This document shows positions 1 to 64,000 of a DNA stretch of 64,000 bases, one piece after another (positions within the stretch are counted from its first letter, which is position 1; each line of letters begins with the position of its first letter). The stretch is from Ulota crispa. Taxonomy: Eukaryota > Streptophyta > Bryopsida > Orthotrichales > Orthotrichaceae. The position numbers were made by a program, and so were the translations under genes. Under the pieces are notes generated by a model. That model made no database searches and was not told where the DNA came from. It worked only from the letters and a program-made list of their open reading frames with translations. The stretch is taken from assembly GCA_963920765.1 (NCBI GenBank), contig OY987247.1, positions 12,682,471-12,746,470 on the forward strand, given 5' to 3'.

Positions 1-3000
1 TCAAACAAGCTGATGAATTTTACGGGCGGAAGCATGAGTAGTTTCCATGCAGGGAGGTCAAGGGGTGGTCGTGGTGGGGGAGGTCGGGAAGGAGCTGAAA
101 GAGTACCCACAAATACTTTATGGGTTGGGCTCCCTGATATGGTAGGTCCGAGCTTCATGAACGAATCTGAATTGAAACAGGTGTTCAATCTTGCTGCAAA
201 TGGAGTTGGGGTTGTGACCAAAGTGAGGTCTGCCCGAACTTCTCGAGGACCATGCCGGTTTGTTGAGTTCGATCGAGTCGATGCAGCTGCAACAGCTTTG
301 AGGACAGTTGCTGGTCGATTGGATCCAGCTATCCAAATAGAATTCAGGTGACTGTTTACTCCTTATTTTGCATGGTTTACGTTTTCCATCATATTTGGAC
401 AATAGAACATGGCTTTTTGGATACCAGATTTTAATTTATGCAATCCTGTTTGTGCACTGAGCTTCAACTTACTCGTACAAGATTTTAATACTGGTGAATT
501 AATTGTTTATCTTGCTACCTTATTAGTTCTTTGAACCACTTTTGTACGGGGTTTTATGCAGCAATTCTGCAATATCTCTGCAGCACACTGAGCATCCTCA
601 TCCACATGCTCATAGTCATGGCCATGGAGGTCCTACACACCCGCAGATTCCATTTATGGACGTTCGTCGACGAGGTTGGGATTATCAACATGAAAAGGAC
701 AGGTCACTCGGTACAAGACAGCGTGAATGGGACATGGAGGGTGAGGGAAGGGAATCTCCTAGTCGCATGGATTTTGACGATGGAAGCATGGCAAGCGGGC
801 CGGGTCATTCAGGTGTTCCTCCTGGATGGGGAAACATGCGGGAGAAAGACTTCCCTGATGAGGAATATCATTTAGAATCAAGGTATGGGTTACCCAAGTA
901 CCTGTTGTTTACATGCTGTTGACAATTTTGTTATTAGTGCAGGTAAGGATTGATTGCTACTCGTTAAATTTTACTCACGTGCCTCTGTTGTCTATGTAGG
1001 GACCAACATCAAAGACCTGGGCGGTACGAAAATCCGATGGAGTACAGAGATGATTCTGCTGGCAGATTGGACATGACGACACCTCGACATGATACAAGTT
1101 CAACTTTTCAGAACCCTAGTGGTCCTGCGGTAGATCTTGGCAATGTAGTTCCGGAGAGCAGCCCAATGGTATCTCAGGGTACCAGCCACAGTTTGCTCGG
1201 ACGAAAGCCCATAGTTGAGCGGCAATCATCTACAGGTGCTAGTCTGATTCGGCCACCCCTACCTCCTCAAGGTGCCACACTAGCACCACTTCCCATCTTG
1301 AAGCACCCCTCCCGTGCCCACCTTGAAAGGTTACCGTCAAATAGTTCATGGTCGGGAGGAGTTCCATCATCTCCACTCGGCCAGGTCTCTCCTGCAACTT
1401 CTACCCCTGTTCCTAAATCAGCTTTGGTTTCGCCCTTGGGCACTCCACTCCAATACAGAGGTCCTACGAAGCTGGACAAGAGTGGAGGCCGTAGTGGGCC
1501 GCTACTTCTACAGTCTCCAGTTACCCCCGCTTTGAATAGTTTGCCTGTGCCACAGACAGTGGATCACCTGAACCAGACATTAGAGCAGTCGAGTAGTCAT
1601 CCAGAGCATTTGAGTTCTTCCTTGGAGCCTGTGCCTAATGCCTTGGATAGGGTGATTAGTTCTTTTGAACGAGCAAACAGTCTTGCAGAGGCGATGCATC
1701 CACCACTGCCTCCATTGCCACCTATCTCTCCACCCCCACCACCTCCTAGTGAAACTCCTCCACCACCTCCGTCTTCACCACCTCCTCCTCCTCCTCTGCC
1801 CCCACCGCCTAGCTCTCCACCACCACCTTTGCCTTCCACTCCTCATGATTTCAGTGCCAACGCTCCTGTAACTGGGCACGAGAGAAGAGACACTATTTCA
1901 GGACAGGGGAGAGGGGCTACTGTCGTGGAAGAGCATCAATGGCGAGGTACCTTGTGCAAGAGTGGGATGCAGTATTGTCAGGTGTTGGCTTCTCGTCAAA
2001 ACTCTACATCCTCCTCGTATGACCAAGCCCCCTTTGAGCCTGCTAGGTGAGTTGAACATATGCACTTAGAACTGAATTTGTACCTTTGTTAGAAAATCAC
2101 TTGATTGATTGCTGTATTTTCTTCAGGATAGCTACGAATTCATCACCGCCTCTCGTAGTCGCAGCTTTGTTATCGAGCCTTTTCAGTTTAGATAGCTGAA
2201 AATTGATTTTAGGATTGTTGCTTATAGATGTTTCTTATTCTCTGCTTTCCCCGTTTTTCTCAAATTTATATGCAGAGACAGTAGTTATGTTAACGTGAAT
2301 TGATGTGACTATACTTCTCGTTCTCTTCATTTTGTACTGCGAACACCGATTTCTTTCTGACCCTCTCACTTGGCCTTTTGAAACAGGTGGCCCGAAAAAC
2401 TTGACGTGACAAAACGTGCAGATTTTAAATCTGTGAAATCAACCTTTCAAAACACTCCTCCAAATCAGGTATGAGAAATCAACTCCAGCAATTTTCAGAC
2501 TACTTCTGCTCTTTTGAGTGTCTGTTGCTTCCTCGTAACGCAAGTTTTCCTGTCGTTGATGGATTTGTGTTGTATGTGCAGCGGGAGGTCTGCCGGCTCG
2601 TTCCTGGACCTGACCAACGGGATGGAGTAAGTGCCCTTTCTCTTCTCTTTTTTCATAGCTTCTAGCATGCCTCCGTGTGAGTTTGCCACCTTCGAAATAC
2701 TGAGTAGGAAATTAGTAATGTACCGTACCATTACGAAGCTCATAGTAATGTAGAGTTAGAAGCAAATTAGAACTTCAGAGTTGCTACATCTTGTTAACCT
2801 AAACCCTTACTAAGCCTCAATCTGGATGTTGTGTATATGCAGTTTGAGCAGTTTGTTACCTACTTGAAGCAGAGGGACCGTTCTGGAGTAGTGAAGCTCC
2901 CTGCAAGCGATCGGCTCTGGCAACGAATGCTATACATTCTTCCATGGTCAGGAGAGACCTGTACCATGCTCGAGATTTCACAACAGCCTAGCTCCTGCCT

Positions 3001-3043
3001 CATTGGTATAATCTTGCCAGCGCCCCCTTCGATGGCTGGTTAG
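1..3043 (+). CDS. RRM and SPOC domain RNA-binding protein (spen-like), 3' part
   Basis: The gene is cut by the window start. Spliced exons with GT-AG ends and consistent phases are 1-347, 562-882, 1000-2046, 2387-2468, 2582-2626 and 2843-3043 (2,043 nt, 680 aa visible). Residues about 38-115 form an RRM (RNP2-like LWVGLP, RNP1-like RGPCRFVEF). A His/Gly/Arg-rich linker follows, then a long Ser/Pro-rich stretch with polyproline at about 455-506. The C-terminus, about 537-680, is a SPOC domain ([53 protein letters not shown]). The order RRM, Pro-rich region, C-terminal SPOC is that of plant spen proteins such as FPA and Arabidopsis At4g12640. The SPOC wording looks closer to the latter, from memory. 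Such proteins act in the nucleus in RNA processing and 3'-end choice. The number of upstream RRMs is unknown, so no symbol is given. Confidence 0.9.
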
Positions 3044-3653
3044 TAACACTGAATCTCGATGATGCTGCTGTTTATCAATGTTGCTGCTTGAGAGGATTCA
3101 TTAAGCCATTTTGCTAGTGGACTTTGCTTGTGGTATTCTTGTCCTCGGTTCTTCAATGCCAACAATGTTCATCGATGTCAGACACGACTGGAACACTCCT
3201 TCGTTGCCTTTAGGAACTGGTGGTTTTGATCCAGGATATCCTGTCTAGAGTTAACTGCACTTGACACTGAAATCCTTGCTGGATTTGATGGTTGTGTATA
3301 CAAGTTTACACGTCTCATACTCTTTTCTATTTTTTTCGTAGCGCGGTGCTAGGTACTGCTTGCGTATAGGACAGTTTTATAGTTGCCCATTGCATCGATT
3401 GTTTTGTTCATTTATGAAATCTTGAATGGCACCAGTTCTTGGTTCACTGTCTCTTCACAAGAGGGGAGATGTGTTAAATCATTACTTTATTGAGGACTTT
3501 AGGGTTTTGCTTGAATCGTTGCACAATTACCACTATCTAGGAATTTGATGTGCATGTTACTGTGATGTCAATCTCTGATTTGGGCATGTGGTGAAGCTTT
3601 AGTGGCCCAAATCGATGGGTTTGTAGTGGCTGAAAAATTGCAACATTTTTTTT
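3044..3653 (+). other. 3' flank of the SPOC gene
   Basis: No coding region is seen. Base composition stays gene-like to about 3480, so this probably holds the 3' UTR. No clear polyadenylation signal could be fixed. Confidence 0.4.
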
Positions 3654-4097
3654 GGGGGAAATTACAAATAGGGGCATAAAAATGTAAAATATTACAAATA
3701 GGGGTGCAGTTTCAAAATAATTACAAATAGGGGTGCAATTTCAAAAATTAATCTAATTTTTTGTAATTTTTTTTGGTTTGGACATTGGTTGATTTAGATA
3801 CATCACATTAAATGTTAGCTAACTTTCAAAAAAATTAAAAGTTTTCAAAAATTGTCATTCCCTTTACTAAAATTTCTTTATTTAGGCTTGATTTGGAGAG
3901 TCTTGTAAGTTTTTTGGAAATTAGCTAACATTAGCTAACATTTGTTGTGATGCGCCTAAATCAACCAGTGTCCAAACCAAACCAAACAAAATTACAAAAA
4001 ATTACAATATTTTTGAAATTGTGCCCCTAATTATTATGAAACTATGCCCCTTTTTGTAATATTTTACGTTTTCATGCCCCTATTTGTAACTTCCCCC
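3654..4097. mobile_element. Foldback MITE, MULE-like
   Basis: A 444-bp imperfect inverted repeat. The left arm (3654 to about 3826) carries GGGGGAAATTACAAATAGGG. The right arm (about 3925-4097) carries its complement, ending CTATTTGTAACTTCCCCC. The motif ACAAATAGGGG recurs within each arm. The 9-bp flanks are A/T homopolymer on both sides (8 of 9 identical), which fits a 9-bp target duplication but is weak evidence because of low complexity. The transcript would fold into a long hairpin. It has no coding capacity. Confidence 0.75.
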
Positions 4098-5232
4098 TTT
4101 TTTTTTTCCATGATGCTAAATCAGGTTTCTTTGGAAATGAGTATCAGTAGTGAGGCGTAAAATAATTCAAATTGCCAAAGAATGGCTTTGTGACGATTGA
4201 GTTGCAAAGCCTTGTGGAACTCTTTGACCTTGACGTGGCATTTGGTACAAGAACCTTAGTCATAATGTTAATTTGCAAATAAATAATGGTTTGAAATGTG
4301 CACGTTCATACAGTTTTAGTTACATATAATAAGATATAAAAGCTTAAATACAAACAAGAATAAAACTATGACAATTATGGTGTTGAAAACTATGGTTGAG
4401 TGGTAACTAAAACTGAAAGTACAACTCTCAAGCTGTATACGAGATCTTGTAAATCTTGCGTATTTGCAATTCCAAGTTCTACTGCCTCAAATCACAATTA
4501 GTGATGATTTTGAATCAAAATCCTGAGTTTCAAAATATGGTGATTTCTTAAGTTTTTTTAGATAAGGCGTATGGTTAAGCTTTATATGAATTTTAATATT
4601 CAAAATTTAAATCATAGAAATGTTGTCCCATTCATTGCAAATAAAATTAATTGAGCTTTTATACAAGCAATTAGTCCAATAGGTCATCACAACGTTACCC
4701 AAATGCTACACAAATAAATTGTAATACTATAGATGACATATCTTTTTGTTCTTTTGAAATTGATTCAAAAATGGGACTTATAATAAGTTGAATTAAGGAG
4801 TTGGAAGCAATTTCTATCACTATGATGCACTTACAAATTCAAAGAAGATACAAAAAATGAATGGGACAAAAATGGGAAAAAATTGCAATGGAATCAAAAA
4901 GCCTCTCCAGATGCCAAAAGAATTGAGTATGTGTAATATTCAAATGCAAATACAAATGATCTATACTGTACTTTTTGCTTAAGCTTAAATCCAATTTGGC
5001 TTGACCCATAAATTTTATATCTATCAAAAAAATCTAAAATTTATCAAACATATATTTTTTGAAATGTTAATGGATAACCAATTCTTAAAGAATCATCTTT
5101 TCCACACCCAAGTTTCTAACTTCATCACAACTAAAGAGAAAACAAATAAAAGTTCCATAAACACATCATTTCAAAACTTACACAATGTTGACCTCCTTGA
5201 ATTGGTCAATGAAGATAGGGTAGTTGCACAGT
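4098..5232. other. AT-rich intergenic DNA, nothing recognised
   Basis: No gene, RNA or repeat structure is supported. The small frames here (for example 4839-5027 and 5001-5309) have no family features. Confidence 0.4.
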
Positions 5233-5236
5233 TTAA

Positions 5237-5460
5237 CCCCGAAAGGGCCCAAACGCCCTTTGCGGCCGTATGTATAATTGTATATATAGACGTATTTGAG
5301 TTGCTTTGAGGGCTTTTCAAAAAAAATTGTGCATCCACTATCATACAACCCTTCAATATGTATGGTTGTAACACTTAATTTCCAACTGATTCAAACTTCT
5401 GAATATTGGTTGTGACCGTATTTGGTATTGTAGCTCTAGAGCCCAAGGGCCCTTTAGGGG
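5237..5460. mobile_element. Group T MITE (TTAA flanks), 224 bp
   Basis: TTAA lies at 5233-5236 and 5461-5464. The ends are CCCCGAAAGGGCCC and GGGCCCTTTAGGGG, near-perfect inverted repeats. The length matches the 218-242 bp class of group T in this window. It is non-coding. Confidence 0.75.
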
Positions 5461-5629
5461 TTAATAACATGGGATTCAAGTTGGAGGCAAGAGGTACACT
5501 TGCTACAGGCGTGTGTCTTTCAATGACTATTTATTATCCTCCATGTACAAATTTTTAGTAAGAATAAGATCAAATTAATTTCAATGCTTGAACATAATGT
5601 ATTTCCATAATTTAATATCAAGCCACTTA

Positions 5630-6480
5630 TATTACTACACTAAATATTGCATTTAGGTTGCCTCAACAACTAGGTTGCCTTATCCTCAAAAAATATTTCA
5701 TGACTCACTACATGACCACTTGGAGTTGCATCCAGTTGAGGGTTCTTTTTTTGGTTTTTTGACTAATGGCTATGTGGCATTATTTGGAAATGGTTTGTAG
5801 CTTGCAATCTCCATCCCTATTTTAGTTGGAGTTGAAGATAGCTCCTATGCATGGATGTTTGCAACATTATGGGAATTTTTTGTAGGCAAAAAATGTTCAT
5901 TGGCATTTTTTTTGAGAATATTCCAATAACCATTGACATAACTTAATTATTGCATGGAATTGGATTAGACAATACCTCAAATAATTTAAAATGTGGCATC
6001 AATTTTCAATTTTATGAGAATTTTATGAAAACCTATGCTACAATGCAATTTTCATTATTGCAAACTGGCATTTTTCAAAAATAAATCCCCATTTCTTTCT
6101 TATAGGCTTGAAGCTCACCTTTTTTTTGAGGCAATTGGGCCTTAAATTGCCCAATAAAAAAAAAATCTAACTCTCTAGATACTAGAATTTTACACAATTT
6201 ACAACCAAAATGTTGCTCATTTGTTTTTCAACAACTTTGTTGCTCTTGTCAAGGCCTTTAGTTTTTTTTTTATTGCACTAATTATTGATGAAAATTATTG
6301 TAGTATTGATGAGTATTTATGTAGTCCAAAATGGTGAGAAATTAGAGTGTGGCAACCTAAAAAAATATTTAATGTAGATTCTTTTTGATTTGTTGATACC
6401 ATTGATTTTTTTATTATGCTTACAAAAACATGTCATTTTCACTCAGCAACCTAAAAAAGTCTGACACCAGTGCTCTACTC
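5630..6480. repeat. Dispersed repeat shared with 31066-31740
   Basis: Segments at about 5640-5750 (AGGTTGCCTcAACAA, CATGACTCA) and 6230-6330 (TGATGAAAATTATT) recur in the same order at about 31070-31170 and 31230-31330. This indicates two old copies of one larger non-coding element. Its ends could not be placed. Confidence 0.5.
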
Positions 6481-6742
6481 AAAGGAGTCCAAAGAACATA
6501 ATTCTACAAACTACTTTTAACCCCTAAAGGATGCAGCCTACCACTGCAACTAGTAGAATACAAGGTTTTTTTTTGTATTTGGAACAGATTCACACCTTTA
6601 TTGCATTTGAGATCAACAAAGAAGTTGGAGAATAGATCAAAGCGGTTCTAATGAGCTGCTTGAGATCCCAAATTAAAATTTCTTATTGATAGCAAATGAC
6701 AATTATACGTCAACGTACATATGGCTCCTTATGGTCGTTTAA

Positions 6743-7860
6743 CCCCTGAGCGCCCATAGTTGTTTTAGGGTTTAGGAGAAAATGGGTAGTTTAACCCCTA
6801 AATCCTTGAGTGTCCCCTTGGGGGACAAATGAGATTTTTTGAAACTTTTTTTGAAAATAGAAAAACACATTAGCTTTTGGGGAGTATAACTTTTATTCCA
6901 ATCTATGCTCAAAAGCAAAAGTTATGCCTAGATAAGCAAAAATTTATGGAGATTGGGCAAAAATAAATTTTTTTACTTTTTTTTTTTTTTTTTTTCGATT
7001 CTTTCTTCTCATAGCTTATAGTTTTTTCTACATTTGAAGCTTTGATTCATTCCATTTGGACGAGTTATGAGAAAATTATGGACAATCTTGTTATTTGGGC
7101 ACCTCAAGCATCTTCTTGAAAAAATAACTTATAAACTTCATGTTGGAATGCAAGTTTAACATTTTTTTAAAGTAAATTGCTAGAAAGGGTGAAGTCTGCT
7201 TTCTAGAACACTTTCACCGTTGGGATTATGGCATTTCAACTCCATTGCAAGGTTATTAACAATTTAAGTTTTTGTGCAGTTTCATACCTTCTTTTACCTA
7301 ATGTTTTTTATAAGGATGAAAATTAAGTAATTTTTTGATTTGATTTTTTCCAAAGATTATCAACTCAATTATCCACCATTGAAAAATAAATCCCAAAACT
7401 TTGTGGTGCAAAAAATTTAAGTTAAAAAAGTTCAAAGTCAAATAATCTAATCACACAAGGTGCAAAAAAATTTGTTTTTGACACTTTAAACGCAAATATC
7501 TTGCAATCTATGCGGTCAAAGTTCTTGAAATTTTGTTTCCACTTTTTTATACTAGTCTAATACAAGATTCTATGGTTAGATATGCAAAAAGACCAATTTT
7601 TTAACTTTTTCCTCTTTGCAATAGAAATGGCAATTTTGAATGTCTTGTGACAAAATAAAGGCCCCAGGGATTTAGGGGTTAATGGCCACCAAAGCTTGGA
7701 AAATTACATCCAAAAAAAGTGACTGTAGGATTTGAAAAAGGACTACCTTCTCTGCTGATGGGGACCAGCCATGACTGTTTTCACTATACAAATTAAGAAA
7801 AAAAATGAGATAAAGTTGTAGGCCCTAATGACAAGATCCTGTCGCTGGGGTGCTTAAGGG
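6743..7860. mobile_element. Group T element, middle of the nest
   Basis: It is inserted in the outer element with TTAA at 6739-6742 and 7861-7864. Left end CCCCTGAGCGCCC, right end GGGGTGCTTAAGGG. It belongs with the copies at 8308-8535 and 38915-39132 (shared GGAGAAAATGG and TAATGGCCACCA). It is interrupted at its own internal TTAA. Confidence 0.8.
6795..7678. mobile_element. Group T element, innermost, 884 bp
   Basis: TTAA flanks at 6791-6794 and 7679-7682; ends CCCCTAAATCC and GGATTTAGGGG. The uninterrupted sisters read GGTTTAATGGCCACCA at this point, so their single TTAA is the empty target and here it is duplicated. The interior is AT-rich with no long frame, so it is non-autonomous. 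Confidence 0.85.
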
Positions 7861-7878
7861 TTAAGGGTTAAGAATTAA

Positions 7879-8104
7879 CCCTTAAATGCCTACATGGCAT
7901 AGTATATACGTTGACATATAATTGTCAGTTGCTACTAATAAAAAATTTTAATTTGGGATCTCAAGTAGCTCACTAGAATCACATTGGTCTATTCTCCAAC
8001 TTCTTTATTGGTCTCAAATGTAATAGAGGTGTGGATCCATTTCAAATACAAGAAAAATACGCCGTATTGTACTGGCAGCAAAGGGCCTTCCCGTTGTTCA
8101 AGGG
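7879..8104. mobile_element. Group T MITE, 226 bp, reverse orientation
   Basis: TTAA at 7875-7878 and 8105-8108; left end CCCTTAAATGCC, right end CAAGGG. It is the reverse complement of the family at 6521 and 52545 (TATATACGTTGACA, GGGATCTCAAGTAGCTCACT). It lies 7 bp from the nest. Confidence 0.8.
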
Positions 8105-8307
8105 TTAAAGAACGTCATTTTGTAAACTGCTATCTCTTGCAAATTGTCAAATTAAAGTAACGATCTAGCTGTCAATATCCAGAAATAATGGAGTGAGTAC
8201 TATTTAAAATTGGAACACTTACATACCATTATCAACTTCATCAATTGTCAGAACCATTTGTAGTCTTCTAGAATAATAAATATATTTCTAATCTTATCAA
8301 GTGTTAA

Positions 8308-8535
8308 CCCCTGAGCGTCCAAAGTTATTTTAGGATTTTGGAGAAAATGGGGGTTTAATGGCCACCACAACTTGGAAAATTACATCCAAAAAAAGTGATT
8401 GTAGGATTTGAAAAATGACTTCTTCTTTGCTGATGGAGACCAACCATGACTGTTTTCACTGTACAGAGTGAGAGAAAAAGTGAGAAAAAGTTTGTGGGCC
8501 CATCGACAATATAATGTTGATCGGACGCTTAGAGG
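8308..8535. mobile_element. Group T MITE, 228 bp, intact reference copy
   Basis: TTAA at 8304-8307 and 8536-8539; ends CCCCTGAGCGTCC and GGACGCTTAGAGG. The uninterrupted GGGTTTAATGGCCACC inside it is the empty-site counterpart for the innermost nested element. Confidence 0.85.
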
Positions 8536-8846
8536 TTAAAGAGAAAGCAATCGCAGATTTAAAGAACAGACAACCATAACGGTGTGAAATATTCCACACC
8601 ATTCTCTTAGAGGGAGGGCAATCTTTACTAGTGCTATTGAATGTTATGACTTAAGGATCTAGTGATTCCAGCCAATCTCGATCTGCTTCAATCAAAAGCC
8701 TTTATAAATTTCACAGCATTGTTCTTGTAAGACTCAAAGACATCTTCCCTTTGCAAACTCATGTGTATTGCACATTGTTAAGTTGAAGAAAGCAAATCTA
8801 ATAAGATAAGTTGGAATTTACGCATCTTACTCTTTTTCACACTTAA

Positions 8847-9806
8847 CCCCAAATGTCCAAGGGTGTTTTTCTTGTTTTTGGAAGGTAGTTTTGAAGTTTT
8901 TGAATTGTCCTTGTAAGATCATTATTAAACATCAAAACAAAATTGTGAGCTAAATTGTAACCGTTGAATCTTGAACTTCAAGGTTTCTAGATGGCATTAC
9001 CCAATAAGAATCCAAAATGGCCGCGTAGGTTTTAAGATATTTGTAATTCAACAATGATGAGCATGGAATTTTTTGCTTTTTTTTTAACTACCCAAAACTT
9101 CTAATGTAAATTGGCAACTTGTAGATACAAAATTGTGAGACAACTACTTAGGATGTTTTAGTGTTTATTGTTGTTACTTCAAAACCAATAGCCCCTCTTC
9201 CAAATTCATCACCACAATTTCACAAATGTGCTTGCAACGCAATTGTCAAAACGCAACCGTCCAATACAAAGAAATTTTCAACTTCAATTATTAACCAAAA
9301 ATCATTATGAATGAAAGAGAATTCTATAGTGAAAGGATCCTAATTTCTATAACAAAGACATTCCAAGTGAAATTAATCCAAAAGCACTTTTAGATTTTGT
9401 TAGATGTCAAAATTTCAAAAAAAAAAGCCCTTGTTGCCCAAGGGAGTGCCCAAGGGAAATCTTCACCTTTTGCTCAACTTGATGCCCGTCTTTTCAATGT
9501 GGCAACTTCTCATAGGCTTTGTGACACTATTCACAACACTATTCATGACATTATTCATGACATTATTCATGACACTATTCACAACACTATTCACGACACA
9601 AAGTGCATGCTTGTAGTTAACCTTCCACCAAAAACAAATTGAATAAGATATGGAGGAAATTGAATTTGAATGCTGAAGCTAACTTCAACGCGCAACTTTT
9701 CCACAAAAAAAAACCTCAAAACAATAAAATCTGTAACTTCAACAGGGTTTCAAAGTTTCTTGAAATTTTTTGGACACGAGAATCTAGTGCCTTGGGCATT
9801 TAGGGG
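8847..9806. mobile_element. Group T element, 960 bp
   Basis: TTAA at 8843-8846 and 9807-9810; ends CCCCAAATGTCCAAGG and CCTTGGGCATTTAGGGG. A 12-bp minisatellite sits inside at 9523-9594. The frame at 9397-9642 only reads through that repeat. The interior is not similar to the 884-bp element. Confidence 0.75.
9523..9594 (+). repeat. 12-bp minisatellite, 6 units
   Basis: Six head-to-tail units of RACAYTATTCAY. Translated in one frame it gives a repeated (D/N)(T/I)IH tetrapeptide. It lies inside the 960-bp group T element. Confidence 0.9.
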
Positions 9807-9810
9807 TTAA

Positions 9811-10440
9811 AGATAACAGATACAATACTTCTTAATTGCTACTCTTCAAATTCCTCCATTGTTCTTAGTCATGTGCAACATTGAAAATATTTTGGATGAA
9901 GTGGCCTTAGCCTTTTTTCTAACCATAAAGTGGTTGAGTAGCAAGGATGGCTACATTTCTTTTATAAAAGCAAAGTTGGATGCTTTCAACCTTTCATCAA
10001 AACTAAATCTTATGATGATTTTGTGAAAAATTAGAATATTGCACTAATAGGATGAAGCAACATTAAGTAGAAGCTTGAAATCTGGGCTCCTAATCCCAAA
10101 CTTGTGTATAAAAGTTGGTTAAATATTTTACATTTTTTCAAAAATACTATAGAACAATTAGCCACACCAATTTTGGTGGAACAAGAAAGCGATAATTAGC
10201 ACAAAACTTTTTCACTGGTGTGCAATCCACTAGAAATATGATTACAAATTCTAATCTCATCACGAAGCAATCGGAGACTGCGAACAAACCACTCGGGGAT
10301 CCGGCGGATGCATCAAAAGCCTTCATGACAAGAAATATCAAACCCTCAGAGACGGAGTATCGGAAAACCGGAGGATATTAGGAACTAAGGGTTGAGGATG
10401 AGAACCGGGTATACCTGGTCGTCGTGGTATTTCAGAGACC
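9811..10440. other. Intergenic DNA before the BEACH gene
   Basis: AT-rich to about 10250, then abruptly richer in G+C toward the gene. No other feature is seen. Confidence 0.4.
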
Positions 10441-10473
10441 CTGATCTACGATCCGGAGGTGCCAGAGCCCGGG

Positions 10474-10492
10474 TATAAACCTTCCTCACGTG
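10474..10492 (+). promoter_or_regulatory. Candidate core promoter of the BEACH gene: TATA box and G-box
   Basis: TATAAA at 10474-10479 and a palindromic CACGTG at 10487-10492, at the start of a GC-rich leader. A start of transcription near 10505 would give a leader of about 490 nt. A G-box just downstream of TATA is unusual, so its role is uncertain. Confidence 0.45.
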
Positions 10493-10992
10493 TGCACGTT
10501 CACATCGGTGCGGACAGCGGAGAGCAGGGGTAGAGTCCATAGCGCCGAACTGCATCTTCCGGTGCCATTGAACGCCTCACACGGCGTCGACCGTCGCTTC
10601 GATGCGCCGCTAATCTCCACCACCATCGCCGCATTTGATCGACTCCGTCATTTTCGACTTCCTTGCAGCTGGAGCTACACAGGAACACCTTTTTTGTCTC
10701 ACGATCTGATGAGAATGAACTAGGTTTGGCACTTGCTTCCGATTCTTGTTTATGCTATCATAAGTTACGAATTTTTGTTTGCTATCAACTAATTACAGAA
10801 TAAGATCGGTGAAGAAGTGCTCTGGAGTGTGATTTCTAATTAGCCGGGATTCTACGAGGAGAATGCTAGTGATTAGATGTGTTTTTGGTTGTGAATACCT
10901 GGGGTTTTGCGAACGAGATCGATCGGGAGGTGTGACTCGGTAGTTGTGTTGAATGTGATTGACAGCGGTAGCTGTAGATTGAAACGAGGATC

Positions 10993-29709
<18,717 letters not shown>

Positions 29710-30380
29710 CGATCTTCTTTTGTTTGAAGAAACACTCACCTGGGATAGTTACACAATTTTGTTAGAATTAAGATGCACAGCCTTTGTGCGGCTGCTCTTA
29801 CTTCTAAGCTAGATGAGCAGCTGCTGGCTTACAAATACATAAGGTTCTCAGCATACAACCCCCACTCACGGAGTTAAAGTCAGTGGACATAATCGTGGAG
29901 CTGATGAACAAGTATGTCTGTCATAGAATTCTGTGGCATGTACACTTGTAGATGTAGGTAGCACTTTGTAGACAATGTCAGGTTAGTTGCATTCAGCTAC
30001 TCATTCGTAGAATAGGGCAAACAGTTGTGAGCACTCTTAGGGGTGCCTGTGTTGATAGTGATGAATTAATGCCGACCATGCATCGTTTTCACAGAATCAT
30101 CAGACTTTACTGGTCGAGGACCTTCGGAATTTCTCTTGAAAGTTTTGCATATTTGAGCTTATTCCATTATGCAGTGATAAACGTGATGAAGTAGTGTAAC
30201 CTGATTACAGCACCAACGTTTTTAGCATGGTTGCTTTCGGGTGTATAGGCTCATTTAATCCTTGAAACATTTGCGTTCTCTGTTTCAGGGAAAAAACACT
30301 TTGGAGCTATCTTTTCGAAGTGCTGAAGGGTAACCTAGAAGGATTGCAGCCTAGAGGTTTAGATTACAGCAGGTGATGGC
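29710..30380 (+). other. 3' flank and probable 3' UTR of the BEACH gene
   Basis: Gene-like composition continues to about 30380 without a reading frame. Beyond it the DNA becomes AT-rich. Confidence 0.4.
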
Positions 30381-30825
30381 TAAACCACGGAATTCCTTTA
30401 TTGCACTTTCTAAGCAAACATTAGATATTCTGTGTTAAGGTTGTAACTAAGCTAAAGCACTGTCTTTGTGTGGTGTTCAAAACCAGTTTTCTAAGTTCAA
30501 AAAGTGGCTTTTCAAAACTGACCTAAATATAGTAGGATCACAAATTTAAAATTTACATTGGTAAACAACTGCAAAACATTTAGAGACATGTCCAAAATTA
30601 AAAAGTATGAAAGACTTCAAGCAAAACATTGGAAATCTCCAATCCTGAATAATATAAAGAGCTTATATTTACATGAATAACTCATAAGTAGATAAATGTG
30701 TCATTAAAGTTGTACAAATGATTTCTATCCAAAAAATACAAGCATGTGGCTTCACCATAAAATTAAAAAATTATCACCATTATACGACTTCCTAAAAAGG
30801 CTACTTGCCATTGTGAGCCTATCAG

Positions 30826-31060
30826 AAGCTTCAAAGTAGTAACAAAAAAGCAATACCAGCCCTGTAGTCCACCAGCATTTAAATTTCTAGCAATTCTTTT
30901 TGCCAAACCTTAATTACCTCAATTTCCAAAATCTTACCACAATTTGTGATTGGCTACCATGACATGAGAAAAATTGGAGGAAAAAATGGATGAAATAGCC
31001 AAATATCTCTTCAAGCAAACACCAAGTTTGCCAAAATTTGGATGAAAGTTACTAATGTTA
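30826..31060. repeat. Dispersed repeat, upstream copy
   Basis: ACTTCAAAGTAGTAACAAAA and the following CTGTAGTCCACCA recur near 36677-36730, and in weaker form near 63012-63070. The next 170 bp (TTTGCCAAA, AATCTTACC, GGATGAAA) resemble 31800-31980 and 38580-38740. Confidence 0.5.
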
Positions 31061-31326
31061 ATACACAAAATAGTGCATCTAGGTTGCCTTAACAATCAGT
31101 TTGCCTTACCTTGGAAAGTTACCTCATGACTCATCACTTGGCCAATTGGAAGCACATGCAATTATCTAAATAATAGGAATTCACATGGTTTATGACTTGG
31201 ACGCTATTAGTTTGTTTATTTACAAGTTAGTTGTTGTTGCTATATCCTTTAAAAATACTTTATTGCAACAAATACTGATGAAAATTATTAATTATAGTAA
31301 CACAATAAGTACTTGAAGTAGTGTAT

Positions 31327-31446
31327 AACACCATATTCATTAAATTGGGAATTTTGTAACATTTTGGGATTAAGGTGACCACCTTAAACCGAGCATTAGG
31401 GTACATCTTGGGAATCTAGTTTTCCCAATTTAATGAATATGACGTT
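31327..31446. mobile_element. Group A MITE, 120 bp
   Basis: Ends AACACCATATTCATTAAATT and AATTTAATGAATATGACGTT. A perfect 4-bp duplication GTAT lies at 31323-31326 and 31447-31450. Smallest copy of the family here, inserted in the dispersed repeat shared with 5630-6480. Confidence 0.9.
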
Positions 31447-31799
31447 GTATGCTCTAAAATCGTCACTTTATAGGTTGGTCTACCTTTTCATAGGCTTTCC
31501 AAGACATGAAGATTTTTGTCTAATTTTCAAAAAAAAAGAAATGCATGTCAAATGTAACACACCTTTTTCATGTTTTTTGAAACAATATTGAATTATTATT
31601 GAATTTTCAAGGTCTTCCACACTTTACATGAAAGGGTTGCAAACTTGCAATTAGAGCATACTACCTTATATAGTGCAAAATGTCAAGAAACTAGTGGAGG
31701 CAACTTAACTCTACTATTTAGTGTATATTTTACAAATGAACGTGCATACATTGTTGGGTTTATCCACCTTTATCCAATATTTCCTTACCTGCTTGCATT

Positions 31800-32080
31800 A
31801 TAGGGTGCTTGTCACCAAGACTTAATCTCTTGGCAAATTTTTGCCTAAATCTTACCACGGATAGCCCTTGGCTACTAGTACACTAAGAAATTTGCATGAA
31901 ATCTGGATGAAATCACCAAATCTCACCTTGGGCAACAACCCAATTTATCAAAATTTGAATGAAAGTAGCTTATATTAGTAGGTTTTTGGATGAACTTCCA
32001 CATATCATTCATTCTTTCCAAATTTATCCAAATTTTTCTTACCTGCGTACATTCTAGGGAGCGGGTCGCTCTACCCGGGC
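31800..32080. repeat. Repeat upstream of glycine-rich gene 1
   Basis: Similar to 38565-38850 upstream of copy 3 (TTTGCC.AAATCTTACC, TGGATGAA, then GGTCGCTCTACC or TGTCGCTCTACC). The shared upstream repeat suggests it travelled with the gene during duplication. Confidence 0.5.
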
Positions 32081-32122
32081 AAAAATCAAAACTAAACCCT
32101 GCTTGCCGCCCGACCAACCAAA

Positions 32123-32144
32123 ATATATATATATATATATATAT
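32123..32144. repeat. (TA)n microsatellite
   Basis: About 11 TA units directly upstream of the conserved promoter of glycine-rich gene 1. Confidence 0.9.
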
Positions 32145-32149
32145 TTAAA

Positions 32150-32348
32150 GACTGCAGTCCACGTAGTCTGGTCATGTACCGCCGAGAGTCGACACACGTG
32201 AGTATCCAGTCAACGCAGACTCCCCACTCCACAGGATCCACAAACTCGACTTTGCCGGAACTACGCTCTTTCACCGGACCTCGTCCTTGCCGCGTGGTCG
32301 TGTTGACGTCCATCTCTATCGATGCCGCCGCTGCTGCTGTTCTATAAA
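32150..32348 (+). promoter_or_regulatory. Promoter of glycine-rich gene 1
   Basis: About 200 bp clearly related to 36720-36900 and 39240-39420 (CAGTCCAC, GGTCA, CCAGTCAACGCAGACTCC, CCATCTCT.TCGATGC). TATAAA at 32343-32348, 275 bp before the ATG. A G-box CACGTG at 32195-32200 is present only here: copies 2 and 3 have changed bases at the same place. Confidence 0.65.
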
Positions 32349-32359
32349 ACTTCGAAACC

Positions 32360-32413
32360 TGCCTGCAAAAGCTTAACATTCACAACTGCCTGCAAAAGCT
32401 TAACATTCACAAC
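32360..32413 (+). repeat. Perfect 27-bp tandem duplication in the 5' leader
   Basis: Two identical units starting TGCCTGCAAAAGC, at 32360-32386 and 32387-32413. Copies 2 and 3 carry one diverged unit, so the doubling is specific to copy 1. Confidence 0.9.
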
Positions 32414-32617
32414 TGCCTGCTCGCTTGCTTGCTAACAACCTTGCTCGCTGGTGCCCTAAACAAGACTTGGTGTACTGAACTTGAACTCGACAAAGACTGT
32501 GCTCTGAAATAACCGGTTTAGTGATCGAAGTGTGCAAGTTTGTGGAATTCTACAAGTCTGCGCAATTGCTGCTGTGAAGTGTGAACGTCGTGAAGTTTGA
32601 CCGTGTGACTGTGAACA

Positions 32618-33004
32618 ATGGAGACCTTCGTCATTGTGATTGCCATCTGTATGGCGGTGATAATTAGTATCATGATTCTTTTAATTGTTGCAAGACTCTG
32701 CGGATGCGGCAGCCCGTTGAGTTATCCGAGACGACGACGATTTGCAGCAGGCGGTCTGGAGGGAGGGGTAATGGGAGCTGGGGTTGGCATGACCGGAGGA
32801 ATGTATGGCGGAGGTGCAGCTGGTGTGAATGGTTTTGGCGGAGGAGCTGGTAATGCAGGCGGTTGGATTGGTGGTGGTTGGGGTGGAGGTGGAGGCGATG
32901 TCGGCGGTGGTGCTGGGTGTGGTGGAGGTGGTGGTGGAGGAATGGGTGGAGGAATGGGTGGAGGAATGGGAGGTGGAATGGGAGGTGGAGGGGCTGGTTG
33001 TTAA
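32618..33004 (+). CDS. Small membrane-anchored glycine-rich protein, copy 1
   Basis: 128 aa, no intron. Residues 3-27 form one hydrophobic membrane segment, followed by RLCGCGSPLSY and a basic patch (RRRR), then a Gly-rich tail with GGGM repeats, ending in GC. The cysteines next to the membrane could be acylated; that is inference. Start chosen because the membrane segment begins at it and the same ATG context (GTGAACAATGG) is kept in all three copies. The stop is TGT TAA, so the stop lies in a TTAA. I do not recognise the family. It differs from classical glycine-rich wall proteins by its N-terminal anchor. Promoter and leader are conserved with copies at 37144 and 39649, which supports a real gene. 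Confidence 0.75.
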   Translation: METFVIVIAICMAVIISIMILLIVARLCGCGSPLSYPRRRRFAAGGLEGGVMGAGVGMTGGMYGGGAAGVNGFGGGAGNAGGWIGGGWGGGGGDVGGGAGCGGGGGGGMGGGMGGGMGGGMGGGGAGC

Positions 33005-33061
33005 GCAGATAACAATTGGTTGGTCATGTAATCCTCTTTCATGTACTCACACATTGTAGGA

Positions 33062-33334
33062 AATGTCATATTTGTTAATTTGGGAAGAAACACCCGTTTT
33101 GGGAATAAATTAGGTTACACGTGATCATCTTAAATCAAGCTCTAGGTTTTAGCAGCATTTTTTTGGTATAGGTGTCTTCATTTGAGATGAGGAATTTGCA
33201 AGGGACAAAATCTCAATGGCTCAAACTAAATCTAATACCTTCAAATCTGACATTTAAAATGATTTAAGGAAAAACGCTGGATTTAAGGTGAAGTACAACT
33301 CGGGAATTTGGTTTCCCAATTTAAATATGGCATT
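33062..33334. mobile_element. Group A MITE, 273 bp
   Basis: Ends AATGTCATATTTGTTAATTT and AAATATGGCATT, near the 3' end of glycine-rich gene 1. Flanks AGGA and AGCA (3 of 4 match). Internal blocks (GCTCTAGGTTT, GAGGAATTTGCAAG) are shared with 34408, 38240, 44818, 49106 and 50768. Confidence 0.8.
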
Positions 33335-34300
33335 AGCATCAAATTCATTAGGGTGGGATGGATCAATTGCCTAAGCATTGATTATCAACTGCGTGAGGTT
33401 CCTAAAATTAAGACCTGTGCAGATGTAGCATACATTTCTGAGACGCCTACCTTCAAAAGTAGAAGTTCACGTGCTGTGAAAGCACAAGAAACTTGATATT
33501 CAACTTATCATATAACATTAGTGTCCAATTGTCCATAGCAAAAAAAAATTAAGTTTTTGAATTCGCTGTGTTCATGTGCCAAAATATTTACATGCTTGTC
33601 TATCTTTTGTATTTCATCTAGGATTCTAGGGCCTTTAGCTATCATGTATTTAAGCTTTTTATCAAGTTCCTTTTATTTTGCTTTATGGCACAATCATGGA
33701 GGTTTTTTTGGTCATTGATCAATCACTAGGTCTTGACTCCCATTAGCATTGAAACATTCACAACAAACTCTTGTCGATTTCCTTGCAAGGATTTGCATAT
33801 GAATTCCCTTTGTATTAACAAGAAAATGTGATAAAGGGAACAGTCATAAAAGAAATAAATAAAAATGTCTAACAACTCATAAGGAAAATGTGAAGAATTC
33901 TTGAAACTAACAAAGGGAAAATAACAAAAATTTGTTGTGAATTTATGCTTGTCTCATCATCAAGCAAAACCCACTTCCAATGTTTTCTAATCCAATCATT
34001 GTGAGTTATAAAAAACATAACCTTTTTTGTATACTCTCCCATGACAAATTAGGTTTTGACATCTTCTCATAAGCGGACATTCAAGCCTCCATTCAATACC
34101 TCTCAAAGCATTTTGGAGTGTCTTTTCACAATTTTCTTTTTGTATATCCAACTTTAGAACTATTGCTGCCTTGTATGTTGTTTCTAGCTTTTTGATAGTG
34201 AATCAAAGAATAAATAAAATGTATGATGTTTTTCTAAAGTGGTAAGAATCTCTCAACAACCGTGTCTTGGCAATTTTAAGCTAGTATAAATTCTATAATC
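33335..34300. other. AT-rich intergenic DNA, nothing recognised
   Basis: No supported gene. The fragment TGTGAAGAATTCTTGAAA at about 33888 recurs near 45354, so an old repeat is present. Ends not defined. Confidence 0.35.
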
Positions 34301-34407
34301 ATGGTTGTCACATGGAATTGCTTGTTTGTCCACTTGCTCATATGCATGGTTGTTACATTGGACCAGCCATCCGTCTACTCGCTTGTCCCTCAAAGAACAC
34401 CATATTC

Positions 34408-34683
34408 AACGCCATATTTGTTAATTTGGGACTATACCCCAATTTTGGAAATAATTTAGGTTTAAGGTGATCACCTTAAACCAAGCTCTAGGTTTAAGCA
34501 ACACTTTTTTTGGTACACGTGCTCTCACCTAAGAGGAGGAATTTGCAAGGAACAAGATCTTAGTGACTCAAACCAAAGCTAATACCTTCAAATCTGGCGT
34601 TTATACACCAAAGGAGAAACATTGGGTTTAAGGTGGAGCACAACTTACGAATTTGATTTTCCAAATTTAATGAATATGGCGTT
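34408..34683. mobile_element. Group A MITE, 276 bp, inserted in another group A end
   Basis: Ends AACGCCATATTTGTTAATTT and AATTTAATGAATATGGCGTT. A perfect duplication ATTC lies at 34404-34407 and 34684-34687. The 12 bases just upstream (AACACCATATTC) are themselves the tip of a group A terminal repeat, so the element landed in a relative. Confidence 0.85.
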
Positions 34684-34918
34684 ATTCGTATAATTACATC
34701 TACTTTTTTGTTTCTCAAAATTTACTTCATTGTGTCAATCATCCAACAAAAACCTCACCACACGTAATACAAGAAAGTAGAGAAGAGAATTTACACTAAA
34801 AAACCAATCATAAAAACAAATTCACCATACCATTCTGCTCATCGAAGGTTCCTTGAACAATGCCTCAACAAATGAGCGTACAAGGGTGCATTCACTTCTT
34901 TCACCGGAAATCATTTAA

Positions 34919-35268
34919 CCCCTAAAAGACCAAGTGGCTGTGCAACAGCCATTTGAGAACTTGGGTAGGGTTTTATGGAGTTGATTTTTATTGAATGATC
35001 TCGAAATTGTTACGCAAGGTGCAAATATGTATCCCCAAGTGGAAATGTATTCTTTTCCACAATTGGATGTCTGGTTCAAAAGTTATGTTGTCCAAAAGAA
35101 ATTGGGTAGTTTGAGCAATTTGAGCATCTTTGGAGAATCTTATGCAAAAACTCTCATCAACTTTTAAAATTTGGCAAGTATGTAACTTTAAAAAAATGGT
35201 GTACAATTATAAAAAATAAAAAAATAAAAAAAACTCTCCCATCACATTTTGAAGGGAGTCAAACTTTG
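34919..35268. mobile_element. Group T element, left end only
   Basis: TTAA at 34915-34918 followed by CCCCTAAAAGACCAAG, as at the left end of 61449-62157. No matching right end appears before the next element, so this copy is truncated or decayed. Confidence 0.5.
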
Positions 35269-35272
35269 TTAA

Positions 35273-35514
35273 CCCCTAAGTGCCCATGCCATATTCACCA
35301 AAATGCAGACCTAGTCACACTCAATCCAACTAATTTGTCATGACAAACGAGATCCATTAAGTCCAAGCATATTGATTGGTATGGGACATAGGCCCAAAGG
35401 TATAAGAAAAAAGGATACATGATTTATCTTTATTGATGAAAAGATTATAACAGTCAAACATGGAACTTTTTCAATTGTGAGGGGCAATATTTGAGGCTAT
35501 GGGGCACTCAAGGG
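35273..35514. mobile_element. Group T MITE, 242 bp
   Basis: TTAA at 35269-35272; right flank decayed to TTAG (35515-35518). Ends CCCCTAAGTGCCC and GGGGCACTCAAGGG. Confidence 0.7.
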
Positions 35515-35518
35515 TTAG

Positions 35519-36226
35519 CAATGTTTGGGTAGTTTCAAGAAAAAATAATTCCTCTAACTTCAAGCCCTATTATCTTTCAATTTATAAATCCAAAGCTCTT
35601 GAAACTTTTTTTCACATATTGCAATTGTTTGTCTCCAACTTTTCACTGTACAGATTTCAAATAAAAGACTTCCACATTATACAAGAAATCATGAAAGAAT
35701 GACTAATGTAATGCTAATTCATTAAACCTTCTTACATTGGAGGGTGATTTAGAATAAGCTAGACTCTACATTTGCTTTTGAAATTTTTTTATAAGTAAAG
35801 CTAACATCATATACTTGTAAATGGTCAAAAAGCTCATATTTGTGTAGAGTAAAAAATTTACTCTAGGAAGGCTCAAAGTTTGTTGACCTTGTTTTGCAAG
35901 AATGAAAAAATATTGTTTTTCTCACTTCAAATGTTCTAATCTTACCATCCGCGCTGTCAAATGGGCTGATTTTTTTTGCTCACATTGGTTTATTGGTTTT
36001 ACAAAATTTTGTATGGTTGAAATTGAGATAATATGGTTTTTATTTTTATTTTGGGCAATGCACCAGAAGTTGGCAGTTTTTGAGATTTTTTCTCAAAAAA
36101 CACTCTTGGTCCTTTACAAGTTAATTTCAATGTTTTTCATGCAATTTTTCAAAGCGACATTAAATATGACTTAGTTTGACTTTGTGCATGATTTTTTCTT
36201 GTGAAATTGGTTGACTTTCTTCCATA
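35519..36226. other. AT-rich intergenic DNA
   Basis: No gene is seen. The last 60 bp (CTTGTGAAATTGGTTGACTT to TTCCATATAA) are repeated at about 60125-60163. Confidence 0.4.
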
Positions 36227-36604
36227 TAAGGTAGCTGCACCCATGGGTGTGATGTCCCCATGGGCGTCACTGACGATGACAAGGTGCTTATGGATACTTA
36301 AGTGATATTTATGGGTGACAAAGTGATGGTTGTGAGTGACTCCATGACGGTTTTGAGTACCCATCTCACTATCTGAGAACTAGCAAGCCTTGTTTTTAGC
36401 ATCTCTTACACATGGTCCTTACAATTTCAATGATTTTGGACTTTGAAAAATCTTTGTGAACAAATAGTTGCAATTGGAACCTTGAAATTGATGCCAATAT
36501 TTTTGGTTTCCATTTCCTAACTTACAGTATTTTTTTCAAAGTTGTTCGATTATTTTACCTACTCCAAAACCCTTATTTCCACGCTTATGGGTGCACCTAC
36601 CTTA
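36227..36604. mobile_element. Unassigned MITE with AAGGTAGCTGCACCCAT ends
   Basis: Left AAGGTAGCTGCACCCATGG and right TTATGGGTGCACCTACCTTA are inverted repeats. The uninterrupted relative at about 60150-60175 joins the same flanks (GACTTTCTTCCAT and TTATGCCTCCCTG) directly, so it is an empty site. The duplication is at most about 3 bp (TAA/TTA). Confidence 0.65.
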
Positions 36605-36719
36605 TGCCTCCCTGTGGTCAGGACCTTGTCCGAGAGAAAAGAAAAACAGAAAACAATGTGGTTGTGTCTGCTTGCCAGAAACTTCAAAGTAGTAACAAAA
36701 AAGCATTATTTACCAGTCC

Positions 36720-36905
36720 TTCAGTCCACCATGTCTGGTCATAACCGGCGGGATCAACACACACGAACCTCCAGTCAACGCAGACTCCACAGCATCGACG
36801 GCTCGACTTGCTGGAACAAACAACGGTCTTTCAGCCAACCTTGTGCTCAAATTAAACCGTGGGCGTGACGACCATCTCTGTCGATGCTGCTGCAATTCCA
36901 TAAGC
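36720..36905 (+). promoter_or_regulatory. Promoter of glycine-rich gene 2, TATA degraded
   Basis: Homologous to 32150-32348. Where copies 1 and 3 have TATAAA, this copy reads CCATAAGCTT, and the G-box position is changed. The leader is conserved through GTGCCCTAAACAAG and TACTGAACTTGAACT. Expression may be weaker; that is inference. Confidence 0.55.
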
Positions 36906-37143
36906 TTAAAGCTACAAAACCTGTCTGCAAGAGCTTAATATTCACAACTGCCTGTTCGATTGCTTGCTTACAACCCCGCTCGCTGGTGCCCTAAACAAGA
37001 TCTGATGTACTGAACTTGAACTTGACGACGATTGAGCTTTGAAACCGGTGTTGGGATCGAAGTGTGCAATTTGGTGGAATTCCATCGGTCTTTGCGCCAA
37101 GTGCTGCGGCTGTGATGTTGTGAAAAACGACCGTGTGTGAACA

Positions 37144-37602
37144 ATGGAGGTCTTCGCCATTGCGATTATCATTGGTATGGTGGTGATAGTTAGTATAATA
37201 AATTTTTTTATAGTTGCTAGACTCTGCGGGTGCGGCAGCCCGTTGAGTTATCGGAGAGGAGGAGTCGATCTGGAGGGAGGGGGAGGGAGACGTGGCGGAG
37301 GTGGAGATGGAGGTGGAGCTCGTGGAGGTGGTTTTGGTGGAGGAGGTGATGATGGAGATGATGGTGGAGGGGTCACTAGTGGAGGCGGTTGGGGTGGTGG
37401 GTTTGGTGGAGGCGATGGAGGCGGAGGTGGTGGTGGGTTTGGTAGAGGTGGAGGTGGTGGTGGGTTTGGTGGAGGTGGTGGTGGGTTTGGTGGAGGTGGA
37501 GGGGGTGGCAATGGGGATGGAGGGGGTGGAGAGGGTGGGGGAGGTGGCGGGGTGGGGGAGGTGGCGGGGTGGGGGAGGTGGGGGAGGTGGAGGGGGAGGT
37601 GA
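37144..37602 (+). CDS. Small membrane-anchored glycine-rich protein, copy 2
   Basis: Paralogue of 32618-33004. The frame gives 152 aa: membrane segment (about 3-26), RLCGCGSPLSY, acidic VDLEGG, then a long GGGF/GGGG tail. The last 15 or so residues leave the glycine pattern (VGEVAGWGRWGRW). In the +1 frame the run continues as Gly-rich and ends ERGGC at a TAA at 37616-37618, the same ending as copy 1. So there is a one-base slip (or a read error) in a G-rich run near 37550. The true stop of the ancestor was the TTAA-embedded one, now the edge of a group T element. Whether the protein is functional is unknown. Confidence 0.6.
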   Translation: MEVFAIAIIIGMVVIVSIINFFIVARLCGCGSPLSYRRGGVDLEGGGGRRGGGGDGGGARGGGFGGGGDDGDDGGGVTSGGGWGGGFGGGDGGGGGGGFGRGGGGGGFGGGGGGFGGGGGGGNGDGGGGEGGGGGGVGEVAGWGRWGRWRGR

Positions 37603-37618
37603 AAGGGGTGGCTGTTAA

Positions 37619-37785
37619 TCCATGAGCGTCTAAGCATGTCATTAGGATCATTACAATACAAAGTATTTTTCCTGTATTTGGAATAGATTTACACTTTTAC
37701 TATATTTGAGATCAATAAAGAAGTTGGAGAATAAATGAAAGTGGTGCACTAGAATCACTTGAGGTCCCAAATTAAAAATTCTCAC
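37619..37785 (+). mobile_element. Group T element inserted at the stop codon of copy 2, truncated
   Basis: It starts directly after TGTTAA (TTAA 37615-37618) with TCCATGAGCGTCTAAG. It then matches the 6521 family in forward orientation (GTATTTGGAATAGATT, AGAAGTTGGAGAATA, GTCCCAAATTAAAA). Similarity stops near 37785, so the right end is lost. Confidence 0.75.
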
Positions 37786-38239
37786 CATTCTACCACTTTC
37801 TAAAATACGATAAAACAAAGGTTGCTTGTGTGAGCTTATGAGAAAAGTCAAGGTACTAGCAACAAAAAAATAACAAAAAAACATTACCAAGCCACTATGA
37901 TAATGGTTATTTTTTTTCCTTTTACAAGGGTAGATCCGTAGAGCCACTTGCACAGCTACACCCAACAATGTAAGCAAATAAGGAAAAATTTGACAAAATT
38001 GGATAGAATTGTTGACATGTAGAGTTGTAGACATTAATCCATTAACTATGCAAATATTAGTATATTTCATCCAAAATGTGTTGAATTTGGTATTGGCTTG
38101 AGGAAGGATTTGGCAATTACATCCATTTTTTTACCGTAAATTTCAATGTTACATTAACAAGTGACCATTTGAGGTAAGATTTAGGCAAATTTTAGATAGA
38201 AAAAAAAAAAAAACCTTGACTTGAGTGAGGGCAGACCAC
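37786..38239. other. Intergenic repeat-derived DNA
   Basis: Partly similar to 30770-31060. No gene is supported. The frame at 37651-38070 on the minus strand has no family features. Confidence 0.35.
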
Positions 38240-38497
38240 AACACCATATTATGTAATTTGGAAAAAAGGAGGGTCCCATTTTGTACTCCACCTTAAACCC
38301 AAAAAGTTACCTTAAATCAGATTTGAAGGTATAAGATTCAGTTTGAGCCACTAAGATTTTTTCCCTCTCAAATTCCTCCTCTTAGGTGAGGGCACGTGTA
38401 CCCAAAAAAAATGTTAGAGCTGAGTTTTAGGTGATTATCGAGAACCTTCAAAACTCCCAAAAAGCACCCTTTTTCCCAGATTACATAAAATGGTGTT
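38240..38497. mobile_element. Group A MITE, 258 bp, reverse orientation
   Basis: Ends AACACCATATTATGTAATTT and ACATAAAATGGTGTT; flanks CCAC and GCAC (3 of 4). The interior is the reverse complement of 34408 and 49106 (AAATTCCTCCTCTTAGGTGA). Confidence 0.8.
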
Positions 38498-38564
38498 GCA
38501 CCCTTTTTTGACCCTTTATGGACCAGAATCACCAAATGTATATGAAGTACATTAGTACACTACA

Positions 38565-38850
38565 AATTGACAAGCAAAGAAATTTTTGGCAAGAATTTGC
38601 CCAAATCTTACCTCAAAAGTCAAAACCCAACTGGTGATCTTAATACTAGAAAAATTCATTGAAAAAATGGATGAAGTTTCCAAATCCCTCACCTAATTTT
38701 CACCAAATTTGCTAGCTTGTGGATGAAAGCTACTAACATTAGTAGCTTTTTTGAATGAATGCGCACACATTGTTGATTCTATCCAACTCTAACCAAATTT
38801 TCCTTTTCTGCTCGCAAGGTGGGGGCAATGGGGTGCGTGTCGCTCTACCA
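38565..38850. repeat. Repeat upstream of glycine-rich copy 3
   Basis: Similar to 31800-32080 upstream of copy 1, including the final TGTCGCTCTACC. Supports segmental duplication of the gene with its 5' flank. Confidence 0.5.
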
Positions 38851-38914
38851 ACGAAAAAATACAAAGAATAAAAGTTAGAATTGACAACCAATCGTGTGGT
38901 CTTGAAAGGGTTAA

Positions 38915-39132
38915 CCCTTGAGCCCCCAGAGTTATTTTTGGATTTAGGAGAAAATGGGTGGTTTAATGGCCACCACAATTTGGAAAATTACATTCAAAAA
39001 AAGTGACCGTAGGATTTGAAAAAATACTATCTTCTTTGTTGATGGGAACTAGCCATGACTGTTTTCACCGTACAAATTAATAAAAAAAAATAAGATAAAG
39101 TCGTGGGCATCATGTTGCTGTGCGCTTAGGGG
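38915..39132. mobile_element. Group T MITE, 218 bp
   Basis: TTAA at 38911-38914 and 39133-39136; ends CCCTTGAGCCCCC and GCGCTTAGGGG. Same family as 8308-8535 (GGAGAAAATGG, TAATGGCCACCACAA, AGCCATGACTGTTTTCAC). Confidence 0.85.
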
Positions 39133-39239
39133 TTAAAGGTACCCCACTCCATGTCACCCTTGTACCACCCTACCCTAATTCTAGTACAAAATACTAGCAT
39201 GACTTCGACACCTATTTTCAAATTTTCCAGAGGAAGTAT

Positions 39240-39420
39240 ACTTCCTCTGGGGCGCTCAAGGGATATACACCTCCGAGGGTCAACACACGCGAGTCTGAAG
39301 TCATGCCGACTCTCCCGAGATTCTCCGGGCTCGACGACTTGCCGGAACCACACTCGCTCAGCCGACCCTGACCTTGACGCGTGGACTTCATGTCCATTTC
39401 TGCTGCTTCAGTTCTATAAA
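39240..39420 (+). promoter_or_regulatory. Promoter of glycine-rich copy 3
   Basis: Homologous to 32150-32348 and 36720-36905, with TATAAA kept at 39415-39420, 234 bp before the ATG. The G-box position reads CACGCG. Confidence 0.6.
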
Positions 39421-39648
39421 ACTTCAAAGCTTGTCTGCAGGAGGTTATTCACAACAGCCTGCTTGCTTGCAACCCCTCTGGTGCTATGAACAAGCTCTGG
39501 CGTACTGAACTTGAACTCGACGAAGACTGTGCTTTGAAACAGGTGTAGAATTTGAAGTATGCATTAGTTTTGTGCAATTCTACAAGTATCTGTCTAACTG
39601 CTGCTGTGTGAAGTGTGAACGTCGTGAAGTTCGACCGTGCGTGAACAA

Positions 39649-39904
39649 TGGACGGGTCCATGGATCCCTTCGTCACTGCAATTGTCATCATGGCGGTGTT
39701 AATATTTAGTATCACAATTCTTTTGGTGCTGGCTAGGCTCGTCTGGTGGTTTAATCGTATGGAAGAGAGGAAATTGGAGCTGGCGGCCTGGAGGGAGGGG
39801 GCGGTGAGGCTGGTATGACCGGAGAGGGATTTGGCGGAGGTGGAGCTCGTGCAAATGGTTTTGGTGGAGGAGGTGATTGTGGAGGTGGAGGAGGCAGGTG
39901 TTAC
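39649..39904 (+). pseudogene. Glycine-rich copy 3, frameshifted
   Basis: The leader and GTGAACAATGG start are conserved. The N-terminus keeps the membrane segment, but the RLCGCGSPLSY block is replaced by LVWWFNRMEERK. The first frame hits TGA near 39820. The Gly-rich part survives in another frame (GGLEGGGGEAGMTG, GGGGARANGFGGGG, ending GGRC). So at least one frameshift separates the two halves. The ancestral stop TGTTAA now reads TGTTAC at 39899-39904, next to a group T insertion. Confidence 0.8.
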
Positions 39905-40127
39905 CTTTTAAACCTTAACTTAGTACTGTATATACGTTGTTGTAGAATTTGTATTTGTTACCAACAAGAAATATTAATTTGAGATATTAAATAGCTCACT
40001 AGAATTGCATGGATCTATTCTCAAACTTCTTTGTTGATTGGGTGGCAAAGGTGTGAATCCATTCTAAATACAAGAAAAAACACCTTGTGTTGTACTGGTT
40101 CCATTGGCATGTTCACACATAGAAGGG
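39905..40127 (-). mobile_element. Group T MITE at the stop-codon site of copy 3, 223 bp
   Basis: Left flank TTAC (39901-39904, decayed TTAA inside the old TGT TAA), right flank TTAA at 40128-40131. It aligns without gaps over its first 35 bp to 7879 (TATATACGTTG at the same offset) and ends GAAGGG. The orientation is opposite to the element at copy 2. Confidence 0.8.
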
Positions 40128-40135
40128 TTAAAGTC

Positions 40136-40526
40136 ATGGTTGTTATTTTGGGCAAGTTTTGGTTGTCAAACAGCACATGTGGAAGGACAAAAAAGACAAC
40201 ATAAACAAATTTGTGTGTCCTCTTGTGTTTTTTAGGGCATCTTTAGGGTTTTTGACCTAAAAATGGAAGAATCAAATTATCATTTTTCATTTATTATGCA
40301 GTATGACTTTCAATTCACGTTTTGACTTCATGTTGGCAACAATGAGTGTCACTAGCATGTACAAAGTATGTTGTTTTTTATCATTTTGTACAATTTTTAA
40401 AAATCAACTATGTGTTGACTTCATTCAATCAATAGACTGACCATGACATCAATCAAGCACTTCAGCCTTCAGGCAAACAAGACTACGGGCAGGCAAGTGG
40501 ATGGGCGGCCCAATGTGACAACCACA
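40136..40526. mobile_element. MITE family E (ATGGTTGTTACATTGGGC ends)
   Basis: Left ATGGTTGTTATTTTGGGC and right GCCCAATGTGACAACCA are inverted repeats. Related copies are at 57604-57955 and about 61163-63003. Interior shares CATTTTTCATTTATTATG and GTTGACTTCATTCAATCA-like blocks. Confidence 0.6.
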
Positions 40527-40639
40527 ATTACAGAGTTAAACATCTCCATAGCATAGTAGATAAGTTGATGTAGAATTGGCATATATCTTACCATGAAGAG
40601 GATTAAATTTGGGATCTCAAATAGCTCACTAGAATCACA

Positions 40640-41226
40640 AATGCAATATTTGTTAATTTGGGAGAAATCCTCAATTTTAGGACTTTTGAATTTTTCATTC
40701 TTAAGAATTTTGAGATGATTTATAGTGAATTTTTTGATGATTTCTTTGAGAATTTACATCAATGATGAAATATCTTGAAAGAATTATAAAAAAACTCACT
40801 TTAAATCACCAAATTGTTTACACAAAAAACATAGTATTCATTAAATTGGGAAAACACGATTCCCAAGTTGTATTTCACTTGAAACCAAAAAAGTCACCTT
40901 AAACCCATTTGAGAGGTTTAAGGTGATCACCTTCAAGGCTTCAATCTAGTTAATGAACTTTCTGTCTAAAATTTCAAAAGTATTGTTATTTTGTGAAACA
41001 AATAGGTCTTGTTCTTGGCTTCTTAGGTAATAAAGAGCGTATTTCTAAAAGATACATATCTCATTTAATTAGAAAATAGTCAAGTGCACACTTAACATAA
41101 AAGGGCTAGAATTCCCAAAATGTTCACAAGTTCCAATTTAATGAATGTGACGTTAAAACGAAAAATTTCAGCATCCCAAAATTAGTTTTGAGAAATTTTT
41201 TTTCCCAAATTAACCAAATTAGTGTG
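40640..41226. mobile_element. Group A MITE, outer of a nested pair
   Basis: Ends AATGCAATATTTGTTAATTT and AAATTAACCAAATTAGTGT; inserted in the group T element above. Flanks are too diverged to read the duplication. It contains another group A element at 40828. Confidence 0.65.
40828..41154. mobile_element. Group A MITE, inner
   Basis: Ends AACATAGTATTCATTAAATT and AATTTAATGAATGTGACGTT, with AAAA at 40824-40827 and 41155-41158 as 4-bp duplication. Confidence 0.8.
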
Positions 41227-41530
41227 ATGCTGATTTATATTCCAACTATCTCACATGCAATATTGGTGTGAATCTAATCCAAATACAAGTAAAATACCTT
41301 GTATTGTATTGATCACAATGGCACACTCCTCATTCCCGTGGGATGATTCAATTGCCAAAATATTGACACTCTCTAACAACGACTGGTGTAGATGTCCGGC
41401 ATAGATTTCTTAGGTACCTGCGTTTAGAAGGGTAAACTGCAAATGCTACCAAATTTCATCAATACAACAAAAATTCATGTGTGATGTATTATTGTGGCGT
41501 TTAGAGTAGAGGACTTTGATGTTTTATTAA

Positions 41531-42465
41531 CCCTTAAGTGACCGTCACCTATTTGGGGGCACCTCAAATTTTCATTTTATGGTTTGCAAAACACATTCAA
41601 AGATAAAATTTGTGGTTCTAAAATTAAAGCAGATCAGACATATCAAAGCTATAAACTTTGGCAACACAAATATATATAAAAAGTTTTGATTTATCAAAAC
41701 AATTCCACGTGAAGATTGTGAGAAGCTTGATGATCCAAAAAAATTTGTTGTGCAAAAACATGAGACACTCTAACTAATTAGTGTCAATCGTGCAATTGAA
41801 ACTTTTGATAGTGGTGAAATTTGTAAAGGCTATTGCCCCATTCTAGGTTACTGCACTTCTAAAAAAAATACAAAATTTGAGTCAGTTTGTGCATTTCACG
41901 GCATGATTTGTGAAATTAAGCATTGGAAGAATACAAATGTGGTCACACATATATGATTGAATACATCATGCATGGAACATGTTTCCACAAAATCCAATTG
42001 GTCAATGTCATTTACATTGGGTGTCATTTGAGGTACAAGGTCCCACATTTAGCATTGCAAACCTTTGGAGCCTAAGATTTCATGGAACACTCAATGTTGT
42101 AGCTGAAATACGCCACAAGTAGAACTTTTAAATAAACCATGCATCTTTTGCACAACTACTAGAGAGCTAGCACCAGATACTTTGGGTGCAATATGTGGGC
42201 TTTGGGACCATGTAACGATTGCATTGAATTAGTATTTCATTTGTTATACCCGTATGAGATTCTCAGCTTCATATGTAAAACACGCATAGCTACCATGTTT
42301 CTTTATGCCTTGCTTTGAAATTTGTTCCAATAGGAACACAAGTTGATAACTTGATGCTCCATCTCCATTACATTCTGTGTTTTTGCAAATGAAATAGATC
42401 AAAGATGACAAGAGCCACAGAGTACCAAAATCCACCCAAAAGTGGTCAATTGGTCACTTAAAGGG
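41531..42465. mobile_element. Group T element, 935 bp
   Basis: TTAA at 41527-41530 and 42466-42469; ends CCCTTAAGTGACC and GGTCACTTAAAGGG. No long frame, so non-autonomous. Confidence 0.8.
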
Positions 42466-42611
42466 TTAAGGTGATCTTGAGAAAGGGCTTAAGTTATAAA
42501 CAATGATTCAAACTTGACCTTCCTCCAAAGTCCAGATTCTCCACATAACTACCTTTGGCAACAATGGGAACTTGAGAAGGTCTCTTCTACTCTCTCTGTA
42601 GAAACACGCAA

Positions 42612-42870
42612 AACGCCATATTAGGTAAATTGAGAAAAACAAAGGTACCATTTTGTACTCCACATTAATCCAAAATAATCACCTCAAACCAGATTCAAAA
42701 GTATCAAATTTAGTTTGAGCTGGCACTAAAATTTTTTCCCTCACAAATTCCTCCTCTCAAGTGAGGACATGAGTACCCAAAAAAATGTTGGAACTCGATT
42801 TGGGGTGATCACCCCAAACCTTTAGAAATCTCAAAATGAACATTTTGACCCATAATTATTACTTAATATC
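42612..42870. mobile_element. Group A MITE, right end decayed
   Basis: Left end AACGCCATATTAGGTAAATT; the interior matches 38240 and 50768 (CAAATTCCTCCTCTCAAGTG). The right end no longer matches the terminal repeat. Confidence 0.65.
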
Positions 42871-44047
42871 TCGATGCAGACAACACAAGCCAACATTGAA
42901 GTAGGAGAGTCGGTAGCATGAATTGCAAAGTTGAGTTTTTAGGAGTGCCTAGGTATCCTGAGGAGAGATCTTCGTCTCTATTAAATTTTCTATTGATGCC
43001 CTTTAAGTATCTCCCAGAGAGAGAGTGCAAACTTTAAGTCCTCAACTTGATCTCAGAATTCACCTTTTCATGCAGGCTGTCATATTCAAGAGGGCCTGTT
43101 CAAATAACGTAGTGGAGGACTGGTGTATACCGGAGGGTCGGAGGGAGTTTATTAGATTGGTTTTGAATGTCAAAGATTGTTTTGATTTTTACAGAAATTC
43201 TCTGTGAAAAACGTGGCTTATATCCCGTTGAGGTGTTGAACACAAACTTCAACAACTACAGTGAATGCCTTGAAAGTGCAATGGACAAATTATATTCTAT
43301 TGTTGAAGGCCGTTGCCTGTAACTATAGCAAATGCTCACCAAAATTCATTAGAATCCTTTTCATCTTTAACATAATGAGGGGCTTCAGAAGCAAATTCAC
43401 TCATAGGAGTCCCACTGTAGGTACACCACTCTAGTAAACGTAGAATTTTATATCATTGTCCAGACCCAAATTCACCGTCATTGGTGATCAACGGATTATT
43501 GTACGCCATATCTTCAGCTTGAGGAAGATTAGCTTCACATCAAGAGCATTCCCCATAATGTTTGAACATAGTAAAAGGTTTTGGATAGAATGCCATCCTA
43601 CAAATCCCAGCATTATCTGTGTAAATCATCAATATATATGTTATTATCTTAAATCCTATCCATTGCTTAAATGCACTTGTACAGTTGTAAATGTCTAGCC
43701 GAAATTCTGTATTTACGTTGGTCAACCATTGTTATGTATAGGAGGCTTCCTACATATATAGTAGGCCAAACCTTGAGCTAATAGGAGTTCTTGGTAGATG
43801 TGGAAGGGGGCTGAGTCGATTTTGTTTTGGCATCAAAGACAAGATTAGACAACCCATTACCCAAAAAAAGTGAAAAATTTCATTTTATAAGCTTTGTTCC
43901 AATTTAATGAATATTGTGTTCAAGGAGTTTATAATGTAATCTAAGTGACAACAAATGTATCCCCATAATTGAGGGCTCATTTACATAAAAAGGAAAAATA
44001 TAACCTTCAAGGAGTGAGTGCGGAACAAAATGGTCCCACCCTCCTTG
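42871..44047. other. Intergenic DNA
   Basis: No supported gene. A solitary group A right end (AATTTAATGAATATTGTGTT) lies at 43901-43920 with no partner found. Confidence 0.4.
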
Positions 44048-44327
44048 AACACCATATTCATTAAAATGAGAGAATTGAGACCTCTCAAAATAATCATGTT
44101 GTTCTCAACTTAAATCAGCAATTTCCATTAAAGTGAGAGTTTCAAGTTAAATTGAGATAAAACCTTTCAATTTTAGGTCAAATATGAAAGGTTTTATCTT
44201 AATTTAACTCAAGTTGAGTTAAATTGACTTGTTTCAATTTTAGCTAAATTGACATAAAAACTTTCATTGAGTTTTTTGTGAATTGTCTCTCATTTCAATG
44301 GAAAACTCACTTAATGAATATGGAGTT
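44048..44327. mobile_element. Group A MITE, palindromic subfamily, 280 bp
   Basis: Ends AACACCATATTCATTAAAAT and ACTTAATGAATATGGAGTT; flanks CTTG and CTTA. The interior is self-complementary (AAACCTTTCAATTTTAGGTC, ACTCAAGTTGAGT), as in 60733-61031. Confidence 0.8.
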
Positions 44328-44817
44328 CTTATGAGATTTAAATACAAGCATTATTCCCTGTCAGCAATTAAATATTTTGAAGACTATGATTCTATAGAAG
44401 GAAATAATAACCTCACAAGTTTAAAATATTACCCACTTGCCAATTGTCATATGTTGTGCCACATAGCCACATAGGATCAAAGTTAAAATTAGACCATTTA
44501 TTGCAGACATTGAATGAAAGTTTGAAATCTTAACCTCATAGTTCTCATGTTTCTCCACATGGTGTGAGTGTATCCTTAGGAAGTTTGAGTAGATATCTGA
44601 TCAAAGTCAAATGCTTCAAGGACAGAGCCTCTTGTAGTGCTCATAGCTGCTTATTTTTATCTTATTTGAAAACCACTCCATCCATTGCTATTTCACAAGC
44701 TCGTTGAACCATTGTAAAGAATTGTTAGTGGCCAATTGGCCATAAAAAGCATCTTCGTGCAGAAAAGCATCCGACGCCATGCATCTTTTCAACTTTCACA
44801 GCCATGGAGCAGCTGGA

Positions 44818-45075
44818 AACACTATATTTGTTAAATTTGGAAAAAGGGTACATTTTTGGACTTTTGCAGGTTGTACATGATCATGTACAATTGAGCTAGC
44901 AGCGTTTTTTTTGGTACACGTGCCCTCACCTGAGAGGAGAAATTTGCAAGGAAAAAAATCTTAGTGACTCAGACTGAATCTGATACCTTCAAATTTGGTT
45001 CAAGGTGACTATTGTAGATCAAGGTGAAGTACAAAGTGGGACCACTTTTTTTCCCAATTTAACGAATATAGTGTT
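44818..45075. mobile_element. Group A MITE, 258 bp
   Basis: Ends AACACTATATTTGTTAAATT and AATTTAACGAATATAGTGTT. Interior GGTACACGTGCCCTCACCTG is shared with 49106. No clear duplication remains. Confidence 0.75.
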
Positions 45076-47251
45076 TAGGGCTTCCACGGTTCCACCCACT
45101 CTCCAAAAAAGAATCTTCAGGCATGAGAGATGAGTCCGTTTGGAGCTTGTATCGCATGTCGGACGAAACGGCTATTGCTGAGCAGTCTGTAATGAGAAGT
45201 TGTATTCCTTATCTAGAAATGCTCCGAGAGCATCGATGCTCTCGGGTCAAGGGATTTGCATATGAATTCCGTGTGTCTTAACAGGGGAAATGTGAGACCT
45301 GGAAAAATCGCAGAAGAAATAGATGGAAATGTTTAACAACTCACAGGGAAAATGTGAAGAATTCTTGAAATGAGACAAGAAAATTTACAAAAGTTTGCTG
45401 TATCCCACTGGTACAGTCAAAGCTGCTCCCCGAGCTTACGGAATGGCATTGAGAAGCAGAAAGAGTCTCACAGCAGTGCAACATTTGTCACTGCAAAACC
45501 CAAGGATTAGGTCTATAAATATTTGGTCTTATTGCCGTTCCTTTGAGTGTACTAGCCTATTGATTTGGGTAAATCTCCGTACTTTGATAATTAAAGCCCA
45601 GCAACTATACCATAGACATATGGTGCTTTGCTAGTCACTAGAACTTGCTCACCCTTGCAGCAATTGCAAGAAACCAAAACTTTGGGCAACTACAAGCCCA
45701 GCATGCAGAAGATTCTATTTGATGCCTTCAAAACCGTGTTCTAGTGCAAAATTAATGCTCCAACTGGACCCAACGTCCTTGCACGATTTTCTGAATGCAG
45801 AGTGTTAGAACTGACGACAATCATGGGCCGGAGACACGTTATTCCGAAAGCAGACTGTCGGTATTGCCGACATGGGCCAGAGACGGGGCCGAAGGTACAT
45901 GCCCGCGGGGTAGTCTGTCACTCAATAATACGTCGGTTATTATGAGCTCGAGACACGTTTCTCATGGGGCTATGGGGAGCCATGGGGAGGGACCTCAAAA
46001 GCATAACACAATTTATCTTGGCCATGAGGGCGTTACTCGCGTCAGGAGACTCTAAGCAGCTCAGTCCCTGGTGCTTGTCATGATCAAAATGGGTCAGGAC
46101 GCCTGAATGCTCAGGTTTAATTTTTAGAAAATGTGCAACTATCCCTACAATACAATACTTAGCTTGTACAATCAAGACTTTAGGTATTCACATAACCCAT
46201 CATCTCATCACTCAAATCAGTGCGCATACGTGCTGCAAAGCAACATTGAATTGAAAGCCTTGAGGAGCTGGAGATGATAACTAAGCTTACTACACCTCAC
46301 TGAGTACTATGTAATTTCGCCTTACTGGTTTCCAGTTCTTTTCATAGATGTCCTCAAGAAACTTTATGCATTCCACAAAGTGGCAAGGACGCCTTACAAA
46401 CCTTTTGCATTCCGCAACTGACTGCTTACAGGCTAGGGTCACTTTTATTAATAGTCAGTTACTCCTACGTCACGTACGATTGTAATAAGTCTCAATACTG
46501 GCTTGTCCTGACATTGTAATAACAAAGTATCCTGTGAATGCACATATCTCATGCAATTATACCATATATTCCTGAAAGGATAAGCTGACTGGATGGCATT
46601 GACTATGCGTAGAAAGCATTTTTGATTATCACTAAGGTCTGCCAGTTTGGAAGTCTTGCTCCGTTGTCATGCTAAGGACATTCATGCAAGCTCTTAATAT
46701 TTAAAGAAGCACAAACAACTGCAGCTGAGGCCGACGGCTCACCACAGACTTGGGGAGCTTTGAATTAGCTGCAAGATGGTGGCGTACTTGGGGAAATCTG
46801 GCGTCCCACCCTAGCTCCATGAATTTTGGCAATCAAATCGGTCGGACAACGAAACTTGATAACTACGGGGCCGTGGAGATAGGCATTGTGGATATCGCGC
46901 ATGCATGTGGGCAGGGATATTTCAACAGACTGGTGAGCTTGCTGGCTTGGCATGATGGTGTGTGATCCCCAAGCATCTGTAAAATGTGATTGCTCAGCCC
47001 CTCAAATAGTTCACATTTACCGCCAATAAAAACCCCTCTTTCTAACTCATAGTGGTACGTAATCCCCAGAGTCCCAGACATCTTCACTCATTAATAGCTC
47101 AACCCCTCAAATAACTCACACTGGCGACCATCAACCCCTTGTCATTCATTCCGACCGCCAGAAATCCCCCGTTCTAGCTCTCTCCTCTGCAACATCACTT
47201 GGCGAGTACCTGCTCCCGGGCCTCCTCATCCGAGTTACTGCGCACACACAC
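45076..47251. other. Intergenic DNA before the secreted-protein gene
   Basis: No gene is supported. A local direct repeat is seen at 46993-47050 and 47096-47175 (CTCARCCCCTCAAATARYTC in both), within 300 bp of the next start codon. It may be part of that promoter. The frame at 46750-46965 has no recognisable features. Confidence 0.4.
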
Positions 47252-49755
47252 ATGGCCATGTCCAAGTCCATGTCCACTCAGGCCAAGGGCCTGCTGCTCT
47301 TTCTCGCGGTCGTCTCTTCCGCTTCCGGAGCGAGAGGGGGCACCACATGGATCAGCAACGGAGCCTCACGAGGAATCGTGGCAACCACATCCTACACTCA
47401 AGGGACATCGCGATTTATCAATCGCGTCATCGCACCTGGAACTTCCCGTAAGTCTCGTTAGTACTGTCATTAACTGAGGGAATTGATATGTGTACCACAC
47501 CCTTTCGATTACTGTACCACACCCTTATAGTAAATTTTAGATTTCTACCATCATAAAGCTGAATTTGAGGATTTGGAATTCAAATTTGGACATAAAGAAC
47601 ATGATTTAGTTTAGAACCATAAAAAAAGTTGCAATTCAACAACACACAATGAAAAAGTTTAACTAGGGAGAAAAGTGTTACTTTTACTTTTGTTTGTAAA
47701 AAAAAAATTAGTTTTTTCATAGGATGTTGTTGAATTGCAACTTTTTTTGTGGTTCTAGACTAAATCATGGTCTCTAAGTCCAAATCTAAATTCCAAATTC
47801 TCAAATTCAGCTTTACGATGGTAGAAATCTAAAATTTACTCTGGGTGTGATACAATAATTGAAAGGGTGTGGTACACATATCAATTCCCATCAACTTATT
47901 GCAAGTACTCATTAACTTATTGCAAGTACTTGCTAGTACGGTAGGAGGCTCAAAACCTGCCATCTAAGGGCTCATCCCCTTTTTCATGGGTTCCCGTGGA
48001 TGGGAGGACTTTTAGTTCATTTTTCAAACAAAGAGAAATAGATGCGGAATGTAACACAAGTTGTTTCATATTTTTTGAAACTTTTTTGAATTACTTATGA
48101 ATTCTCAAAGGGCATGTGTCATATGTCCCTATTTATGCCCCTAGACCTTCCAAAAACTGTTCACTTGACAAGTTGTGAAGAAATTTGAGAAATCAAAAAG
48201 AATGATTGGTTCTTACAACTTTTCTTCCATGCATTCAATGACTGTAAGTGGGCAATTTAAGAATGTCCACCTCATGTCCATTTGGTAGCAGTCTATATAG
48301 GCAGTTCAAAATGCCTGTACTGTTTTTGAGCCTCCTACCTCAAGTGCTTGATTTTCTCAAAGTCCACTATGAAATTCAATACTCCGTAACAGACAAGGTC
48401 AGCTTCATTCGCTTCACTGAGGGATTTTTCACAAAGTTTGCGACGTCTGTGACGCACTGACACTCGTCCGGGACTAGAGTACGTGGTATGAGACCCCTGG
48501 GTGGCAACTCACAATACTAAGGCAGGGGCTTTCTTAGTCCTTCTAATGTACAAGAAGGGAACAAACTATTTTATTAAGTAGGTTATAGGAACATAGTAAG
48601 AAAGAAGACTTTGAGAGGATTCTAATGGTATCATTTTTATATTAATTATAAAAGTTTTAGGTTCTCAAAAGTCATTTTAAGAACCTATAATACAAAGAAT
48701 TTCTCAAACAAGTAGCACCACACAAACCCTAGCTCATTTTTGAAATTATTAAAAATTGTTATTTCTTAAATACTCTTCTAAAAAAAATTCTAAGAATCCT
48801 AATGTTAAAACTTCATTATTACCTATAAAAGATTTATTATAAGCTCTTTTGAGGTTATAATAATTTCTTAAATTTGAAATACACAGCTCATTTTACCCTT
48901 TCTCAAAACGGTCCCCCTTGCGCATTATATAGGAGTTGCCACCTTGGGTATGAGACAGTTGTCTAAAAACCATAGGTCAACATACTATAGGCCTTCAATT
49001 TACTAGTACCAAGGTTTCTACTTGGCAACTAAAAACACATCTTAGGAGTCTTAAATTCCAACAATTCAATGTTATAGTTCAATCGCCCAAATGAGATGCG
49101 TAGGTAACACCATATTTGTTAATTTGGGAAAAACTGTACATTTTGGGACTTTCAAGAAATTTGAGGTGATCACTCTAACCAAGCTCAACGTTTTTTTTTT
49201 TTGTACACGTGCCCTCACTTGAAAGGAGGGATTTGTGAGGAAAATAATCTTAGTGACTATATCTGAATCTGATACCTTCAAAACTTGTTTCAAATAACTT
49301 TTTGAGTTTAAGGTGGAGTACAGAGTGGGACACCTGTTTTTCCCAAATTAACGAACATGGTGTTAAAAGTAAAGTGAGGACCGTGCACGAGGTTGGTTGC
49401 CTGCTGCGAGTTTATCAGCTAGTACCGTAAGTTCGAACTGGTCACACATTCGTCACAATGATCGAACACCACATATGTGTGAAATGTTAACATGTGGAAT
49501 TATAATAAAATGTGGCATGTCACGTGTTCAGAGAAAGACGACTACTTCGGTAACCAGATCTTCGGGTACAACGTTCACGTGGAGCTGTGGGTGGAAGGAG
49601 CGGGAAAGCACTACCAAGTCAACATCGCCACCGATCGAAGCCTGGTGGGGTTGGACCATGGAGCGGGCTCCACCAGCATCGACATCTACCTGGCCAAGTT
49701 TGGAACGTTATTCCAGAAAGAAGGCAATGTGTTAGTCACCATCTTCCTCGAGTAA
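47252..49755 (+). CDS. Small probable secreted protein, two exons
   Basis: Exon 1 is 47252-47447, exon 2 is 49532-49755. The donor is GTAAGT, the acceptor CACGTGTTCAG, and the phases agree (139 aa). Residues 1-26 look like a signal peptide (hydrophobic LLLFLAVVSSASG, cleavage likely near Ala-Arg-Gly). The mature part has no cysteine and no membrane segment. It reads like beta-strand-rich protein, with FGYNVHVELWVEGAGKHYQV and the C-terminal VLVTIFLE. I do not recognise the family. GC-rich coding DNA in an AT-rich region supports a real gene. The intron of 2,084 bp is mostly four MITEs. The acceptor has a poor pyrimidine tract, so the splice is the least sure part. Confidence 0.6.
47478..47889. 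mobile_element. Foldback MITE, MULE-like, in the intron
   Basis: A 412-bp inverted repeat with arms of about 175 bp. Left GGGAATTGATATGTGTACCA and right TGGTACACATATCAATTCCC are perfect complements. Flanks ATTAACTGA and ATCAACTTA agree at 7 of 9 positions, suggesting a 9-bp duplication. Confidence 0.85.
47940..48339. mobile_element. MITE family C (GGTAGGAGGCTC ends), in the intron
   Basis: Left GGTAGGAGGCTCAAAA and right TTTTTGAGCCTCCTACC are inverted repeats. Related elements are at 57263-57588 and 59460-60062. No duplication could be read. Confidence 0.7.
48495..48947. mobile_element. MULE-like MITE, 453 bp, in the intron
   Basis: Perfect 9-bp duplication GTATGAGAC at 48486-48494 and 48948-48956. 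Ends CCCTGGGTGGCAACTC and GAGTTGCCACCTTGG. Confidence 0.85.
49106..49364. mobile_element. Group A MITE, 259 bp, in the intron
   Basis: Ends AACACCATATTTGTTAATTT and AAATTAACGAACATGGTGTT, about 170 bp before exon 2. The 4-bp flanks do not match, so the duplication has decayed. Confidence 0.8.
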
Positions 49756-50763
49756 GTTAGCAAGCACTAAGGGGCAATGGCACGATCAGCGTACCCAAAA
49801 AAAACTTCTTAAGTTCGATTTGGCCATATCCATGATACTTTTGTTATTTATTATGTCTTACTAGATAGTGCTTTGCTATTTATTTTTTGACAAGAAGTTA
49901 CTTATATTTGTAGATTAGAAAAAAAATAAACATTTTTTCAAATGATGAATGTTATCATGTCTAAATGAGCGATTATGTGAGAAGTTCTGGAACTGTCTCA
50001 TTTCATAAAAATGAAGTAAAGGACTCATCTAGATAACAAATTTGGTTAGTAGGAATTAAGTTAATGCATTTATAGTTGTGCAAGCTTCTATGGTCCATGA
50101 ATTTGAAGTGTATTAGCCCATATATTATTAAAACTAGTTGTTATGAATTCTTTTAGGGATACTTTCATGCAAGTTTTTCCACGTCCAATAAAGAACATTA
50201 AAAATTTGTAATTTTTTTTAAAGTGACAAAAGCATGCACATATACTTGTTTCTAGGTGCACATATGGTCAAAATTATTAAAATGTTAATAATTCATTTTA
50301 GGGAGCCATTACAAATTACAAGTCAAAAAAGTCCAAATCAAGACATTTGGGTTCTAATCACTTTTATGGTGTGAAAAATGATCAAGAAAGTCCTTTTGAT
50401 GGAAGGAACACTTTCTAAATGAATGTCTTAATGCAAGGAAAGCTTAAGAAAAATGTTTCATCACTTGCAAGTTCAAACTTTTACCTAAACAAAAACAATC
50501 TGAACTCCTCATGAAAAGAGTCCTTTTTGGAGGTCCGGTAGGCCCATTCAGGGGTACCTTGATCATGCCATCCCCTTAGGTAGAAGCACCCAAATGTGAC
50601 ACTCACCTCAGATGTGGTAATTGGGAGGGTCTTTTGGGAATATAATGGGTTGTGCTTATTGGGAAATGGGTACAGATGCCAACAAAATTGTTTTTGGATT
50701 TTTCTAAGATTGTATGAATAAGTTACCAATTGTTGAAGGGAACTCCTTAGATTGACCTATTGT
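49756..50763 (+). other. 3' flank of the secreted-protein gene and AT-rich DNA
   Basis: No further frame is supported. No repeat ends were found. Confidence 0.35.
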
Positions 50764-50767
50764 GGAT

Positions 50768-51033
50768 AATGCCATATTTGTTAATTTGGGCCACTGGGGT
50801 GTCCCACTTGGTACGTCACCTTAAACCCAAAATTTTACTTAAACCAGATTCGAAAGTATCAGATTTAGTTTGAGCCACTAAGATTTTTTCCCTCGCAAAT
50901 TCCTCCTCTCAGGTGAGGACACATGTAAATAAAAAAATGCTGAGCTTGGTGTAGGTGATCACCTAAAACCTTCACCTCAAAATTTGAAAGTCCCAAAAGG
51001 TACCCTTTGGCCCAAATTAACAAATATGACGTT
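50768..51033. mobile_element. Group A MITE, 266 bp, reverse orientation
   Basis: Ends AATGCCATATTTGTTAATTT and AAATTAACAAATATGACGTT; flanks GGAT and GGAC (3 of 4). Interior as in 38240. Confidence 0.8.
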
Positions 51034-52540
51034 GGACACTAGACCCTTGAAAAAGTGACAACAAACAGACTATATCATGACAACAAAAAGACCATGTCAC
51101 ATCCAATCATAAACTACCACTTACACAAATTTTGTTCTCTTATGTCAGCTTGTGTGTCTGATTTGCATGCATGTGTGTCTTGTTTGGGTGCTGGAATGCT
51201 TAACTTTAGGTTTATTTATAGATGTTGCTAATTAAAACAGCTAGTGTCACATTTGGGTGTTTCTTCCTTATCTGGTTGCAATAGTCGTTGGTTTGGCATT
51301 GTGCCCTGTATTCGCCTACTATCTTAGCTATGTGGCCTCGTGTCCGGATATGGACAACACAGAGTTCCGTCGCACTGGTACGCCATGAGTGCAAACGTTT
51401 TGGCTGCTGCTCAGCCTGTATCATTGTCCAATTAGACGTGTGTGAGTGAAGTTTTTAACGCTTGCCGACTATTCATGTTCTTATGGCTATCTATGTCCCT
51501 AAACATCTCAAAGTTCTCTAGTCCATAATTTGCATATATCTTAGAATCCAAGTACACCTCCCAATATTGCACATGTCGTTCAAAGTTACGTGAGTCCGTA
51601 TACTCAATTCTTCACAGGTTTTGAAGTGTGTTAAAAGCCTTTGCAAAGAATTGCAGATTTTGGAATATTACTCCACTGTGGACAGTTCGTAAGTAGTTAA
51701 ATACAGCAATCAAGTGACATCTCTTATAATTGTGGTTTTTTATCATGTTCATATTATGTAGTAAGATAAATTGTGATTAGCTGAGCACAACATAAAGCCT
51801 AAGGTCACAAGTACCTCACATAGTCTAAGGCAAGATCTTATGGTTGGATTTTCAAAAAATCTTTTTATCTTACTTTTTTATTCATTTCTTTCAAAGTTAC
51901 AATTTTCAATGACTTTCACAAAAAAAAAGCTTGAACCTTTAGGGGTTAATAATCTAATGAAAAAGTTAGTATTCTGGTTACATTTCAATTCAAGGATTGT
52001 GTACAAAGTGTCCAAAAATCTACTTATTTCAAGTGCAGTCTTGCTATTCTTTGCCATTGATCTATTAATAAAAAGAGAAAGTTGTAGGTTCTCCAGTATA
52101 TTAGATAATTATCAATTAGTTTTATAAAACACAATGATGTTTGATGAATTTTATAAAATTTCCATTAAATCTAAAATTCTAGAGTTCCTTGAGAATGACG
52201 GGTATATGAACAATTAGTTATAACTTTCTCTAGCACAGAAAGATAAGATATCCCTACCAACCTTTAGCTTGTTGCATAAAGTATTCACGGCATGCTTAAA
52301 TCAATTTGATTCTAATGATATCATGTAAAAACTCATGTAGAAGAATTAAGGTGATGAGGTGAGGATAGTAGAAAAATCGCATGCCTACCAAGAATAGAGG
52401 CAAAATTATAGGAACCAAAAATACACCTATTAAGGGCAAAATTACTAATTAATGTGCAAGAAAAATGGATTTATTTATTAAATTAACACTGTTGTATTCA
52501 AGAATACTAAGTTCTTTGGAGCTTTACATCTGACAGTTGC
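51034..52540. other. Intergenic DNA, one orphan group T end
   Basis: No gene is supported. CCTTTAGGGG followed by TTAA (51946-51949) looks like a group T right end without a partner. Confidence 0.4.
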
Positions 52541-52544
52541 TTAA

Positions 52545-52770
52545 CCTTTGAATGTCTAAGTGTGCCATTACTACCAGTACAATACGAGGTAATTTTTTTG
52601 TATTTGGAATAAATTCACATCTTTATTACATTTGAGATAAACAAAGTAGTTGGAGAGTATATCAAAGCCATTGTAGTGAGCTACTAGAGATCCCAAATTA
52701 AAACTTATTATTGGTAGAAAATACCAATTATATAGTAGTATATATACTATGTCCTATGGTCATTTAAGGG
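52545..52770 (+). mobile_element. Group T MITE, 226 bp, intact reference
   Basis: TTAA at 52541-52544 and 52771-52774. Same orientation as 6521. Its uninterrupted right end (ATGGTCATTTAAGGG then TTAA) is the empty-site match for the nest at 6739-7867. Confidence 0.8.
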
Positions 52771-52774
52771 TTAA

Positions 52775-53926
52775 GGACAAGCCTTCTACAAATATAGTAG
52801 CTTTCATCACATTATTTGTTAAGCACAATGTCTTGCTAACTCTACAAGATTTGATTGGACACAAGTTTGTGGATTATATGCAATAATCCTTTAATCATCA
52901 TACTCAATAAAATGGGATATTTGCAAAGTCTCGAATATGAGATTTGGATTTACTACTGCTTGCGAGACTGCTTGGTGTCAAATTTTTCCAAGATTATTAT
53001 TTAATAAAACGTGAATTTAGCCTACTAATCACAAGCAACTGTATAATGTGCCACAACTAGAATTGATACAACAATTTTCATTCAACTTGAATTGGATTGC
53101 TAGTGATCCTAAAAATTAGACAATATACCAATTTAGTGAATACAAGGTTTTTCTGAACATTACAAATTGCAATATACCAAGCAATGTCCATGGATGACAA
53201 AACTTTGTGCAAATCCATGACTAGGACTAAGTTGGATACATTGCATTCACCACCCAACTTGCCACTTCATATTTAATTTCCAAGAGCATACTATATGAGA
53301 ACAATTTTGGGAAAGTCTACAAAGGAAAAACAATCGACAAATATCCTTGCATAGAAGTGCAGCTTATTTGCAAAAGAAAAGTGGGCAAACTTAAATGGGT
53401 TATTTTACAAAGGAAGCCTTCATTTTGAAGAGTTTTGGGTAAATTTGAAATGACCAAATTTGGTAATTGAATTTGATATGTAGAAGATCACTACAATTGT
53501 GTGAATTGCTATAGCATTTATTGAATTTTGTTTTGTTTTTTGTTTTGTTCCAGATGGAATGTGCAACATACCATTAGAAAGGTGAGTTGTTCCGACCCCT
53601 CCAACAATATATCATACATCTCATTTGGATGAAAAAATCCACCAGTGAACTTTGGTGAACATTCAAGTACAGTACATTATGATTTTTACCTCATTAAATT
53701 TTGTTAACAACACTACCATTTCCTCCCTACTCATGAAATTGAAGTGATGAGCAAAAAATTTGTTTGCCAATGTGAAAATATGCTTTTCCCAACATCAATA
53801 AATAGCATGGATTTTCAGCAACTTGGCCGGCACATGGAAATCTGCCCTAATTCTTTTCAAGAATCAGCTTGCCTTCTGTTGCAATCTTTGGTCCCACCTC
53901 CAATCAATCACCATGATCAATGAAGA
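52775..53926. other. AT-rich intergenic DNA, nothing recognised
   Basis: No gene, RNA or repeat ends could be supported. Confidence 0.35.
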
Positions 53927-54264
53927 TACAGTGGTGCTTGGTTAGCGTCAACACTTTGGGCTTGTAGAAAGTGTTGATTTTATAACATTGATCATAAACA
54001 AACACTCCATTTGTATTACTTTCCCTAGTTCTAGGAGTTGCATCTTTGGAGGTGCTTTCCCACCCATGCTTTCGGTACACTAACCAAACGCCTTTTTAAC
54101 TAATGAGTCAAAATGGGTATTGATGAAAAGAAATTGTTAACCATATGCAAGCACTTGACCTTAACCAGCTCATAATACATACTTTTGAACAAAATGGAAG
54201 TAGGTTGTGACCCTATCCATTTGTTGCTCTTACAAAGATTGACGCTAACCAAGCACCACTGTAT
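53927..54264. repeat. Perfect 26-bp inverted repeat with about 286-bp spacer
   Basis: Arm ATACAGTGGTGCTTGGTTAG and following bases (from 53927) recurs exactly as its complement ending at 54264. Similarity does not extend clearly beyond the arms. Confidence 0.8.
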
Positions 54265-54579
54265 TACCAAAACCAGCCACACCTCCATCAAACAGTACAA
54301 TCTTTCTCTAATGAGTTGCTTGCTACAATTGAACACTTACAGATCAACGTCCAAAACTTTGGAAGCTTCAATTTCAAACTCAAGGTCTATTGCAGATTCA
54401 CTAATTCTGCGCTGCATCATCTTCACAGTACTCTGGACATTTTCATTTCAAAGAAAAACCAAATTCTGATGTTTAAATTTAGCTAAATCATGTCTCACAA
54501 CTGTCATGGGGAAGAAAAGTCCATTGCTTGTGGTCCACACAACCTCACACGAACTAGATGCTGTTAGCTCAATATGTTA

Positions 54580-54836
54580 GGACATCTCCACCGGTGGCTC
54601 AGACGGGCTCAAAGTGGATGAAAAGTGTTGAAGCCCCTCTCAAAATCTTCTTAAGACATTTGGTCCTATGGGACTTTATTCTCTGCATTCTTTGATAAGT
54701 GGTGAACTGTTTATTTATGGAGCGTGTTGGAGTGCAAGGCCACCTTTTTGAAAAGCATGGGTGGAAATCAATGGGCTTGAGGGCCAGCCAAAACAGATGA
54801 AAAACTCTGAAAGAGCCTAGACGAATGGAGATGCTC
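54580..54836. mobile_element. Tourist-like MITE (PIF/Harbinger type), 257 bp
   Basis: Target duplication TTA at 54577-54579 and 54837-54839. Ends GGACATCTCCACCGG and CGAATGGAGATGCTC. A 3-bp TTA duplication with such ends is usual for Tourist elements. Confidence 0.7.
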
Positions 54837-54839
54837 TTA

Positions 54840-55469
54840 AATATCCTTGCATCTTCTTTTTATATAAATTACCATATTTTGAGGTAGTACACTTGTCAAT
54901 CATTGTTTAGCTAGGCTATTCTCACATCATATTCCAATTTCTGCTGCAAGATGAGCCTTTCCTATTGCTACACTTTTTGGTAGGGAATTGTTAAATCCAC
55001 CACATTTTTTGCTAGATCCACCACAAGGGCCACCCAAGACACCACACCACAAGCCCCACCCCAGACCCCACCCCTCTCATTTTCATCTGGCTTTTTAATC
55101 CAAGCACCAGAAAATAAAAAATCAAATTGGTTTTTAACCAATTGATTTCAATTTCACTCAACTTTTTTCACATTTCATTTGACTAACTTTTAATTGCTTC
55201 TAGGTTCTCCCCGTACATTATTTAGAAGTTCCTTAAAGAAAAAAAAGGAAATTGATATGGACAATGTGGGTGGCCCACCATTAGCAAGCATCTTTTCATC
55301 CGAAGGTTGGGCGTCCCACCCACACTCACCCTGGCCAAGTACATATTTACACGGCACATCTTGTGTGGAGTGCACTGTGTACAGAGAAGAAGTGGAGATG
55401 CTCTCATCCTTGCCAAGCAACGAGTTAGCAAAAGTATGCACCACATGATCCGGTGTTGCTATTGAATAT
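54840..55469. other. Intergenic DNA with overlapping frames on both strands
   Basis: Frames at about 55190-55448 overlap on opposite strands and have no family features. No gene is called. Confidence 0.35.
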
Positions 55470-55473
55470 TTAA

Positions 55474-56237
55474 CCCCTGAGAGTCCAGGCTAATTTCACC
55501 AAAATCAGGTTTTTGGAGAGTGACAACTATGATGCATTGTATCTTAGTCAATCAAATGATTCACAAAAAGTAACTATTAAAAATAGTGAAGCATCTACTT
55601 AGAAAATGGCTTGCAAATTTTGGGAACAACTGACTATGGGAGATGGGAGATTATAATATTTGATCAAACAATATGTGATGACAATCACATTTTTTGGTAG
55701 GTACTTGCTATTTGATGATTTTTACAAAATTTTATAAGCCCCAGATTCATCTTAAATTTTGTGAGCAGCAAGATTATATGTGAATGTGCACATGTGAAAA
55801 TTATTAAAGATTGCACTTCTTTTTATGTCAGATTTTAGGGCTTCAAATGGCTATAGCACAGAAAACAATGACTAGCACAATCGCTGACGGTTGCCATAAT
55901 AAGGGTTTAGAACATGCTTGAATCCTTGCCAACAACTTTCCCGCTACCACAAAGCTTAGTACACAAGAAAGCTTGCAAGAGATATTGATTGGTTGCAGTC
56001 TGTAAAACACTGCTTGCCACTTTGCCTCCAATGCCCCTTATGGTGTTTCACCCAATCAAATCTCTTGCAGCACTTGTACAACATTTGGCTTTCCTCGCCA
56101 TTACTCCATTAGCATGGACAAATTGAATGCTTTCATAATTGTAGTTTATAGCAAGATCAAAAAGTTAGATCCAATGCCTCAAAACAAGGTTTTGAAATCA
56201 TGGCAAGCAATATATGAGGCAATGGGGGCGCTAAGGG
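55474..56237. mobile_element. Group T element, 764 bp
   Basis: TTAA at 55470-55473 and 56238-56241; ends CCCCTGAGAGTCC and GGGGGCGCTAAGGG. No coding capacity. Confidence 0.7.
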
Positions 56238-56241
56238 TTAA

Positions 56242-57015
56242 TGCAGTGGAGGATCCGGAGAAACCGAGACGTAAGCTGCATTCCCACTTTGTGTTTGGTA
56301 TTATCGTTTTAAAAATTTAGCAAGGAACATTGTTCATCAAAAAGCCAAATTAACAGCTAGTTACAGCATATTAACGAGAGGATTGGAAATTAGGTTTAAA
56401 ATTTAAGTGTTCACTGTTCTCACATTACCTCGGTTTTACACGTCAGTACTGCCAACGTGGTAGGAATCATCAACGGAAGTGGGGGTTCACACCTATAATC
56501 GCTTTTGGCAGAAGTAAGTTGTCATGCTGCAGGGAGCTATTTGTGTCTCTCTCATCTTCTTCTCTCCTTGTCTTCTTCTCTCTGAAAGTTTTGCAAAAGT
56601 CACCAAACGTTCATTTGTAATGCAACCCCGTGCTTGCATTACCAAAAACTACAACAGAGCTCCCGTAAATCTTGATTTTTGCTAGATTTTCCAACTACAA
56701 AAATCTTGGACTTTATCCCAAAAATTCTAGACTATTATCTCCGACACCCACTCTTACAAGCCTCCCCACTGGGCTGCCAGGTAGGCTCGACCTCAAATAC
56801 CCCTGCCTTGTGGGAACGCACACCATGCAAAGTACTTTTATAACAACTATTTGTTCTTTCATCAGAACAAGTGGGAATGCACCTGTAGATAACAAGGCAA
56901 TCTATCCACCGACTCAAGTATGCATGTATAGACAGTTTCAGACAGTTTCAGCCAATAAGGTAAAATGTCTGTACCGACCATTTCAGAAAAGTAAGAAAGA
57001 GGAACGACTAAGTAA
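56242..57015. other. Intergenic DNA, nothing recognised
   Basis: A frame at 56672-57169 continues into the tandem repeat below but has no family features. Confidence 0.35.
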
Positions 57016-57092
57016 GAAAGGCTTCCACAACAGGACCCCAAGAAAGGCTCCCACAACAGGACCCCAAGAAAGGCTCCCACAACAGGACCCAC
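57016..57092 (+). repeat. 26-bp tandem repeat, about 3 units
   Basis: Units beginning GAAAGGCTYCCACAACAGGA at 57016, 57042 and 57068. Units 1 and 2 differ at one base. Confidence 0.9.
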
Positions 57093-57262
57093 TTCTTGAA
57101 GGATTAATCTGCAATCTCAAGGCCTGGAGACTAATCTGTAATTCAATTCAATACCATAGTACTCACTGACACCAAGTAATCACTGTCCTGGATCGTCAAT
57201 TCTGATAGATTGGGACTATATCTGATACAGATTTCCTAGTGTTTTTAGAACTTTTGGAGTAA

Positions 57263-57588
57263 GGTAGGAGCCTCATATTCTAATCATGCTCAAAATTGGT
57301 CTACCTTCTCAAATGTATATCACGTGTACATGCTATTTTTCATAGGTTTCAAAAATGTACAAGAAGTGTACATTTGAAAAGGTGAACCGTTATAGAGTCC
57401 TATGGCCTTTTCACTTCAAAATTTTATAACTAATTACACAAAATTTCAAAAAATATGAAACAACTTGGGTTAAATGTAAATTCTTCTTATCTTTCAAGGA
57501 AAATTTACTAAAAAATAGTTCAAGAAGTTTCACCTCCCCAAATTTCAATTTTGGCCCTTAGATGGTCCATTCATGAGCCTCCTACCTT
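57263..57588. mobile_element. MITE family C
   Basis: Left GGTAGGAGCCTCAT and right ATGAGCCTCCTACC, with AGATGGTCCATTCATGAGCC before the right tip as at 60036-60056. Confidence 0.6.
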
Positions 57589-57603
57589 ACTTATGTGTAG
57601 GGT

Positions 57604-57955
57604 TGTTACTTTGGGCAAGAATTGGTTGTTAGACAGCACAAGCAGATGCAAAACAGATAGCACGCACACACGTATGGACATGTTTGTTCTCTCTTGTTTT
57701 GAAGGGAATTTTTAGGGTTCTTAACCTTAAAAAGGAAGACTCAACTTATTATTTTTTATTTTTATTATGTGATATGATTTTAAATTCACATTTTGACTTC
57801 AAGCTGATAGCAATGAATGTCATTAACATGTATGAGGTAAGATTTTTTTAATCATTTTTTGTCATTTTTTAAAGTCAACTATGAGTTGACTATATCAAAC
57901 GAACTTGAGCTCACTTGGGCAGTTCAGGTGGACGGGCAGTCCAATAGGACAACCA
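57604..57955. mobile_element. MITE family E
   Basis: GGTTGTTACTTTGGGCAAG at the left and GGGCAGTCCAATAGGACAAC at the right. The interior (TTGACTTCAAGCTGATAGCA, GTCAACTATGAGTTGACT) matches 40136-40526. Confidence 0.55.
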
Positions 57956-58327
57956 TGCATTGAATTAGTGTCTAAATGTATTACATGATGTTTTTTGAAG
58001 CAACAAGAGTCTCTCAACAACAAAATCATAGAAATTTTAAGCTACTATAATAATGCATCTTCTTTCTATTCATTGGATTGTGAAAAACCAAAACCTCCCT
58101 TGTACTTTTATGGTTTTACGTTTGATAAAAGAGCTTTGATTCTATCTCTTTATCTTTCAAAGTAACTTCATGATTCCAATTATCCCACAAAAATCTCATT
58201 ACTTGTCAATGAGGACATACAAGAGAGTAGAGAAAGGAATTCAGAACAAAAAAAACCCCATAAAACACAAAATCACCCGATCATTTTGCTCATCAAAGGT
58301 TTCTTGAACTATGCTTGAACATCTATC

Positions 58328-58771
58328 ATTAGAGGAAAAATGAGCTCAAGAGAAGTCCTCAAGGGAGGTGGCTAGAGGGGTCAAAAGTATTTAAATGTAA
58401 TGTCCTTTTTCAAATCAAAAAAGTCTAATGTCTTATACCTGCTTGCACTTTATGACATATAGTACTTCATGAAGATAATTTTGTTTTACAATATCATATT
58501 ATCTTTGTTTGATGAGTGTCCTTGTTTGATTGGAAATCCTAATTATAATTTATTATTGTGTCCCACTAGAGGTCCTTGCATTAGTAATTGTCATGTTATA
58601 ATATTGCTTTGCATCATCAAATCCTATTGTCATGTAGCATGGTACATTTGAGTACTTCACACAAGGTAGAGACCCTTGTGTAGGTACCTTACCAATGCTT
58701 CTCCTACCTCAATAAATTGGGTGGTGTGTCAAGATTGGGAGGCCTTCTCTTGAGCTCATTTTCCCTCTCTT
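58328..58771. mobile_element. MITE family D, copy 1
   Basis: Left ATTAGAGGAAAAATGAGCTC and right GAGCTCATTTTCCCTCTCTT are inverted repeats. It is similar along its whole length to 60205-60634. Confidence 0.75.
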
Positions 58772-59459
58772 GAAGGTATAGTAGAACTCCGCTAAAGTGA
58801 TATGGTTGGGACCATAGGAATTAGATTAGTTTAAGTACGTTATTAGTTAATTACCTTGAGGTTAGTGCCCGGATACCACGAATGAGTATTACTACTATTG
58901 ACTTAATTGCTTTCATTTATGATTGACGTATGGCCTGACATTAAGATTTGTGTTATACAATAGTTTATAAAGCATATTAGCTTAAAAGATATTAGCTTAC
59001 AGGAGTTCTACTGTATTATGCTTGAATTGCAACCCTATGATTAAAAGGGTCTATATGATTAGTTCAAGAATAGATATTAAGTGGTTTCTAAATGGATCCT
59101 TTCAATCATTGAATGGATAGAGGATAAAAGTGTATTTTTTTGTAAGAACGTACCCTACCCATTGGTTTCAGTTCATCTATTTACAAGTTGCAATGGATGG
59201 ACTTTGGAGACATATGAGTCACAGTGTCTATTACACTTTCAAAATTCATCAGTAATTCAATAAAATTTCAAACAATATAAAAAAATTTGTGTTACATTTG
59301 ACATCTACTTTGCTCTATCTAAAAATTAGATTAAAAAATCTTTTTGCCTCAAAAAGCCCATGAAAAAACAAATCAGCCCTTAAAGTGACGCTTTAAGAGC
59401 ACACTACGGCTTAAGAGTGCACTCACTTCTTCAACAGAAACTCAAAACCTAGATATAAA
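58772..59459. other. AT-rich intergenic DNA, nothing recognised
   Basis: No supported feature. Confidence 0.35.
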
Positions 59460-60062
59460 GTAGGAGGCTTGAACTCCTTTAGGGCATTTTGAACCGCCCA
59501 CTTAGGGGTCTCTAAAACAATGCAAAGTGGTTCTTAAGTGGGTCATATTTTATATGTTGAAAAATTGTACTTGTGTATGCAGTATTTTAGGAACTTAAGA
59601 GAGTGACATGAGCCACTGTTGAGTAAGTTTATTGGTTATAATTGTGTTTAGATTTGTCTTTCAATAAAATATAGATATATGTCATATTAAAACAAATGGA
59701 AACACTTTTTCAATCATAATTTGAGTATTAGAATATGGAATGGGTACTTGCACGCTTTAAGAGCCTTAGTGGAGCATTCTCAACTTTGTAGTGGTTGCTT
59801 TTAGGACTCATGTGCTCCATTTACAAGCCGCCTTTGAATCATGAATGCTACCACCTATGATCAAGAATAGCTACTTGTGCATCTTTTGCTTTGATAAATT
59901 TTAGTTAATTCAAACTAACTCAAAAAAAAAATCAACTTAAACTGCCACATAAGTGTCTCTTCTTTGGCTTTCTACCCAAAATATTTTTGTTTTACCAAGC
60001 TGCCCTGATTTTTCCGCAAAAGCGCACGTTCCCTTAGATGGTCCATTCACAAGCCTTCTACC
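59460..60062. mobile_element. MITE family C, about 600 bp
   Basis: Left GTAGGAGGCTTGAAC and right AAGCCTTCTACC; the subterminal TTAGATGGTCCATTCA is shared with 57263-57588. Confidence 0.55.
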
Positions 60063-60204
60063 TTAGTTGAATAAAAACTTCCAAGTGACGTGAAGTTTCA
60101 CTTTGTTTGAGTTAGTGCACGAGTTTTGTCTTGTGAAACTGGCTGACTTTCTTCCATGTAAGTTATGCCTCCCTGAGTTCCTAAAGTTGACACATACGGA
60201 GTAC

Positions 60205-60634
60205 ATTAGAGGAAAAATGAGCGCAACAGAAGGCCCCTATGGGAAGTGGTTGGAGGGGTCAAAAGCATTTAAATATAATATCATTTTTCAAATGAAAAGA
60301 GACTAATACCCTATACTTATTTACAAGTACTTCATGAGAGTAATCTCTTTTTACAATATCATATGCTTTTTGTTTGATGAGTGTCCTTGTTTAATTGGGA
60401 ATTCTAGTCCTAGTTTATTCTTGTGTCCTACTAAAGGTCCTTGCATTTGTCATTGTCATGTTATAATATTATTTTCCATCATCAATCTTTTTGTTATGTA
60501 CCATGGTACACCTAAGTAATTCACACTAGGTAGAGACACTTGTATAGGTACCTTACCTATGCTTCTCCTACCTCAATAAATCAAGTGGTTTGTCAAGGTA
60601 TAGGGGCCTTCTCTTGAGCTCATTTTTCCTCTAA
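60205..60634. mobile_element. MITE family D, copy 2
   Basis: ATTAGAGGAAAAATGAGC at the left and GAGCTCATTTTTCCTCTAAT at the right. Same orientation as 58328-58771 (shared TTTGATGAGTGTCCTTGTTT). Confidence 0.8.
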
Positions 60635-60732
60635 TGCATATCTAGATTCATTTACTAAGGTCCTTGCACAAAAGTAAACAAAAACAAGAAAAACAACATG
60701 GTTGTGTAGGCTTATCCACAGTTGTCACATTG

Positions 60733-61031
60733 AACACCATATTCATTAAAATGGGAAATTGGGCACCTCTAAAAATAACCATGTGGATTTCAACTTAAAT
60801 CAGCAATTTCCACTAAAAGTAGATATTTCAGCTAAATTGACATAAAACTTTCTAATTTTAGGTTAGTTTTGAAACGTTTTACATAAAACCTTCTAATTTT
60901 AGGTCAATTTTGAAAGGTTTTATTGCAATTTAGCTTGACTTGAGCTAAATTGCAATAAAACCTTCCATCGGATTTCCTTTCAACTACCTCTCAATTTAGT
61001 GGAAATCTCCCATTTTAATGAATATGGTGTT
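60733..61031. mobile_element. Group A MITE, palindromic subfamily, 299 bp
   Basis: Ends AACACCATATTCATTAAAAT and ATTTTAATGAATATGGTGTT, with perfect ATTG at 60729-60732 and 61032-61035. It interrupts a family E copy. The empty version GTTGTCACATTGGATTG is at 61169-61185. Confidence 0.9.
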
Positions 61032-61162
61032 ATTGGATTGTTTGTCTGTTTGTTTGCCCATCTGTCCAGAGTGCTCAACTGAACTCAAATTTTTCTAGTA
61101 CAGCCAACTCACAATTGACTTCAAAAATATGATAAAAAATGATTTAAAAATCTTACTTTGTA

Positions 61163-63003
61163 CCATGGTTGTCACATTGGATTGCCTGTCTATTTGCTTG
61201 CTTGTTTGTCCAAAATGCTCAATTGAGCTCATGTCCATTTAAAGTGCCCAATAGCATGATTGTTACATTGGGCCACCTATTTGCTTGCCCGTCTGTCTGC
61301 CAGAAGTGCCCAATTGAGCTCATGTCCATCCAATGTGGTCAACTCACAGTTGACTTCAAAAAACGGTACAAAATGATATAAAAAAGCTTACTTTGTACAT
61401 GCTGGTGATACTCATTGTTGCCAACATGAAGTCAAAATGACAATTTAATCCCTAAAAGACCAAGCCCCCTTTTGGGGGCTTGGTGGGATTTTGGGCATGT
61501 ACCTATGGCTAAACTACTTTGCATGATTTTTTGAAACTTTTATAAAGGGGTGGAACTCAAATATCTACATGGGCATCTAATTTTTTCTTCATTTTGACAT
61601 TTATTGGAGAAGTTAAAAATGAATTTATGGAAACAAGCGAGTTTGGGCAGTCCAAAAACTTCTTTAAAATTTTCATTTAAAAAAAATAAAAATATGAAAT
61701 ATGTTCATTAGACTTATATGTACATAGGTAGCTTTGCATCATTCAACTTGACAAGATGAAAGTTATTAGAAGTTCTTGTTTGCGGGTAGGTGTGGAAAAT
61801 CTCAAAACCATGCCTACCCGCAAACTAAAAGTTTTCATAACTTTCACCTCATCTATCAAAATTGAATGATTCAAAACCCCCCATGTTTATATAAGTCTAC
61901 AGAACCTATTTCATATTTTTGTATTTTTTAAATACAATTTTTAAAGAAGTTTTTGGGCTGCCCAATTTTGTTTGTTTTTGGATATTCATTTAACTTCTTC
62001 AATAAATGTTAGAATGAAGAAAGAATTAGATGCCCAAGTATATATTTGAGTTCCACACCTCAATAACAGTTTCAAAAAAAATACAAAAAGTAAATTAGCT
62101 GTAGGTACATGCCCAAAATCCATTTGTCCCCCAAGGGGACAGTTGGTCTTTTAGGGGTTAAAGCCACGTCATGTGATAAAAATGAGAAATAATAATTTAA
62201 TTCTTCCATTTTTAGGTCAAAAACCCTAAAAACGATCATATAACTACAAGAAGACGGACATGTCCGCTTGTCTTGTCTTTTTCGTCCGCCAAACTCTCCC
62301 ATCCAATAGCCAAAAGTTGCCCAATGTAAAAACCTTGCCAAATAGAGCTCAAGTTTGTCCAATGGAGTCAACTCATTGTTGACTAAAAAAAATTCATAAA
62401 AAAACATAAAATAACTTAGTGCTTTGTACATGCTAGTGACTCCCATTCTTTGTCAACATGAAGTCAAAACGTGGATTTAAAGCCATATCACGTAATCATG
62501 GTTGTTACATTGGGCCGCTTGTACGCCTGAAGTGCCCAATTGAGATCATAGTCTGTCCAGTGAAGTCAACTCATAGTTGACTTTAAAATGGTGTAAAATG
62601 ATAAAAAAACTTTCTTTGTACATGCTAGTGACACTTGTTATTGCCAACATGGACTCAAAGCCATATCACGTATAAAAAATGAAAAATCATAATTTGATTT
62701 TTCCATTTTTAGGTCAAAAACCCTAAAAATGCCCTAACAAATGTGAGTGGATAGACACATCCTCCCTTTCGGTCCGATTTGTCTGCATGTTTGTGTTGTC
62801 CAACAATCTCACTTGCCCAAATTAACAACGCTGCACGTAATAGAAATGAAAAATAGTAATTTGATTCTTCTTTTTCTGGGTCAAATCCTAAAAATGCCCT
62901 AAAAAAAGAGAATGGACAAACACGTCTATTTGTGCTATCCCTTTTGTGTGCATCTGCTTACAATGTTGTCTAACAGCCAAACCTTGCTTGAAGTAACAAC
63001 TAT
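61163..63003. repeat. Family E copies, partly tandem, one split by a group T element
   Basis: Blocks beginning ATGGTTGTYACATTGG at 61164, about 61257 and 62498, with GTTGACTT, CATGCTAGTGAC and CCATTTTTAGGTCAAAAACC blocks repeated several times. The group T element 61449-62157 sits in one copy. Individual ends could not all be placed. Confidence 0.55.
61449..62157. mobile_element. Group T foldback element, 709 bp
   Basis: TTAA at 61445-61448 and 62158-62161. Ends TCCCTAAAAGACCAAG and TTGGTCTTTTAGGGG. Nearly the whole element is one inverted repeat with arms of about 340 bp meeting near 61795 (GCGGGTAGGTGTGG and CCATGCCTACCCGC). The empty site is at 62475-62482 in a sister repeat, where one TTAA joins the same flanks. 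Confidence 0.85.
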
Positions 63004-63083
63004 GGCTTATCAAAAACTTCAAGGTAGTAACATAATTGTAACAAAAAAACCAAGACCAGTTCTACAGTGCACCTTTCTATTAA

Positions 63084-63200
63084 CCCTTAAGCGCCCCAGC
63101 AATAGGATCCTGTCGTTGGGGCCCACAATTTCATCTCATTTTTTCTCTTAGTTTGTACCATGAAAACAATCATGGTTGGTCCCCATCAACAGAGAAGCTC
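63084..63200 (-). mobile_element. Group T element, partial
   Basis: TTAA at 63080-63083 then CCCTTAAGCGCCCCAGC. It matches the right half of 6743-7860 in reverse (AGGATCCTGTCG, ACAATCATGGTTGGTCCCCA) and breaks off at a run of G near 63202. Confidence 0.65.
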
Positions 63201-63202
63201 GA

Positions 63203-63589
63203 GGGGGGGGGGGCTCACACACTCTTACGTTTGTATATCATGTGAGATAATGGGGTATTTAAAGGGGAGTATTTATGTTCTCTAAGGGAATTTTTTCCTC
63301 CCTATCTTTAGATAAAAAGCTACTATGGTGTATTTTACACCACCCTATATTTATTTGTAAATGATTTAGAGAACAAATTTACAACACCCTATTTTATTTT
63401 CAAATTGGAAATTACAATAATTGAGACAATGAAAGCTAGGAGCATTCAAATTGCTAGAACACATGTCTATAGAGAATCACTCTCTTCCTGCTCTAACCTG
63501 CTTGCTCTCACATGTATGGCATATTCAATGACTTCTAGAATCTAGATTATTCAATGAATTATGGACTAAGCATCTTTTGAGAAAAACAT
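63203..63589. other. Intergenic DNA, nothing recognised
   Basis: No supported feature. Confidence 0.35.
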
Positions 63590-63702
63590 CAGGAGATCTC
63601 CCAATGATTGTGTACATCGGGAGATCTTCCTATGGTTGTGTAGATCGGAAGATCTTCTGATGGTTGTGTAGATCAAGAAATCTCCCAATGGTTGTTTACA
63701 CA
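63590..63702. repeat. Degenerate 27-28 bp minisatellite, 4 units
   Basis: Units of the form GGAGATCTYCCWATGGTTGT followed by GTAGATC. They are adjacent, without spacers. Confidence 0.8.
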
Positions 63703-64000
63703 TAGCGCCGCTTCCTCGGCCACTTTGACATTTGCAAAACTCGAGACCAATGAATTCAACAGAGAAATTACACGCAAGCATACAACACCTGTGCTATCAG
63801 AAGGAAAATAAGCCCACTAGAGGAATCCGAGGGGCATGACACCTTACCAATAGTCTAAACATGAAGCACCTTGAGGCATCCAAAGCAAATAAACCTCAAT
63901 AAGGGTAGGTTACTATTGTTACAGTGTAACCCTACACCTATTCCCGCTGACAACAACACATTGCAATAGCCACGTGTAACCCTAAACCCGTAAATCCTAA
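63703..64000. other. Intergenic DNA to the window end
   Basis: No supported feature. Confidence 0.35.

Follow-up and report, generated by a model that had tools for sequence, protein, structure and literature searches.

The window, the whole stretch of 64,000 nucleotides analysed here (C6:12682471-12746470), is part of a 275-Mb genome and contains three copies of a small glycine-rich gene family. A whole-genome DNA search with the promoter and N-terminal part of copy 1 found four places, all on C6, corresponding to these three copies and to a fourth (copy 4) located ~1.3 kb beyond the window end. A protein search of the genome recovered copies 1, 2, and 4 (three of the four places). The copy 1 protein has a hydrophobic N-terminus and a glycine-rich body, and no Pfam family was matched when copies 1, 2, and 4 were scanned. 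Copy 3 is probably a pseudogene. The protein encoded at 10993-28736 presumably resembles a land-plant BEACH protein. DUF4704 and neurobeachin-type domains were detected, and a LEAFY SAM domain match was present in the genome (best E 1.2e-27); both results agree with a streptophyte origin, probably in the land plants. Copies of a short repeat, hereafter element T, and other features of the locus are listed in Table 1.

Table 1. Gene copies, T elements, and flanking features, in window coordinates except for copy 4
Feature	Position	Strand	Remarks
T copy	6517-6742	+	further copy in the window
T copy	7875-8108	-	alignment covers 7875-8084; outer end taken from the sequence itself
Copy 1 ORF	32618-33004	+	intact, 128 aa, in-frame end TGT TAA
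Empty site of copy 1	33001-33018	+	TTAAGCAGATAACAATTG directly 3' of TGT; first 16 bases as in copy 4 (L046:1597 onward)
Other dispersed repeat	33061-33330	.	~60 bp downstream of copy 1 stop; bounds approximate
Copy 2 ORF from ATG	37144-37602	+	152 aa; TGA 37600-37602 after frameshift in G-rich tract
TTAA of copy 2	37615-37618	+	left end of T element; TAA not in the ATG frame
T element of copy 2	37615-37782	+	covers consensus positions 1-168 of 234; lacks the right end
Copy 3 ORF from ATG	39648-39818	+	56 aa; glycine-rich part not in this frame
T element of copy 3	39901-40131	-	TTAC on gene side, TTAA 40128-40131 on far side; gene-side end located by extending the match without gaps from 39928
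Degraded T copy downstream of copy 3	40536-41330	-	pieces 40546-40634 and 41248-41328; outer bounds approximate
Ancestral downstream flank of copy 3	41339-41530	+	72% identity to copy 4 flank; continues at 42466-42612 and 42895-42957
Other element in copy 3 flank	41527-42469	.	TTAACCC...GGGTTAA; perfect empty TTAA in copy 4 (L046:1860)
T copy	52541-52774	+	TTAA at both ends
Copy 4	L046:1274-1600		~1.3 kb outside the window; fourth paralogue; ends TGT TAA

The ancestral flank of copy 1 resumes near 33331. Downstream of copy 3, the two pieces of degraded T (40546-40634 and 41248-41328) may represent one T copy split by another repeat. The 41527-42469 element lies between the first two pieces of the flank match between copies 3 and 4, and the empty site in copy 4 reveals a 4-bp TTAA duplication around its symmetric CCC...GGG ends. 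The start of this element had matches at all 40 places scored, itself included (199 first-look candidates).

Element T and piggyBac transposases of the genome

The T consensus was derived from 44 aligned copies, 41 from loci and three from the window, with the elements of copies 2 and 3 left out; copies were drawn from 36 fetched loci plus the window. The consensus is 234 bp long (TTAACCCCTAAAGGTCTGAGCG...GGTCATTTAAGGGTTAA) and its ends, TTAACCCCTAAA and TTAACCCTTAAA, can be summarised as TTAACCCYTAAA. At 45 of 51 left ends and 37 of 50 right ends, TTAA lay no more than 6 bp from its expected position, and this held for both ends in 30 of the 47 hits that reached both. Further, TTAACCY was present at 38 of the 51 left ends and RGGTTAA at 30 of the 50 right ends. 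In the genome, 40 candidates for T copies were scored of 2744 first-look candidates. T is dispersed, and a length of 234 bp is insufficient for a transposase.

Being short, non-coding, and multicopy, with a TTAA duplication and a CC[C/T]T terminal inverted repeat, T has the traits of piggyBac-type MITEs, and judged by its duplication and ends it is one. PIF/Harbinger (Tourist-like) MITEs have a 3-bp TWA target duplication. The 4-bp TTAA duplication at the 41527-42469 element, with which T shares the same symmetric ends, does not fit this class.

The piggyBac transposase domain (PF13843) was matched 120 times in the genome (116 scored out of 527 candidates, with some genes in two pieces) and had no match in 14 control genomes. 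Among 12 transposase loci taken with 1.5-kb flanks, a TTAACCCTTC end was found downstream in three, and no TTAACCCTT end was found within 1.5 kb in the other nine. These three loci were extended upstream; in two of them an end that agrees in 14 and 15 of 16 letters, respectively, lies ~5 kb away. A TTAACCCYT pair brackets the transposase domain in two of the three, the remaining one having the downstream end only. The two bracketed elements (L060+L048 and L061+L053), which are ~5 kb long and have internal stops in the transposase domain, carry TTAACCCYT at both ends as T does. The outer nine letters of T and of these elements are alike at both ends, whereas the inner terminal repeat differs. 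BLAST of T against the 12 transposase loci gave no hit, and an autonomous element with the full T terminal repeat was not found among these loci (three extended upstream). T was probably moved by a piggyBac transposase.

Empty and filled insertion sites

An earlier note on this DNA, made from the letters alone, reported that copy 1 ends TGT TAA with no insert and that copies 2 and 3 carry T elements in opposite orientations directly at the corresponding codon. These observations were reproduced. Copy 1 has its in-frame end at 33004 and its site is empty. The empty sites that the note proposed to look for were present in copies 1 and 4, which have TGTTAAGYAGATRACAAT uninterrupted in common. The alignment of the other two copies to copies 1 and 4 was lost exactly at TGTTAA in copy 2 (37613-37618) and at TGTTAC in copy 3 (39899-39904).

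In copy 2, position 1 of the T consensus falls exactly on 37615, homology ends at 37782, and the element's own end reads TTAATCCAT. In copy 3, where T is in reverse orientation, consensus position 1 falls on 40131 at the far-side TTAA, BLAST similarity ends at 39928 (consensus position 207 of 234), and the last 27 positions run ungapped to TTAC at 39901-39904. This gene-side end is diverged: 12 of the 27 letters match, nine of them within the outermost 12 (counted by eye). The possibility that the similarity begins away from the codon was thus countered, cleanly on the gene side in copy 2 and acceptably in copy 3. Of the TTAA pair that flanks the element in copy 3, one is now TTAC, and the far TTAA of copy 2 is lost. 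The downstream flank of copy 2 was not found in 37780-39200, where the flanks of copies 1, 3, and 4 gave no match above shuffles.

In the paralogue quartet, 23 alignment columns group copies 1 and 2 against copies 3 and 4, compared with seven and five for the alternative groupings; therefore, each pair contains one filled and one empty copy. Identity to the consensus was 82.1% (138/168) for the T element of copy 2 and 79.8% (182/228) for that of copy 3. The two elements were 73.8% identical to each other, and the T of copy 3 ranked last of 46 rows by similarity to the T of copy 2. All 44 sampled copies were closer to the consensus (at least 82.9%, median 91%), a comparison limited by the fact that these copies were picked by similarity and themselves made the consensus. 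The lower identity of the two elements would fit old insertions. In the T tree, which was weakly supported (one of 44 branches starred), the two elements were in different parts: the T of copy 3 grouped with the second T of its own neighbourhood and one from C3 (SH-aLRT 89), and the T of copy 2 was placed beside a copy from C2 (SH-aLRT 85).

These comparisons give good support to the view that a TTAA-targeting element inserted twice, independently, at homologous positions: two paralogues have an empty site, the paralogue tree separates the filled copies, the orientations are opposite, and the two elements are not closely related within the T family. The same conclusion had been drawn earlier from the orientations, and is now backed by the tree, the empty sites, and the dissimilarity of the elements. 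The origin of both inserts from one duplication, which had been named as a possible objection, did not hold against the orientation, the tree, and the rank of 46/46.

Reading frames and choice of target

The MITEs had been described as lying exactly at the stop codon. The boundary at TTAA or TTAC is indeed exact, but, as assembled, the site is not a stop in copies 2 and 3, and an in-frame TGT TAA end is found only in copies 1 and 4. In copy 2, the reading from the ATG shifts out of the glycine frame within a G-rich tract that contains a repeated 17-base unit and reaches TGA at 37600-37602; the TAA at 37616-37618 belongs to a different frame. In copy 3, the glycine-rich part is in another frame that runs through TGT TAC into T, and TTAC provides no stop. 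The earlier note further proposed that the target duplication preserves the stop on the gene side, so that a 3' UTR can be replaced with no change in the protein. As assembled, neither copy ends at the TTAA codon: copy 2 has its TAA in another frame, and copy 3 carries a frameshift and reads TTAC. The functional half of the stop-preserving idea is not supported.

For copy 2, it is conceivable, though we would not favor it, that the frameshift is a sequencing error in the G-rich tract and that TAA is the true stop. The shift falls within the tract with the repeated 17-base unit, the N-terminus of copy 2 is conserved, and its shifted frame ends in GERGGC before the stop, similar to GAGC in copy 1 and GGDC in copy 4. 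Against this, the assembly shows the shift, the 17-base duplication alone alters the frame, and the loss of the stop in copy 3 would be left unexplained. If the shift is an assembly error, the stop-preserving reading would be rescued for copy 2. This question concerns the stop of copy 2 only and is compatible with parallel insertion.

The window contains 393 TTAA sites, compared with 545 expected from base composition. Before the stop, three, two, two, and no TTAA were present in the transcribed part of copies 1 to 4, respectively, with start points chosen by us near the TATA/5' region. Within the gene, no TTAA comes after that of the stop, which is the sole one in copy 4. TTAA sites common to copies 3 and 4 are the stop, L046:1860, and L046:1886, two of which are occupied in copy 3. 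The stop was often the sole nearby target, so that choice of the site for its effect is not required, and scarcity of targets goes most of the way to explaining why the site is shared. The probability that at least two of four homologous sites are filled was 0.1, 0.7, 1.4, and 5.2% at per-site occupancies of 1.3, 3.5, 5, and 10%, respectively. These values leave chance alone an uneasy explanation unless scarcity and selection are also invoked. The double hit is uncommon, but it was singled out after the fact.

We consider it very probable that non-autonomous piggyBac-type MITEs inserted in parallel into scarce TTAA at TGT TAA stops, with no special targeting. Two separate events would have put T, in opposite orientations, into the last-codon/stop TTAA of two family members, and two other members retain the empty site. 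The gene body is nearly free of TTAA, and the stop TTAA is the last and probably the least harmful target in the transcribed region. In addition, the neighbourhood is heavily colonised by TTAACCC-ended elements, and selection against insertions elsewhere in the gene may have sharpened the pattern. Scarce TTAA, a least harmful stop site, and heavy colonisation together would produce the coincidence without special targeting. For an element that targets TTAA, there is nothing unusual in repeated insertion at the same four letters. With its empty sites, the locus is a clean example, based on paralogues, of parallel insertion, in which target scarcity alone may be able to focus a TTAA element on stop codons.

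It seems improbable that, in a land-plant genome overrun by piggyBac-type elements, TTAA-poor coding sequences make T-TAA stops recurrent landing sites at which independent insertions swap the immediately downstream sequence and the coding part is left untouched. If this were true and the frameshift of copy 2 were an assembly error, copy 2 would be a working example of it.

The frames upstream of T ends were compared with those upstream of control TTAA (T hits from 37 sources; control TTAA from 29 loci, L010-L038, T ends included), the T sample being small and biased toward copies resembling the query. At least 40 open codons upstream of a TTAA-encoded TAA were found at 8 of 82 T ends and at 9.9% of 1157 control TTAA, and at least 60 at 5 of 82 T ends (6.1%) and 3.0% of control sites. 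No clear sign of targeting of stop codons or open-frame ends by T was detected in these 82 ends compared with the 1157 control TTAA. The base before TTAA was a pyrimidine in 59 of 81 usable sampled T ends, and is G in these genes. We judge it unlikely that the site is a real hot spot, favoured by the transposon for its position at a gene end or for the sequence surrounding this stop. A double hit at one homologous site would be improbable if sites were exchangeable, and both the pyrimidine preference and the frames of at least 60 codons point in this direction; however, the frames of at least 40 codons are no commoner than in the controls, copy 2 itself is one of the five T ends with at least 60, and the G of these genes is not the commoner pyrimidine.

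It is very unlikely that the T insertions were selected as useful, by supplying a new 3' UTR or poly(A) signal with the gene-side stop kept. The T of copy 2 carries two AATAAA (37714 and 37730), a motif rare in sampled T (any in 8 of 44 copies, two or more in 2 of 44). However, the assembled TAA of copy 2 is out of frame with TGA earlier; in copy 3, which is frameshifted and reads TTAC, the 400 bases starting at the site lack AATAAA; and copy 1 (33104) and copy 4 (L046:1610) have AATAAA of their own.

A single inherited insertion was rejected by the paralogue tree, the orientation, and the element similarity. This reading, in which one ancestral insertion was inherited via gene duplications, inverted in one copy, and precisely excised from copies 1 and 4, is highly improbable: the filled genes 2 and 3 are adjacent in the array, and piggyBac is able to leave a single TTAA behind by precise excision, as stated in the available text of PMC10905368, so that empty sites by themselves are no proof of initial absence, but an inversion and two excisions would be required on the tree ((1,2),(3,4)), the orientations are opposite, and the T of copy 3 is the least similar to that of copy 2 (46/46).

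PiggyBac elements in plants and comparison with known systems

Of greater interest than the parallel insertion is that piggyBac is so abundant in a probable land plant, which merits separate study. In the accessible portion of a MITE survey of 207 plant genomes, five main plant MITE superfamilies are given, of which piggyBac is not one (PMC12550479; no occurrence of "piggybac" counted); in contrast, 120 transposase-domain matches and many TTAACCC-ended MITEs were found here. The presence of piggyBac in plants as such is not new, because a review (PMC10794571) counts PiggyBac as one of the DNA transposon superfamilies of plants, and piggyBac has been isolated from plants according to a passage in PMC10813416. 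Footprint-free excision, for which piggyBac is valued, is shown by no DNA transposon found in plants, as worded in part of PMC10905368, and a native plant lineage would thus be worth studying. A literature search for piggyBac in bryophytes or lycophytes found no relevant paper among the entries listed, the occurrence in the retrieved text of PMC10619864 being "piggybacking."

Several known systems resemble T in part. In Daphnia, Pokey and the mPok MITEs are likewise a case of a piggyBac-superfamily element accompanied by MITE derivatives. Pokey is specific for a site in rDNA, whereas no such site was seen for T in our sample. Wuneng and Microuli are MITEs from rice. Both have TTAA duplications according to a section of PMC2872659, and are similar to T, as described, in these duplications and in their miniature size.

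The CMITEs from the coral Acropora are described in the same source (PMC2872659) as piggyBac/TTAA MITEs that resemble their presumed helpers in nothing but the CC[C/T]T hallmark. Like T, they are short and dispersed, with TTAA duplication, CC[C/T]T ends, and tandem copies, and in both cases there is little likeness to autonomous elements beyond the ends. Within the limits of that description, T differs from them in its length (234 bp compared with ~100 bp), in its probable land-plant host, and in the presence of two copies at homologous sites of paralogous genes.

Glycine-rich paralogues and their array

A fourth glycine-rich paralogue (copy 4) was identified, accompanied by AATAAA at L046:1610. 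In all four paralogues (copy 1, 32618-33004; copy 2, 37144-37618; copy 3, 39648-39904; copy 4, L046:1274-1600), the N-terminus was hydrophobic and the body that followed it glycine-rich, and a TGT (Cys) codon was retained immediately 5' of the stop position. This codon fell in a shifted frame in copies 2 and 3. No Pfam match was obtained for copies 1, 2, and 4, the three copies scanned.

Sequence comparison revealed 84% similarity between 30823-30874 and the promoter region of copy 2 (36676-36731). The overlapping stretch 30760-30858 exhibited 70% similarity to 37769-37875, which starts within the T element (piggyBac-type MITE) of copy 2, at the point from which the right half of this element is missing. 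The gene array may formerly have been larger, or may have been rearranged around 30760-30874 and 37769-37875.

Further TTAA-bounded elements

The flank of copy 4 contained a perfect empty TTAA site for the second-family element. The two remaining stretches had inner sequence in common and, judged by eye, represent another TTAA element family.

Copy 4 and further TTAA-bounded features
Feature	Position	Basis or remark
Copy 4, fourth glycine-rich paralogue	L046:1274-1600	just past window end; TGT TAA intact
Second element family, TTAACCC...GGGTTAA ends	41527-42469	empty-site comparison with copy 4 flank
TTAACCC/GGGTTAA-bounded stretch	38911-39135	by eye
TTAACCC/GGGTTAA-bounded stretch	6739-7680	by eye

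Transposase and LEAFY domains in the genome

A domain search for the piggyBac transposase domain (PF13843), in which 116 of 527 candidates were scored, detected at least 120 matches in the genome (e.g., loci L048-L062), some genes being represented by two pieces. By our own count, 10 of 120 rows lacked an internal stop. This piggyBac-rich genome also contained the LEAFY domain: six SAM_LFY matches lay above the cut-off, including one at G000:C4:16275377, and five of the six were far weaker than the best. A literature search on piggyBac in bryophytes and lycophytes found, in the available parts of the sources, no report of comparable abundance in plants; the occurrence of piggyBac in plants is itself mentioned in published work (PMC10794571, PMC10813416).
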